DNA of 64,000 nucleotides from Crenobacter luteus. Lineage in GTDB: Bacteria > Pseudomonadota > Gammaproteobacteria > Burkholderiales > Chromobacteriaceae. Position numbers and translations under genes: made by a program. Where the stretch lies: contig NZ_SLXG01000003.1 of assembly GCF_004345725.1 (NCBI RefSeq), positions 124,001-188,000 on the forward strand. The letters run 5' to 3'. Below are positions 1 to 64,000 of the stretch, piece by piece (the stretch's first letter is position 1; each line of letters begins with the position of its first letter). The notes beneath the pieces are model-generated. The model made no database searches and was not told where the DNA came from. It was given only the letters and a program-made list of their open reading frames with translations.

Positions 1-2
1 TC

Positions 3-170
3 GACGAGACGCGCGGCGAGGGCGCGCTGCGTAACACGAGCTACGTCCAGCGCCTGGCGACGCGCGGCGGTCTGCCGCCCACCGGCCTGTGCGACAAGGT
101 CAACGAGCGCGCGGTCGAGGAAGTGCCCTACCAGGCGACCTACGTGTTCTACCAGCCGGCGCCGCGCTGA
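3..170 (+). CDS. DUF3455-like protein, C-terminal fragment
   Basis: This is an open frame running in from the left edge; about 55 residues are visible and it ends in a TGA. The visible part contains a run ending in RGGLPP, a single Cys in a TGLC context, and a C-terminal VPYQATYVFYQ stretch. That pattern (a TRGG turn, a Cys-containing loop, then a V-P-Y-x-A-x-Y-x-F-Y/W end) fits the C-terminus of DUF3455 proteins, a family of small, usually exported bacterial proteins of unknown function. The family call rests on a short piece only. A strong terminator follows 17 bases after the stop, so this is the last gene of its unit. Confidence 0.55.
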   Translation, partial: DETRGEGALRNTSYVQRLATRGGLPPTGLCDKVNERAVEEVPYQATYVFYQPAPR

Positions 171-187
171 CGTAGGCGGGAAAGGCA

Positions 188-217
188 AAAGCCCGGAACG
201 AGGTTCCGGGCTTTTTT
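188..217 (+). terminator. intrinsic terminator of the DUF3455-like gene
   Basis: A 9-bp GC-rich stem (GCCCGGAAC / GTTCCGGGC) with a 3-base GAG loop is followed by six T. The A residues before the stem also let it work for the convergent transporter gene that ends at 237. Confidence 0.9.
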
Positions 218-236
218 CGTCCTGCCTGCTGCGCGT

Positions 237-1520
237 TCAGTGTACGGCGATCTGGCGTTTACGCCCGGCGGCCATGCCGCACAGCAGTGCGCCGCCGCCG
301 TAGACGACGTAGACCAGCGCCGCGATCCGCCAGTCGCGCAGCAGGTCGTGGCCGAGCCCGACCAGCAGCGGACCGGTCGACGCGAACAGGTAGCCGAAGC
401 CCTGCGCCATACCCGACAGTTGCGCGGCGAGCTGCGCGTTCGGCGCGCGCAGCACGATCAGCGTGAGGCCCATGCTGAAGGTGCCCCCCAGCCCCAGGCC
501 GAGCGGCACGGTCCAGAACCACAGGCTGGACAGCGGCGCGAACACGAGGCCGAGGAAGCCGACGGTCGACATCGCCAGCATGATCGCGATCACCGCGCGC
601 TGGTCGCGGCAGAAGCGCGAGGCGAGCCACGGCGCGCCGAAGGCGGTCGACAGCTGGATCATCGTCGTGACCGACAGCACGAAGCCGGCCGCGAGAGGCG
701 AGAGGCCGCGGTCGATCAGGATCACCGGCAGCCAGCCGAACACCACGTAGGCGTGCGAGGACTGCAGACCCATATAGCCGGTCACCTGCCAGGCGAGCTT
801 GTCGCGCCACAGCGGGCGCGGTCGCGTCGCGTCGACCGGCACCGTGCGGCCGGCGCGCGCCTGCGGCAGCCAGACGAGTGCGGCGGCGACGGCGGGCAGC
901 GCCCAGAATGCCAGCCCGATCTCCCAGCTGCCGCTGGCGTCGTGCACCGGCACGGTCAGGCCGGCGGCGGCGGCGGCCCCGAGGCACAGCGCCAGCGTGT
1001 AAAGCCCGGTCATCAGCTCGGCCTTGTCCGGGAAGTCGCGTTTGACGAGGCCGGGCAGCAGCACCCCGGCGACGCCGATGGCGGCGCCGGCCAGCACGGT
1101 GCCGGCGAACAGCCCCGGCGCGCCGGCGACGCCGCGCAGCGCGCTGCCGGCGGCGAGCGCGATTAGCGCCGCCAGCAGCGCGCGTTCGGCGCCGATGCGG
1201 CGCGCCAGGCGCGGCGCCAGCGGCGCGAACAGGCCGAGGCAGAGCACCGGTAGCGTGGTCAGCAGGCCGGCGGCGGCGGCGGACAGGCCGGTCGCCAGTC
1301 TGACCTCGTTCAGCAGCGGCGACAGGCTGGTCAGCGCGGGACGCAGGTTCAGCGCGATCAGCGCCATGCCGGCGACCAGCAGCAGCGTCGTGCGTGCCCG
1401 AGTAGCCGGCGCGGCGGCTTTGGGGCGGGTCGGCGCCGGTGCCGCTGCGTTCTCTTGCGGGCAGGGCAGCGCGGCGTCGGCGATGGGCCGCTCGAGGGCG
1501 GCGGAGCGGGGGTAGGTCAT
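237..1520 (-). CDS. MFS transporter, CynX/NimT family
   Basis: This 427-residue membrane protein has about 12 hydrophobic segments. After a 45-residue, Ala/Pro-rich cytoplasmic N-terminus, the first segment carries the LNLRPALTSLSP signature of the CynX/NimT branch of the major facilitator superfamily (cyanate and 2-nitroimidazole transporters of E. coli). The true substrate cannot be read from the sequence. The ATG at 1518-1520 was chosen because it leaves an 8-base gap to the upstream regulator gene on the same strand; an in-frame extension further upstream would run through that gene in a shadow frame. The pair is probably one operon, so the regulator is the likely controller of this exporter or importer. 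Confidence 0.85.
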   Translation of the reverse strand: MTYPRSAALERPIADAALPCPQENAAAPAPTRPKAAAPATRARTTLLLVAGMALIALNLRPALTSLSPLLNEVRLATGLSAAAAGLLTTLPVLCLGLFAPLAPRLARRIGAERALLAALIALAAGSALRGVAGAPGLFAGTVLAGAAIGVAGVLLPGLVKRDFPDKAELMTGLYTLALCLGAAAAAGLTVPVHDASGSWEIGLAFWALPAVAAALVWLPQARAGRTVPVDATRPRPLWRDKLAWQVTGYMGLQSSHAYVVFGWLPVILIDRGLSPLAAGFVLSVTTMIQLSTAFGAPWLASRFCRDQRAVIAIMLAMSTVGFLGLVFAPLSSLWFWTVPLGLGLGGTFSMGLTLIVLRAPNAQLAAQLSGMAQGFGYLFASTGPLLVGLGHDLLRDWRIAALVYVVYGGGALLCGMAAGRKRQIAVH

Positions 1521-1528
1521 GATTCCTG

Positions 1529-2182
1529 TCAGCTTTTCCAGAAGACGAAGACGCGGCAGGCCGCGGCGGCGGCGTCCGAGTCGCCGGCGATCACCGCGTC
1601 GAGCAAGGCGCGGTGTTCGGCGTAGCCGGGCTGCTCGGGCAGCGTCGGGTCGTGAAAGATATTGATCAGCTCGGCGCGGTGATGGCTGGCGACGAAGAAC
1701 TGATAGAGCTCGGAGAGCACCGGATTGTGCGCCGCGGCCACCAGCCGGGAGTGGAAGGCGACGTCGAGGTCGGCGTGGCGTTCCGGCTCGTCGCGCCAGT
1801 CGACCGCCTGCGCCGCGGCGAACGCGAGCTCCAGCGCGGCGATGTCCTCGTCGTTGCGGCGCAGCGCCGCGAGGCGCATCGCCTGCGTTTCGAGAATCTC
1901 GCGTACCTCGCGGCGGTGTTCCGGCGCCGAGTGCGCCAGCGTCTTGACGGTACTCAGCGGATTGCTGCGCGTGCGCAGATAGGTGCCGTCGCCCTGGCGG
2001 ACTTCGAGCACGCCGGCGAAATTGAGCACGCGGACCGCCTCGCGGACGGTGTTGCGGCTCATGCCGAGCGTCTCGGCCAACTCCGGCTCGGTCGGGATGC
2101 GGGCGCCGACCGACCAGTCGCCGCGTTCTATGCGTGTCTTGATGCCGTCGATCGCGACGTCGACGAGAGAAGTTTTTTGCAT
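1529..2182 (-). CDS. GntR-family transcriptional regulator, FCD (FadR) type
   Basis: This is a 217-residue regulator. The N-terminal winged helix (about residues 8-70) has the typical RIPTEPELAE and MSRNTVREAVRVL helices. It is followed by an all-alpha FCD ligand-binding domain with the D-x-x-F-H motif (LDVAFHSRL) and further His residues (ASHH, EHRALL) that bind a metal and often an organic acid in this family. I prefer the ATG at 2180-2182 because a perfect palindrome lies just upstream; an in-frame ATG at 2207-2209 would put the palindrome inside the coding region. It probably controls itself and the downstream transporter. The effector is unknown. Confidence 0.85.
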   Translation of the reverse strand: MQKTSLVDVAIDGIKTRIERGDWSVGARIPTEPELAETLGMSRNTVREAVRVLNFAGVLEVRQGDGTYLRTRSNPLSTVKTLAHSAPEHRREVREILETQAMRLAALRRNDEDIAALELAFAAAQAVDWRDEPERHADLDVAFHSRLVAAAHNPVLSELYQFFVASHHRAELINIFHDPTLPEQPGYAEHRALLDAVIAGDSDAAAAACRVFVFWKS

Positions 2183-2187
2183 GGCAC

Positions 2188-2204
2188 AATTCATCCGATG
2201 AATT
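2188..2204. promoter_or_regulatory. candidate operator of the FCD regulator
   Basis: A perfect 17-bp palindrome (AATTCAT, 3-base spacer, ATGAATT) lies 6 bases upstream of the preferred start of the regulator gene. The size and the outer AATT/AATT arms match the layout of PdhR/LldR-type FadR-subfamily operators (AATTNGTNNNACNAATT), with different inner bases. Assignment as the autoregulatory site is inference. Confidence 0.5.
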
Positions 2205-2323
2205 TGCAAGGTTATCGATTTATATGGGAAATGGCAAGCTTCTTGTCGTAGTTTTCCTTAGGGAACTGGCTATTCTGGTTGAAAAACCCCAAACGAATAG
2301 TCATCCCGAATTCGGTGCCCTCC

Positions 2324-4042
2324 ATGCTCCCGTTGCCAGCGCTGTTTCGCGTCTATTGCCACCGTCTCGCCGGCGGCGCGCCGTGGCTCGCGCTGGCGGC
2401 CTGGGCGGTTCTTGTGGCGATGACGGCCTTTCTCGTCTGGCAGCCCTTCGCCGGCGAGCGCCGCGCGGTACTCGCCGAATTGCGCGAGCAGGTCGCCGCC
2501 CGCCGCCACGCGCTCGACACCCGGCTGTGGGAAGTCGTCTACCAGGTCGAAAGCCAGCGCCACGCCGCCGAGAACGCGCTGGCGCAGCCTGCGACGGCGC
2601 CGGCGCTGCTGCGGGCGATCGCCACGGTGCCCGGCGGCCGCGGCGCGGGGCTGGAGGCGGTGCCGCCGGCGCTGATGACCGAGCGCATCGGCAACGTCTT
2701 CCTGCCGATGCGCGCCGAGGCGTTGTCCGGGCCGATGCGGCAGGAGCTGGCGATGGCGCTGTCGCTGTTTCCGATGCACAAGGCGGCGCTGGCCGCGACG
2801 CCCGAGCTGGCCCGGGTCTACTACCGCTCGACGACGGGCTGGTACGCCGCCTCGCCGTGGGTTTCGCACCGGCAGCTGCTGGCGCAGAACCGTGCCGCCT
2901 CGCTCGAGCAACTGCTCAAGCAGGACGCGGCGACCGAGCTCGTCCGGGCAGCCGGTCCAGAGCGCAATCCGCAGCGGCGTCCCGTGTGGATGCCGCTGCA
3001 CCGTGACCCGGCCGGCAAGGGCTGGTTGATCAGCTACGCCGTGCCGGTCTACGAGGCCCGGACCTTTCGCGGCGTGGTGGCGGCCGATCTGACGCTGCAC
3101 TTCCTGTCGTCCTTTCTCGGCCAGGACGACGACGGCGCGCAATGGCTGCTGGTCGAGCACGGCGCCGCGGCGCCGGACGCGCGGCTGGTCGCCGCCAGCC
3201 GCTTCAAGGTCGAGCAGGGCGAGAGCCTGCCGGACTGGCGCGATTTCGTCGCCCGGCAGCTGCGGCTGTCCGACGCGCCGGTACTCGGCAACGGGCGCTG
3301 GCAGCGCTGGGACGACTACCGGGTGTTCGTCGAGCCGCTCGGCATGGCGCCGTGGGCGCTGGTCTATATGGTGCCGGCGCGGACGGTGGACTGGCAGGTG
3401 CTCGGCCGCCTGCGCGCGGCGATAGGCCTGCTCGGGCTGTTGCTCGTCCTGCTCGGCATCGTCGGCTACCGGCTGTGGCGCGCGACCGGCGAGCTGAAAC
3501 GGCGCGCCGGCGTCGACGGCCTGACCGGTCTCGATACCCAGCGCACCTTCTTCGAGGCGGCGCGGCGGGAGCAGTCGCGGCATATCCGTCTCGGCCAGGC
3601 GTTCTCGCTGCTGCTGATCGACCTGGACCGGCTCGGCGAGGTGAACGACCGCTACGGCCACCACGCCGGCGACCGGGTCCTGCAAGAGTTCTCGATGCTG
3701 ATGCGCAGCCTGATGCGGGCCGAAGACCTGTTCGCGCGGGTCGGCGGGGGGCGTTTCGCGTGCCTGCTGTGTGGGGGCGGCGCCGAGCACGCGCGCGAGG
3801 TCGCCGACCGCCTGTGCCTGATCGTCGCGCGCACCGCCTTCGTGCTGCCGGACGGGCGTCGGCTGACGATGACCGCCAGCTTCGGCGTCGCCACCGCCGA
3901 GCCGCCCGGCGTCGCGCTGGACGAAGTGTATCGCCACGCCGAGCATGCGCTCGAACGCGCGAAGGCCGGCGGGCGCAACCGGGTCGAGGCGGCCGGCTCC
4001 CCGTCGGCGGAGCTGCCGCCGCTGGCCGCCCCGTCGGCCTGA
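2324..4042 (+). CDS. membrane sensor with degenerate GGDEF domain
   Basis: This 572-residue protein (587 if the in-frame TTG at 2279 is used; neither start has a clear ribosome site) has a transmembrane helix near residues 20-40. A periplasmic Cache-like sensor region of about 300 residues follows, then a second helix (GLLGLLLVLLGIVGY) and a C-terminal GGDEF-type domain. The domain keeps DGLTGL, DLDRLGEVND and the RxxD inhibitory-site motif (RAED, 3716-3727). The catalytic signature, however, reads GGGRF (3743-3757) instead of GG[DE]EF, so diguanylate cyclase activity is doubtful. A role as a c-di-GMP receptor fits better. It is transcribed divergently from the FCD regulator. Confidence 0.85.
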   Translation: MLPLPALFRVYCHRLAGGAPWLALAAWAVLVAMTAFLVWQPFAGERRAVLAELREQVAARRHALDTRLWEVVYQVESQRHAAENALAQPATAPALLRAIATVPGGRGAGLEAVPPALMTERIGNVFLPMRAEALSGPMRQELAMALSLFPMHKAALAATPELARVYYRSTTGWYAASPWVSHRQLLAQNRAASLEQLLKQDAATELVRAAGPERNPQRRPVWMPLHRDPAGKGWLISYAVPVYEARTFRGVVAADLTLHFLSSFLGQDDDGAQWLLVEHGAAAPDARLVAASRFKVEQGESLPDWRDFVARQLRLSDAPVLGNGRWQRWDDYRVFVEPLGMAPWALVYMVPARTVDWQVLGRLRAAIGLLGLLLVLLGIVGYRLWRATGELKRRAGVDGLTGLDTQRTFFEAARREQSRHIRLGQAFSLLLIDLDRLGEVNDRYGHHAGDRVLQEFSMLMRSLMRAEDLFARVGGGRFACLLCGGGAEHAREVADRLCLIVARTAFVLPDGRRLTMTASFGVATAEPPGVALDEVYRHAEHALERAKAGGRNRVEAAGSPSAELPPLAAPSA

Positions 4043-4188
4043 GCCGGGCGCAAGATGTCCGGCCATCGGTGGGGGCTCGCCACCCCGCGTGCGCCGTCGC
4101 TGGCGACCGAGGCGCGCTCGCGCTTGTTGGCTCGCCCGTGGCGACGGCCCGATCGCGGACGCGGTTGGCCGAACCGGCCGCGCAAGCA

Positions 4189-4214
4189 AAACGGCGGCCC
4201 GCGGGCCGCCGTTT
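4189..4214. terminator. bidirectional hairpin terminator
   Basis: A perfect 12-bp stem (AAACGGCGGCCC and its complement) with a 2-base centre lies between the convergent GGDEF gene and the tautomerase gene. It sits 22 bases past the tautomerase stop. The rest of the 4043-4235 gap shows nothing gene-like. Confidence 0.7.
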
Positions 4215-4235
4215 GCCATCAGACGCAGACGCGCG

Positions 4236-4424
4236 TCACTCGGCGTCGGACCACAGCACGCCGCCGGTCGCCCAGTCGCTCTTCTTGACGTCGTGGAAGA
4301 TGATGTCGACGGCGGACGCGTCGCAGCCGAGCACCTTGACCGAAGCTTCGGTCAGCGCCTTGGCGTATTCGCGTTTCACGTCGTCGGAACGGCCTTCGAA
4401 CAGTTGCACGTTGAGGGTCGGCAT
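4236..4424 (-). CDS. 4-oxalocrotonate tautomerase family protein
   Basis: This 62-residue protein begins MPTLNVQLFEGRS, so removal of Met exposes the catalytic Pro1 of the 4-oxalocrotonate tautomerase (4-OT) family. The length is normal for the small homohexameric members. The ATG at 4422-4424 has a good ribosome site (CAGGAG). It lies 29 bases downstream of a class II aldolase gene on the same strand, which suggests a two-gene operon for keto-acid or enol chemistry. The substrate is not evident. Confidence 0.85.
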   Translation of the reverse strand: MPTLNVQLFEGRSDDVKREYAKALTEASVKVLGCDASAVDIIFHDVKKSDWATGGVLWSDAE

Positions 4425-4453
4425 GGTGTGTCTCCTGATGGTTGTGGTGGGGT

Positions 4454-5239
4454 TCAGTGCTTGTAGTCGGGGCAGAGCCTGTCGAGGCGGCGCAACAGCG
4501 CCGGCCACTCGCGCTCGCCCTCGGGCAGCGGGTCGGCGGTCAGTTGGCGGAAGGTCAGCTCGCACACCTCGGGCGTCGGGAAGATCAGCTCGGCACCGCT
4601 CGCCTGCGCCAAAAGTTGCATGCGGCAGGCCTTGTCGAGCATGTCCATGATGCAGAACGCCTCGGCGACGGTGCGGCCGGTGACGAGGCTGCCGTGGTTG
4701 GAGAGCAGCATGGCTTTACGTTGGCCGAGGTTTTCGATGAGGCGCGCCTTCTCGCTCTCGGTCAGCGCCAGCCCTTCGTAGCGGTGGTAGCCGAGGTCGC
4801 CGTAAAAGCGCAGCGCGTGCTGCGACAGCGGCAAGAGGCCGTCCTTTTGCATCGCTACCGCGATCGCCGCTTCGTTGTGCAGGTGCATCACGCACTGCGC
4901 GTCGTCGCGCGCCGCGTGTACCGCGCCGTGGATCACGAAGCCGGTCGCGTTCACTTCGAACGGCGTGTCGCCGACGATGTTGCCGGCGAGGTCGATCTTG
5001 ACGAGGTTGGACGCGGTCACCTCGTCGAACATCAGCCCGAACGGGTTGATCAGGAAGCGGCCGGGTTCGCCCGGCACCGCCAGCGAAATATGCGTATAGA
5101 TCAGGTCGCCCCAGCCGCGCTCGGCGACCAGCCGGTAGCAGGCGGCGAGGTCGACGCGCGCCTGCCATTCGGCGTCGCTGATGCCGTCGCCGGCGACGCG
5201 GCCGGCGGCGTGCGCGAGGCTCAAGGATTCGGTCGTCAC
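4454..5239 (-). CDS. class II aldolase/adducin family protein
   Basis: This protein of about 261 residues has the class II aldolase/adducin fold. The zinc-binding HLHNE motif and a later SNHGSLVTGR motif with a third His are visible, as is the N-terminal GWGDLIYTHIS stretch. Members act as fuculose- or ribulose-phosphate aldolases or epimerases, or as related decarboxylases; which one applies here cannot be told. I chose the GTG at 5237-5239 because a CTGAAGG ribosome site lies about 7 bases upstream; an in-frame GTG at 5281 would add 14 residues. It is probably co-transcribed with the tautomerase gene downstream. Confidence 0.85.
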   Translation of the reverse strand: MTTESLSLAHAAGRVAGDGISDAEWQARVDLAACYRLVAERGWGDLIYTHISLAVPGEPGRFLINPFGLMFDEVTASNLVKIDLAGNIVGDTPFEVNATGFVIHGAVHAARDDAQCVMHLHNEAAIAVAMQKDGLLPLSQHALRFYGDLGYHRYEGLALTESEKARLIENLGQRKAMLLSNHGSLVTGRTVAEAFCIMDMLDKACRMQLLAQASGAELIFPTPEVCELTFRQLTADPLPEGEREWPALLRRLDRLCPDYKH

Positions 5240-5393
5240 GGTCTTGCCTTCAGGGTTAACGATAGGCTGCGATCTTCGCACGTCGCGGCGCGCTTTTCAA
5301 AACCGCACCGGGCAAGGCGGGCGACAGGGGGGGCATGGGAAGGAGGGCGCTGAGTCGCTTGACGGCGGGCGCCGGCGCGAACGCGAAACCGAC

Positions 5394-5420
5394 AAGCTTG
5401 GCCGAGGCTCGGCCAAGCTT
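5394..5420. terminator. inverted pair of the 9-bp repeat at the modB end
   Basis: Two copies of TTGGCCGAG face each other across one base and form a 13-bp perfect inverted repeat with AAGC flanks. It lies 21 bases past the modB stop codon. Four T follow on the plus strand, and no strong T-run follows on the modB (minus) strand, so its strength as a terminator of modB is uncertain. Confidence 0.6.
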
Positions 5421-5441
5421 TTGTCCGGTGTGCGGCAGGTG

Positions 5442-6131
5442 TCACTTGTGGCTCTGGGCGTGGTGCCGCTGCGCCCAGGTCAGCAGCATCAGCATCGCGA
5501 ACGACATCACGAGCAGCACGGCGGCGAAGGCGTGCGCTTCGGCGAAGTTGAGCTTTTGCGCTTCGTCGTACAGCGCGATCGACGCGACCCGGGTCTGGCC
5601 CGGGATGCTGCCGCCGAGCATCAGCACCACGCCGAACTCGCCGAGCGTATGCGCGAAGCTCAGCGTCGCGCCGGTGAGGATGCCGCCGCGCGACGCGCGC
5701 ACGACGATCTTCCAGAACACCGTGCGCGGCGGCGCGCCGAGCGCGGTGGCGGCCTCGATCAGGCTCTTGTCGACCAGCCGGAATGCGCTCTGGAACGGCT
5801 GCACCGCGAACGGCAGGCTGTAGAGCACCGAACCGACCACGAGGCCGCTGAAGGTGAAGGTCAGCTGCGAGCCGAACAGCGCCTGCCAGCTCTGGCCGAT
5901 GAAGGACTGCGGCGACAGCGCGACCAGCAGGTAGAAGCCGATCACCGTCGGCGGCAGCACGATGGGCAGCGTGACGATGCTTTCGATCACCGCGACATGC
6001 AAGCCGCGCGCGTTGTTCAGCCAGCGCGCCAGCGGCAGGCCGACGACCACCAGGATGGTCGTCGTCACCAGCGCCAGCCGCAGCGTCAGCCCCAGCGCGC
6101 TCCACAATTCGTCGTGGATCAGCGCCAGCAT
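5442..6131 (-). CDS. modB: molybdate ABC transporter permease ModB
   Basis: This 229-residue inner-membrane permease has about five or six helices. The EAA loop (SLIEAATALGAPPRTVFWKI) docks the ATPase, and the FAHTLGEFGVVLMLGGSIPG segment is typical of ModB. It forms the transmembrane channel for molybdate delivered by ModA. Its start is 4 bases after the modA stop, so the two genes are translationally close. No modC ATPase gene follows: the next gene on this strand is an aldolase beyond an inverted repeat. Confidence 0.95.
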   Translation of the reverse strand: MLALIHDELWSALGLTLRLALVTTTILVVVGLPLARWLNNARGLHVAVIESIVTLPIVLPPTVIGFYLLVALSPQSFIGQSWQALFGSQLTFTFSGLVVGSVLYSLPFAVQPFQSAFRLVDKSLIEAATALGAPPRTVFWKIVVRASRGGILTGATLSFAHTLGEFGVVLMLGGSIPGQTRVASIALYDEAQKLNFAEAHAFAAVLLVMSFAMLMLLTWAQRHHAQSHK

Positions 6132-6135
6132 CGGG

Positions 6136-6921
6136 TCAGACGCCTTTCTTCTTCGGCAGCATGAAGCCGTACTTCTCGAAGATGGCGCGCGCCTCGGGCG
6201 AGCGCAGGTAGGCGATGTACTGGCGGGCGACCGGGTCCTCGCTGCCCTTGTTGGTCAGCACCGCGCCTTGCAGCATCTCGGCGTGCTCGCTGGTCGGGAT
6301 GAGCTTGTAGCGGCCGACGTTGGCGAGCTTGGGCGACTTGACCAGCGCCAGCGCGACGACGCCGGCGTCGGCGTTGCCGGTCTGCACGAACTGCGCCGTC
6401 TGCGAAATGTTCTCGCCGAGCACGAATTTGGGCTGGGCGGTCGCGTACAGCTTGTTGGTCTGCAGGGCCTGGACGGCGGCGACGCCGTAGGGCGCGTGCT
6501 CAGGGTTGGCGATCGCGAAGCGCTTGACTTTGGGGTCGTTGACCAGCTTCAGGCCCTTGTTCACGTCCAGGTCGTCGCGTTTGGTCCAGACGACGATCTG
6601 GCCGATCGCGTACGGCGTGAGGCTCGCGGCGTCGGCGTAGCCCGACTTGGCCAGTTCGCGCGGGTACTTCATGTCGGCCGACATGTAGACGTGGAACGGC
6701 GCGCCGTTCTGGATCTGGGCGAAAAAGTTGCCCGACGAGCCGGCCGACAGCTTGATCTCGGTGTCCTTGGGAGCCTGCTTCATGAAGCTGGCGTTCAGCT
6801 CTTCGAGGCAGTAGATCAAGTCGGACGCGGCGGCGATATAGAGCGGCGCGGCCCACGCCGGGGCGGCGAAGGCGGCGCCCATCGTCAACAGCAGCAGGCT
6901 TTTCTTGAGGCGGTTTGGCAT
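6136..6921 (-). CDS. modA: molybdate-binding periplasmic protein ModA
   Basis: This 261-residue protein has a clear signal peptide: KK in the n-region, a hydrophobic core, and cleavage after AWA near residue 24. The mature part has the ModA motifs AAASDL, SAGSSGNFFAQIQNGAPF and HAPYG, which line the oxyanion pocket. It captures molybdate (and probably tungstate) in the periplasm for ModB. A strong ribosome site (AAGGAGATGAG) precedes the ATG. The upstream spacer contains a sigma70-like promoter overlapped by a putative ModE box, with modE itself immediately upstream. Confidence 0.95.
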   Translation of the reverse strand: MPNRLKKSLLLLTMGAAFAAPAWAAPLYIAAASDLIYCLEELNASFMKQAPKDTEIKLSAGSSGNFFAQIQNGAPFHVYMSADMKYPRELAKSGYADAASLTPYAIGQIVVWTKRDDLDVNKGLKLVNDPKVKRFAIANPEHAPYGVAAVQALQTNKLYATAQPKFVLGENISQTAQFVQTGNADAGVVALALVKSPKLANVGRYKLIPTSEHAEMLQGAVLTNKGSEDPVARQYIAYLRSPEARAIFEKYGFMLPKKKGV

Positions 6922-6941
6922 CTCATCTCCTTGGGTGTTTT

Positions 6942-6984
6942 CGTTGTGTTGGAGAGTATATAACCGCAGTCGGTGTATTGTGAA
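6942..6984 (-). promoter_or_regulatory. modA promoter with putative ModE box
   Basis: On the minus strand TTCACA (6979-6984) and TATACT (6955-6960) are 18 bases apart and form a plausible promoter. Overlapping the -10 is CGTTGTGTT, six bases, TATATAACC (6942-6965). The second half matches the E. coli ModE half-site TATATAACG at 8 of 9 positions with the correct 6-base spacing; the first half is weak (5 of 9). Placement over the -10 fits repression by molybdate-bound ModE. Confidence 0.5.
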
Positions 6985-7000
6985 GTAAATAACGATGCGT

Positions 7001-7825
7001 TCACATCGGCACGCCGATGATGACGCTGCTCGGGCTGATCACTGCCGCGACCGCGACGCCGGGCGCCAGCGCGAGCGTCTCGGCCTGCTCGCGGCTCGTC
7101 AGGCTGCACAGGCTGGTGCCGCCGGACAGCTCGACCGTCACTTCGCACTCGTCGTGGCCGGCGACGACCGCGCGCACCACGCCGGGCAGCAGGTTGTAGC
7201 CGGCGAGGCTGCCGGCGTCGGCCGGCGGCACCAGCGCGACCCAGCCGGCCTTGACCAGCGCGACCACCTCGACGCCCTCGGCCAGACCCAGCCGCTCGCT
7301 GCTGGCGTGGGTGAGTTGTGCGAGCAGCCGCTCGCCGCCGGACAGTTCCAGCTCGACCTCGTCGTTGACCTCGCCGCGGCGCAGCGCACGCACGGTGCCG
7401 AACAGCTGGTTGCGCGCCGAGGTCCTGACCGCGAACTTCTTCATCAGCGACAGGCAGTCGGCGAAGTCGTCGCCGCCGGCCGACAGCGCCGTCACGAACT
7501 GTTGCTGCGCGTGTTCGATCGCGCGGTAGGCCTCGATCAGCCGCTCGCCGCGCGCGGTCAGCCGGGTGCCGCCGCCGTTCTTGCCGCCGGTCTCGCGCAC
7601 CACCAAGGGTTCGGGCGACAGCTGGTTCATCGCCTCGACGGTGTCCCAGGCCCACTTGTAGCTGCGGCCGATCGCCTTGGCGGCCTGGGTGATCGAGCCG
7701 GTTTCGGCGATCGCCGACAACAGCGCGACCTCGGTCGCGCCGGCGAGGCTGGTGTCGCCCTGCTCGAACCAGACGCGGGCGTTGAGTTTGACGGGGGAGG
7801 CGGCGGCGGGGTGCGGTGCTTTCAT
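7001..7825 (-). CDS. modE: molybdate-responsive regulator ModE
   Basis: This 274-residue regulator has an N-terminal LysR-like winged helix (about residues 15-110, with TGSITQAAKAIGRSYKWAW and the NGGGTRLTARGERLI wing). Two C-terminal Mop/TOBE modules follow (about 130-195 and 200-272; RTSARNQLFGTV, KAGWVALV), which bind molybdate at the dimer interface. The start is the ATG at 7823-7825. It lies just upstream of modA on the same strand. ModE classically represses the transporter operon when molybdate is plentiful. A MarC-family gene ends 38 bases upstream. Confidence 0.93.
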   Translation of the reverse strand: MKAPHPAAASPVKLNARVWFEQGDTSLAGATEVALLSAIAETGSITQAAKAIGRSYKWAWDTVEAMNQLSPEPLVVRETGGKNGGGTRLTARGERLIEAYRAIEHAQQQFVTALSAGGDDFADCLSLMKKFAVRTSARNQLFGTVRALRRGEVNDEVELELSGGERLLAQLTHASSERLGLAEGVEVVALVKAGWVALVPPADAGSLAGYNLLPGVVRAVVAGHDECEVTVELSGGTSLCSLTSREQAETLALAPGVAVAAVISPSSVIIGVPM

Positions 7826-7863
7826 GGCAGAAACGGTTTGCTCAGGGTTGGAAGGGGCGGGGT

Positions 7864-8463
7864 TCAGCCGAGCTTTTTCAGGTAGGCGGCCAGGCCGCTC
7901 ATCAGCATCTCGATCGAGATCGCGGTCAACACGAGGCCCATCAGCCGCTCGAGCGCGGCGATCACCTGCTCGCCGAGCAGCTTTTGCAGGCGGCCCGAGG
8001 CGAGAAAGACCGCGGTGCTGACCGCCATCGTGATCGTCAGCGCGCCGATCCACTCGGGCATGCGCGCCGGTTCGCGCGTCGACAGCAACAGCACGGTCGC
8101 CATCGCCGACGGCCCGGCGATCAGCGGCACCGCGATCGGCACGATGAAGGGCTCGGTGTGGAAGCGGGCGCCGAAGGCGCTTTCCTCGCCGGGAAAGATC
8201 ATCTTGATCGCGATCAGGAACAGGATCACGCCGCCGGCGACGCGCAACGATTCGTCGGTCAGGTGCATCAGCTCGAGGAAATGCCGGCCGAAGAACAGGA
8301 AGGCCAAGAGCACCGCGAACGCGATCAGGCATTCGCGCAGCACCACGCGACGCCGGCGCTCGGGCTTGACCTGCTTGAGCGCGGCGATGAACAGCGGAAT
8401 GTTGCCCAGGGGGTCGGTGATCAGGATCAGCAGCACGGTGGCCGACCAGAACGACGTTTCCAT
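7864..8463 (-). CDS. MarC-family inner membrane protein
   Basis: This 199-residue protein with about six membrane helices has the MarC (UPF0056) signatures LILITDPLGNIPLF near the N-terminus and IAVPLIAGPSAMATVLLL in the middle. The length and order are typical. The function of the family is not settled; the early link to multiple antibiotic resistance has not held up. It lies between an rRNA methyltransferase gene and modE on the same strand, with gaps of 58 and 38 bases, so read-through into modE is possible. Confidence 0.9.
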   Translation of the reverse strand: METSFWSATVLLILITDPLGNIPLFIAALKQVKPERRRRVVLRECLIAFAVLLAFLFFGRHFLELMHLTDESLRVAGGVILFLIAIKMIFPGEESAFGARFHTEPFIVPIAVPLIAGPSAMATVLLLSTREPARMPEWIGALTITMAVSTAVFLASGRLQKLLGEQVIAALERLMGLVLTAISIEMLMSGLAAYLKKLG

Positions 8464-8521
8464 TGCTCTTCCTCGCGTGTGCGCGGCCGGTGGACAGGCG
8501 CCCGGCGCCGTATGGCGTCGC

Positions 8522-9688
8522 TCAGCCCGCGTCGGCCGGTTTGTCCTTGCGGTTGCTGCCGGCGACCATCGGGATCGCGAACAGCCGGCATTCGAGCGCG
8601 CCGTTGTAGAGCGGCACGCGCCGCTTCGGGTTGAGGCGGATCAGCTTGGCCAACCTCAGGTCGCCGGTGAAGAAGTGCGCGGTCCAGCCGGCCCAGTACT
8701 GCTTGAGCCAGGCGCCGAGCGAAGGGTAGAGCGCGGCGAGCGCGTCCTGCTCTTCGAGGCGCACGCCGTACGGCGGGTTGGCGACCAGGATGCCGCTGGG
8801 CGCCGGCGGGCGCGCGTCGAGCGCGTCCTGCACCTTGAGCCGCACCAGGCCCTTGAGGCCGGCCTGCGCGAGGTTGCGCTCGGCGGTCTCGACCATGCGG
8901 CGGTCGCGGTCCGAGCCCCAGATCAGCAGCGGCTCCGGCTCGCGCTCCATCGCCTTGACGACCTTCTTCACCTGCTGCCACTGCGCCGCGTCGAAGTTGG
9001 CGAACGCCTCGAAGCCGAAGCGGCGCTTGCGGCCCGGCGCGCGCTGCAACGCGATGTCGGCGGCTTCGACGAGGAAGGTGCCGCTGCCGCACATCGGGTC
9101 GACCAGGGGCTGGCTGCCGTCGTAGCCGGCCAGCATCAGGATGCCGGCCGCGAGGTTCTCGCGCAGCGGCGCCTCGCCGGTTTCGCCGCGCCAGCCGCGC
9201 TTGAACAGCGGCTCGCCGCTGGTGTCGAGGTAGATCGTCGCGCTGTCGCGCGTCAGGAAGGCCTGTACGCGGATGTCCGGCGCGCGGGTGTCGACGCTCG
9301 GGCGCGCGCCGGTGGCGTCGCGGAAGCGGTCGCAGATCGCGTCCTTGATCTTCAGCGATACGAAGTCGAGGCTTTTGACCGGCGCGTTGACGCCGTCGGT
9401 CTTGATCTTGAAGGTCTGGTCGAGCGAGAACCACGCCGGCCAGTCGACCTGCTGCGCGAGCTGGTAGACGTCGCGCTCGTTCAGGTAGCGGCCGTGCGCG
9501 ACGCGCAACAGCACGCGGCTGGCGGTACGGCTTTCGAGGTTGGCGCGCATCATCGTCACGTCGTCGCCGGTGAAGCCGACGCCGCCGTCGACCGGCGCGA
9601 TGTCGCGGGCGCCGAAGCGGCGCAGTTCGTCGGCGAGCACGGGCTCGAGGCCGCGCGGGCAGGGGGCGAAAAAGTGTTGCGGTTTCAA
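8522..9688 (-). CDS. rlmL: THUMP-domain rRNA methyltransferase, RlmL N-terminal type
   Basis: This protein of about 388 residues combines an N-terminal THUMP RNA-binding domain (to about residue 160) with a class I SAM methyltransferase domain. The domain has DPMCGSGTFLVEAA for cofactor binding and the NPPYG catalytic motif of N2-guanine methylases. It corresponds to the RlmL half of E. coli RlmKL, which methylates 23S rRNA G2445; the RlmK half is absent, as in many betaproteobacteria. I use the TTG at 9686-9688 because a CGGAGG ribosome site lies 7 bases upstream; a TTG at 9706 has none. It is divergent from mutY. Confidence 0.88.
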   Translation of the reverse strand: MKPQHFFAPCPRGLEPVLADELRRFGARDIAPVDGGVGFTGDDVTMMRANLESRTASRVLLRVAHGRYLNERDVYQLAQQVDWPAWFSLDQTFKIKTDGVNAPVKSLDFVSLKIKDAICDRFRDATGARPSVDTRAPDIRVQAFLTRDSATIYLDTSGEPLFKRGWRGETGEAPLRENLAAGILMLAGYDGSQPLVDPMCGSGTFLVEAADIALQRAPGRKRRFGFEAFANFDAAQWQQVKKVVKAMEREPEPLLIWGSDRDRRMVETAERNLAQAGLKGLVRLKVQDALDARPPAPSGILVANPPYGVRLEEQDALAALYPSLGAWLKQYWAGWTAHFFTGDLRLAKLIRLNPKRRVPLYNGALECRLFAIPMVAGSNRKDKPADAG

Positions 9689-9788
9689 GCGGCATCCTCC
9701 GGGCAATCCCGTATTCTAGCCGGATTCGCCGCCTTGGTCGGCGGCGGGCTTTACGCTACCATCGCCGATTGCCCGGAATTCTGAAGCC

Positions 9789-10844
9789 ATGCTGGAAAAC
9801 GCCTTCGCCGCACGCCTGATCGCCTGGCAGCAAGAGCACGGCCGGCACGACCTGCCGTGGCAGGTCGCCGACCCGTACCGCGTGTGGCTGTCCGAGATCA
9901 TGCTGCAGCAGACGCAGGTCGCCACCGTGCTCGACTACTACGCGCGCTTTCTGGCGCGCTTTCCCGACGTGAAAACGTTGGCCGAGGCGCCGCTCGACGA
10001 CGTGCTCGCCGCCTGGAGCGGGCTCGGCTATTACAGCCGCGCGCGCAACCTGCACAAGGCGGCGCAGCGCGTGATCGACGCCTACGGCGGGGCCTTCCCG
10101 GCCTCGCGTACCGAACTGGAAACCTTGCCCGGCGTCGGCCGCTCGACCGCCGCGGCTATCGCCGCGTTCGCCTTCGGCCAACGCGAGGCCATCCTCGACG
10201 GCAACGTCAAGCGCGTGCTGACGCGCGCCTTCGGCGTCGCCGGCTTCCCGGGCGAGAAGGCGGTCGAAAAACAGTTGTGGCGCCTGGCCGAGCGGCTGCT
10301 GCCGCCAGGCGGCATCCAGGCGTACACGCAGGGCCTGATGGACCTCGGTGCGACCGTTTGCACGCGCGGCAAGCCGGCGTGCACCGTCTGCCCGATGGTC
10401 GACGGCTGCGTCGCGGCGCGCGAGGGTCGCACCGCCGAGCTGCCGACGCGCAGGCCGAAAAAGGCGGTGCCGACGCGCGACACGGTGATGCTGCTGCTGA
10501 CCTGGCGCGACCAGGTCTGGCTCGAGCGCCGGCCGCCGTCGGGCATCTGGGGCGGGCTGCTGTCGCTGCCCGAGTTTTCGACCAGCGCCGAGGCCGAACG
10601 ATGGGCCGCCACGTTCGGCGACGCCGACGTCGACGCGGCCTGGCCGGAACTCGAGCATGTTTTCACGCACTATCGTTTGATCATCACGCCGCTGCCGGCG
10701 CGCCTGACCGATGGCTCGGCCAAGGTCGCGCGCGACGGTAGCGGCGACTGGTGGCCGTTGGCCGAGGCCTGCGACGCCGGGCTGCCCGCGCCGGTCAAGC
10801 GGCTCGTGGGCCGGCTGCAAGCGCGGTCCACGGCCTCGTCCTGA
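9789..10844 (+). CDS. mutY: A/G-specific adenine glycosylase MutY
   Basis: This 351-residue base-excision repair enzyme removes adenine mispaired with 8-oxoguanine. The helix-hairpin-helix/GPD core has the catalytic Glu in SEIMLQQTQ (E36) and Asp in ILDGNV (D137). A 4Fe-4S loop with Cys spacing C-x6-C-x2-C-x5-C follows near residues 195-215, then a C-terminal NUDIX-like domain that reads the 8-oxoG strand. The gene carries two copies of the TTGGCCGAG repeat (9978 and 10758). It is 33 bases upstream of relA and probably shares its transcript. Confidence 0.97.
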   Translation: MLENAFAARLIAWQQEHGRHDLPWQVADPYRVWLSEIMLQQTQVATVLDYYARFLARFPDVKTLAEAPLDDVLAAWSGLGYYSRARNLHKAAQRVIDAYGGAFPASRTELETLPGVGRSTAAAIAAFAFGQREAILDGNVKRVLTRAFGVAGFPGEKAVEKQLWRLAERLLPPGGIQAYTQGLMDLGATVCTRGKPACTVCPMVDGCVAAREGRTAELPTRRPKKAVPTRDTVMLLLTWRDQVWLERRPPSGIWGGLLSLPEFSTSAEAERWAATFGDADVDAAWPELEHVFTHYRLIITPLPARLTDGSAKVARDGSGDWWPLAEACDAGLPAPVKRLVGRLQARSTASS

Positions 10845-10877
10845 ACCCGAACCGCCGGTCTTCCGGCCCGTAACGCT

Positions 10878-13085
10878 ATGGTTTCCGTCGTCCGATCCGT
10901 TGCCGATACCCTGGCCGACGCCGCCGATCACGGCCGTTGGCTCCAGCAGCTCTCCGCCTCGCACAACGAGTCCGAGCGCGCGCTGCTCACGCGCGCCTAC
11001 GAGGCCGCCCAGACGCTGTACGCCGGCAAGACGCTCGCGCCGACCGGCGAGGACCTGTTCGACCACGCGGTGGCCGCCGCCGCCATCGTCGCCGACCTCG
11101 ACCTGTTGCCCGACGCGATCGCCGCGACGCTGTTGTTCGCCGCGCCCGACTGCCGCGACGACTGGCAGGCCTGGCTCGCCAAGACCTTCAACCCGACCGT
11201 CGCCGTGCTGGTCGAGGGCGTCAACCGGGTGCGCACGCTGACCGAGTTCGCAAGGCTCGACAAGCTCGCCACCGCCGAGGAGCGCGCGCGCCAGGCCGAG
11301 ACGATGCGCAAGATGCTCTTGGCGATGGTCGCCGACATCCGCGTGGTGCTGATCAAGCTCGCCTGGCGCACGCAGACCATGCACTACCTGATCCACTGCG
11401 ACGAGCCGGTGCGGCTGAAGATCGCGCAGGAGACGATGGACATCTTCGCGCCGCTGGCCAACCGGCTCGGCGTCTGGCAGATCAAGTGGGAGCTCGAAGA
11501 CCTCGCCTTCCGTCACCTGCACCCGGTCGAGTACAAGAAGATCGCCAGGCTGTTGGACGAGCGGCGGCTCGAGCGCATCGACTACATCGGGCGCGTGCTC
11601 GGCGCGCTGCGCGAGGAGCTGGCGCGCGCCGGCATCAAGGGCGACGTCGCCGGCCGCCCCAAGCACATCTATTCCATCTGGAAGAAGATGCGCAAGAAGA
11701 ACCTCGACTTTTCCGAGCTCTACGACATCCGCGCCGTGCGCGTGCTGGTCGACAAGGTCGCCGACTGTTACACCGTGCTCGGCATCGTGCACAGCATCTG
11801 GCAGCCGGTGCCGGGCGAGTTCGACGACTACATCTCGCACCCCAAGGCCAACGACTACCGCAGCCTGCACACCGCGGTGATCGGCCCCGAGGACAAGGTG
11901 GTCGAGGTGCAGATCCGCACCTTCGAGATGCACGAGCACGCCGAATTCGGCGTCGCCGCGCACTGGCGCTACAAGGAAGGCGGGCGGGGGGACGCCGCCT
12001 ACGAGGAGAAGATCGCCTGGCTCAGGCAACTGCTCGACTGGCGCGAGGAAGTCGCCGACAGCAACCGCGAGGGCTTGGCCGAGGCATTCCAGACCGAGCT
12101 CTTCAGCGACACCGTCTACGTGCTGACGCCGGCGGGCAAGGTGCTGACGCTGCCGGCCGGCGCCACCGCGATCGACTTCGCCTACGCGATCCACACCGAC
12201 CTCGGCCACCGCTGCCGCGGCGCCAAGATCGAGGGGCAGATCGTACCCTTGTCGACGCCGCTGGAGAACGGCCAGCGCGTCGAGATCCTCGCCGCCAAGG
12301 AAGGCGGGCCGTCGGTCAACTGGCTGCACGAGGGCTGGGTCAAGAGTCACCGCGCGATTTCCAAGATCCGCCAGTATGTGCGTCAGCAGAACGCCGACGT
12401 GGTGCGCGAGACCGGTCGCCAGCTGTTCGACAAGGAGCTGGCGCGCCACCCCGGCGTGCAGCCCAATCTGCAGGCGCTGGCCGAGAAGCTCGGCTTTGCG
12501 CGGCTCGACGAGCTTTACGGCGCGCTCGGCCACGGCGAGCTCACCTTGCGCGCGGTGGCGCAGGCGATCGCCAGCTTCGCGCCGCCGCCGCCGGCCGACG
12601 TCGCGCCCGAGGACATCGTCCACCGCAGCCGCGGCGGCCACGACGCCGGCGGCATCCTGATCGAGGGCGTCGACAACCTGATGACGGTGCTGGCCAAGTG
12701 CTGCAAGCCGGCGCCGCCCGACGCAGTGGCGGGATTCGTCACCAAGGGGCGCGGCATCTCGATCCACCGCGCCGGCTGCACCACGCTCAAGCGGCTGTCG
12801 GCCGACGCGCCCGAACGGCTGATCGCCGCCGACTGGGGCGAGCAGAAGAACAGCGTGTTCCCGATCGACCTCGAAGTGCTGGCGCGCGACCGCAACGGCC
12901 TGTTGCGCGACATCTCCGACGTGCTGTCGCGCGACAAGCTCAACGTGATCGCGGTCAACACGCTGTCGCGCGACCTGAAGGCGCGCATGCGTTTCACCGT
13001 CGAGGTCAGGAGCGTGACCGACCTGTCGCGGGTATTGGCCCATGTGATGGAGGTCAACGGCGTGCTCGAGGTGCGGCGCGTCTGA
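10878..13085 (+). CDS. relA: GTP pyrophosphokinase RelA
   Basis: This 735-residue long RSH enzyme makes (p)ppGpp during the stringent response on stalled ribosomes. In the N-terminal HD region the usual LLHD pair is replaced (ATLLFAAPD), so hydrolase activity should be lost, as in RelA and unlike SpoT. The synthetase domain (about 230-350) has RPKHIYSIWKKM and the EFDDYI motif of RelA-type enzymes. TGS (about 405-465), a zinc-finger region with a CC pair (NLMTVLAKCCKP), and a C-terminal ACT domain complete the protein. It follows mutY closely. Confidence 0.96.
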   Translation: MVSVVRSVADTLADAADHGRWLQQLSASHNESERALLTRAYEAAQTLYAGKTLAPTGEDLFDHAVAAAAIVADLDLLPDAIAATLLFAAPDCRDDWQAWLAKTFNPTVAVLVEGVNRVRTLTEFARLDKLATAEERARQAETMRKMLLAMVADIRVVLIKLAWRTQTMHYLIHCDEPVRLKIAQETMDIFAPLANRLGVWQIKWELEDLAFRHLHPVEYKKIARLLDERRLERIDYIGRVLGALREELARAGIKGDVAGRPKHIYSIWKKMRKKNLDFSELYDIRAVRVLVDKVADCYTVLGIVHSIWQPVPGEFDDYISHPKANDYRSLHTAVIGPEDKVVEVQIRTFEMHEHAEFGVAAHWRYKEGGRGDAAYEEKIAWLRQLLDWREEVADSNREGLAEAFQTELFSDTVYVLTPAGKVLTLPAGATAIDFAYAIHTDLGHRCRGAKIEGQIVPLSTPLENGQRVEILAAKEGGPSVNWLHEGWVKSHRAISKIRQYVRQQNADVVRETGRQLFDKELARHPGVQPNLQALAEKLGFARLDELYGALGHGELTLRAVAQAIASFAPPPPADVAPEDIVHRSRGGHDAGGILIEGVDNLMTVLAKCCKPAPPDAVAGFVTKGRGISIHRAGCTTLKRLSADAPERLIAADWGEQKNSVFPIDLEVLARDRNGLLRDISDVLSRDKLNVIAVNTLSRDLKARMRFTVEVRSVTDLSRVLAHVMEVNGVLEVRRV

Positions 13086-13212
13086 AACCGGGCGGCCGCC
13101 GCAAACGCCGCGCCGGGCGGGATTGCTGCAAGTGCTTGGACTGGCAGGGAAATCCTTGCTTTATGGGGTTTTCCCGGATGTTGCGCCGCGCATACTGCAC
13201 TGCACAAAAATC

Positions 13213-13241
13213 TTGCCAAGATTATTACGCTCGCCAATAAT
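13213..13241 (+). promoter_or_regulatory. promoter of a candidate small RNA
   Basis: TTGCCA (13213-13218), exactly 17 bases, then AATAAT (13236-13241) make a good sigma70-like promoter in the relA-rplM gap. No coding frame with a ribosome site follows before the terminator at 13323. Confidence 0.6.
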
Positions 13242-13247
13242 TGGCAT

Positions 13248-13356
13248 TGCATCAGGACGTGGCACGCACCGTGTGCGTTTTGGTGTTGTCTCCTCCATCC
13301 TCCTTCCATAAGGTGGAACTTGGCGCAATCGGCCCCGTCCGGTTGCGCGTTTTTTT
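13248..13356 (+). ncRNA. candidate trans-acting small RNA, about 108 nt
   Basis: This is a self-contained transcription unit in the 384-base gap between relA and rplM, predicted from a 17-spaced promoter (13213-13241) and a strong intrinsic terminator ending at 13356. The predicted RNA has a short 5' hairpin (GCACGC, ACC loop, GTGTGC), then a single-stranded C/U-rich stretch with two CCUCC motifs, and then the terminator with a seven-U tail. The CU-rich stretch could pair with Shine-Dalgarno sequences, as in many Hfq-dependent small RNAs. It could instead be a leader/attenuator of rplM, but rplM has its own strong promoter downstream of the terminator. No known RNA family was recognised. Confidence 0.5.
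13323..13356 (+). terminator. strong intrinsic terminator upstream of rplM
   Basis: A 10-bp stem GCGCAATCGG / CCGGTTGCGC (one G-U pair) with a CCCCGT loop is followed by one G and seven T. It ends the candidate small RNA and also blocks relA read-through into rplM. Confidence 0.9.
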
Positions 13357-13406
13357 ATCCGCCGTCCGGCCTTTGTCGTCCCGGTTTTTGCTTGTCCCAC
13401 AATGGT

Positions 13407-13435
13407 TTGACAGGTCCAACCCCCTGTAATAGAAT
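13407..13435 (+). promoter_or_regulatory. rplM-rpsI promoter
   Basis: A consensus TTGACA (13407-13412), 17 bases, then TAGAAT (13430-13435) lies 34 bases before the rplM start. This is the near-ideal promoter expected for a ribosomal protein operon. Confidence 0.88.
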
Positions 13436-13469
13436 CCGGAACTTTCAAGAATTACGATGGAAGAGTTCC

Positions 13470-13898
13470 ATGAAGACCTTTTCTGCCAAGCCGCATGAGG
13501 TTAAGCGCGAGTGGTTCGTGGTCGATGCAACCGACAAGGTGCTCGGCCGTGTCGCTGCTGAAGTCGCCCGTCGTCTGCGCGGCAAGCACAAGCCGGAATT
13601 TACCCCGCACGTGGACACCGGCGACTACATCGTCGTGATCAACGCCGACAAGCTGCGCGTGACCGGTGCCAAGGCTCAGGACAAGAAATACTACCGTCAC
13701 TCGGGTTACCCGGGTGGTATCTACGAGCGCTCGTTCACCGAAATGCAGAACCAGTTCCCGGAACGCGTTCTGGAAAAAGCGGTGAAGGGCATGCTGCCGA
13801 AAGGCCCGCTCGGCTACGCCATGATCAAGAAGCTCAAGGTGTACGCCGGTGGCGAACATCCGCACGCCGCCCAGCAGCCGCAAGTGCTGGAATTCTGA
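13470..13898 (+). CDS. rplM: 50S ribosomal protein L13
   Basis: This 142-residue large-subunit protein starts [15 protein letters not shown] and carries the family stretches [30 protein letters not shown] and [12 protein letters not shown]. The length matches L13. A GATGGAAGAG-type ribosome site precedes the ATG. Codon use is more biased than in neighbouring genes (CGT and GTC/GTG preferred), as expected for a highly expressed gene. It forms the usual two-gene operon with rpsI, 16 bases apart. Confidence 0.98.
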
Positions 13899-13914
13899 TT
13901 TCTGAGGCAAGAAG

Positions 13915-14307
13915 ATGAACGGTAAATACTACTACGGCACCGGCCGCCGCAAGAGCTCCGTCGCTCGCGTGTTCATGCAGAAGGGCACCGGCCAGATCAT
14001 CGTCAACGGCAAGCCGGTCGACGAATACTTCGCCCGCGAAACCGGCCGCATGGTGATCCGCCAGCCGCTGGCGCTGACCGAAAACCTCGAGTCCTTCGAC
14101 ATCAAGGTGAACGTGGTCGGCGGCGGCGAAACCGGCCAGTCCGGCGCCATCCGTCACGGCATCACCCGCGCGCTGATCGACTACAACGCCGACCTCAAGC
14201 CGGCCCTGTCGAACGCCGGCTTCGTGACCCGCGACGCTCGTGAAGTCGAGCGTAAGAAAGTCGGTCTGCGCAAAGCCCGCCGCGCCAAGCAGTTCTCCAA
14301 GCGTTAA
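13915..14307 (+). CDS. rpsI: 30S ribosomal protein S9
   Basis: This 130-residue small-subunit protein begins [19 protein letters not shown] and ends in the basic RRAKQFSKR tail that reaches the P-site tRNA. The length and both termini match S9. A ribosome site (GAGGCAAGAAG) precedes the ATG. It is the second gene of the rplM-rpsI operon and is closed by a terminator 17 bases downstream. Confidence 0.98.
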
Positions 14308-14324
14308 TTCGCGATGGATTCCCC

Positions 14325-14353
14325 AAAAAGCCGCCCTTCGAGGCGGCTTTTTT
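14325..14353 (+). terminator. terminator of rplM-rpsI
   Basis: A GCCGCC/GGCGGC stem extended by A-T pairs, with a CTTCGA loop, is followed by six T. Confidence 0.9.
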
Positions 14354-14426
14354 GTCGCTTGCGCGCCGCCGCCGCCGTCCTTACCATGTCGTTTTTGCGA
14401 CACGGATTTACAGGAAGGAACGTGGC

Positions 14427-15470
14427 ATGATCAAGGTCGGCATCGTGGGCGGGACCGGTTACACCGGCGTGGAGTTGTTGCGTCTTTTGGCTGGCCATCC
14501 GGACGCCGAGGTGGTCGCGGTGACGTCGCGCAAGGAAGCCGGCATGAAGGTGGCCGAGATGTTCCCGAGCCTGCGCGGCCGCGTCGACGTCGCGTTCTCG
14601 ACGCCGGAAGAGGCCAAGCTGACCGAGTGCGACGTGGTGTTCTTCGCCACCCCGCACGGCGTGGCGATGGCGCAGGCGCGCGAGTTGCTGGAGGCCGGCG
14701 TCAAGGTGATCGACCTGGCGGCCGACTTCCGTCTGAAGGATGCGGCCGAGTTCCAGAAGTGGTACGCGATGGAGCACAGCTGCACCGATCTGTTGGCCGA
14801 GGCGGTGTACGGTCTGCCCGAGGTGAACCGCGACGCGATCAAGGCCGCACGCCTGATCGGCATGGCCGGCTGCTACCCGACCTCGGTGCAACTGGGTTTG
14901 CTGCCGCTGCTCGAGGGCGGCAAGCGGCTGATCGACACCCAGACGCTGATCGCCGACTGCAAGTCGGGCGTGTCCGGCGCCGGCCGCAAGGCCGAGGTCG
15001 GCACGCTGTTGGCCGAGGCCGGCGACAACTTCAAGGCCTACGCGGTCAAGGGCCACCGCCACAGCCCCGAAATCGAGCAGGGCCTGTCGGCGATCCACGG
15101 CGCGCCGGTCAGGCTGACCTTCGTGCCGCACCTGACGCCGATGATCCGCGGCATTCACTCGACGATCTACGCGCGCATCACCCCGGAAGGCCGCGACACC
15201 GACTTCCAGGCGCTGTTCGAGGCGCGCTTCGCCGGCGAACCGTTCGTCGACGTGCTGCCGGCCGGCAGCCACCCGGAAACGCGCTCGGTGCGCGGCTCGA
15301 ACACCGCGCGCATCGCGGTGCACCGGCCGGGTAACGGCGACCTCTTGATCGTGCTGGTGGTCGAGGACAACCTCGTCAAGGGCGCGTCCGGCCAGGCGGT
15401 GCAGGTGATGAACCTGATGTTCGGCCAGCCGGAGACGGCCGGCCTCGATATCGTGCCGCTGTTGCCGTGA
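14427..15470 (+). CDS. argC: N-acetyl-gamma-glutamyl-phosphate reductase ArgC
   Basis: This 347-residue type 1 ArgC catalyses the NADPH-dependent third step of arginine synthesis from glutamate. The Rossmann motif [17 protein letters not shown] is at the N-terminus, and the catalytic Cys is in [14 protein letters not shown]. Later motifs [12 protein letters not shown] and the HRHSPEIEQ segment also fit. The ATG at 14427 follows a CAGGAAGG ribosome site. The gene contains two copies of the TTGGCCGAG word (14793 and 15009). No other arg gene is adjacent, so arginine genes are scattered, as is usual in this group. Confidence 0.97.
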
Positions 15471-15495
15471 TCTTGAACACTCGCCAGCCGACCCA

Positions 15496-15520
15496 ATATC
15501 CGACTAAAATACTAGGGTGA
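15496..15520 (+). promoter_or_regulatory. candidate IscR type 1 binding site upstream of erpA
   Basis: A 25-bp site begins ATATCCGACTAAAAT. Compared with the E. coli type 1 consensus (ATASYYGACTRWWWYAGTCRRSTAT), the left arm and centre match at 14 of 15 positions and the right arm at about 6 of 10. It contains a TAAAAT that could be a -10 element and lies 52 bases before the erpA start. E. coli erpA is controlled by IscR, so the location makes sense. Confidence 0.5.
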
Positions 15521-15571
15521 TTCCGGGCGGCGGGCGTTTCGCCCCCGCCGGATGTAATGCGAGGTAAACAC

Positions 15572-15922
15572 ATGAATGCAGCGACCGAGATGCCGTCCCC
15601 GATCAACTTTACCGACAGCGCCTGCGCCAAGGTGCGCGACCTGATTGCAGAGGAAGGCAATCCGGATCTGAAGCTGCGCGTGTTCGTCACCGGCGGTGGC
15701 TGTTCCGGCTTCCAGTACGGCTTCACCTTCGACGAGATCGTCAACGAGGACGACACGCCGATCGAGCGCGACGGCGTGACCTTCCTCGTCGATCCGATGA
15801 GCTACCAGTACCTGGTCGGCGCCGAGATCGACTACCAGGAGAGCCTCGAAGGCTCGCAGTTCGTGATCAAGAACCCGAACGCCCAGACCACCTGCGGCTG
15901 TGGTTCGTCGTTCTCGGTGTGA
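15572..15922 (+). CDS. erpA: iron-sulfur cluster insertion protein ErpA
   Basis: This 116-residue A-type carrier protein of the HesB/IscA family passes Fe-S clusters to apo-enzymes. The three conserved Cys are in [11 protein letters not shown] and the C-terminal [11 protein letters not shown]. The [15 protein letters not shown] segment is typical of ErpA. The ATG at 15572 follows a GAGGT ribosome site; an in-frame upstream ATG at 15557 lacks one. Clients in this window include the Fe-S proteins LipA, NadA, MutY and SdaA. Confidence 0.95.
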
Positions 15923-15943
15923 TCGCCGTCTGAAACGTCAAAG

Positions 15944-15971
15944 CCCGGGCCTGGCGGCCCGGGTTTTTTTT
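15944..15971 (+). terminator. terminator of erpA
   Basis: An 8-bp CCCGGGCC / GGCCCGGG stem with a TGGC loop is followed by eight T. Confidence 0.92.
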
Positions 15972-15984
15972 GTCGCGAGGTGCC

Positions 15985-16851
15985 ATGGACAAACTGCCGC
16001 CGATTCATCTGCCCAGGATCGAGTTCAACCGCGAGTTCAGCTTTTCGGACGCCGACTTCGAGCGCATCCGCAAGCTGATCCACAAGGAAGCCGGCATCGC
16101 GCTGAATCCGTCGAAGAAGGACATGGTCTACGGCCGGCTGGTGCGGCGCATCCGTGAGCTCAAGCTGCCGGGCTTTTCCGCCTACGTCGACCACCTGGAA
16201 TCGTACGCCGGCAAGCGCGAGTTCGAGCTGTTCGTCAACGCGCTGACCACCAACCTGACCTTCTTCTTCCGCGAGGAGCACCATTTTCCGCTGTTGGCCG
16301 AGCACCTGAGGGCGCGCGTGGCCGCCGGCGAGCGCGAGCTGTCGATCTGGTGCGCGGCGTCGTCGACCGGCGAGGAGCCCTACTCGCTGGCGATCGCCGC
16401 GCTCGAGGCCTTCCCGCTCGGCGCGCGTCCGGCGATCAGCATCCTCGCCACCGACCTCGACACCCACGTGCTCGAAGTCGGTCGCCAGGGCGTCTATTCG
16501 GCCGACAAGGTCGCGCGGCTGCCGGCCGGCTACGCGGCCAAGTACTTCGACAGGCTGCCCGACGGCAACCACCAGGCCAAGCCGGCGCTCAGGAGCCTGA
16601 TCACCTTCCAGCGGCTGAACCTGGTCGACGGTGCGTGGCCGGTGCGCCGGCCCTTCGACGCGATCTTCTGCCGCAACGTGATGATCTACTTCGACCGCGA
16701 TACCCAGTTCGCGGTGCTCAAGAAGTTCGTGCCGCTGATGAAGCCCGACGGGCTGCTGTTCGTCGGCCACTCGGAGAATTTCTTCTTCGCGTCCGACTAC
16801 CTGCGCCTGCGCGGCAAGACGGTGTACGAGCTGGCGAAGAAACCGCGCTGA
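15985..16851 (+). CDS. cheR: chemotaxis protein methyltransferase CheR
   Basis: This 288-residue SAM-dependent enzyme methylates glutamates of chemoreceptors. An all-alpha CheR-N domain (about residues 15-75) is followed by the Rossmann-like methyltransferase domain with SIWCAASSTGEEPYSLA for SAM binding. NLTFFFREEHHF and IFCRNVMIYFD are CheR signatures, and the C-terminal GHSENFFF motif is also present. The ATG at 15985 follows a GAGG ribosome site. No other chemotaxis gene lies near, and it is bounded by its own terminators. Confidence 0.95.
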   Translation: MDKLPPIHLPRIEFNREFSFSDADFERIRKLIHKEAGIALNPSKKDMVYGRLVRRIRELKLPGFSAYVDHLESYAGKREFELFVNALTTNLTFFFREEHHFPLLAEHLRARVAAGERELSIWCAASSTGEEPYSLAIAALEAFPLGARPAISILATDLDTHVLEVGRQGVYSADKVARLPAGYAAKYFDRLPDGNHQAKPALRSLITFQRLNLVDGAWPVRRPFDAIFCRNVMIYFDRDTQFAVLKKFVPLMKPDGLLFVGHSENFFFASDYLRLRGKTVYELAKKPR

Positions 16852-16907
16852 ACGCCGGGCTTGAAGCGCGCGGCGCCGAGGGCTTACCATCGGTGCACAA
16901 AAAACGG

Positions 16908-16930
16908 GCGGGCCGGTCGGCCCGCTTTTT
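16908..16930 (+). terminator. terminator of cheR
   Basis: A 7-bp GCGGGCC / GGCCCGC stem with a GGTC loop is followed by five T. Confidence 0.88.
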
Positions 16931-16948
16931 CGTGGAGACAGAAGCAAG

Positions 16949-18205
16949 ATGAAGGTGGTGGTTCTCGGCTCGGGCATCGTCGGCGTCTCGACGGCCTGGT
17001 TCCTGGCGCGCGACGGCCACGAGGTGACGGTGATAGACCGCGCCAGCGGCCCGGCGCGCGAGACCAGTTTCGCCAACGGCGGGCAGATTTCGGTCAGCCA
17101 GTCCGAGCCGTGGGCGCAGCCGGACGTGCCGTGGAAGGTGCTCAAGTGGCTGTTCCGCGAGGATGCGCCGCTGTTGTACCGGCCGATGTTCGATCCGGCG
17201 CAGTGGGCGTTCTGCCTGCGCTTTCTCAACGAGTGCCGCCCGAGCCGCGCCGAGGCGAACATGCGCCAGATTCTCGCGCTCGGCCGCTTCAGTCGCGCCA
17301 CCTTCGACCTCATCCGCGCCGAAACCGGGCTGGCGTTCGATCACCGCGAGCGCGGCATCGTGTCGATCTTCCTGTCGCAGCAGGAGCTCGACGCCGCGGC
17401 GCACGCCGCCGCGGTGATGGCCGAGTTCGGCATCGACAAGAAGGTGGTGTCGCGCGACGAGATGGTCGCGATCGAGCCGGCGCTCGCGGGCTACTCGGCC
17501 AACGTCGTCGGCGCGACCTATTGCGAGAGCGACCAGTCGGGCGACGTGCACCGCTTCACCTGCGGCCTGGCCGGCTTGGCCGAGGCCGCGGGCGTCGAAT
17601 TTCGCTTCTCGACCCGCGTCAACGCGCTCTTGGCCGAGGGGGGCGACATCGCCGGCGTGTCGGTCACCGGGCCGGACGGTGCGTTCGCGACGGTGACGGC
17701 CGACGCCTACGTGCTCGCGCTCGGCAGCCATAGCCCGTTGGTGGCGCGCACCGCCGGGCTGTCGCTGCCGATCTACCCGGCCAAGGGTTATTCGGCGACG
17801 CTGCCGGTGATTGACGCCGGCGCCGCGCCGACCGCCAGCCTGACCGACGAGAGCTACAAGATCGTGATGTCGCGCCTCGGCGAGCGCCTGCGCATCGCCG
17901 GCACCGCCGAACTGGCCGGTTACTCGTCGACGCTGAACCCGGTACGCTGCCGGCTGCTGGTCGAGCGCGCGCGGACGATCTTCCCCGGCGCCTGCGACTG
18001 GGACGCCGCGCAGTTCTGGACCGGCCTGCGCCCGGCGACGCCGGGCAACGTGCCGCTGATCGGCCGCACGCGCTATCCGCGCCTGTGGCTCAACACCGGC
18101 CACGGCACGCTGGGCTGGACCGAAGGGCCGGGCTCGGGTCGCGCGCTCGCCGAGCTGATCGCCGGGCGCGACCCGGGCATCGCCTTCCATTTCCAGGGCT
18201 GCTGA
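16949..18205 (+). CDS. dadA: D-amino acid dehydrogenase small subunit DadA
   Basis: This 418-residue FAD-dependent, membrane-associated enzyme oxidises D-amino acids such as D-alanine to keto acids. The N-terminal dinucleotide-binding motif is VLGSGIVGVSTAWFLA. The ETSFANGGQISVSQSEPWAQP segment is diagnostic for DadA, and the C-terminal GTLGWTEGPGSGR motif contacts FAD. Two copies of TTGGCCGAG lie within it (17576, 17630). No alanine racemase gene (dadX) is adjacent. Confidence 0.95.
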   Translation: MKVVVLGSGIVGVSTAWFLARDGHEVTVIDRASGPARETSFANGGQISVSQSEPWAQPDVPWKVLKWLFREDAPLLYRPMFDPAQWAFCLRFLNECRPSRAEANMRQILALGRFSRATFDLIRAETGLAFDHRERGIVSIFLSQQELDAAAHAAAVMAEFGIDKKVVSRDEMVAIEPALAGYSANVVGATYCESDQSGDVHRFTCGLAGLAEAAGVEFRFSTRVNALLAEGGDIAGVSVTGPDGAFATVTADAYVLALGSHSPLVARTAGLSLPIYPAKGYSATLPVIDAGAAPTASLTDESYKIVMSRLGERLRIAGTAELAGYSSTLNPVRCRLLVERARTIFPGACDWDAAQFWTGLRPATPGNVPLIGRTRYPRLWLNTGHGTLGWTEGPGSGRALAELIAGRDPGIAFHFQGC

Positions 18206-18256
18206 GTTCGGCCAAGCTTTTGGCGTGCCCGAGTCGGGCCCCATTCCTTCGACAGG

Positions 18257-18646
18257 ATGTCTACGATGCAACAACTGACCCCTTACGAACTGCTCGGTGG
18301 CGCCGGCGTGGTGCGCTGGCTGAGCGACCGCTTCTACGACATCATGGACGCCGAGCCGGCGGTCAAGCCGCTGCGCGACATGCACCCGGCCGACCTGACC
18401 GCTTCGCGCGAGAAGCTCTACATGTTCCTGTCCGGCTGGCTCGGCGGCCCGCCGCTCTATATGCAGGCCCACGGCCATCCGCGTCTGCGCGCGCGACACC
18501 TGCCGTTTCCGATCGACGAGGCGGCGCGCGACCAGTGGATGTACTGTATGAAGAAGGCGGTCGACGAACTGCTCTGCGAGGACGAGCTCAAGGCCAAGCT
18601 TATCGAGGCGTTCTATGGCACTGCCGATTTCATGCGCAATCGTTAA
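18257..18646 (+). CDS. group II truncated haemoglobin
   Basis: This 129-residue small globin of the TrHb2 class (GlbO/YjbI-like) has FYDIM near helix B, LRDMHP before helix E, and FLSGWLGGPPLYMQ. The proximal His region is HPRLRARHLPFPI, followed by the QWMYCM helix with the group II Trp at position G8. It is expected to bind oxygen or nitric oxide in the cytoplasm. The first ATG at 18257 is used; MQQ at 18266 is an alternative. It follows dadA by 51 bases, and a functional link is not known. Confidence 0.9.
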   Translation: MSTMQQLTPYELLGGAGVVRWLSDRFYDIMDAEPAVKPLRDMHPADLTASREKLYMFLSGWLGGPPLYMQAHGHPRLRARHLPFPIDEAARDQWMYCMKKAVDELLCEDELKAKLIEAFYGTADFMRNR

Positions 18647-18770
18647 GTATTCGATTGATTTTCATGTAAGAAAAGTCTGAAAAAAAGTCTTGCATTGCAG
18701 CCGGGGTCGTCCATGCTGAAGTGCTAGGCGCAAGTTTTCGTGCGCTGTTCCTCTTCAGAGGAGGTGTCGT

Positions 18771-19079
18771 ATGAAAACCGTCAGGCTGTTACTCAAAACG
18801 ATGGCGCTGCTATGGGCAGTGCCCGCTTGGGCGGTCGGTTGTCCGCCCGAGGCTTGGATGTGCGCGTCGCCGGGCAGCGGCTTCTCGCCGGATGCGTCGT
18901 CCATGGTCCAGAAGGAATCCCCCTTGCTGATCGGCGGGGGCGGGCGTTTCGCGCTGGAGAAAATCGACGACGGGAGCCGTTTCGGTTTGCGGCCCAGTTT
19001 CAGGCTAGGGGAAAACGGGCGCTTGTCGCTCCGGGTGGGGAAGGCGAAAACCGAGTTGCGCATGAAATGGACTTACTAA
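18771..19079 (+). CDS. small exported protein of unknown function
   Basis: This 102-residue protein has a signal peptide (KTVRLLLK, hydrophobic core, cleavage after AWA near residue 21). The mature part of about 80 residues has two Cys (CPPEAWMC), Gly-rich SPLLIGGGGRF, and alternating basic/hydrophobic segments at the end (RLSLRVGKAKTELRMKWTY) that look like beta strands. I recognise no family. A good ribosome site (GAGGAGG) precedes the ATG, and a terminator closes the gene, so it is a genuine single-gene unit. The region 18647-18770 upstream is AT-richer than its surroundings. Confidence 0.7.
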   Translation: MKTVRLLLKTMALLWAVPAWAVGCPPEAWMCASPGSGFSPDASSMVQKESPLLIGGGGRFALEKIDDGSRFGLRPSFRLGENGRLSLRVGKAKTELRMKWTY

Positions 19080-19111
19080 CGACAATGCCGTAACAAGCCT
19101 GCCGACATGCG

Positions 19112-19139
19112 AACGGGCAAGCCGCGAGGCTTGCCCGTT
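19112..19139. terminator. bidirectional terminator between convergent genes
   Basis: A 12-bp perfect stem (AACGGGCAAGCC and complement) with a GCGA loop lies between the small exported protein gene and folB, which point toward each other. Confidence 0.88.
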
Positions 19140-19160
19140 TTGTCGTCGATGGCGCGCGCT

Positions 19161-19520
19161 TCAGTGTGGCCGGTGGCCGCGCTCTATCATCACGCCGACG
19201 CGCTTGACGCCCGGCAGGATGCCGAGCTTGGTGACCGCGACGCGCACCCACGGCGCGCCGAACTCCTCGCGGATCACCTTGGCGATGTACTCGGCCAGCG
19301 CTTCGATCAGCAGGAAGTGCTGCTCGGCGAGCGCGCGGCGCAGCCGGTCGACCACCACGCCGTAGTGGATGGTGTCGCCGATGTTGTCGGTATGGCAGGG
19401 GACTTCGCTCGGGATGCCGATTTCCAGGTCGAGCTCGATCGCCTGGGGGGCCTGGCGCTCCCACTCGTATACGCCGATGATGGTGTCGGCCCGCACCTCG
19501 CGCAGGAAGATGATGTCCAT
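19161..19520 (-). CDS. folB: dihydroneopterin aldolase FolB
   Basis: This 119-residue folate biosynthesis enzyme cleaves dihydroneopterin to hydroxymethyl-dihydropterin. The family features are IIGVYEWERQAPQ near the start, the IHYGVV segment, and the LLIEALAEYIAKVI helix with the pterin-anchoring Glu. The later VAVTKLGILPGVKRVGV stretch also fits. The start is the ATG at 19518-19520. It is divergent from plsY across a 78-base promoter region, an arrangement common in proteobacteria. Confidence 0.93.
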   Translation of the reverse strand: MDIIFLREVRADTIIGVYEWERQAPQAIELDLEIGIPSEVPCHTDNIGDTIHYGVVVDRLRRALAEQHFLLIEALAEYIAKVIREEFGAPWVRVAVTKLGILPGVKRVGVMIERGHRPH

Positions 19521-19598
19521 GAGTCTGCGGCGCTTGGGAAATCGCCGCGTGATACCGTAGAATCCAAAGCCTTGTATTTTATTGGATTCGCCATAAGC

Positions 19599-20219
19599 AT
19601 GATAGCGTTTGTTGTTGCCGCCTATTTGATCGGCTCCCTGTCCTTCGCCGTGATCGTCAGCAAGGCCATGGGCATGGCCGATCCGCGTTCCTACGGCTCG
19701 GGCAACCCCGGCGCCACCAATGTGCTGCGCAGCGGCAACAAGCTTGCGGCCTTGTTGACCCTGCTCGGCGACGGCCTGAAAGGCTGGGTCGCAGTCGCGC
19801 TGTCCGCCCACTTCGCGCCGCGCCACGGTCTCGACGCGCAGGCGGTGGCGGCGGCGGGCCTCGCGGTGCTGGCCGGCCACATGTGGCCGCTGTTCTTCGG
19901 TTTCAAGGGCGGCAAGGGCGTCGCGACCGCGGTCGGCGTGTTGCTCGGTTTCTCGCCGTGGCTGGCGCTGGCCGCCGCGGCGACCTGGCTGTTCGTCGCC
20001 GTCGTGCTGCGGATCTCGTCGCTGTCGGCGCTGGTCGCGGCGCTGCTGAGCCCGGTGTACGCCTACTTCATCGTCGGCCCGCAGAGCGTGTTCTTCGGCG
20101 CGACGCTGGTGATCGCCTTCCTGGTGCTGCACCGTCACAAGTCGAACATGCTGAAACTGCTGAGCGGGCAGGAGGGCAAGATCGGCGACAAGGCCGACGG
20201 CGACGCCAAGCATCAGTAG
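19599..20219 (+). CDS. plsY: glycerol-3-phosphate acyltransferase PlsY
   Basis: This 206-residue membrane protein with about five helices transfers acyl from acyl-phosphate to glycerol-3-phosphate, the first step of phospholipid synthesis. Its three cytoplasmic motifs are visible: SYGSGNPGATNVLR, HMWPLFFGFKGGKGVAT and the LHRHKSNMLKLLSGQE end. The ATG at 19599 removes an unsupported long N-terminal extension. It is divergent from folB and followed by a terminator. Confidence 0.95.
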   Translation: MIAFVVAAYLIGSLSFAVIVSKAMGMADPRSYGSGNPGATNVLRSGNKLAALLTLLGDGLKGWVAVALSAHFAPRHGLDAQAVAAAGLAVLAGHMWPLFFGFKGGKGVATAVGVLLGFSPWLALAAAATWLFVAVVLRISSLSALVAALLSPVYAYFIVGPQSVFFGATLVIAFLVLHRHKSNMLKLLSGQEGKIGDKADGDAKHQ

Positions 20220-20237
20220 CCATTCGTGGCAAGGAAC

Positions 20238-20263
20238 AACGCCGACCCCAGGGTCGGCGTTTT
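20238..20263 (+). terminator. terminator of plsY
   Basis: A 10-bp AACGCCGACC / GGTCGGCGTT stem with a CCAG loop runs into four T. A single TTGGCCGAG copy lies just beyond at 20278. Confidence 0.85.
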
Positions 20264-20291
20264 CGCATCCCTCGACGTTGGCCGAGCCGGC

Positions 20292-21251
20292 TCAGGCCTC
20301 GGACAATACCCGCAGGTGCGCGACCACGCTGCGCGCGAGCGCCGACAGCTCGTAGCCGCCCTCGAGCACCGACACGATGCGGCCTTGGCAGTGGCGCGCG
20401 GCGAGCGCGGCCAGCTGGCGCGTCACCCATTCGTAGTCGGCCTCGACCAGGCCGAGCGAACCCATGTCGTCCTCGCGGTGCGCGTCGAAGCCTGCCGACA
20501 CGAACAGCATCTGCGGCCGGAACGCGTCGAGCGCCGGCAGCCAGTGCGCCTCGACCGCCGCGCGGAAGGCGTCGCCCTTGCTGCCGGCCTTCAGCGGCAC
20601 GTTGCACATGTTCGGCCCGAGCGGCGTGTCGCCCGAGTAGGGGTAGAACGGATGCTGGAAGGTCGACACCATCAGCACGCGCGGGTCGTCCTTGAAGATC
20701 TCCTCGGTGCCGTTGCCGTGGTGTACGTCGAAGTCGACGATGGCCACCCGTTCGAGCCGGTGCTGCGCCAGCGCGTGCGCGGCGCCGACCGCGACGTTGT
20801 TGAAGAAGCAGAAACCCATCGAGCGCGCGCTCTCGGCGTGGTGGCCTGGCGGGCGCACCGCGCAGAAGGCGTTCGGCGCGGCGCCGCCCAGCACGAGGTC
20901 GACCGCGCGTACCACCGCGCCGGCGGCGCGGCGCGCGGCCGGCAGCGTGCCGGGCGACATCGCGGTGTCGGGGTCGAGCCGGAAGGTGCCGACCGAGGGC
21001 GCGCAGGATTCGAGGTAGTCGACGTAGCCGGGCGAATGCACGCGCGCCAGCTGCTCGCGCGTCACCTCGGGCGCCTCGACCTCGTCGAGGAAGTCGAACA
21101 GCTGCGCGGCCATCAGCTGGTCGCGGATCGCCGTCAGTCGTTCGGGGCATTCGGGATGGCCGACGCCCATATTGTGCTTCAGACAGTCGGGGTGGGAGAG
21201 GTAAGCGGTCATGCCGGTTCGCTGCCAACGGTTCCTGAGCCAGGTGAACAT
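20292..21251 (-). CDS. histone deacetylase-family zinc hydrolase
   Basis: This 319-residue protein belongs to the arginase/deacetylase superfamily (class II HDAC-like, acetylpolyamine amidohydrolase or AcuC relatives). Visible motifs are HPECPERLTAIRDQL, the catalytic PPGHH pair, and zinc ligands in DFDVHHGNGT and SAGFDAH. The FYPYSGDTPLG loop matches bacterial deacetylases. It should remove acetyl groups from a small amine or from lysine side chains; the substrate is unknown. The ATG at 21249-21251 has a GAGGAATC ribosome site, better than the internal ATG at MTAYLSH. Confidence 0.9.
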   Translation of the reverse strand: MFTWLRNRWQRTGMTAYLSHPDCLKHNMGVGHPECPERLTAIRDQLMAAQLFDFLDEVEAPEVTREQLARVHSPGYVDYLESCAPSVGTFRLDPDTAMSPGTLPAARRAAGAVVRAVDLVLGGAAPNAFCAVRPPGHHAESARSMGFCFFNNVAVGAAHALAQHRLERVAIVDFDVHHGNGTEEIFKDDPRVLMVSTFQHPFYPYSGDTPLGPNMCNVPLKAGSKGDAFRAAVEAHWLPALDAFRPQMLFVSAGFDAHREDDMGSLGLVEADYEWVTRQLAALAARHCQGRIVSVLEGGYELSALARSVVAHLRVLSEA

Positions 21252-21544
21252 GATTCCTCGTCGCCGTCACGGGCGGCGTCGGCGCGTCGCTGCGGGTGGG
21301 CGCTGCGATTCGGAAGGCGTGAATCGCTTGGGCGCGACGGCCATGACTTATGATTATCGTCCCCGCCAGTGTGCGCGCGACCGTGTCGAAATGCAATCGG
21401 TGGGCGGATCGCCGACAACGGAATTCGCGGATGTCGACGGCGCTGCTCGCGTGGCGCCATCGGCTGTCGAGGATGCGTCCGGCGTCGGCGTGCGGCCGCT
21501 GGCAGCGGCAAGGCGTCGTTGAGACGCGCGAAGCGGCCGCCACG
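21252..21544. other. intergenic region between the deacetylase gene and rpoS
   Basis: Nearly 300 bases are without a credible gene. A GATAAT-type -10 on the minus strand near 21350 may belong to the deacetylase gene, but I see no convincing -35. Several short high-GC frames are present without ribosome sites. Confidence 0.5.
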
Positions 21545-21568
21545 AAAAAACCCCGCTTCGCGGGGTTT
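21545..21568 (-). terminator. terminator of rpoS
   Basis: A CCCCGC/GCGGGG stem extended by AAA-TTT pairs, with a TTC loop, is followed on the minus strand by six T. Confidence 0.9.
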
Positions 21569-21588
21569 GGCCGTGCACGGGCGGCAGG

Positions 21589-22548
21589 CTAGAACAGGAA
21601 GTCCTTGGCGATGCCCTTGCGGCGCAGGATGCGGCGCAGCTGTTCGAGGCCCTCGATCTGGATCTGGCGTACACGCTCGCGCGTCAGTCCCAGCGCGGCG
21701 GCCAGTTCCTCGAGCGTACAGATTTCGTGGCCGTTCAGGCCGTAGCGACGCTCGATTACCAGCCGTTGCTTCTCGTTCAGTTGGCCGAGCCATTCCTGCA
21801 CGTAGCGTTCGAGCTGCGCGTTGTGCAACTGGATCTCGGGCTCCTCGTACTGCTCGTCGGGGATGGATTCGCCGATCGACAGCATCGGGTCGATGTCGAG
21901 CGGCGCGTCGAGCGAGGCCATGCGCTCGTTGAGCGACATCACGCGGCGTACTTCGTCGGGCGTCTTGCCGACCAAGTGGGCGATTTCCTCGATGGTCGGC
22001 TCGCGGCCGGCCTGCGCTTCGAGGTGGCGCGAGGCCCTCAGGTAGACGTTGAGTTCTTTGATCACGTGCACCGGCAAGCGGATCGTGCGCGACTGGTTCA
22101 TGATCGCGCGCTCGATGCTCTGGCGGATCCACCAGGTCGCGTAGGTCGAGAAACGGAAGCCGCGTTCCGGGTCGAACTTCTCGAGCGCGTGCATCAGACC
22201 GATATTGCCTTCCTCGATCAGGTCGAGCAGCGCGAGGCCGCGGTTGATGTAGTGCTTGGCGATGTTCACCACCAGCCGAAGATTGTGCTCGATCATCTTC
22301 TGGCGGGCTTCGAAGTCGCCGGCGACGACCCGGCGCGACAGCGCCAGCTCCTCGGCGGGGGTCAGCAGGGCGTTGTTGCCGATGTCGTTGAGGTAGATCT
22401 GCGTGACGTCGGCGACTTCCTCGTAGGCGCGGACCTTCTCGCCGCCTTCGTCGCCGTCGCCTTCGGCCTCGCCGTCGGCGCGGCCTTCTTCCGCTTCCTC
22501 TTCGACGACAACGTCATCATCGTCCAGGGTTTCGATGTCGTTGCTCAT
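21589..22548 (-). CDS. rpoS: stationary-phase sigma factor RpoS
   Basis: This 319-residue sigma-70 group 2 factor directs RNA polymerase in stationary phase and stress. Region 1.2 has [18 protein letters not shown] and region 2 has [18 protein letters not shown] and [14 protein letters not shown]. Region 4 has [14 protein letters not shown] for -35 recognition. The N-terminus (about residues 9-40) is unusually acidic, with runs of D, E and G before the conserved core. It is the last gene of the classical pcm-nlpD-rpoS order, so an rpoS promoter inside nlpD is likely, as in gammaproteobacteria. Confidence 0.96.
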
Positions 22549-22592
22549 GGCTCCCCCCGCTGTTAAGGCGTCCCGGACGAGGCGTTTCCATC

Positions 22593-23660
22593 CTAGGACT
22601 GTTTGTCGAGATACTGCGCCGGGTCCACCGGCTTGCCAAAACGGCGCACCTCGAAGTGCAGCTTCACCTGGTCGGCGTCACTATTGCCCATCTCGGCGAT
22701 CTTCTGACCCTTTTTCACATCCTGCCCCTCCCTGACCAGCAACTGGCTGTTGTGCGCGTAGGCGGTCAGATAGGTCTTGTCGTGCTTGAGGATGATCAGC
22801 TTGCCGTAGCCGCGCAGGCCGGTGCCGCTGTAGACCACCTTGCCGTCGCCGACGGCGAGGATGGGCTGACCGGCCTTGCCGCCGATGTCTATCCCCTTGC
22901 TGCTCTCGGTGAAGCCGCGCAGCAGCTTGCCCTGGGTCGGCCAGATCCAGCCGTTACCTCCCGCCGCGAGCGGAGGCGTGGGCGGTTGCGTCGCCGTTTC
23001 GGCCGGCTTGGCGACCGTTTCCGGCCTGACGACCGGTTCAGCTTTCGCCGTCGCTGGCGGAGGCGGGGACGCATCCGCCGCCGGCTTCGCCGTCGGCCCC
23101 TCACTCTGTGCCGGCAGCGCCCTGGCCGCGGCTTCCGAATACGGCTGTTTCAGCGCCTTCGGGTAGGGCTTGAGTGCCGGAGCGGCGCCGACCGGGGCTG
23201 CTGCGGCCTGGGCCGTCGCCGGTTTGGTCGCCGCCGGGGCGGGTGTCCTGGCCGGGAGCGAGGCGGTGCCGCCGGCTTCGGGCGGCGTCAGGCGCAGCGT
23301 CTGGCCGGCCTTGATGCCGAAATCCTCGGGCAGCTGGTTCCACGCCGCCAGGTCCTGATACTTCAGGCCGTTGTTGACCGCGATGCGGTACAGCGTCTCG
23401 CCGGGCGCCACCACGTGGGTCGTGGCGCGGGCGCCGTCCGGCCGGATCGCCGTCGGACGGGACAGCGGGACGCTGGTCGCGCCGCCGTCCGGCGCGCCGC
23501 CGCCGGTCATGCTCGAGGGGCGAACCGACGCGGCCGGACGCGAGGCCGTGCCGGCTTCGATCGGGGCGCCGCTTTGCGTCAGCGTGGTGCAGGCCGACAA
23601 CCCCGCGATCAGGCCGACGCATGCGAAAGTACGGTATCGGGCTAGCTGTTTCTTGCTCAT
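22593..23660 (-). CDS. nlpD: NlpD-like lipoprotein with LysM and degenerate LytM domain
   Basis: This 355-residue lipoprotein has a lipobox ending in Cys24 (GLSAC). A LysM domain (about 80-125, [19 protein letters not shown]) binds peptidoglycan. A long Ala/Pro-rich linker then leads to a C-terminal M23/LytM domain (about 235-355). The metallopeptidase His/Asp ligands are not conserved: the H-x-G-x-D site reads SKGIDI and the final HxH reads KLHFEV. It should therefore act like NlpD, as a non-enzymatic activator of cell-division amidases, anchored in the outer membrane. It sits 44 bases upstream of rpoS. Confidence 0.93.
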
Positions 23661-23737
23661 GTGCTAAACGCTGTTATAAGCGCGTGATGATTCGAAGTAA
23701 ATCGGCGTCGCCGACGGTGTTGCGTTTTTGCCGTGCA

Positions 23738-24406
23738 TCATTGACGGCCGGGCAGCAGGGGCACGAAACGCACCGCGTCGAGGCGGGTTTTTTGCAGCCC
23801 CTGAGAGGTTTTCTCGATGAGCCAGAGATGCTGCTCTGCCTCGCCTAGCGGCAGCACCAGCCGGCCACCCTCGGCCAACTGCGCGATCAGCGCGTCCGGT
23901 ACGCTGCGCGCGGCGGCGGTCATGATGATGCCGTCGAAGGGGGCGGCCTCGGGCAGGCCGAAGTGGCCGTCGCCGTGGACCAGCCGCGCCTGTACCAGTT
24001 TGGCCGCACGCAGATTGCGTCTAGCTTTGTCCAGTAGCGGCGCCAGACGTTCCACCGAAAAGACCTCGACGCCGGTTTTCAGCAGCACGGCCGTCTGATA
24101 GCCGCAGCCGGTGCCGATTTCGAGCACCTTGCCGGGGCTGCGCCCGCCGATCAGCAGCTCGGTCATTCGCGCGACGGTGAAGGGCTGCGAGATGGTCTGG
24201 CCGTGGCCGATCGGCAGCGAGGTGTCGTCGTAGGCGCGCGTGGCGATCGCCTCGTCGACGAACAGGTGGCGCGGTACTTGGTACATCGCCGTCAGCACGC
24301 GTTCGTCGCGCACGCCGCCCTGGCGCAGGCGTTCGACCATGCGTAGCCGGGTCCGGTCGGACAGCATGCCGCTGTTGCGGGGGGCTTGGGTCAGCGATGG
24401 AGCCAT
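23738..24406 (-). CDS. pcm: protein-L-isoaspartate O-methyltransferase
   Basis: This 222-residue repair enzyme methylates isoaspartyl residues in aged proteins using SAM. It has the PCMT signatures VPRHLFVDE, the GHGQTISQPFTVARM region, and the SAM motif VLEIGTGCGYQTAVL. The MTAAARSVPDALI post-motif also fits. It is upstream of nlpD and rpoS on the same strand in the conserved order; surE, often the next gene upstream in other species, is missing here. A TACAAT -10 about 95 bases upstream may be its promoter, but the -35 is weak. Confidence 0.95.
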   Translation of the reverse strand: MAPSLTQAPRNSGMLSDRTRLRMVERLRQGGVRDERVLTAMYQVPRHLFVDEAIATRAYDDTSLPIGHGQTISQPFTVARMTELLIGGRSPGKVLEIGTGCGYQTAVLLKTGVEVFSVERLAPLLDKARRNLRAAKLVQARLVHGDGHFGLPEAAPFDGIIMTAAARSVPDALIAQLAEGGRLVLPLGEAEQHLWLIEKTSQGLQKTRLDAVRFVPLLPGRQ

Positions 24407-24550
24407 GGTTCTACCCTAGGGAAAAGGGGCGGTCGCGCCGCCGCTTGCCGGCCCGTCGTTGCGGCGACGGGGTGCGCGAGGAACGCTCCGGGGGCGAAGG
24501 TGTGTCTGATTGTATCCTCGCTGCAATGACAAAGGGAATACGCATCGCAC

Positions 24551-24584
24551 GGCAAAACAAAACCCGCCGGCAGGGCGGCGGGTT
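24551..24584 (-). terminator. terminator of nadA
   Basis: A 9-bp AACCCGCCG / CGGCGGGTT stem with a GCAGGG loop is followed on the minus strand by a T-rich run broken by one G. It lies 22 bases past the nadA stop. Confidence 0.85.
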
Positions 24585-24606
24585 GCGGGTTCGGTCGGGG
24601 GAGCGA

Positions 24607-25521
24607 TCACTGGTAGTAGCGTTGGCTGAATTCCAGCATGCGTTCGATCGGCAGGCGTGCGGCGTCCATCTGCTCGGCGCTCAGGTAGTCGATCTCGAGG
24701 CCCTCGCCGCGCTGCGCGCGCTTGACTGCCTCGACGGTGTTCATCTTCATGTACGGACAGGAATTGCACTGGCAGCCGGCGTAGATCGGCGCCTGGCGGA
24801 TGTCGAGGTCCGGGCGCGCCTGGCGCATGTTGTAGAGGATGCCGTCTTCGGTCGCGACGAAGATGACCGCGGACGGGGCGCCCTGGTACGCTTTGATCCA
24901 GTTGAGCATGCCCGAGGTCGAGCCGACGTAGTCGGCGCCGGTCAGCACCGGCAGCGGGCTTTCCGGGTGGGCGATCAGGTACTTGTCGCCCGCGACGGCG
25001 GCGAACGCCTCCTTCAGCGCGGCCTCGTTGAACTTGTCGTGTACCTCGCACACTGCCGACCACAGTGGCATGTCGTAGCCGTACTGGAAGTTCAGGTAGG
25101 CGCCCATATTTCGGTCGGGCGAGAAGATCACCTTCTGGCCTTGTTCGTACAGGTGGGCGATGATGTCGTCGACGTTGCGGCTGGTCACGATCCAGTCCGA
25201 CAGCGCCTTGTGCTCGGCGCTCGAGTTGATGTACGACACGTGCACATGGTCCGGGTAGCTCTCGCGCCAGCGGCGCAGCGCGGCGACGTCGGTCTGCGTG
25301 ACCAGCGAACAGGTCGACTGCGCGTCGGGCAGGATCACGCGCGCCGCCGGGTTGAGGATCTTGGCCGTTTCGGCCATGAAGCGCACGCCGGCGAACACGA
25401 TGATGTCGGCCTTCGCTTCGCGCGCGTAGAGCGAAAGTTCCAGGCTGTCGCCGACCTTGTCGGCCATCTGCTGGATTTCCGGTTGGGTATAGTAGTGGGC
25501 GAGCGTGACTACGCGAGTCAT
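24607..25521 (-). CDS. nadA: quinolinate synthase NadA
   Basis: This 304-residue 4Fe-4S enzyme condenses iminoaspartate with dihydroxyacetone phosphate to quinolinate for NAD synthesis. Visible motifs include LAHYYTQPEIQ, FAGVRFMAETAKILNP, the Cys in QSTCSLV and in SAVCEVH, and the C-terminal CPYMKMNT cluster ligand. It is shorter at the N-terminus than E. coli NadA but keeps the three cluster Cys. The start ATG lies in a predicted hairpin (25520-25542). nadB and nadC are not in the window. It is divergent from a cation exporter gene. Confidence 0.95.
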   Translation of the reverse strand: MTRVVTLAHYYTQPEIQQMADKVGDSLELSLYAREAKADIIVFAGVRFMAETAKILNPAARVILPDAQSTCSLVTQTDVAALRRWRESYPDHVHVSYINSSAEHKALSDWIVTSRNVDDIIAHLYEQGQKVIFSPDRNMGAYLNFQYGYDMPLWSAVCEVHDKFNEAALKEAFAAVAGDKYLIAHPESPLPVLTGADYVGSTSGMLNWIKAYQGAPSAVIFVATEDGILYNMRQARPDLDIRQAPIYAGCQCNSCPYMKMNTVEAVKRAQRGEGLEIDYLSAEQMDAARLPIERMLEFSQRYYQ

Positions 25522-25566
25522 ACGACTGAACTCCGGTCGTATCCGGAACGGGCGGGGCGCCCGTTC
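25520..25566 (-). promoter_or_regulatory. two hairpins in the nadA 5' leader
   Basis: The first hairpin is a perfect 9-bp stem (25546-25554 with 25558-25566). The second is a 7-bp stem ATACGAC/GTCGTAT (25536-25542 with 25520-25526) whose 9-base loop holds the CGGAG ribosome site and whose 3' arm includes the AT of the start codon. Together they could limit translation of nadA. A plausible promoter (TTACAA, 16 bases, TATTCA) lies further upstream around 25600-25627. Confidence 0.5.
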
Positions 25567-25687
25567 TGTTGATGCGACGCAATGAATGGTTAACGCTGAA
25601 TAGGTTAGAGTAGCAATATTGTAACGGCTTGACCACCTCGGCGCTCGACGGCGGCGCGGGCGGTGCCGTTCGACGAGGAACCGCGGA

Positions 25688-26704
25688 ATGTCGACTTCCT
25701 ACCACGCGCACAGCGAGCATGATCATGGGCATGCGCCGCACGACGACGACCACGCCGTCAACCACGAGCAGCACCGTCATGCGCATGCGCACGGCCTGAG
25801 CGGCCAAGCCGCGCGCGCCGCCAGCAGCCGCTCGCTGCGGCTGGCGCTGGCGGTCACGCTCGGCTACGCCTTCGTCGAGGCGGCCGGCGGCGTCTGGAGC
25901 GGTTCGCTCGCGCTGCTGTCGGACGCCGGTCACATGCTGACCGATTCGATGGCGCTGTTGCTGGCGGTGCTGATGGCGCGCGTCAGCCAGAAGCCGGCGT
26001 CCAGCCGGCACTCTTTCGGGCTCGGGCGTGCCGAGGTGGTCGGCGCCTTCGTCAACGGTCTGTTCATGCTCGGCGTGATCGTTTACATCGCGGTCGAGGC
26101 GGTGGCGCGCGTGCTAGAGCCGCTGCCGGTCAAGGGGGGCAGCGTGATGGCGATCGCGCTGGTCGGCCTGGCGGTCAATGTGCTGGTCGCCTGGGTGCTG
26201 TCGCGAGGCGCGCACTCGCTGAACGCCCGCGCGGCGCTCTTGCACGTGATGGGCGACCTCTTGGGTTCGGTCGCCGCCATCGTCGCCGGCGCGGTGATCT
26301 ATTTCACCGGCTGGACGCTGGTCGACCCCATGCTGTCGGTGCTGGTCGCGCTGCTGATCCTCAATTCCACCTGGCGCTTGCTGCGCCAGTCGCTGCTGGT
26401 GCTGATGGAGGGCGTGCCGGCCCATCTCGACTTCAACAAGGTCGGCCGCGCGCTGGCCTCGGTGCCTGGCGTGCTGTCGGTGCACGACCTGCACATCTGG
26501 ACCATGTCGGCCGAGCGCGTCGCGCTGTCGGCCCATCTGCGCGTCGACGCTCCCGGCGACTGGCCGCGGGTGCTGGCCGAGTGTCAGCGCAAGCTGTCCG
26601 GCCGCTTCGGCATCGACCATATCACCCTGCAACCCGAATGGCCCCTGCCGCCGCCCGGCGGGAGGGCGGTCAGGGTCGCGGTGCGCGCCTCGGAGGGGTC
26701 CTGA
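25688..26704 (+). CDS. cation diffusion facilitator (zinc-type) exporter
   Basis: This 338-residue inner-membrane exporter of the CDF family (CzcD/ZitB-like) has a His/Asp-rich N-terminus (about residues 7-36) that can bind metal. Six helices carry the transport-site motifs SDAGHMLTDS in helix 2 and HVMGDLLGS in helix 5. A C-terminal cytoplasmic domain (about 235-325, with VHDLHIWTMS and GIDHITLQPE) completes it. Zn2+ is the likely main substrate with H+ antiport. Its stop codon overlaps the start of the next gene by one base (TGATG), indicating translational coupling. Confidence 0.93.
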   Translation: MSTSYHAHSEHDHGHAPHDDDHAVNHEQHRHAHAHGLSGQAARAASSRSLRLALAVTLGYAFVEAAGGVWSGSLALLSDAGHMLTDSMALLLAVLMARVSQKPASSRHSFGLGRAEVVGAFVNGLFMLGVIVYIAVEAVARVLEPLPVKGGSVMAIALVGLAVNVLVAWVLSRGAHSLNARAALLHVMGDLLGSVAAIVAGAVIYFTGWTLVDPMLSVLVALLILNSTWRLLRQSLLVLMEGVPAHLDFNKVGRALASVPGVLSVHDLHIWTMSAERVALSAHLRVDAPGDWPRVLAECQRKLSGRFGIDHITLQPEWPLPPPGGRAVRVAVRASEGS

Positions 26705-29415
26705 TGAAGCCGCATTACCTGACGCCGCTGTTCTCGCCCCGCTCGGTCGCCGTGATCGGCGCGAGCGACACGCCCGGTTCGGTCGGGCAGGCGGTGTTCA
26801 CCAGCCTGGTGGCGGGCAATTTCCAGGGCAAGCTTTATCCGGTCAACCTGAACCGCAAGGTGGTCGGCGGCTTTCCCGCCTACGCGTCGGTGCGCCAGAT
26901 CGACGCGACGATCGACCTGGCGGTGGTCGCCACGCCTATCCGCGCGCTGCCGGCGGTGATGAGGGAGTGCGGCCGCCACGGCGTGAAGACGATGCTGCTG
27001 GCCAAGGACTTTTCCGACTCGGTCCCGCTCGAGCGCGAACTCCTCGCCGAATCGCTGGCGCTGGCGCGCCGCCACGGCATCCGCGTGCTCGGCCCGGTGG
27101 TGCTCGGCATGATGCGGCCGGTGGCGGGGCTGCTGGCCAGCAGCTATTCGGGCAAGGTTCGGCCCGGCAACCTCGCGCTGGTTGCGCAGTCGAGCGCGCT
27201 GTGTGCGGCAATGCTCGACTGGGCCGACAGCAAGGACATCGGCTTTTCCAGCGTGGTCCCGCTCGGCGAGGCGCTCGACGTCGACTTTGGCGAGGTGCTC
27301 GATTTCCTGGTCGCCGACCCTTTCACCCAGGGCATCTTGCTGCACGTCCACCACATCCACGACGCGCGCCGTTTCATGAGCGCGCTGCGCGCCGCCGGCC
27401 GCGTCAAGCCGGTGGTGGTGATCAAGTCGGGGCGCTTCGAGGAGGGCGACGACGGGCCGGGGGTGCTGGCGCGCCGCGTCGACAGCGGCGAGGTGTTCGA
27501 CGCCGCGTTGGCGCGCGCCGGCGTGCTGAAAGTGTCGACCATCGCGCAGCTTTTCACCGCCGCCAAGGTGCTGGCCGCCAACTACCGCGTGCAAGGGCCC
27601 CGTCTGGCGATCGTCGTCAACGGCGTCGGCCCCGGCGTGCTGGCCGCCGACAGCGCGATCCGTCTCGGCGTCGAGCTGGCGACCTTGGCCGAGCCGACGA
27701 TCGCGCTGTTGAACGACGCGCTGCCGCGCAACTGGTCGCGCGGCAACCCGGTCGACATCATCGGCGACGCCAGCCCGATGCGCTACCGTACCGCGGTGAA
27801 GGCCTGCCTCGACGACCCGGGCGTCGACGGTGTGCTGGTCATCTTCACGCCGCAGGCGGGCACCGACCACCTGAGTACCGCGCAGTTGATGGTCGGCCTG
27901 CAGCGCGAGGCGAGCAAGCCGATCTTCCTGTCGTGGCTGGGCGAGGCCAAGGTGTCGGAAAGCCGCGAACTGTTTTCCAAGGCCCGCTGCGCACACTTCC
28001 GGGCGCCCGAGTACGCGATCGAGGTGTTCCAGAGTCTCGCCGCCTACCACCACAACCAGCAACTGCTGCTGCAGACGCCGGGGCCGCTCGAAGGCAAGCG
28101 CGAGGAGCCCGACCTCGCCGGCGCGCGCGCGCTGATCCGCACCGCGTTGGCCGAGGGGCGGTCCATCCTGGCCGAGCGCGAGGCCAAGGCGGTGCTCGCC
28201 GCGTTCAACATCCCGGTCAACCCGTCGGCGCTCGCGCGCAGCGACGACGAGGCGGCGAGCCTGGCCGAGGCGATGGGCTACCCGGTCGTGCTGAAGATCG
28301 ATTCGCCCGACATCCTTTACAAGTCGGATGTCGGCGGCGTCGAGCTGAATATCGGCAACGAGATCGCGCTCAGAGAGGCCTACCATGTGATCGTCACCCG
28401 CGCGCGCCTGGCGCGCCCGGAGGCGCGCATCGACGGCGTGACCGTGCAGCCGATGAGGAAGCGCCGCTACGGGCGCGAACTGGTGGTCGGCGTCGTCCAC
28501 GACGAGACCTTCGGTCCGGTCATGACCTTCGGCGCCGGCGGCGTGGCCGTCGACCTGCTGCACGACCAGACCATCGCGCTGCCGCCGCTGAACGGCTTTC
28601 TGGCCGACGCGATGATAGACCGCACCCGCATCGGCAAGACGCTGGCCGGCTTCAAGCACCTGCCGGCGGTCGACCGCGACGCGCTCAGGGAGGTGATGCT
28701 CAGGGTGTCGGAGATGGTGTGCGAGTTGCCCGAGATCCGCGAAATCGACATCAACCCGCTTCTGGTCGACGCCGACGGCGCGGTCGTGCTGGACGCGCGG
28801 CTGGCGCTGGCGGCGGCGCCGGCCAACGGCAAGCGCTACGGCCACATGGCGATCATGCCTTATCCGAGCGACAAGGTGAAAAGCCTGACGCTGCGCGACG
28901 GCACGCCGGTGTCGGTGCGTCCGGTGCGCCCCGAGGACGCGCAGATGCAGCAGGCCTTCGTCGCCGGCCTGTCCGAGGAAAGCCGCTACAACCGCTATAT
29001 GTCGAGCATCAAACAGCTGTCGCAGCAGATGTTGGTACGTTTCACCCAGCTCGACTACGACCGCGAGATGGGGCTGTCGATGGTGCGCGAGCGCGCGGAC
29101 GGCGGCGAGGAGCAGCTGGCGATCGCCCGCTACGTGACCGACCCGGACAACGAGAGCTGCGAGTTCGCGCTGGTGGTCGCCGACGCCTGGCAGGGGCGCG
29201 GCATCGGCCCGGTCCTGATGACCATGCTGTTCGACGCCGCGCGTGACCAGGGGCTGAAGCTGATGCACGGCGAGGTGCTCGCCGGCAACAAGGCGATGCT
29301 CAAGCTGATGCATGCGCTCGGCTTCGAGGTGAAGCCCCATCCGGAGGACCGCTCGCTCGCCGTCGTGAGCAAGCGCTTGTCCGGTGACGCGCCAGGCGGA
29401 TCGACCGGGGAATAA
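26704..29415 (+). CDS. Pat/PatZ-like protein lysine acetyltransferase
   Basis: This 903-residue fusion protein has a CoA-binding domain (about 10-130, FSPRSVAVIGAS), a succinyl-CoA-ligase-like domain (about 150-460), an ATP-grasp domain (about 490-715, GYPVVLKIDSPDILYKSDVGG) and a C-terminal GNAT domain (about 735-890, WQGRGIGPVLM). This order matches Pat/PatZ (YfiQ), which acetylates enzymes such as acetyl-CoA synthetase and RNA polymerase. The catalytic His of NDP-forming acyl-CoA synthetases, normally in an SHTGA motif, is absent (ARRVDSGEV instead), as expected for an acetyltransferase. It begins inside the stop codon of the cation exporter gene. Confidence 0.9.
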   Translation: MKPHYLTPLFSPRSVAVIGASDTPGSVGQAVFTSLVAGNFQGKLYPVNLNRKVVGGFPAYASVRQIDATIDLAVVATPIRALPAVMRECGRHGVKTMLLAKDFSDSVPLERELLAESLALARRHGIRVLGPVVLGMMRPVAGLLASSYSGKVRPGNLALVAQSSALCAAMLDWADSKDIGFSSVVPLGEALDVDFGEVLDFLVADPFTQGILLHVHHIHDARRFMSALRAAGRVKPVVVIKSGRFEEGDDGPGVLARRVDSGEVFDAALARAGVLKVSTIAQLFTAAKVLAANYRVQGPRLAIVVNGVGPGVLAADSAIRLGVELATLAEPTIALLNDALPRNWSRGNPVDIIGDASPMRYRTAVKACLDDPGVDGVLVIFTPQAGTDHLSTAQLMVGLQREASKPIFLSWLGEAKVSESRELFSKARCAHFRAPEYAIEVFQSLAAYHHNQQLLLQTPGPLEGKREEPDLAGARALIRTALAEGRSILAEREAKAVLAAFNIPVNPSALARSDDEAASLAEAMGYPVVLKIDSPDILYKSDVGGVELNIGNEIALREAYHVIVTRARLARPEARIDGVTVQPMRKRRYGRELVVGVVHDETFGPVMTFGAGGVAVDLLHDQTIALPPLNGFLADAMIDRTRIGKTLAGFKHLPAVDRDALREVMLRVSEMVCELPEIREIDINPLLVDADGAVVLDARLALAAAPANGKRYGHMAIMPYPSDKVKSLTLRDGTPVSVRPVRPEDAQMQQAFVAGLSEESRYNRYMSSIKQLSQQMLVRFTQLDYDREMGLSMVRERADGGEEQLAIARYVTDPDNESCEFALVVADAWQGRGIGPVLMTMLFDAARDQGLKLMHGEVLAGNKAMLKLMHALGFEVKPHPEDRSLAVVSKRLSGDAPGGSTGE

Positions 29416-29419
29416 GCGC

Positions 29420-29449
29420 TTGCCAGATAAGAGAAAACTGCCCTAGAAT
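29420..29449 (+). promoter_or_regulatory. promoter of the rpsP operon
   Basis: TTGCCA (29420-29425), 18 bases, then TAGAAT (29444-29449) lies 44 bases before the rpsP start codon. Confidence 0.75.
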
Positions 29450-29493
29450 GCTAGGCTTTTCACGATTCCGAATTTATTCAAGGACAATCGACA

Positions 29494-29745
29494 ATGGTAG
29501 TGATTCGTCTGGCCCGTGGTGGCGCCAAGAACCGTCCGTTCTACAACATCGTGGTCACCGACTCCCGCAACCGTCGCGACGGCCGCTTCATCGAGCGCGT
29601 GGGTTTCTACAACCCGGTCGCCAACGAGAAGGAAGAGCGCGTCCGTCTGACCATGGATCGTCTGAACTACTGGCTCGGCGTCGGCGCCCAGGTGACCGAC
29701 TCGGTCGCCAAGCTGCTCAAGGAGCAGGCCAAGGCCGCTGCCTAA
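29494..29745 (+). CDS. rpsP: 30S ribosomal protein S16
   Basis: This 83-residue small-subunit assembly protein begins [21 protein letters not shown], and the length is typical. [15 protein letters not shown] is the family core. It is the first gene of the conserved rpsP-rimM-trmD-rplS operon. Confidence 0.98.
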
Positions 29746-29775
29746 GCATCTGCAACGTTTTTGACCGGGTGGCGC

Positions 29776-30282
29776 ATGCGCGACGACGATCTTGTGATCA
29801 TGGGGTATGTGCGCGGCGCCTTCGGTGTGCGCGGCTGGGTGAAAATCCACGCGGACACCGAATACGCAGACAGCCTGTTCGACTACGCCACCTGGTGGCT
29901 CGGTCGTGACGGCGACTGGAAACCCTACCGCTTCGAAAACGGCCAGCTCCAGCCCAAGGCCCTCTCGGCCAAGCTGGAAGGCGTGGACGACCGCGACGCC
30001 GCCGAGGCGATGCGCGGCTGCCAGATCGCGATTCCGCGCAGCGAATTCCCCGAGCCCGAAGAAGGCGAGTTCTACTGGACCGACCTGATCGGGCTCGAGG
30101 TATTCAATCTGGACGGCGTGCGGCTGGGCAAGGTCGGCGAGCTGATGGAGACCGGCGCCAACGACGTGCTGGTCGTCGTCGACGGCCCGACCCGCCGCCT
30201 GCTGCCCTTCGTCGACGCGGTGGTCAAATCGGTCGACCTCGACGCCGGCCGCATTACGGCGGACTGGGGTCTGGACTACTGA
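29776..30282 (+). CDS. rimM: 16S rRNA processing factor RimM
   Basis: This 168-residue factor binds S19 and helps mature the 30S head. It has the N-terminal [15 protein letters not shown] beta-barrel motif and the C-terminal PRC-barrel segment [13 protein letters not shown]. The ATG at 29776 is preferred over a TTG at 29761. Its TGA overlaps the ATG of trmD by one base. It contains one copy of the 9-bp repeat (29964). Confidence 0.95.
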
Positions 30283-31052
30283 TGCAGATCGACGCGATCA
30301 CGCTGTTTCCCGAGATGTTCGCCGCGATCAACGCCTTCGGCGTCACGCGGCGCGCGCTCGAGGCGGGCATCTGGGGTTTCCGGGGCTGGAATCCGCGCGA
30401 CTTCACCCACGACAATTACCGCACCATCGACGACCGCCCCTACGGCGGCGGTCCCGGCATGGTGATGTTGGCCGAGCCGCTCGAAGCGGCGATCGCCGCC
30501 GCGCGCCAGCGCCAGGCGGCCGCCGGCGTCGAGAAGACCCATGTGGTCTACCTGTCGCCGCAGGGATGTCGGTTCGATCATGCCAAGGCGGTCGAACTGG
30601 CGGCTCGCCCCGGCCTGGTGCTGCTGTGCGGCCGCTACGAGGGCATAGACGAGCGTCTGATCCGGCGCGAGGTCGACGAGGAAATCTCGCTCGGCGACTA
30701 TGTGCTCTCCGGCGGCGAACTGCCGGCGATGGTGCTGATGGACGCGGTGATCCGCCTGCTGCCGGGTGTGCTGAACGACGCGCAGTCCGCCTACGAGGAC
30801 TCGTTCGTCAACGGTCTGCTGGACTGTCCGCACTACACCCGGCCCGAAGAATACCGTGGCGAGAAGGTGCCCGAGGTCTTGCTTTCGGGCAACCACGCCC
30901 GGATCGCCCAGTGGCGACTCAAGCAGTCGCTCGGGCGTACCTGGCAGCGCCGGCCCGATCTGTTGGCCGGCCGGCCTTTGACAAAACCGGAGTCTCGGCT
31001 GCTGGCGGAGTACCAGCAGGAACAAGACGCCGCAAAAGAACAGGAGTCCTGA
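30282..31052 (+). CDS. trmD: tRNA (guanine-37-N1)-methyltransferase TrmD
   Basis: This 256-residue SPOUT enzyme makes m1G37 in tRNAs and so prevents frameshifting. The N-terminus is ITLFPEMF, and the trefoil-knot SAM site lies in the [14 protein letters not shown] and [14 protein letters not shown] segments. The C-terminal domain recognises the anticodon. It starts within the rimM stop codon and ends one base before the rplS start codon, so the operon is tightly packed. Confidence 0.98.
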
Positions 31053-31053
31053 C

Positions 31054-31431
31054 ATGGATCTGATTCAACAACTCGAGCAGGAAGAAATCGCTCGCCTGAA
31101 CAAAACCATTCCCGCTTTCGCGCCGGGTGACACCGTTGTGGTGCAGGTGAAGGTGAAAGAAGGCAACCGCGAGCGTCTGCAGGCTTACGAAGGCGTGGTG
31201 ATCGCCAAGCGCAACCGCGGCCTGAACAGCTCCTTCATCGTGCGCAAGCTGTCCGCCGGCGAAGGCGTCGAGCGTACCTTCCAGACCTACTCCCCGCTGG
31301 TCGCTTCGATCGAAGTGAAGCGCCGCGGCGACGTGCGTCGCGCCAAGCTGTACTACCTGCGTGGCCGTACCGGCAAGTCGGCCCGCATCAAGGAAAAACT
31401 GCCGGCGCGCAAAGTCGCCCCGCAGGCCTGA
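31054..31431 (+). CDS. rplS: 50S ribosomal protein L19
   Basis: This 125-residue large-subunit protein sits at the subunit interface. It has the family stretches [16 protein letters not shown] and [34 protein letters not shown] ribosome site overlaps the end of trmD. It is the last gene of the operon and is followed by a strong terminator. Confidence 0.98.
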
Positions 31432-31450
31432 TTTTCCGTTGCAAGCTGCA

Positions 31451-31480
31451 AAGCGCAAGGCGTCCGCCTTGCGCTTTTTT
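31451..31480 (+). terminator. terminator of the rpsP operon
   Basis: An AAGCGCAAGGC stem with its complement around a GTCC loop is followed by six T. Confidence 0.92.
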
Positions 31481-31567
31481 CGTGTCCGGTGCCCGTGCTC
31501 ATGACCAACCGTACCGCGATCGCCGCCGCCGGCGCGATGACCGACATCCAGTGCCACCTGCTCGCCG

Positions 31568-32455
31568 ATGAAGCCCGCTGACGATGCCGCCGCCGTCGAA
31601 ACCTTTCTCGTCTACCTGTGGCAGGCGGAAAACCTCGCCGACAAGACCCGCGACGCCTACCGTGCCGATCTGACCAAGCTGACGGCGCGGTTGCTTGCGC
31701 GCGGCACGACCCTGCTCGCCGCCGATGCCGACACCTTGCGCGAAGTGCTCGCCGGCGACGCGAGCCGGGCGAGCACGCGTGCGCGGCTGGTGACCAGCGT
31801 GCGGCGTTTCTACCGCCACGCGCAGGGCGCGGGATGGCGCGACGACGATCCGTCGGTGCGGCTGGCGACGCCGCGGCGCGGCCTGACGCTGCCGCGCACC
31901 CTGTCAGAGCGTAGCGTCGATATCCTGCTCGCCGCGCCAGACGTGGCGACGCCGGTCGGCCTGCGCGACAAGGCGATGCTCGAGCTCCTGTATGCGACCG
32001 GACTGCGCGTATCCGAACTCGTCGCGCTCAAGCTCGGCCAGTTCGACCTCAACGAGGGCTGCCTGACCACGATCGGCAAGGGCGACAAGGAGCGCAAGGT
32101 GCCGATGGGGCAGGTCGCGATCCGTCATCTGGAGCGCTACCTCGCCAAGGGGCGCACCACGCTGCTCGGCTCGGGCCGCAACGACGCGCTCTTCATCGGC
32201 GAGCGCGGCGCGTCGCTGACGCGTCAGGGCGCCTGGCTGATCATCTCGCGTTACGCGAGCGCCTGCGGCCTGGACGGCGTCAGCCCGCACACCCTGCGCC
32301 ACGCCTTTGCCACCCATCTGGTCAACCATGGCGCCGACCTGCGGGTGGTGCAGTTGCTGCTCGGCCATGCCGACATCACCACCACGCAGATCTATACCCA
32401 CGTCGCGCGGGAGCGGCTCAAGGCGCTGCACGCGCAGCACCATCCGCGCGGCTGA
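31568..32455 (+). CDS. xerD: site-specific tyrosine recombinase XerD
   Basis: This 295-residue recombinase resolves chromosome dimers at dif together with XerC. An N-terminal SAM-like core-binding domain (about 8-95) is followed by the catalytic domain. The catalytic residues are Arg in GLRVSEL, Lys in GKGDKERKVP, His and Arg in HTLRHAFATH, His in LGHADI and the nucleophilic Tyr in TQIYTHV. The length and lack of extra domains match chromosomal Xer proteins and not phage integrases. The start at 31568 is supported by the fit to XerD length; the ribosome site is poor. Confidence 0.92.
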   Translation: MKPADDAAAVETFLVYLWQAENLADKTRDAYRADLTKLTARLLARGTTLLAADADTLREVLAGDASRASTRARLVTSVRRFYRHAQGAGWRDDDPSVRLATPRRGLTLPRTLSERSVDILLAAPDVATPVGLRDKAMLELLYATGLRVSELVALKLGQFDLNEGCLTTIGKGDKERKVPMGQVAIRHLERYLAKGRTTLLGSGRNDALFIGERGASLTRQGAWLIISRYASACGLDGVSPHTLRHAFATHLVNHGADLRVVQLLLGHADITTTQIYTHVARERLKALHAQHHPRG

Positions 32456-32470
32456 CGGGTAGCACAGCGG

Positions 32471-32506
32471 GGCTCGGCCAACCTTCAGGGTTGGCCGAGC
32501 CTTTTT
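32471..32506 (+). terminator. terminator of xerD built from two copies of the 9-bp repeat
   Basis: A 13-bp perfect stem (GGCTCGGCCAACC and GGTTGGCCGAGCC) has a TTCAG loop, and five T follow. Both arms contain the dispersed word TTGGCCGAG in opposite orientation. It is the clearest example of the repeat serving as an intrinsic terminator. Confidence 0.92.
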
Positions 32507-32565
32507 CGTGCGAAGGCGTGACAGGGGGCAGACGGGGCGGGGGCCGGCCGTGCGTGACGGCCAGC

Positions 32566-32589
32566 AAAAAGCCCGGCGAACCGGGCTTT
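32566..32589 (-). terminator. terminator of clpS-clpA
   Basis: A GCCCGG/CCGGGC stem with A-T extension and a CGAA loop is followed by five T on the minus strand. Confidence 0.88.
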
Positions 32590-32608
32590 GGCAACGGCGG
32601 GGAAGGGC

Positions 32609-34885
32609 TCAGGCGGGAGTCGCCGCTGGCTCCTCGCTGAACTGCAGCACCACCTTGTCCGATTCGTCGACGTCGACCGTCACCTCGCCACCGTCGGCCA
32701 GACGACCGAACAGCAACTCGTCGGCCAGCGCCTTGCGGATGGTGTCCTGGATCAGGCGGGCCATCGGGCGCGCGCCCATCAGCGGATCGAAGCCCTTCTT
32801 CGCGAGGAACTTGCGCAACGCCTCGGTGAAGTGGATGTCGACCTTCTTCTCGGTGAGCTGCTGCTCCAGCTGCAAGAGGAACTTGTCGACCACGCGCAGG
32901 ATGATCTCCTCGTTGAGCATACGGAACGGGATGATCGCGTCGAGCCGGTTGCGGAACTCGGGGCTGAACATCCGCTTGATGTCGGCCATCTCGTCGCCGG
33001 CCTCCTTGGCGTTGGTGAAGCCCATCGACGGCTTGGACAGCGACTCGGCGCCCGCGTTGGTGGTCATGATGAGGACCACGTTGCGGAAGTCGGCTTTGCG
33101 CCCGTTGTTGTCGGTCAGCGTGCCGTGGTCCATCACCTGCAGCAGCACGTTGAAGATGTCCGGGTGCGCCTTCTCGATCTCGTCGAGCAAGAGCACCGCG
33201 TACGGATGCTTGTTGATCGCCTCGGTCAGCTGGCCGCCCTGCTCGAAGCCGACGTAGCCGGGAGGCGCGCCGATCAGACGGCTCACCGCGTGGCGCTCCA
33301 TGTACTCGGACATGTCGAAGCGGATCAGCTCGACGCCCATGATGAAGGCGAGCTGGCGCGCCACCTCGGTCTTGCCGACGCCGGTCGGACCCGAGAACAG
33401 GAAGGAGCCGATCGGTTTTTGCGGGTTGCCGAGGCCCGAGCGCGCCATCTTGATCGCGCCGGACAGCGCCTCGATCGCCTTTTCCTGGCCGTAGACGACG
33501 TTCTTCAGGTCGCGCTCGAGGTTCTTGAGCGAGTTCTTGTCGTCGCTGGACACGGTCTTGGGCGGGATGCGCGCGATCTTGGCGACGATCTCCTCGATTT
33601 CCGGCTTGCCGATGACCTTCTTCTGGCGCGATTTGGGCAGAATCTTCTGCGCCGCGCCGGCCTCGTCGATCACGTCGATCGCCTTGTCGGGCAGATGGCG
33701 ATCGTTGATGTAGCGCGCCGACAGCTCGGCCGCGGTCGACAGCGCCGCCTGCGTGTACTTCACGCCGTGGTGCGCCTCGAAGCGACTCTTGAGTCCCTTG
33801 AGGATCTCGAAGGTCTGCTCGACCGTCGGCTCGGGCACGTCGATCTTCTGGAAGCGACGCGACAACGCGTTGTCCTTCTCGAAGATGCCGCGGTATTCGT
33901 TGTAGGTGGTCGCGCCGATGCAGCGCAGCGTGCCGTTCGACAGCGCCGGCTTCAGCAGGTTGGACGCGTCGAGCGTGCCGCCCGACGCCGCGCCGGCGCC
34001 GATCAGCGTGTGGATCTCGTCGATGAACAGGATCGCGTGCTCGTCGTCGGTCAGCTGCTTGATCACCGCCTTCAGGCGCTGCTCGAAGTCGCCACGGTAC
34101 TTGGTGCCGGCCAGGAGCGCGCCCATGTCGAGCGCGTACACGGTCGCGGCGGACAGCACCTCGGGTACTTCGCCGTTGACGATGCGGCGCGCCAGGCCCT
34201 CGGCGATCGCGGTCTTGCCGACGCCGGCCTCGCCAACCAGCAGCGGGTTGTTCTTGCGCCGGCGGCACAGCACCTGGATCACGCGCTCGACCTCGCCGTC
34301 GCGGCCGATCAGCGGGTCGATCTTGCCGTCGCGCGCCAGCTGGTTGAGGTTCTGCGTGTAGCTTTCGAGCGCGCCGCCCGGGCCGGTCGCGACGTCGTCG
34401 CCGTCCTGCTCGGGGTTGTTGTTCTCGCGCGGCTCGCTATTGGGCTGCGAGCGGTGCTTGGTGATGCCGTGCGAGATGAAGTTCACCACATCGAGCCGCG
34501 AAATCCCTTGCTGGTGCAGGTAGTAGACCGCGTGCGAATCCTTTTCGCCGAAGATGGCGACCAGGATGTTGGCGCCGGTGACCTCCTTCTTGCCCGAGGA
34601 CTGCACGTGCAGGATGGCGCGCTGGATCACGCGCTGGAACCCGAGCGTCGGCTGGGTCTCGACTTCGGATTCGCCGGGCACGGTCGGGGTGTGCTCGTCG
34701 ACGAAGTCGGTGAGTTGTTTCTTCAGTTGATCGAGGTTGGCCCCGCAGGCGCGCAGCACTTCGGCGGCCGACGGGTTGTCGATCATGGCAAGCAGCAGAT
34801 GTTCGACACTGATGAACTCGTGCCGCTTTCGCCTGGCGTCCATGAAGGCCATGTGCAGGCTGACTTCCAGCTCTTGGGCAATCAT
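32609..34885 (-). CDS. clpA: ATP-dependent Clp protease ATPase ClpA
   Basis: This 758-residue AAA+ unfoldase feeds substrates to ClpP. The N-domain (about 1-140) docks ClpS. ATPase domain 1 has Walker [11 protein letters not shown] and Walker [12 protein letters not shown]. Domain 2 has Walker [12 protein letters not shown], Walker [13 protein letters not shown] and the sensor region [13 protein letters not shown]. There is no ClpB-type middle coiled coil. Its ATG overlaps the clpS stop codon by one base, so the adaptor and unfoldase are coupled. clpP is not in the window. Confidence 0.97.
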
Positions 34886-35193
34886 CAGTTTTCCTCCATC
34901 ACGCATTGGAGCGGATGCTGGTGCGATCTTGCGAATTGCAACACCTGCTCGACCTTGGTAGCGGCCACGTCTTTGGTATAAACACCACACACGCCGCGGC
35001 CTTGCGTATGAACTTGTAGCATGACCCGGGTCGCTTTTTCCCGGTCCATGAAAAAAAACGTCTGCAGTATCTGGACCACAAAATCCATCGGTGTGAAATC
35101 GTCGTTCAATAACAAGACCTTATACAACGGGGGCGGGCGCGTCTTGGTCTTGGACGTCTCCAGGACGGTATCGTCTCCAAACTGGGTGGGCAT
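34885..35193 (-). CDS. clpS: Clp protease adaptor ClpS
   Basis: This 102-residue adaptor delivers N-end-rule substrates to ClpAP. Its core has the [20 protein letters not shown] motif with the Asn-Asp pair that binds the substrate N-terminus. The C-terminal HPLQCVMEE tail also fits the family. It is directly coupled to clpA (1-base overlap) and divergent from the cold-shock gene. Confidence 0.96.
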
Positions 35194-35278
35194 GAGGGCT
35201 TTCTGCGAATCCGCGACTTACTTCAATTTTGGTTCCGGGGCGCCGTTTTTCAAGGCTCCCGCTTTTTATGTTTTTCGC

Positions 35279-35307
35279 TTGACGTTGCCACTCGTCATGC
35301 GTAGAAA
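35279..35307 (+). promoter_or_regulatory. promoter of the cold-shock gene
   Basis: TTGACG (35279-35284), 17 bases, then TAGAAA (35302-35307). The predicted start of transcription leaves a leader of about 100 bases before the ATG, the long 5' leader typical of cspA-type mRNAs. Confidence 0.65.
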
Positions 35308-35416
35308 TACCGACAGGTGCTTGGTTTAAAGTCCGGCAGTGATAACGAACCCGTGTTTCACGCACTTTAAGCTTTTGTTGTTCGGCCTCACCAGCCAGTT
35401 TTATCAAGGAAGCAAC

Positions 35417-35620
35417 ATGGCAACTGGTATTGTCAAATGGTTCAACGATGCTAAAGGCTTCGGTTTCATTACTCCGGACGAAGGTGGTGAGGATCTGTTC
35501 GCTCACTTCTCCGCGATCAACATGCCGGGCTTCAAGACCCTGAAAGAGGGTCAGCGCGTGAGCTTCGACATCGTGAACGGTCCGAAGGGCAAGCAGGCTT
35601 CTAACATCCAGAACAGCTGA
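35417..35620 (+). CDS. cold-shock domain protein, CspA family
   Basis: This 67-residue single-stranded nucleic-acid-binding protein has the RNP1 KGFGFIT and RNP2-like DLFAHFSAI motifs in one OB fold. It begins [13 protein letters not shown]. Codon use is strongly biased, as for highly expressed genes. A ribosome site (AAGGAAG) precedes the ATG at 35417; an in-frame GTG at 35339 lies in the leader and is not used. It acts as an RNA chaperone; cold induction cannot be judged from sequence alone. Confidence 0.95.
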
Positions 35621-35671
35621 TGCCGTTCAGACGGGTCGGGCGGGCGCAAGTTCTCCCAGTTCTGTCGGTGA

Positions 35672-35697
35672 AAACCCGCCTTTACGGCGGGTTTTTT
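35672..35697 (+). terminator. terminator of the cold-shock gene
   Basis: An AACCCGCC/GGCGGGTT stem with a TTTAC loop runs into further T. It also faces the convergent icd gene. Confidence 0.88.
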
Positions 35698-35714
35698 CGT
35701 TTCTGATCAGGTGC

Positions 35715-36959
35715 TTACATGCGGTCTATCATCGCGCGGCCGAAGGCCGAGCAACTGACTTCGGTCGCGCCGTCCATCAGGCGGGCGAAGTCGTAGGTGA
35801 CCTGCTTGTCGGCGATCGCCGCCTCCATGGCGCGGATCACCAGGTCGGCCGCTTGTGTCCAGCCGAGGTGGCGCAGCATCATTTCGGCCGACAGGATCAG
35901 CGAACCGGGATTCACCTTGTCCTGGCCGGCGTACTTCGGCGCGGTGCCGTGGGTGGCTTCGAAGATCGCGTAGCGGTCGGAGATGTTGGCGCCCGGCGCG
36001 ATGCCGATGCCGCCGACCTGCGCGGCCAGCGCGTCGGAGATGTAGTCGCCGTTCAGGTTTAGCGTCGCGACCACGTCGTATTCGGCCGGGCGCAGCAGGA
36101 TCTGTTGCAGGAATGCGTCCGCGATCGCATCTTTAATGATGATGTCGTTGCCGGTTCGCGGGTTGCTGAACTTGCACCACGGGCCGCCGTCGATCGGTTC
36201 GGCGCCGAATTCTTCTTGCGCGAGCTGGTAGCCGACGTCGCGGAACAAGCCTTCGGTGAACTTCATGATGTTGCCCTTGTGCACGATCGTCACCGACTTG
36301 CGGTCGTTGTCGATCGCGTAGCGAATGGCGGCGCGTACCAGGCGCCGGCTGCCCTCGATCGAGACCGGTTTGATGCCGATGCCCGAGGTGTCGGGGAAGC
36401 GGATCTTCTTCACGCCCATTTCGTTTTGCAGGAAGGCGATCACCTTGCGGGCTCCCTCGGACTCGGCCGACCATTCGATGCCGGCGTAGATGTCCTCGGT
36501 GTTTTCGCGGAAGATCACCATGTCGACCAGCTCCGGCTGCTTCAGCGGCGACGGCACGCCTTTGAAGTAGCGCACCGGACGCACGCACTGGTAGAGGTCC
36601 AGCTCCTGGCGCAACGCGACGTTCAGCGAGCGGATGCCGCCGCCGACCGGGGTGGTCATCGGGCCCTTGATCGACACCGAGTATTCCTTCAGCGCGGCCA
36701 ATGTCTCTTCCGGCAGCCACACGTCGCTGCCGTACAGGCGGGTCGACTTCTCGCCGGCGTACACCTCCATCCAGTGGATCTGCTTCTGGCCGCCGTAGGC
36801 CTTCGCGACCGCCGCGTCGATCACGTCCTTCATCACCGGGGTGATGTCGACGCCGATGCCGTCGCCCTCGATGAAGGGGATGATGGGGTTGTTCGGGATC
36901 GGCTGCCCCGGGACGATTTTCTGGCCACCCGCTGGAACCGTGATGTGCGATGCGCTCAT
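35715..36959 (-). CDS. icd: NADP-dependent isocitrate dehydrogenase, homodimeric type
   Basis: This 414-residue TCA-cycle enzyme decarboxylates isocitrate to 2-oxoglutarate. It belongs to the E. coli Icd class, with [13 protein letters not shown] at the start, the [20 protein letters not shown]-site segment, and [13 protein letters not shown], where Ser111 corresponds to the serine (E. coli Ser113) phosphorylated by AceK. A ribosome site (AGAAGGA) precedes the ATG. A second, unrelated isocitrate dehydrogenase lies just upstream on the same strand, and aceK is 4 kb away. Confidence 0.97.
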
Positions 36960-37151
36960 TGGCTTTTTCCTTCTGGTTGACTTGTGTCCGACAGTGTCCC
37001 CGGCGCCGGCTCCGTTTGCGGCGCCCGGCGTTCCACGCGCGAATCCTGTGCGCCGACGTCAGGGCGGGCCGCACCGGGACTGCCTTTCGATTATCCATGA
37101 AAATGCCGCGCGATCCGAGCCGGCGCGGGGGAGCCAGGCTGCACCGGTGCC

Positions 37152-37192
37152 AAGCAAAAACGCCAGGGCTGGGCCCTGGCGTTTTTGCTTGA
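37152..37192 (-). terminator. long hairpin terminator of the monomeric isocitrate dehydrogenase gene
   Basis: A 19-bp perfect inverted repeat with a TGG loop contains AAAAA and TTTTT runs inside the outer stem, so it can terminate in both directions. It lies 49 bases past the upstream dehydrogenase stop and isolates it from icd. The rest of 36960-37240 shows nothing further. Confidence 0.88.
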
Positions 37193-37240
37193 GGCAAGGT
37201 CGGCGCCGCAGCGTCGCCGACCTTGATCGGCACGCTTTGC

Positions 37241-39478
<2,238 letters not shown>

Positions 39479-39823
39479 TACGTTACTCCATGATTGTCAT
39501 GAGGCGATCGAACGATTGCGCGAGGAGGCTGCGGTGCCGCGCGTAGGCTTGGCAAAGACGTGGGCCGGACGGACCGCCGGCTGCCGTGCCGTGCGATCCC
39601 GCGGTGCCGAATCCTGTACGCGAACGGTCGGCACACGGGGCCACTCGCCGGGGGCGGTGCGTACGGCGCCGATCGGCTCGGCTGCCGGCGGCGCGTGTTT
39701 CCCGTGTCGCACGCCGACCTGTTGACCCCGGCAGGCTGGCAGGCGCGTGGGGGAGGGAGGGGGACGCTTTTTATGTTTATTAACCGCGCCTATTCAGCCT
39801 TGCTATTATCCCGAAATTCCCCT
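39479..39823. other. divergent intergenic region between monomeric IDH gene and rluE
   Basis: About 345 bases are without a credible gene. A TATTAT -10 at 39804-39809 probably serves rluE, though its -35 is poor. A 7-bp inverted repeat GTGCCGA/TCGGCAC (39604-39610 with 39628-39634) is visible. Short open frames here lack ribosome sites. Confidence 0.5.
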
Positions 39824-40495
39824 ATGCCCGCCAGTCAGGACATGCCCCAACTGATTCTGCTCAACAAGCCCTACGGCGTGATCTGCCAGTTTTCCGACCA
39901 CCCGACCCATCCGACGCTGAAAAGCTGCGTCGACGTGCCCGGCGTCTATCCGGCCGGCCGGCTCGACACCGACAGCGAGGGCCTGCTGCTGTTGACCGGC
40001 GAGGGCGCGCTGCAGCACCGCATCGCCGACCCGCGCTGGAAGCTGCCCAAGACCTACTGGGTGCAGGTCGAGGGCGTGCCCGACGACGCGGCGCTCGCCA
40101 GGTTGGCCGAGGGCGTCGACCTCGGCGACTTCGTCACCCGGCCGGCCGCCGTGCGCCGCATCGCGCCGCCCGCGCTGTGGCCGCGCCATCCGCCGGTGCG
40201 CTTTCGCAAGACGGTGCCGGACAGCTGGATCGAACTCGTCATCAGCGAGGGCAAGAACCGCCAGGTGCGCCGCATGACCGCCAAGGTCGGCTACCCGACG
40301 CTGCGGCTGGTGCGCGTCGCGATCGGCCCGTGGCGGCTCGACGGGCTCGAACCCGGCCAGTGGCGCGCGCTCGACGTCGACCTTGCCGATTTGCCGCGCG
40401 TCGGGCAGGCTGAACAGCCGCGGCGCAAGGCCGGGCCGGCTTTGCCGCGCAGCGCCGGCAGCGGGGCGCGTGCGCGCTTCAGGAAGCCGCGCTGA
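39824..40495 (+). CDS. rluE: 23S rRNA pseudouridine synthase RluE
   Basis: This enzyme of about 223 residues belongs to the RsuA/RluB/E family. The catalytic Asp lies in [15 protein letters not shown], with [12 protein letters not shown] before it and the [21 protein letters not shown] motif after. There is no N-terminal S4 domain, which favours RluE (23S U2457) over RluB or RluF. The C-terminus is rich in Arg and Pro. An inverted pair of the 9-bp repeat follows 48 bases downstream. Confidence 0.9.
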
Positions 40496-40543
40496 ACGTC
40501 GGTCCGCCTGCGCCGGACCGACGACACAAGCCGCGCCCGACCG

Positions 40544-40566
40544 GGTTGGCCGAGCCTCGGCCAACC
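40544..40566. repeat. inverted pair of the 9-bp repeat between rluE and aceK
   Basis: GGTTGGCCGAG and its complement are separated by one base (11-bp arms). No T-run follows on the plus strand, so it may be a weak terminator or a pure repeat pair. The spacing and orientation are the same as at 5394-5420. Confidence 0.75.
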
Positions 40567-40626
40567 TTGCCCCGCCGGATGGCGCGGGGAAGCCGGGCTC
40601 CCGATGGTTCTGTTCAGGGCGACGCC

Positions 40627-42411
40627 ATGCAGATACCCGATTCTTACAACCCGGTGGCGCGCGAGATCGCCGAGGCGCTGATCGCCGGTTTCGACAAGCA
40701 CTACCGGCTGTTCCGCGCGGCGACGCGGGGCGCCAAGGCGCTGTTCGAGGATGGCGACTGGCAGGGCATCCAAGAGATGGTGCGCGACCGCATCGAGCTC
40801 TACGACGAGCGGGTGGCCGAGACGACGCAGCGTTTGCGCCGCGAGTTCCACGCCGAACTGCTCGACGACGAGATCTGGCAGCAGGCCAAGCTCTACTTCG
40901 TCGGCCTGTTGATCCGCCACAAGCAGCCGGAGCTGGCCGAGACCTTCTTCAACTCGGTGTTCTGCCGCATCCTGCACCGCGACTACTTCCACAACGATTT
41001 CATCTTCCTGCGTCCGGCGATCTCGACCGAGTACATCGAGTCCGACCCGCCGACCTACCGCAGCTACTATCCGGCCACCGCCGGTCTGCGCCGCACGCTG
41101 CGGGCGATCGTGCGCGACTTCGGCTGGGCCCGGCCGTTCGCGCGGCTGTCGCGCGACCTCGGCTGCGTGCTGCGCACGGTGCGCATGCATCTGGACGGCG
41201 AGTGGCCGGCGCTGGAGGCCAACTTCCAGATCCAGGTGCTGTCGGCCGCGTTCTACCGTAACAAGACCGCTTACATCATCGGCAAGGTGATCAACGGCGG
41301 CGCGAGCCATCCGTTCGCGCTGCCAGTGCAGCACGACGCCGGCGGCCGGCTCTATCTGGATACGGTGCTGCTCGAGCCGTGGCGCATCGGCGTGCTGTTC
41401 TCGTTCTCGCGCGCGTATTTCCTCGTCGACATGGAGGTGCCGTCCGGCTACGTGCAGTTCCTGCGCTCGATGCTGCCGACCAAGAGCAAGGCCGAGCTCT
41501 ACACCATGCTCGGCCTGCAAAAGCAGGGCAAGAACACCTTCTACCGCGACTTCATCCACCATCTGCAGCATTCGAACGACGAGTTCGTCGTCGCGCCGGG
41601 CATCCGCGGCCTGGTGATGCTGGTGTTCACGCTGCCGTCCTTCCCCTACGTGTTCAAGCTGATCCGCGACGTGTTCGGCAGCACCAAGGAGGTCGACCAC
41701 GCGACGGTCCGGCGCAAGTACCAGCTGGTCAAGCGCCACGACCGCGTCGGACGGATGGCCGATACGCTGGAGTTCTCCAACGTCGCCTTCCCCAAGGCGC
41801 GCTTCAGCGCCACGCTGCTCGACGAATTGCGCGCGCAGGTGCCGTCGCTGCTCGAGGAGGGCGACGAGACGCTGGTGATCCGCCACCTCTACATCGAGCG
41901 GCGCATGAAGCCGCTGAACCTGTATCTCGCGTCGGCGAGCCCGGTCGAGAAGGAGCGCGCGGTGCGCGACTACGGCGACGCGATCAAGGAGCTGGCCTCG
42001 GCCAACATCTTCCCCGGCGACATGCTGTTCAAGAACTTCGGCGTGACGCGCTACGGGCGAGTGGTGTTCTACGACTACGACGAGATCGAGTACATGAGCG
42101 ACTGCCGCTTCCGCGCGATCCCGCCGGCGCCGAACCCGGAGTACGAGCTGTCGGGCGAGCCGTGGTACCCGGTCGCGAAGGGCGACGTGTTTCCCGAGGA
42201 GTTCGGCACCTTCCTGCTCGGCGATCCACAGGTGCGGCGCGTCTTCCTCAAATACCACGCCGACCTGTTGACGCCGGCGTTCTGGCAGGCGCGCCAGGCG
42301 CGCATCCGCGCCGGCATCGTCGAGGATTTTTATCCCTATCCGCACGAGATGCGCTTCATCAACCGCTACGGGCATCGCTTCGCGCCCGGCGAAGCGGCCG
42401 CGCCGCCCTGA
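40627..42411 (+). CDS. aceK: isocitrate dehydrogenase kinase/phosphatase AceK
   Basis: This 594-residue bifunctional enzyme phosphorylates and dephosphorylates dimeric Icd, so it sets flux between the TCA cycle and the glyoxylate bypass. Family features are [20 protein letters not shown], the ATP-loop region [20 protein letters not shown] with the following FKLIRD Lys, and the catalytic/metal segment [16 protein letters not shown]. The length is typical. The glyoxylate bypass genes aceA and aceB are not beside it, unlike the aceBAK order of enterics. It lies 3.7 kb from the icd start, on the opposite strand. Confidence 0.96.
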
Positions 42412-42438
42412 CGCGGGGCGGTGGGAGGCGGGCGGCAA

Positions 42439-42465
42439 AAAGGGCAGCCTTCACGGCTGCCCTTT
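42439..42465. terminator. bidirectional terminator of aceK and the adjacent convergent gene
   Basis: An 11-bp AAAGGGCAGCC stem with complement and a TTCAC loop, with A/T ends on both sides. Confidence 0.85.
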
Positions 42466-42486
42466 GGCGTGCGGGGCGTGACGGCG

Positions 42487-42930
42487 TCAGGCCGACTGTG
42501 CCTGCGGCGTCTGCTGTTCTTCGAAGTAGGCGAGCGAACCGGCGCTGGTCAGGCCGATGTGAAAGCGCAGCTCGGGCGGCGTCGGCGCGCCGGCGCGCTC
42601 GGCGGCGCGCACGAGTTCGAACAGGACTTCGACTTCCTTGAACTTCTTGGCGACCTTCACGTTGCCCTCGAGCCAGGCGCCGATCTCGTCGGCCTGCGGG
42701 TGCGCGTTTTCCAGCGCGATCACGTTGCCGGGCCGGCTGACGAGGCTGATCGCCGGCGGGATGTCGACGCCGATCGCCAGCAGCTGGCCGCGTACCAGCT
42801 GTTCGAACTTGGTCAGCTGGCGGCGCGCACGCGCGCGCACGGCGGTCAGCGGCAGCGCGGCACCGGACTTGCTTCGGCCGAACAGGGTGTCCAGGCCGGG
42901 GTGGGTCGTCTGTTCTTCTGCCTGTTGCAT
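42487..42930 (-). CDS. conserved-looking cytoplasmic protein of unknown function
   Basis: This 147-residue protein has no signal peptide or membrane segment. An N-terminal basic helix region (AVRARARRQLTKFEQL) is followed by a mixed segment with VDIPPAISLVSRPGNVIAL, then charged helices (KVAKKFKEVEVLFELVRAAERAG) and a C-terminal FHIGLTSAGSLAYFEE. It is predicted to be soluble and partly alpha-helical. I do not recognise the family. It lies downstream of a thioesterase gene on the same strand (gap 62 bases) and ends at a shared terminator with aceK. Confidence 0.7.
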   Translation of the reverse strand: MQQAEEQTTHPGLDTLFGRSKSGAALPLTAVRARARRQLTKFEQLVRGQLLAIGVDIPPAISLVSRPGNVIALENAHPQADEIGAWLEGNVKVAKKFKEVEVLFELVRAAERAGAPTPPELRFHIGLTSAGSLAYFEEQQTPQAQSA

Positions 42931-42992
42931 CGAGTCGATCTCCTTGACTGTCCTTGTACGGGGGAGGGGGGGGCGGCAGCCGCCGGGCCGCC

Positions 42993-43472
42993 TCAGGCCT
43001 CGTTCATGTGCCGTTCGGCCTCCATCCGCATCTTCTTGCGGATCTCGGCTTCACGGAAGCGTTTCTCGTAGCGCGGGTCCGACAGGTCCAGCGGCGGCAC
43101 GGCGACCGGTTTGCCGTCCTCGCCCAGCGCCACCATCGTGAAGTAGCAGCTGTTGGTGTGGCGCACGCTGCGGCTGCGGATGTTCTCCGCGACCACCTTG
43201 ATGCCGACCTCCATCGAGGTGCGGCCGACGTGGTTGACCGAGGCGAGGAAGGTGACCAGCTCGCCGACGTGGATGGCCTGCTTGAACAGCACCTGGTCGA
43301 CCGACAGCGTCACGACGTAGCTGCCGGCGTAGCGGCTGGCGCAGGCGTAGGCGACCTGGTCGAGCAGCTTGAGCAGCACGCCGCCGTGCACGTTGCCGGA
43401 AAAGTTGGCCATGTCGGGCGTCATCAGCACCGACATGGTGAGTTCGCGTTGGCTGAGGTTGAGTTGATCCAT
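42993..43472 (-). CDS. acyl-CoA thioesterase, hotdog fold (YciA-like)
   Basis: This 159-residue single-hotdog thioesterase has the NFSGNVHGGVLLKLLDQVAYACA motif with the active-site region of the YciA/ACOT family. HVGRTSMEVGIKVVAENI is also typical, as is the SCYFTMVAL strand. It hydrolyses acyl-CoA thioesters in the cytoplasm; chain-length preference is unknown. It lies between mutS and an unknown gene on the same strand. Confidence 0.9.
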   Translation of the reverse strand: MDQLNLSQRELTMSVLMTPDMANFSGNVHGGVLLKLLDQVAYACASRYAGSYVVTLSVDQVLFKQAIHVGELVTFLASVNHVGRTSMEVGIKVVAENIRSRSVRHTNSCYFTMVALGEDGKPVAVPPLDLSDPRYEKRFREAEIRKKMRMEAERHMNEA

Positions 43473-43569
43473 GAAGCTCTCGTTGGGCCGGATGGCGGCA
43501 GGAGCGGGCCTGCCGGATTCAGTCTAGGAAACCGTCGCCGGCTTGTCCGGCCGATTTCCTACTTTTTTG

Positions 43570-46134
<2,565 letters not shown>

Positions 46135-46242
46135 GGGGAAATCTCTTTGACGGTTGCCGGGGCAAAGCCGGGATTATCCCGCGAAACGCGTCCGCACGCG
46201 CGATGGTCTATAGCGAACTGTCTTGTCCGCAAGGAGGGTGCC

Positions 46243-46815
46243 ATGACCCATCCCGTCCGCGTCCTCGGCCTGGCCGGCAGCCTGCGCCAGGCGTCCTACA
46301 ACCGCGCGCTGTTGCGCGCCGCCGTCGAGCTCGCGCCGCCCGAGGTCGCGTTGTCGGTCGCAGATATCGGCGCGATCCCGCTCTACAACGAGGACGTCTA
46401 CGAGCAGGGCTTTCCCGAACCGGTGATCGCGCTGCGCGAGGCGATCCGCCGGGCCGAGGCGGTGCTGATCGTCACGCCCGAATACAACTACTCGGTGCCC
46501 GGCGTGCTGAAGAACGCGATCGACTGGGTGTCGCGCCCGCCCGAGCAGCCCTTCGACGGCAAGCCGGTGGCGATCATGGGCGCGAGCCCGGGCATGTTCG
46601 GCTCCGCCCGCGCGCAATACCACCTGCGGCAGACGCTGGTGTCGCTCAACGCGCGGCCGATGAGCAAGCCCGAGGTGATGGTGGCCTCCGCCCACCAGAA
46701 GTTCGACGCGCACGGCAAGCTCGCCGACGAGACGACGGCGCGCTTCGTCACCGCGCAGCTCGAGGCGCTCGCCGCCTGGGCGCGGCGGGTGGGGGACGAA
46801 AAAAACAACGGCTAG
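46243..46815 (+). CDS. NADPH-dependent FMN reductase family protein
   Basis: This 190-residue flavodoxin-like oxidoreductase has the FMN phosphate loop GSLRQASYNRALL and the TPEYNYSVPGVLKNAIDW motif of the YieF/ChrR quinone or chromate reductase group. It probably reduces quinones or other electron acceptors with NAD(P)H in the cytoplasm. A strong AAGGAGG ribosome site fixes the ATG at 46243. It is divergent from mutS and convergent with the MocR gene. Confidence 0.9.
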   Translation: MTHPVRVLGLAGSLRQASYNRALLRAAVELAPPEVALSVADIGAIPLYNEDVYEQGFPEPVIALREAIRRAEAVLIVTPEYNYSVPGVLKNAIDWVSRPPEQPFDGKPVAIMGASPGMFGSARAQYHLRQTLVSLNARPMSKPEVMVASAHQKFDAHGKLADETTARFVTAQLEALAAWARRVGDEKNNG

Positions 46816-46854
46816 CGGGCCGGCGCGATCAAGCCTGGCCGAGGCTGGCGCGGT

Positions 46855-48243
46855 TCAGCGCCGCGGCACGCCGGCCAGAAAGTCGAACAGCCGCGCATCG
46901 AGTGAGCACGCGACGTTGAAGCGGAACCAGCCGGCTTCGGCGTCCTCCTCGCTCTGGTAGAAGGCGCCCGGCGCCAGCGCGATGCCGGCGGCGGCGGCCG
47001 CGTCGGTCAGCGCCTTCGCGTCGACGCCGTCGGGCGCGCGCGCCCACAGGAACAGGCCCCCGGCCGGCCGGTGGAACAGGCGCCAGCCGAGCGCCTCGAG
47101 CGCGTCGGCGACGCGCCGTTGCGCCTCGGCCAGGCGGTCGCGCAGCCGCTCCAGATGACTGCGGTAGTGGCCGTCGGTGACGATGGCGAGCGTCGCCGCC
47201 TCGTTCAGCGGCGAGCTGGTCAGCGCGCCGGCCATCTTCAGCTGGCTGACCGCCGTCACCGTCGCCGGCGCGGCGGCGAGGAAGCCGACGCGCAGCGCCG
47301 GCGAGATCGTCTTCGAGAAGCTGCCCAGGTAGATCACGCGCCGCAGCGCGTCGAGGCTCGCCAGCGTCGGCCCGGCCGACGCGGCCAGTTCGGCGAACGG
47401 GTCGTCCTCGACGAGGGTGAAGTCGAAGCGTTCGGCCAGCTGCAAGAGCCGGAACGCGGTGGCCGCCTTGGTGCAGGTGCCGGTCGGATTGTGCAGCTGG
47501 GTGTTGGTGAAGAAGGCGACCGGCCGGTGCGCCTCGGCCAACGTCGCCAGCGCGTCCGGGTCGGGGCCGGCGGCGGTGCGCGGCACCGGCAGCAGCCGCG
47601 CGCCGTGGGCGCGCAGCGCGGTCAGCAGGTTCGAGTAGCCGGGCGTCTCGACCAGTACCGCGTCGCCGGGACGAACCACCAGCCGGATCGCCAGGTCGAG
47701 CGCCTGGCTGGCGCCGTGGGTCAGCACGATCTGCGCGGCCGGCGCCTCGATGCCGCGCAGCGCGAGCTGCCAGGCCAGGTGCTCGCGCAGCGCGGTCAGG
47801 CCCTGCGGGTGGCCGTAGCGCGTCAGCCGCTCGGCCGGGCCGCGCGCCAGTTGCCGCAGCGCGCTCCTCATGCCTTCCTCGTGCAGCCAGTCGCCGGGCA
47901 GCCAGCCGCCGCCGGCTGGCAGCGTCAGCGCGTCGTCTTCGTAGACGCGCCGGATCAGCCACGCCTCGTCGACCGGCGCGCGCATCAGCGGCGCGGCGGC
48001 TGGCCGGGGGCGCGGCGCGACGAAATGGCCGCGCGCCGGGCGCGCCTCGATCCAGCCCTGCGCCGACAGCCGGTTGTAGGCCTCGGCGACGGTGAAGGGG
48101 CTGACGGCGAGCGCCTTCGCCAGCGCGCGCACCGACGGCAGGCGGCTGCCGACCGGCAGCAGGCCGCGCGCGACGCGCTCGGCCACGGCGGCGACGATCT
48201 GTTCGGTCAGCGGGGTCGGGGAGGTCTTGTCGAGGGTGAGCAT
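46855..48243 (-). CDS. MocR-family (GntR) regulator with aminotransferase domain
   Basis: This 462-residue regulator has an N-terminal GntR winged helix (about 8-75, GSRLPSVRALAKALAVSPFTVAEAYNRL kind of helix-turn-helix). It is joined to a fold-type I aminotransferase-like domain that binds PLP through Lys in GSFSKTISPALRVG, with the NPTGT turn. Members sense PLP or amino-acid aldimines and control divergent genes. The divergent neighbours here are an omega-aminotransferase and a semialdehyde dehydrogenase, so control of beta-alanine-type catabolism is the likely role. One 9-bp repeat copy lies at 47533. Confidence 0.9.
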   Translation of the reverse strand: MLTLDKTSPTPLTEQIVAAVAERVARGLLPVGSRLPSVRALAKALAVSPFTVAEAYNRLSAQGWIEARPARGHFVAPRPRPAAAPLMRAPVDEAWLIRRVYEDDALTLPAGGGWLPGDWLHEEGMRSALRQLARGPAERLTRYGHPQGLTALREHLAWQLALRGIEAPAAQIVLTHGASQALDLAIRLVVRPGDAVLVETPGYSNLLTALRAHGARLLPVPRTAAGPDPDALATLAEAHRPVAFFTNTQLHNPTGTCTKAATAFRLLQLAERFDFTLVEDDPFAELAASAGPTLASLDALRRVIYLGSFSKTISPALRVGFLAAAPATVTAVSQLKMAGALTSSPLNEAATLAIVTDGHYRSHLERLRDRLAEAQRRVADALEALGWRLFHRPAGGLFLWARAPDGVDAKALTDAAAAAGIALAPGAFYQSEEDAEAGWFRFNVACSLDARLFDFLAGVPRR

Positions 48244-48404
48244 GATGAAGCGTACCGGGTTGGCGACCAGTACAGACAGCCGGCGATCGTGCTGTCATGT
48301 ATCTGTCTTTCGGCTTCATGGTGGCCAATACTGACCGTGCCGGCAAGCTGCCTTGCCCATTCTTCCCGATACAGCGAGCAGTACAGACCAAGACGGAGCG
48401 CACC
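48244..48404. promoter_or_regulatory. divergent control region with AGTACAGAC repeats
   Basis: The 161-base gap between the MocR gene and the aminotransferase gene holds two direct copies of AGTACAGAC (48269-48277 and 48380-48388), one close to each start codon. Related words (GATACAGC, ATACTGAC, and TGTATCTGTC in reverse) lie between them. MocR proteins often bind direct repeats, so these are candidate operators; this is inference. Confidence 0.45.
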
Positions 48405-49730
48405 ATGTCCACGCCAGACCTGAATCTCGACGCCTACTGGATGCCGTTCACCGCCAAGCGCTACTTCGAGGCCCACCCGGAGCGGCGCGTGTTCGCGTGC
48501 GCCGAGGGCGCCTACTACTGGACCGAGGACGGCCAGAAGCTGTTCGACGGCATCTCCGGCCTGTGGTGCAGCGGCCTCGGCCACCGTCACCCGAAGATCG
48601 TCGAAGCGGTGAAAAAACAGCTCGACACGCTCGACTACAGCACCGCGTTCCAGATCGGCCACGCGCCGGCGTTCACGTTGGCCGAGCGCATCGCCGACGC
48701 GGCGCCGGACGGTTTCTCGCGCGTGTTCTTCTGCAACTCGGGCTCCGAGGCGGTCGACACCGCGCTGAAGATCGCGCTCGCCTACCACCGCCTCAAGGGC
48801 GACGCGGCGCGCACCCGGCTGATCGGCCGCGAAAAGGGTTACCACGGCGTCGGCTTTGCCGGCGTCTCGGTCGGCGGCATGGTCGCCAACCGTAAGCTCT
48901 ACTCGGCGAGCATGCTCGCCGGCGTCGACCACCTGCCGCACACGCACAATCTGGAAAAGATGGCCTTCTCGCGCGGCGAGCCGGAGTGGGGCGCGCACCT
49001 GGCGGACGAGCTGATCCGCCTGGTGCAGCTGCACGACGCGTCGACCATCGCGGCGGTGATCGTCGAGCCGATGCAGGGCTCGGCCGGCGTGATCGTGCCG
49101 CCCAAAGGCTATCTGAAGCGCTTGCGCGAACTGTGCACCCAGTACGGGATATTGCTGATCTTCGACGAGGTGATCTGCGGCTTCGGCCGCATGGGCGCGG
49201 CCTTCGCCGCGCAGCACTTCGACGTCAGGCCCGACCTGATCACCTTCGCCAAGGGCGTCAACAACGGCACCGTGCCGATGGGCGGCGTGCTCGTCACCGA
49301 GGAGATCTACCAGGCCTTCATGACCGGCCCCGAGCACGCGGTCGAGTTCTTCCACGGCTACACCTACTCGGGCCACCCGCTGGCGGTCGCCGCCGCGCAC
49401 GCGACGCTCGACGTGATCGAGGAGGAGGACATCTACGCGCGCGCCAACGATCTGAGCCGCGTGCTCGAGGAGGCGGTGCACGGCCTGAAGGGCTCGGCCA
49501 ACGTGATCGACATCCGCAACTGCCAGCTCGCCGCCGCGGTCGAGCTCGCGCCGCTCGACGGCAAGCCCGGCTGGCGCGCGCTCCGGGTGTTCGAGGAAGG
49601 GCTCAAGCGCGGCGTGCTGTTCCGCTTCACCGGTGACATCGTCGTGATGGGCCCGCCGATGATCTCGACCCCCGACGAAATCGGCCGCATGGTCGAGGTG
49701 CTCGCCGACGCGATCCGCGCCGCCGGCTGA
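48405..49730 (+). CDS. omega-amino acid:pyruvate aminotransferase (class III)
   Basis: This 441-residue PLP enzyme of the class III family carries the catalytic Lys in LITFAKGVNNGTVPMGG, with GISGLWCSGLGHRHP, FFCNSGSEAVDTALK and HGYTYSGHPLAVAAAH around it. It best fits beta-alanine:pyruvate transaminases, giving malonate semialdehyde and alanine. The downstream MmsA-type dehydrogenase, which can turn that product into acetyl-CoA, supports the call. 4-aminobutyrate or other omega-amines remain possible substrates. It is divergent from the MocR regulator. Confidence 0.9.
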   Translation: MSTPDLNLDAYWMPFTAKRYFEAHPERRVFACAEGAYYWTEDGQKLFDGISGLWCSGLGHRHPKIVEAVKKQLDTLDYSTAFQIGHAPAFTLAERIADAAPDGFSRVFFCNSGSEAVDTALKIALAYHRLKGDAARTRLIGREKGYHGVGFAGVSVGGMVANRKLYSASMLAGVDHLPHTHNLEKMAFSRGEPEWGAHLADELIRLVQLHDASTIAAVIVEPMQGSAGVIVPPKGYLKRLRELCTQYGILLIFDEVICGFGRMGAAFAAQHFDVRPDLITFAKGVNNGTVPMGGVLVTEEIYQAFMTGPEHAVEFFHGYTYSGHPLAVAAAHATLDVIEEEDIYARANDLSRVLEEAVHGLKGSANVIDIRNCQLAAAVELAPLDGKPGWRALRVFEEGLKRGVLFRFTGDIVVMGPPMISTPDEIGRMVEVLADAIRAAG

Positions 49731-49766
49731 ACCGCATTTCCTTACGACCTTTCAGGAATCCGCATC

Positions 49767-51266
49767 ATGGTTGCAAAACTGACCCACTGGATCCACGGCG
49801 AAGCCGTCGCCGGCGCTTCGGGCCGCGTCTCGCCGGTCTACAACCCGGCGCAGGGCGAGGTCGCCGCCGAGCTGCCGCTCGCGAGCCGCGACGAGCTGGA
49901 CGCCGCGGTCGCCTCGGCGCGCGCCGCTTTTCCCGCCTGGGCCGCGACGCCGGCGCTGCGCCGCGCGCGCGTGTTGTTCAAGTTCAAGGAATTGCTCGAG
50001 AGCCACGCCGACGAACTCGTCGAGGCGATCAGCCGCGAGCACGGCAAGGTGCGCGACGACGCGCGCGGCGAGCTGACGCGCGGCATCGAGGTGGTCGAGT
50101 TCGCCTGCGGCGCGCCGCATTTGCTCAAGGGCGAGATGTGCGAGAACGTCGGCAGCGGGGTGGACAGCTATTCGCTGCGCCAGCCGCTCGGCGTGGTCGC
50201 CGGCATCACGCCGTTCAACTTCCCGGCGATGGTGCCGATGTGGATGTTCCCGGTCGCGCTGGCCGCCGGCAACTGCTTCATCCTGAAACCGTCGGAAAAG
50301 GTGCCGAGCGCGTCCTTGATCATCGCTCGCTTGCTGAAGGAGGCGGGCCTGCCCGACGGCGTGTTCAACGTCGTCAACGGCGACAAGGATACCGTCGAGG
50401 CCATCCTCGCGCACCCCGACATCCAGGCGGTCAGCTTCGTCGGTTCGACGCCGATCGCGCGCCACATCTACACCGTCGGCACGGCCAACGGCAAGCGCGT
50501 GCAGGCGCTCGGTGGCGCCAAGAACCACATGGTGGTGATGCCCGACGCCGACCTCGACCAGGCGGTCGACGCGCTGATGGGCGCGGCCTACGGTTCGGCC
50601 GGCGAGCGCTGCATGGCGATCTCGGTCGCCGTCGCGGTCGGCGACGCCACCGCCGACGCGCTGATCGACCGCCTCGCGCCCAAGGTGCGCGCGCTCAAGG
50701 TCGCCGCCTGGGACGCCGAAGGCGCCGAGATGGGCCCGCTGGTGACGCGCGAGCACCGCGACAAGGTCGCGTCCTACGTCGAGGCCGGCGTCAAGGAGGG
50801 CGCGACGCTGGTGGTCGACGGCCGCGCGCTCAAGGTCGACGGCAACCAGACCGGCTTCTTCCTCGGCGGCTGCCTGTTCGACCATGTGAGCACCGACATG
50901 ACGATCTACCGCGACGAGATCTTCGGTCCGGTGCTCGCCGTGGTGCGCGCGCCCGATTACGAGAGCGCGGTGAAGCTCGTCAACGAGCACGCCTTCGGCA
51001 ACGGCACCGCGATCTTCACCCGCGACGGCGACGCGGCGCGCGACTTCGTGCACCGCATCCAGGTCGGCATGGTCGGCGTCAACGTGCCGATCCCGGTGCC
51101 GATGGCCTTCATGAGCTTCGGCGGCTGGAAGGCGTCGCTGTTCGGCGACCACCACGCCTACGGCATGGAGGGCGTGCGCTTCTATACGCGGCTGAAAACC
51201 GTCACCGAGCGCTGGCCGCAGTCGATTCGCGCCGGCGCCGAGTTCGTGATGCCGACGATGAAGTGA
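49767..51266 (+). CDS. mmsA: CoA-acylating methylmalonate-semialdehyde dehydrogenase
   Basis: This 499-residue NAD-dependent aldehyde dehydrogenase is of the MmsA type, which oxidises malonate or methylmalonate semialdehyde to acetyl- or propionyl-CoA. The catalytic Cys is in [13 protein letters not shown]. The [20 protein letters not shown] loop and the C-terminal [13 protein letters not shown] are diagnostic for MmsA. It follows the aminotransferase gene by 36 bases, so both are probably one transcript for beta-alanine-type degradation. Confidence 0.95.
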
Positions 51267-51311
51267 CCCCACGCTGGCCGAGCCCCGGCGCCATGGCCAG
51301 ACCGTCTCCCG

Positions 51312-51341
51312 CACCCGTCCTGGCGACGGGTGTTTCTTTTT
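51312..51341 (+). terminator. terminator of the aminotransferase-mmsA unit
   Basis: An 8-bp CACCCGTC / GACGGGTG stem with a CTGGC loop is followed by TTTC and five T. Confidence 0.85.
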
Positions 51342-51455
51342 CGGGTTTCGGGATGACAAAGGCCATCCAGTCCGGAAAACAAGTGACGTTTTGCTAGGGT
51401 GAGGATAAGGGTCGGCGCCGTTCCGGCGCCGCTCGGTTTGCCGGAGGGTCGGATC

Positions 51456-51764
51456 ATGAAAAATTTGCTGGTCGGTTTGGGTCTCGTTTGCGCGGTGGCG
51501 CAGGCGTGGGCGGACGAGGCGGCATTCGACGCGGCAGCGGCCGAAACCCGCACCGTGCCGGGCGAGGCGCTCGACGGTCTGGCGACGGCCAGCCTCGACG
51601 GGACGGTCGGGGAAGCGCTGGTGCACTCGCCCGACGCTGCGCTGTCGCGCAAGCATCGCGACATTCCGCTGCGCGCCGGCGACGCCCGCCCCTTGTCGAC
51701 GCCTGCACCGTCGGTGCCCCCCTACGACCCCGCCGCCGTGCGCGCCAGCTTCTCGCTGCGCTGA
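51456..51764 (+). CDS. small exported protein of unknown function
   Basis: This 102-residue protein has a signal peptide (KNLLVGLGLVCAVAQAWA, cleavage near residue 19). The mature part of about 83 residues is Ala/Asp-rich without Cys, and the second half is Pro-rich (PLSTPAPSVPPYDP) and likely disordered. I recognise no domain. A CCGGAGGG ribosome site precedes the ATG. It lies between mmsA and another exported protein gene on the same strand. Confidence 0.65.
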   Translation: MKNLLVGLGLVCAVAQAWADEAAFDAAAAETRTVPGEALDGLATASLDGTVGEALVHSPDAALSRKHRDIPLRAGDARPLSTPAPSVPPYDPAAVRASFSLR

Positions 51765-51832
51765 CGCGCTGCGGGCCTTTCCCTCCCGCGCCGTATGCCA
51801 ACGGCGGCGGGCTGCGCCGGTTTTGCTGCCAC

Positions 51833-51861
51833 TTGTCAATTCTGCTTGCTAGATTGATAAC
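51833..51861 (+). promoter_or_regulatory. possible promoter of the exported protein gene at 51907
   Basis: TTGTCA (51833-51838), 17 bases, then GATAAC (51856-51861), within a locally AT-richer stretch 46 bases before the start codon. Confidence 0.5.
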
Positions 51862-51906
51862 GGTAACTGACGAAACCGCGCGAACGCCGGCAAGGGGGGA
51901 TGGAAA

Positions 51907-52557
51907 ATGAAGCGTTTCACGATGGGCATGCTGCTGCTCGGGCTGCCGTGCTGGGGATGGGCGGCGGGCGGCATGGAGTTCCGCTTCACGCCCTTCAGGG
52001 GCGACGAAGCGGGTTCGGCCCGGGTCGACGTGGTGCCGGGCGTGGCGCGCATTTTCCTGAACGACGCCTTGCACGCGGTTCAGGCGTTGAAGAAACGGCC
52101 GGCGCCGGTCGATGCGGACGAGCGCGAGGTCGCGCCCGCCGTGCAGCTGTCGCTAGACGCCTTCGCCTCCCGGCTGCGGCGCGGCGAGAACACCTTGCGC
52201 ATCGAGTTCGTACCGGCGGAGCCGAAACGGCGCTACCGCGCGCAGTTTGGCTGGCGCGTGCAGGATGCCGCCACCGGCGCGGGCCGTTTCGGCGTGGTCA
52301 CGAGCAGCCAGAGCGGTTGGCAGACGCGCGACGCGACCGGCACGCTGCGCTTCGAGAGCCGCTTCGAGACGGCGACGCTCGACGCCGACGGTCTGACGGT
52401 CGCGCCCAGTCTGGACGGCGAGGCGAGCGTCACGCCGGGGCGCTCGAGCGCGCACGACGGCACGGTCGGCGCCGGGATGGGCGGCATGCGTCCGCCGGTC
52501 GCGCGGCCGGCGATCGACCCCAGCCTCGGCCCGGGCGTTTTCAGCATCGGCCGCTGA
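51907..52557 (+). CDS. exported protein of unknown function
   Basis: This 216-residue protein has a signal peptide (KRFTMGMLLLGLPCWGWAAG, cleavage near residue 20). The mature part begins with beta-rich segments (MEFRFTPFRG, SARVDVVPGVARIFL, NTLRIEFVPAEPKRRYRAQFGW) and ends in a Gly/Pro-rich, probably flexible tail from about residue 170. There are no Cys in the mature part and no membrane anchor. I recognise no family; a small beta-sandwich is a guess from strand spacing. It has its own likely promoter and converges on metF. Confidence 0.65.
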   Translation: MKRFTMGMLLLGLPCWGWAAGGMEFRFTPFRGDEAGSARVDVVPGVARIFLNDALHAVQALKKRPAPVDADEREVAPAVQLSLDAFASRLRRGENTLRIEFVPAEPKRRYRAQFGWRVQDAATGAGRFGVVTSSQSGWQTRDATGTLRFESRFETATLDADGLTVAPSLDGEASVTPGRSSAHDGTVGAGMGGMRPPVARPAIDPSLGPGVFSIGR

Positions 52558-52564
52558 CCCCGGT

Positions 52565-53428
52565 TCACGCGGCGCGCTGCGGCGGCGCGTGCCCGACGTC
52601 GGCGAGGATGCGACCCGCCATCGCAAGCTCGGCCAAGCCCGGCGCGAACACGTGTACGCCGGGTGCGCCGGCGTCGATCAGTTGCGTCACCAGCCGCACG
52701 CCGACCTCGTGCCCGAAGTCCGACAGCGCGGCCGCGTCGCCGCCGCAGGCGTCGAGCGTGCGGCGCATCCAGCGCGGCATTTCGACGCCGCGCAGCTCGG
52801 CCAACCTCGCCATCGACGGGCGCGTCAAGGGGAGCAGCCCCGGCACGATGGGCAGCGTCACGCCGGCCGCGCGCGCCGCGTCGACGAAGTGGCGGTAGGC
52901 GTCGACGTTGTAGAAGTACTGGGTGACCGCGCCGGTCGCGCCGGCGTCCTGTTTGGCCCGCAGCGCGGCGAGGTCCGCGTGCGCGTTTTTCGCCTGCGGG
53001 TGGACCTCGGGGTAGGCGGCGACGAGCAGCTCGGGACGGCCGCCGTGCGCGTTTTCCCAGTATTCGCGGACGAAGCGCACCAGATTGCTCGCGTAGCGGA
53101 AGTCGCCGCGCTCGCCCATGCCGGACGGCGTGTCGCCGCGCAGCGCGAACAGCGTTTTCACGCCGCGCGCGGCGAACTCGGCCAACCTTTCGGCCGCGCT
53201 TTCCCTGTCGAGACCGGCCGCCGACAGGTGCGGCGCGACGGCGTAGCCGCGCGCGGCGAGCGCGTCCATCAGCGCGAGGCCGGCGGCGCGGCTGATGCCG
53301 CCGGCGCCGTCGGTGACCGACACGAAGGCCGGCGATAGCGGCGCGAGTCTTGACGCGAGCTCGGCGACGCGCGCGTCGCCGGCCGGGAGCACGCCCGGAT
53401 AGAGTTCGATGCTGATGGGCAGGCTCAT
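52565..53428 (-). CDS. metF: methylenetetrahydrofolate reductase family protein
   Basis: This 287-residue TIM-barrel flavoprotein of the MetF family makes 5-methyl-THF for methionine synthesis. Typical landmarks are the active-site Glu in SIELYP, APHLSA, LRGDTPSG with the key Asp, AAYPEVHPQAKNAHADL and VTQYFY. Two positions differ from common MetF: SVTYGA is SVTDGA, and the C-terminal FYTLN-type motif reads HVFAPG. A ribosome site (CAGGAGAC) supports the ATG at 53426-53428. It is the last gene of the one-carbon cluster and carries three 9-bp repeat copies. Confidence 0.85.
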   Translation of the reverse strand: MSLPISIELYPGVLPAGDARVAELASRLAPLSPAFVSVTDGAGGISRAAGLALMDALAARGYAVAPHLSAAGLDRESAAERLAEFAARGVKTLFALRGDTPSGMGERGDFRYASNLVRFVREYWENAHGGRPELLVAAYPEVHPQAKNAHADLAALRAKQDAGATGAVTQYFYNVDAYRHFVDAARAAGVTLPIVPGLLPLTRPSMARLAELRGVEMPRWMRRTLDACGGDAAALSDFGHEVGVRLVTQLIDAGAPGVHVFAPGLAELAMAGRILADVGHAPPQRAA

Positions 53429-53562
53429 TTTTGTCTCCTGAAACAAGGCCGCCTCGCTCCCGGTCGGGCGTTCGCGGCCGAGGTCCGGCGCGTTCCTCGT
53501 GGGGACGCGGCCGGCGATGATTTTCTGTGGGTCGGGCGTTCCGGACCGGCGCGCCGGTGGGC

Positions 53563-54432
53563 TCAGCGGAACACCACGGTGCGGTCGCCGTTGAGGAAGA
53601 CGCGGTGCTCGGTGTGGAACTTCACCGCGCGCGACAGCGCGAGGCATTCCATGTCGCGGCCGGTCGCCATCAGCGCTTCGGGGCGGTGCGTGTGGTCGAC
53701 GCGCTCGACCACCTGCTCGATGATCGGCCCCTCATCAAGATCATTCGTCACGTAGTGCGCGGTCGCGCCGATCAGCTTCACGCCGCGGTCGTAGGCCTGG
53801 TGGTAAGGCTTGGCACCCTTGAAGCCCGGCAGGAAGCTGTGGTGGATGTTGATCGCGCGGCCGGCGAGCCGGTCGGCGAGGCCGGGCGTCAGGATCTGCA
53901 TATAGCGCGCGAGCACGATCAGTTCGCTGCCGGTCTCCTCGATCAGCGCCTCGAGCTTGGCCTCTTGCGCCGCGCGGTTCTCGCTGCCGACCGGCAGGTG
54001 GTGATAGGGCAGGCCGTGCGCGGCCGCCAAGGGTTCGAGCTTGGCGTGGTTGGAGACGATCGCGGTAATGTCGATCGGCAGCTCGCCCATTTTCCAGCGG
54101 TAGAGCAGGTCGTTCAGGCAGTGGTCGAGGCTGGAGACGAGGATCAGCGTGCGGGTCCTGGCCGCCGCGTCGACGAGCTGCCACTGCATGCCGAAGCGTT
54201 CGGCGACCTCGGTGAACTCGGTTTGCAGGCGCGCGAGTCGCTGCGCGTCGGCGCTCTTGGCGTGAAAGCGGCAGCGCACGAAGAAGCGCTGCGCGATGTC
54301 GTCGTCGAACACCGACAGCTCGTCGATGTAGCCGCCGCGCGCGTCGAGAAAGGCCGACACGGCGGCGATCTGGCCCGGCCCGCTCGGGCAGGACAGCGTC
54401 AGGATGTAGGCGGTGTGTTCGGTGTGGAACAT
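53563..54432 (-). CDS. purU: formyltetrahydrofolate deformylase PurU
   Basis: This 289-residue enzyme hydrolyses 10-formyl-THF to formate and THF, balancing the one-carbon pool. An N-terminal ACT domain (about 5-85) senses glycine or methionine in characterised members. The C-terminal formyltransferase fold has the NIHHSFLPGFKGAKPYHQAY motif and the GATAHYVTNDLDEGPII motif with the catalytic His and Asp. It lies in the gcv/glyA cluster on the same strand, where glycine cleavage supplies methylene-THF. Confidence 0.95.
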   Translation of the reverse strand: MFHTEHTAYILTLSCPSGPGQIAAVSAFLDARGGYIDELSVFDDDIAQRFFVRCRFHAKSADAQRLARLQTEFTEVAERFGMQWQLVDAAARTRTLILVSSLDHCLNDLLYRWKMGELPIDITAIVSNHAKLEPLAAAHGLPYHHLPVGSENRAAQEAKLEALIEETGSELIVLARYMQILTPGLADRLAGRAINIHHSFLPGFKGAKPYHQAYDRGVKLIGATAHYVTNDLDEGPIIEQVVERVDHTHRPEALMATGRDMECLALSRAVKFHTEHRVFLNGDRTVVFR

Positions 54433-54500
54433 GGTGGCGTCCTTTGCCGGCGGCGGGGCAGGCCGCCCGGTCTGGGGTGGAGGGAGCGGCGACGTGGGCC

Positions 54501-55475
54501 TCAGGCGACGATCTCGCCCTTGGCCTGCAGGTCGGCGTGGTAGCTCGAGCGGACCATCGGCCCGGCGGCGACCTGGGCAAAGCCGAGCGCCAGCGCCGTC
54601 TCGCGCAAGGACGCGAACTCGGCCGGCGTGACGAAGCGCTTGACCGGCAGGTGGTGGCGAGAGGGCTGCAGGTACTGGCCGACGGTCAGCATGTCGACCT
54701 GGTGCGCGCGCAGGTCGCGCATCACGGCGACGATCTCGTCGAGCGTCTCGCCGAGGCCGACCATCAGCCCCGACTTGGTCGGCACGTTGGGGCAGGCGGC
54801 CTTGAACGCGTCGAGCAGGGCGAGCGAGTGCGCGTAGTCGGCGCCCGGGCGCGCTTCGCGGTAGAGGCGCGGCACCGTCTCGAGGTTGTGGTTGAACACG
54901 TCGGGCGGGGCCTCGGCCAGGGTGTCGAGCGCGAGGCGCAGCCGGCCGCGGAAGTCCGGCACCAGCGTTTCGACCCTGATCGCCGGGTTGAGCCGGCGCG
55001 TCTCGTCGATACAGGCGGCGAAGTGCGCCGCGCCGCCGTCGCGCAGGTCGTCGCGGTCCACGGAAGTAATCACCACGTACTTCAGCTTCATCGCGGCGAT
55101 GGTCTCGGCCAACCTTTGCGGTTCCTTAGCGTCGAGCGGGTTCGGCCGGCCGTGGCCGACGTCGCAGAACGGGCAGCGGCGCGTGCAGATGTCGCCCATG
55201 ATCATGAAGGTCGCGGTGCCGTGGCTGAAGCATTCGCCGAGGTTGGGGCAGCTGGCCTCCTCGCAGACGGTGACGAGCTGGTGCTCGCGCAGCGTCTTTT
55301 TCAGTTCCAGCACTTCCTTGCTGCCCGGAAAGGCCGCGCGGATCCACTCGGGCTTCCTGAGCATTTCGTGCTTCTCGGTCGGTGCGATCTTGACCGGGAT
55401 GCGCGCGACCTTCTCGGCGGCCGACAGCTTGGTGCCGGCCTCCAGCTTCGTTGCTTTGACTGCGACGTCGGCCAT
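54501..55475 (-). CDS. lipA: lipoyl synthase LipA
   Basis: This 324-residue radical SAM enzyme inserts two sulfurs into octanoyl chains on proteins such as GcvH. The radical SAM cluster ligands are in CTRRCPFC, and the auxiliary cluster ligands are in [12 protein letters not shown]. The C-terminal RSSYHAD motif with the third-ligand Ser is present. The ATG at 55473-55475 lies 4 bases after the gcvT stop, so LipA is made together with the glycine cleavage protein. lipB is not in the window. Confidence 0.96.
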
Positions 55476-55479
55476 GGCG

Positions 55480-56598
55480 TCAGCCCCGGTAGTAGCGTTG
55501 CGGCACGAACGGGGTCTTGGCGACCTCGATCGCGACCGGCTTGCCGCGCACGAGCGCGAACAGCGCGGTGCCGGCGGCGGCGTGGCTGGCGGGCACGTAG
55601 CCCATGCCGACCGGGCCGCCAAAGCTCGGGCCGAAGCCGCCGCTGGTGACGCGGCCGATCACGGTGCCGTCGCCGTCGGTGATCTCGGCGCCTTCGCGCA
55701 CCGGCACCTTGTCGCGGACGATGAAGCCGACGCGTTTCTTCGCGACGCCGTCGGCGATCTGGCGCGCGACCACGTCGGCGCCCGGGTAGCCGCCGGCGCG
55801 CGCGCCGTCCGGGCGGCGCACCTTGGAGATCGCCCACAACAGGCTGCCCTCGATCGGCGTGGTCGACGTGTCGATGTCGTGGCCGTACAGGCACAGGCCG
55901 GCTTCGAGGCGCAGCGAGTCGCGCGCGCCCAGGCCGATCGCCTCGACCTCGGGCTCGGCCAACAGACGGCGCGCCAGTTGTTCGGCCTTGTCGGCCGGCA
56001 CCGAGATCTCGTAGCCGTCCTCGCCGGTGTAGCCCGAGCGGCTGACGTAGCAGGGCACGCCGTCGAGTTCCAGTTGCGCGTTCTGCATGAATTTCAGCTC
56101 GGCGACCGACGGCGCCAGGCGCGCGAGCACCGCGGCGGCGGCCGGGCCCTGCAGCGCGAGCAAGGCGCGGTCGGCCAGTTCGACCACCTCGCACTGCCCG
56201 CCGAGGTGGGTTTTCAGGTGCGCGACGTCCTGCTCCTTGCACGCGGCGTTGACCACCACGTAGAGCACGTCGTCGCCGAAGTTGGACACCATCAGGTCGT
56301 CGAGGATGCCGCCCTTGTCGTCGGTGAATAGCGCGTAACGCTGCATGCCGACCGGCAGGTCCTGGATGTCGACCGGCACCAGCGTTTCGAGCGCGGCGGC
56401 CGCGCCCGCTCCGACCAGCTTGACCTGGCCCATGTGCGACACGTCGAACAGGCCGGCCTTGTCGCGGGTGTGCTGGTGTTCCTTGAGGATGCCGAGCGGG
56501 TACTGGACCGGCATCGCGTAGCCGGCGAACGGCACCATCTTGGCGCCGAGTTCGACGTGCAGGTCGTAGAGCGGGGTGTGCAGCAGCGGGGCGTTCAT
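55480..56598 (-). CDS. gcvT: glycine cleavage system T protein
   Basis: This 372-residue aminomethyltransferase moves the methylene group from the GcvH lipoyl arm to THF. Key stretches are [34 protein letters not shown] and [18 protein letters not shown]. An AAGGA ribosome site precedes the ATG at 56596-56598. It is separated from gcvH-gcvP by glyA and sdaA, an unusual order compared with gcvTHP. Confidence 0.96.
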
Positions 56599-56609
56599 AG
56601 TGTGTGTCC

Positions 56610-57989
<1,380 letters not shown>

Positions 57990-58008
57990 GATGCGTGCCT
58001 CCTCTGCC

Positions 58009-59262
58009 TTATTTACCGTAGACCGGGAAGGCCGCGCACAGCTCGGCAACCTGGCGTTTGACCCGTTCGATCACCGCCGGGTTGTCGATGTCGGCGAGGA
58101 TGTCGCAGATCCAGCCGGCGATCGCGCGCACCTCGGCCTCCTTGAAGCCGCGCGTCGTCGCCGCCGGCGTGCCGATGCGGATGCCGGAGGTGACGAACGG
58201 CGACTGCGGGTCGTTCGGCACCGCGTTCTTGTTGACGGTGATGTGCGCCGCGCCGAGCGCCGCGTCGGCCGCCTTGCCGGTCAGGCCCTGGCGCACCAGC
58301 GACAAGAGGAACAGGTGGTTGTCGGTGCCGCCCGAGATCACCTCGAAGCCGCGCTCGACGAACACCGCCGCCATCGCCTGCGCGTTGGCGATCACCTGCG
58401 CCTGGTAGGCCTTGAATTCCGGCTGCAGCGCCTCCTGGAAGGCGACCGCCTTGGCGGCGATCACGTGCATCAGCGGGCCGCCCTGGATGCCGGGGAACAC
58501 GATCGAGTTCAGCTTCTTCTCGATCTCCGGGTTGGAGCGGGCGAGGATCAGGCCGCCGCGCGGGCCGCGCAGCGTCTTGTGCGTGGTGGTGGTGACCACG
58601 TCGGCGAACGGCAGCGGGTTCGGGTAGAGGCCGGCGGCGACGAGGCCGGCGACGTGCGCCATGTCGACGAGAAGATACGCGCCGACCTTGTCGGCGATTT
58701 CACGGAAGCGCGCGAAGTCGAGCGTGCGCGAGTAGGCCGAGAAGCCGGCGACGATCAGTTTCGGCCGGTGTTCGAGCGCGAGGCGTTCGACCTCGGCGTA
58801 GTCGATCAGGCCGGCCTCGTCGATGCCGTACTGGACGGCCTTGTAGATCTTGCCCGAGAAGTTGACCGACGCGCCGTGCGTCAGGTGGCCGCCGTGCGCG
58901 AGGCTCATGCCCAGCACCGTGTCGTGCGGCTGGATCAGCGCCATGTAGACGGCGGCGTTGGCCTGGCTGCCGGAATGGGGCTGCACGTTCGCGTAGTCGG
59001 CGCCGAACAGCTGTTTGGCGCGGTCTATCGCCAGCTGCTCGACGACGTCGACGTACTCGCAGCCGCCGTAGTAGCGCTTGCTCGGGTAGCCTTCGGCGTA
59101 CTTGTTGGTCAGCACCGAACCTTGCGCCTGGATCACCCTGGGGCTGGCGTAGTTCTCGGACGCGATCAGCTCGATGTGGTCTTCCTGGCGGATTCTTTCG
59201 CCTTCCATCGCCTGCCACAGCGCGTCGTCGAAACCGGCGATCTGCATATCGTGCGTGAACAT
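58009..59262 (-). CDS. glyA: serine hydroxymethyltransferase GlyA
   Basis: This 417-residue PLP enzyme interconverts serine and glycine with THF. Landmarks are [15 protein letters not shown], the [12 protein letters not shown] motif with the PLP Asp and His, and [14 protein letters not shown] with the PLP Lys. The start ATG is at 59260-59262. It lies between gcvP, across an inverted-repeat hairpin, and sdaA (19-base gap). Confidence 0.98.
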
Positions 59263-59293
59263 TCTTTTCTCCTTTGTGGGGATGTGTGCGCAA

Positions 59294-59330
59294 GGCTCGG
59301 CCAACCTCGTCGTGGAAGGTTGGCCGAGCC
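59294..59330 (-). terminator. inverted pair of the 9-bp repeat between gcvP and glyA
   Basis: A 14-bp perfect stem (59294-59307 with 59317-59330) with a 9-base loop has both arms containing TTGGCCGAG. It lies 9 bases past the gcvP stop. No long T-run follows on the minus strand, so it may only attenuate or stabilise the transcript between gcvHP and glyA. Confidence 0.6.
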
Positions 59331-59339
59331 CGGTGCTTG

Positions 59340-62210
<2,871 letters not shown>

Positions 62211-62225
62211 CGCTTGTCTCCCGGC

Positions 62226-62606
62226 TCAGGCGAGTTCGCCGACCAGCTGCTGGTAGGCCACTTCGTTCATCAGGGTGTCGAGTTCGCCGGCGTCGTCGAG
62301 CTGGACGCGGAAGAACCAGCCGTCGGTCAGCGGCGCGTCGTTGACCCGCGACGGCTCGTCCTCGAGCGCGGCGTTGACTTCGACGACGGTGCCCGACACC
62401 GGGATCTTGATCTCGCCGGCGGCCTTGACCGATTCGATGGTCGCCGCCTCGTCGCCGGCGGCGAAGCGCTCGCCGACCCTGGGCAGTTGCACGAACACGA
62501 TGTCGCCCAGCTGTTCCTGCGCGAAGCCGGTGATGCCGACGGTCGCACTGCCGTCGTCGGACAGGCGCAGCCATTCGTGGGAGTCGGTGAATTTGATGTC
62601 GCTCAT
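62226..62606 (-). CDS. gcvH: glycine cleavage system H protein
   Basis: This 126-residue lipoyl carrier shuttles the aminomethyl intermediate between the P, T and L proteins. The lipoylation Lys is in ATIESVKAAGEI. It starts SDIKFTDSHEWL and ends with AYQQLVGELA, as typical. It is the first gene after the glycine riboswitch. A GGAG ribosome site lies immediately before the ATG. Confidence 0.97.
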   Translation of the reverse strand: MSDIKFTDSHEWLRLSDDGSATVGITGFAQEQLGDIVFVQLPRVGERFAAGDEAATIESVKAAGEIKIPVSGTVVEVNAALEDEPSRVNDAPLTDGWFFRVQLDDAGELDTLMNEVAYQQLVGELA

Positions 62607-62720
62607 GGAGCTCTCCTGACGGGTGTGCGGGTAAGGTCCGACGGGTCGGTCAGGCGCGGCGAGCGAATGCGGGGGCAGACGGGACTCGGGCGCGCATGAC
62701 CTGACGTCGGTTGGCGCCCC

Positions 62721-62903
62721 CTCTGTCCGTTTGCCTGAGAGATTGTGGCGACGGGGAGTGCTCCGTCGTCTTCCTTCGGCGAGGCGGCCGGCGAAACCGG
62801 TGCCTTCTCTCCAGAGAGCCCTTAGGGCGCGGCGGTCCTTTTGCCTGAGAGTTTCTGGGGCGATACCCCTTCGGCGCCGCCGTTGAAGGCGATCTCTCCC
62901 GCT
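62721..62903 (-). ncRNA. tandem glycine riboswitch (two gcvT-type aptamers)
   Basis: Read on the minus strand, the first aptamer (about 62835-62903) begins GGGAGAGATCG and ends CTCTCAGGCAAAAGGAC. The second (about 62721-62820) begins CTCTGGAGAGAAGGCACCG and ends TCTCAGGCAAACGGACAGAG. Both have the conserved P1 and CUCAGGCAAA elements of the glycine aptamer and are joined by a short linker. It lies about 115 bases before gcvH. Glycine is expected to turn on gcvHP expression. A TAGATT -10 (62925-62930) with a weak -35 just upstream is the likely promoter. Confidence 0.95.
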
Positions 62904-62930
62904 GCGTCGCATGAGCTGTCGAGCAATCTA

Positions 62931-63054
62931 ATGAAAAAGGCCGGGCGGAAAAACGCGGGCAAACCCTCGCGGCATCGGCGGCCGCGACGGCCGGGCCGTT
63001 TTTGTTGCGGCGCACCGTCCGGCGCGCCGCGCGCGGGAAGGCGACTGCCCGGGC
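62931..63054. other. spacer between gcv promoter and LysR gene
   Basis: This spacer holds no gene. A short palindromic ACGGCC/GGCCGT element followed by TTTTTG on the plus strand (around 62986-63008) may terminate transcription of the LysR gene only weakly, because the T-run is on the other strand. Confidence 0.4.
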
Positions 63055-63918
63055 TTAACTGCGGCGCAGCGTCTCCAGTAGCCAGCCGCCGGCCGGCCCC
63101 AGCCGGTGGCGGCGCGACCACAGCACGTCGACCGCGAGCCGTCTGGGCCAGCCGGCCACGTCGAGCCGCACCAGCTGCTCGCGGCCGAGTTCGCTCGCCA
63201 GCCAGTCGGGCAGCGCCGCCCAGCCGAAGCCGAAGGCGGCCATTTCCATCAGCAACAGGTAGTTGGGCGCCGACCAGACGCGAGGGCCGGCCGCGCGCGG
63301 CGCTTTTTCGCGCACGGTGGCCAGCCGCAGCTCGCGCGCGCGCGCGAGGTCGTCGCGCTCGAGCCGGCCTTTGCCGGCCAAGGGGTGGCCTCGGCCAACG
63401 TAGACGCTGATTTGCGCCGGCGTGGCGAGCGTCGCGTGGCCGATGTCGGCCGGGTAGTCGGGCAGCGCGCCGACCAGGCCGAGCTGCGCGCGGCCCTGCG
63501 CGACCAGGTCGAGCGCGTCGACATGCTCGGCGACGATGCACTCGAGTTCGAGCTCGGGGTAGCGGCGGTCGAGCTCGGCCAGCAACGCCTGGTAGGCGAT
63601 GGCCTCGAGCGCGGTGTCCGACACCACCAGCGACAGGCGCGGCTCGACGCCGGCGGCGAGCCGGCCGGCGTGGCGGTCGAGCGCATCGTGCGCGGCGAGC
63701 ACGGCTTCGGCGCCGGGCAGCAGCCGGCGGCCGGCTTCGGTCAGCGCCGGCGGCCGCGCCGAGCGGTCGAACAGCGTCACGCCGAGGTCGATCTCGAGGT
63801 TGGCGATCGCCTCGCTGACGGTCGACTGGCTCTTGTGCAAGCGGCGCGCGGCGGCGCTGAAGGAGCCGAGCGTGGCGGCGGCGACGAAGGCGTGCAGCGC
63901 TTCCGGAGCGTAGTACAT
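63055..63918 (-). CDS. LysR-family transcriptional regulator
   Basis: This 287-residue regulator has an N-terminal winged helix (about 5-65, GSFSAAARRLHKSQSTVSEAIANLE) and a periplasmic-binding-protein-like effector domain (about 90-285). The effector domain has no features that reveal its ligand. The target is probably the gene divergently transcribed to the right, which is outside the window. One copy of the 9-bp repeat lies at 63390. Confidence 0.92.
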   Translation of the reverse strand: MYYAPEALHAFVAAATLGSFSAAARRLHKSQSTVSEAIANLEIDLGVTLFDRSARPPALTEAGRRLLPGAEAVLAAHDALDRHAGRLAAGVEPRLSLVVSDTALEAIAYQALLAELDRRYPELELECIVAEHVDALDLVAQGRAQLGLVGALPDYPADIGHATLATPAQISVYVGRGHPLAGKGRLERDDLARARELRLATVREKAPRAAGPRVWSAPNYLLLMEMAAFGFGWAALPDWLASELGREQLVRLDVAGWPRRLAVDVLWSRRHRLGPAGGWLLETLRRS

Positions 63919-64000
63919 ATCGGTTTTTCCGATGGTTTACTGCTTTGGATTATCCGCTAGTCCGATGAAAATGTCCGCCATCGGAACCGGACGCATGGAG
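63919..64000. promoter_or_regulatory. divergent promoter region beside the LysR gene
   Basis: This holds a short inverted repeat ATCGG-TTTTT-CCGAT next to the LysR start and further CCGAT/ATCGG words, which could be LysR binding half-sites. A possible ATG at the extreme right edge (63995) may start the divergent gene, but too little is visible to call it. Confidence 0.35.

Follow-up and report, generated by a model that had tools for sequence, protein, structure and literature searches.

A conserved, rplM-linked small RNA gene of Crenobacter luteus and its relationship to the RF02278 and NmsR RNAs

The interval separating relA (10878-13085) from rplM (13470-13898) in Crenobacter luteus, two genes whose identities were confirmed by NCBIfam models, holds a promoter and a terminator placed so closely together that they could delimit a very short transcription unit. 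Does this arrangement correspond to a genuine small RNA (sRNA) gene, independent of its neighbours, and if so, to which kind of RNA does it belong and what could control it? We address these questions within a window of 64 kb, the whole stretch of DNA that was analyzed; all coordinates refer to it, and 'family' designates the Chromobacteriaceae.

Anatomy, conservation and independence of the gene

The features of the locus are the following:

13192-13208, + strand: putative PhaR operator ATACTGCACTGCACAAA; differs at two positions from the PhaR consensus YTKNTGCRNYGCANMAR of R. eutropha; core pattern in 59/59 family loci
13213-13241, + strand: sigma-70-type promoter TTGCCA-N17-AATAAT (-35 box 13213-13218, -10 box 13236-13241); in 59/59 family loci
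13248-13356, + strand: sRNA gene of about 109 nt, start placed from the promoter and end from the terminator; fold z -3.1; blastn homologues in 59/61 family genomes
13249-13286, + strand: stem-loop 1 (SL1), from the fold; 15/15 consensus pairs changed on both sides across families
13287-13297, + strand: anti-Shine-Dalgarno 1 (UGUCUCCUCCA), single-stranded, invariant in the family alignment; equivalent to alpha-SD1/SSR1 of NmsR (PMC5362039, PMC9973317)
13298-13317, + strand: stem-loop 2 (SL2), weak, from the fold, letters nearly invariant; its 5' arm holds anti-Shine-Dalgarno 2 (CCUCCUU)
13323-13356, + strand: stem-loop 3 (SL3), intrinsic terminator with seven U; in 59/59 loci; 6/8 pairs covary
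13407-13435, + strand: separate rplM promoter TTGACA-N17-TAGAAT, outside the sRNA; matched in 52/59 family loci
13470-13898, + strand: rplM (ribosomal protein L13), downstream neighbour; TIGR01066, 212 bits; downstream in 56/59 family loci

An initial annotation had described a promoter with 17-nt spacing, a non-coding unit of about 108 bases and a terminator with a 10-bp stem and seven T; all three were recovered, the unit measuring about 109 nt and the ten-pair stem (13323-13348) being followed by a G and seven T (13350-13356). In a pattern scan of the surrounding 1.7 kb, two promoter-like sites were counted against 0.2 expected from shuffled sequences, and nine terminator-like sites against 2.0. 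The predicted RNA folds at -43.1 kcal/mol into three hairpins, more stably than its shuffled counterparts (z -3.1). Two CCUCC motifs (13292-13296 and 13299-13303) do lie in a C/U-rich stretch as annotated. They are not, however, both exposed between two hairpins: the first occupies the single-stranded stretch 3' of hairpin 1 and the second belongs to the 5' arm of the weak hairpin 2.

A blastn search with a 221-base region against 61 Chromobacteriaceae genomes returned strong homologues in 59 of them, the two others being incomplete genomes. The initial annotation had named the disappearance of these two signals, promoter and terminator, from close relatives as evidence against its reading. 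No such loss was encountered: both are kept at all 59 loci, with at least 8 of 12 promoter positions matched and a spacing of mostly 17 nt. A 20-nt core, TTGTCTCCTCCATCCTCCTT, is letter-identical in 58 of the 59 and occurs exactly in 98 stretches of named genomes. The conserved stretch amounts to about 30 nt, far longer than CCUCC, and ranks among the best conserved non-coding stretches in the comparison. The exact core also turns up ahead of a terminator-like stretch in a record from a gill symbiont of Solemya velesiana (L149), a gammaproteobacterium. Genomes of family f33 carry two copies of the sRNA (G136, loci L246 and L253; G092, locus L247); in G136 one copy adjoins rplM and the other lies elsewhere.

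The covariance search in related genomes advocated by the initial annotation relied on a model, R1, for which 23 aligned family members, and no sequence from outside the Chromobacteriaceae, supplied a three-hairpin consensus. R1 finds a single copy in the C. luteus genome, at 101 bits; of 300 genomes sampled from the order, 151 contain a match. Structure was assessed with 64 sequences representing many betaproteobacterial families, in an alignment fitted to the model. Paired cells reach 95.4%, a percentage that leans upward because of this fitting; more weight attaches to the number of compensated pairs, 23 of the 29 showing changes on both sides. Not one of 500 shuffles attained any of five measures, and pairing falls to 32-60% in slid controls where partners were moved by 1-3 columns.

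Two explanations would deprive this unit of an existence of its own. According to the first, promoter and terminator would be juxtaposed by chance and functionless, and single-genome pattern scans do produce false positives; since the sRNA is conserved and covaries across families, this reading is rejected and its probability is practically nil. The interpretation of the unit as a real, conserved small RNA is thus well supported by sequence comparison. In the other explanation, the promoter at 13213 would drive rplM and the hairpins would set read-through of the terminator, making the RNA a cis-acting leader or attenuator. The complete terminator ahead of rplM and the recurrence of rplM downstream, in 56 of the 59 family loci and in many other families, are what such a leader would display. 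Yet rplM possesses the near-consensus promoter of its own that had been annotated, 3' of the terminator and matched in 52 of the 59 loci, and folding 58 loci revealed no alternative antiterminator structure. Moreover, the core precedes rplM in Chromobacteriaceae, Chitinimonas, Silvimonas, Iodobacter and Aquaspirillum, whereas the same core and hairpins stand away from it in Sulfuricella, Gallionellaceae, Tepidiphilus and Hydrogenophilus, so that a cis role for rplM is not general; the NmsR RNAs of Neisseria (PMC5362039) and the ncS RNAs of Burkholderia (PMC5688073) both act in trans. The separate rplM promoter and the homologues found elsewhere rule out the leader as the main reading, in agreement with the annotated view that the unit is not simply the rplM leader, and we regard it as very unlikely. 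The synteny of the rplM-linked copies nevertheless extends across several families. Adjacency to relA was dismissed as a functional feature, because relA adjoins the sRNA in some genera only.

The actual leader of rplM, GGAACTTTCAAGAATTACGATGGAAGAGTTCC (13438-13470), lies just 5' of the ATG and hardly varies among several genera of the family. It could fold into a GGAACU/AGUUCC hairpin enclosing the ribosome site; its fold alone is no better than that of shuffled sequences. Autoregulation by L13 through this hairpin is possible.

Affiliation with described RNA families

The small-RNA reading of the initial annotation is borne out by conservation and covariation; what that annotation lacked was a family for the RNA and the putative operator upstream. 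When compared with Rfam, the sRNA aligns to RF02278 ('Betaproteobacteria toxic sRNA') over the full model, positions 1-64 of 64 falling on 13287-13356, which comprises the core, hairpin 2 and the terminator hairpin. The score is 36.4 bits, with E values of 7.7e-6 in a scan of 401 bases and 1.3e-5 over the whole genome; it stays below the gathering cut-off of 50 bits, and Rfam's present cut-offs therefore miss the Chromobacteriaceae copy of the window. NmsRb (RF02877) scores 26.7 bits (E 0.032) against a cut-off of 52 bits. The NmsR layout is nonetheless present in its entirety: SL1, a single-stranded anti-Shine-Dalgarno 1, SL2 carrying anti-Shine-Dalgarno 2 and the terminator SL3. Matches to malK-I, ncS54, Xoo2 and ylbH were far under cut-off, at chance level, and further weak RF02278 matches in the C. 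luteus genome were discarded as noise, 13 of 14 unrelated control genomes matching at that threshold.

The link to bona fide members is provided by R1. A rescan of 20 loci with Rfam placed 15 R1-found loci above the RF02278 cut-off, and another rescanned locus, found by R1 in a Neisseriaceae-like genome (L279, G187), consists of two tandem NmsRb copies of 88.9 and 80.4 bits. A model trained on Chromobacteriaceae alone thus retrieves both RF02278 members and an NmsRb tandem, from which we conclude that the window sRNA is homologous to the RF02278/NmsR group although it falls short of the strict Rfam score, and that it would work like the group's members; by these comparisons it is an rplM-linked relative of the already described NmsR or 'toxic small RNA' kind. 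On one gonococcal chromosome record, an initial look with R1 yielded no candidates to score.

The putative upstream operator and the predicted mode of action

The element ATACTGCACTGCACAAA sits directly 5' of the -35 box of the sRNA promoter, and its core pattern TGC-NN-(T/C)GCA-(C/A) recurs at this position in every one of the 59 family loci. It departs from the PhaR consensus of R. eutropha (PMC12849132) at two of 17 positions, with TGC and GCA intact, and contains the TGC-N3-GCA of Herbaspirillum PhbF (PMC3206438). By shuffling, the 115 nt upstream would contain a site of this quality with a probability of 0.0024; a single match means little by itself, as the 64-kb window holds eight PhaR-type sites in all. 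The C. luteus genome encodes phaR (TIGR01848, 151.5 bits). The validity of the consensus in this clade is supported by the phaR genes themselves: 14 of 22 genomes have it upstream of phaR, where 0.4 were expected; the full consensus site was not found upstream of phaR in C. luteus. Among 67 sRNA loci, the site accompanies the sRNA in 34 of the 50 whose genome contains phaR and in 2 of the 17 whose genome does not (Fisher p 6e-5), both of the latter with three mismatches. Counted by family, the proportions become 14/21 and 2/11 and the significance drops to p 0.02, therefore shared ancestry explains part of the association. The exact operator core is absent from 16 of the 50 loci with phaR. In the C. 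luteus genome, exact TGCNNTGCACAAAA occurs at the sRNA site only, so that a pattern of this strictness is of no use for defining a regulon.

With an operator consensus at the promoter and phaR in the genome, PhaR probably controls transcription of the sRNA, which constitutes a good hypothesis rather than a demonstrated fact; the literature searched mentioned no sRNA as a member of the PhaR/PhbF regulon. A broader proposal, to which we give even odds, is that granule formation would titrate PhaR, shift the level of the sRNA and thereby re-set the translation of carbon-metabolism genes, and that lineages devoid of PhaR would have placed the sRNA under another regulator, signalled by a TATTAGA-N-AAT-N-CTAATA palindrome that covers the -10 box. 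If membership in the PhaR regulon holds, the state of the carbon store would be read out by an sRNA. PhaR is a candidate upstream signal for this RNA family outside Neisseria and Bordetella.

Two observations concern the promoters of other loci. One of them (L067, G260) presents two tandem PhaR-type sites, CGCTGCACTGCACAAA and ATACTGCACTGCACAAA, ahead of the sRNA promoter. In many lineages without PhaR and without the rplM link (L099-L178 where rplM is absent and L241-L265, whose genomes mostly lack phaR, for instance L248, L251 and L260), a near-perfect palindrome, TATTAGAtAATtCTAATA, covers the -10 box; judging by their names, many of the carriers are sulfur or iron oxidisers.

The action of the RNA itself is best approached from its relatives. 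The NmsRs use two anti-Shine-Dalgarno motifs to repress TCA-cycle enzymes, respond to RelA and have verified specific targets (PMC5362039), and in the gonococcus the sibling RNAs govern the TCA cycle together with methylcitrate and glycine metabolism (PMC9973317, PMC13104608). Burkholderia ncS27 lowers growth and carbon-source use (PMC5688073, PMC10987360), while Bordetella S17 is Hfq-bound and represses a sigma-54 activator (PMC11722255). The C. luteus genome encodes hfq. The RNA would be made from a sigma-70 promoter of its own and end at its own terminator, and PhaR would tune its transcription through the operator (as sequence and co-occurrence suggest). By analogy with the systems above, the CCUCC motifs would pair, probably assisted by Hfq, with purine-rich Shine-Dalgarno regions, blocking translation of a set of metabolic mRNAs.

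Individual targets were sought among genes suggested by the relatives and within the window. Pairing energies between the CU-rich core and the start regions of gltA and prpC in nine genomes did not stand out from those of 45 window genes used as background, a crude set, and some gltA starts are uncertain; on this test the TCA targets known from Neisseria do not extend to these genomes, and neither gene is supported as a target. The best identified match in the window precedes the start of a second methylenetetrahydrofolate reductase (MTHFR)-like gene (52567-53647, - strand; TIGR00676 below cut-off), where AGGAGACAA provides a 9-nt match to the core; strong as it is in the window, this candidate was rejected since it is not conserved even in the sister species. 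The window also contains a glycine riboswitch (RF00504, 62720-62911, - strand) that looks tandem by eye and lies upstream of a gcvH-like frame starting at 62607; the corresponding leader in the gonococcus, that of gcvT, is a target of NmsR homologues (PMC13104608).

Two further alternatives leave the gene in place and bear on its control or its action. The upstream TGCNNTGCACAAA element could be an UP-like or other activator site instead of a PhaR operator, the sRNA being otherwise as proposed. Its position beside the -35 box, its terminal A-tract, the 16 phaR-containing loci that lack the exact core and the weak association at family level would all fit this alternative, which we hold to be a tentative but serious possibility; it accounts less readily for the match to published PhaR consensus sequences, for the enrichment of that consensus upstream of phaR in these genomes, and for the near absence of the element where phaR is missing. 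As for the action, the RNA might be a non-selective anti-Shine-Dalgarno molecule, a growth brake blocking many ribosome sites in place of a defined metabolic regulon. Cloned RF02278 members are reported to inhibit the growth of E. coli (PMC4603805, PMC5688073), the two pairing motifs consist of plain CCUCC, and the tests on gltA, prpC and the second MTHFR gene revealed no conserved target. A general brake seems unlikely, however, given a conservation of about 30 nt extending far past CCUCC, the specific targets verified for the NmsRs (PMC5362039) and the behaviour of S17, which has defined targets and is non-toxic in exponentially growing E. coli (PMC11722255). We favour, with a probability of roughly 0.85, a stand-alone trans-acting sRNA with its own promoter and terminator, an rplM-linked member of the betaproteobacterial double-hairpin/NmsR kind, which would repress metabolic mRNAs through CCUCC pairing, probably with Hfq, and is probably tuned by PhaR.

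Comparison with known systems

Among the closest counterparts are the double-hairpin RNAs of RF02278, represented by ncS03, ncS05, ncS27 and ncS62 of Burkholderia and by the tsRNAs of Herbaspirillum, of which four were described (PMC7011215). They share with the window sRNA the UGUCUCCUCCA core, hairpin 2 and the terminator hairpin from end to end, and many of the homologous loci above cut-off in other families adjoin rplM, as in the window. The C. luteus RNA differs by its greater length, its strong 5' stem-loop and its score of 36.4 bits against 50, and also by its single copy, compared with three to five in Burkholderia (PMC5688073).

NmsRA and NmsRB of Neisseria (RF02877; RcoF1/2, NgncR_162/163) resemble the window sRNA in their three hairpins, in the position of anti-Shine-Dalgarno 1 in a single-stranded linker and of anti-Shine-Dalgarno 2 in SL2, and in a common CUUGGCGC terminator start. 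Their two genes stand in tandem between dsbB and lrp (PMC5362039), an arrangement absent from C. luteus, where the only copy detected by R1 adjoins rplM. The tandem-bearing genome mentioned above, the one Neisseriaceae-like genome examined, has neither phaR nor a PhaR-type site, whereas C. luteus has both. Bordetella pertussis S17 possesses a CU-rich block conserved across Betaproteobacteria, binds Hfq, pairs near ribosome sites and was related to RF02278 by its authors (PMC11722255). It differs in adjoining coq7, in being processed from a longer RNA and in its control by Bvg; the comparison made here is with its published description.

In the PhaR/PhbF regulon, governed by the regulator of PHB granules, BS1 of R. 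eutropha phaP1 (PMC12849132) occupies the same place as the TGC-N3-GCA found here directly 5' of the -35 box. Finally, a single covariance model, R1, joins two groups that had been described separately, the NmsR RNAs of Neisseria and the 'toxic' double-hairpin RNAs of Burkholderia.
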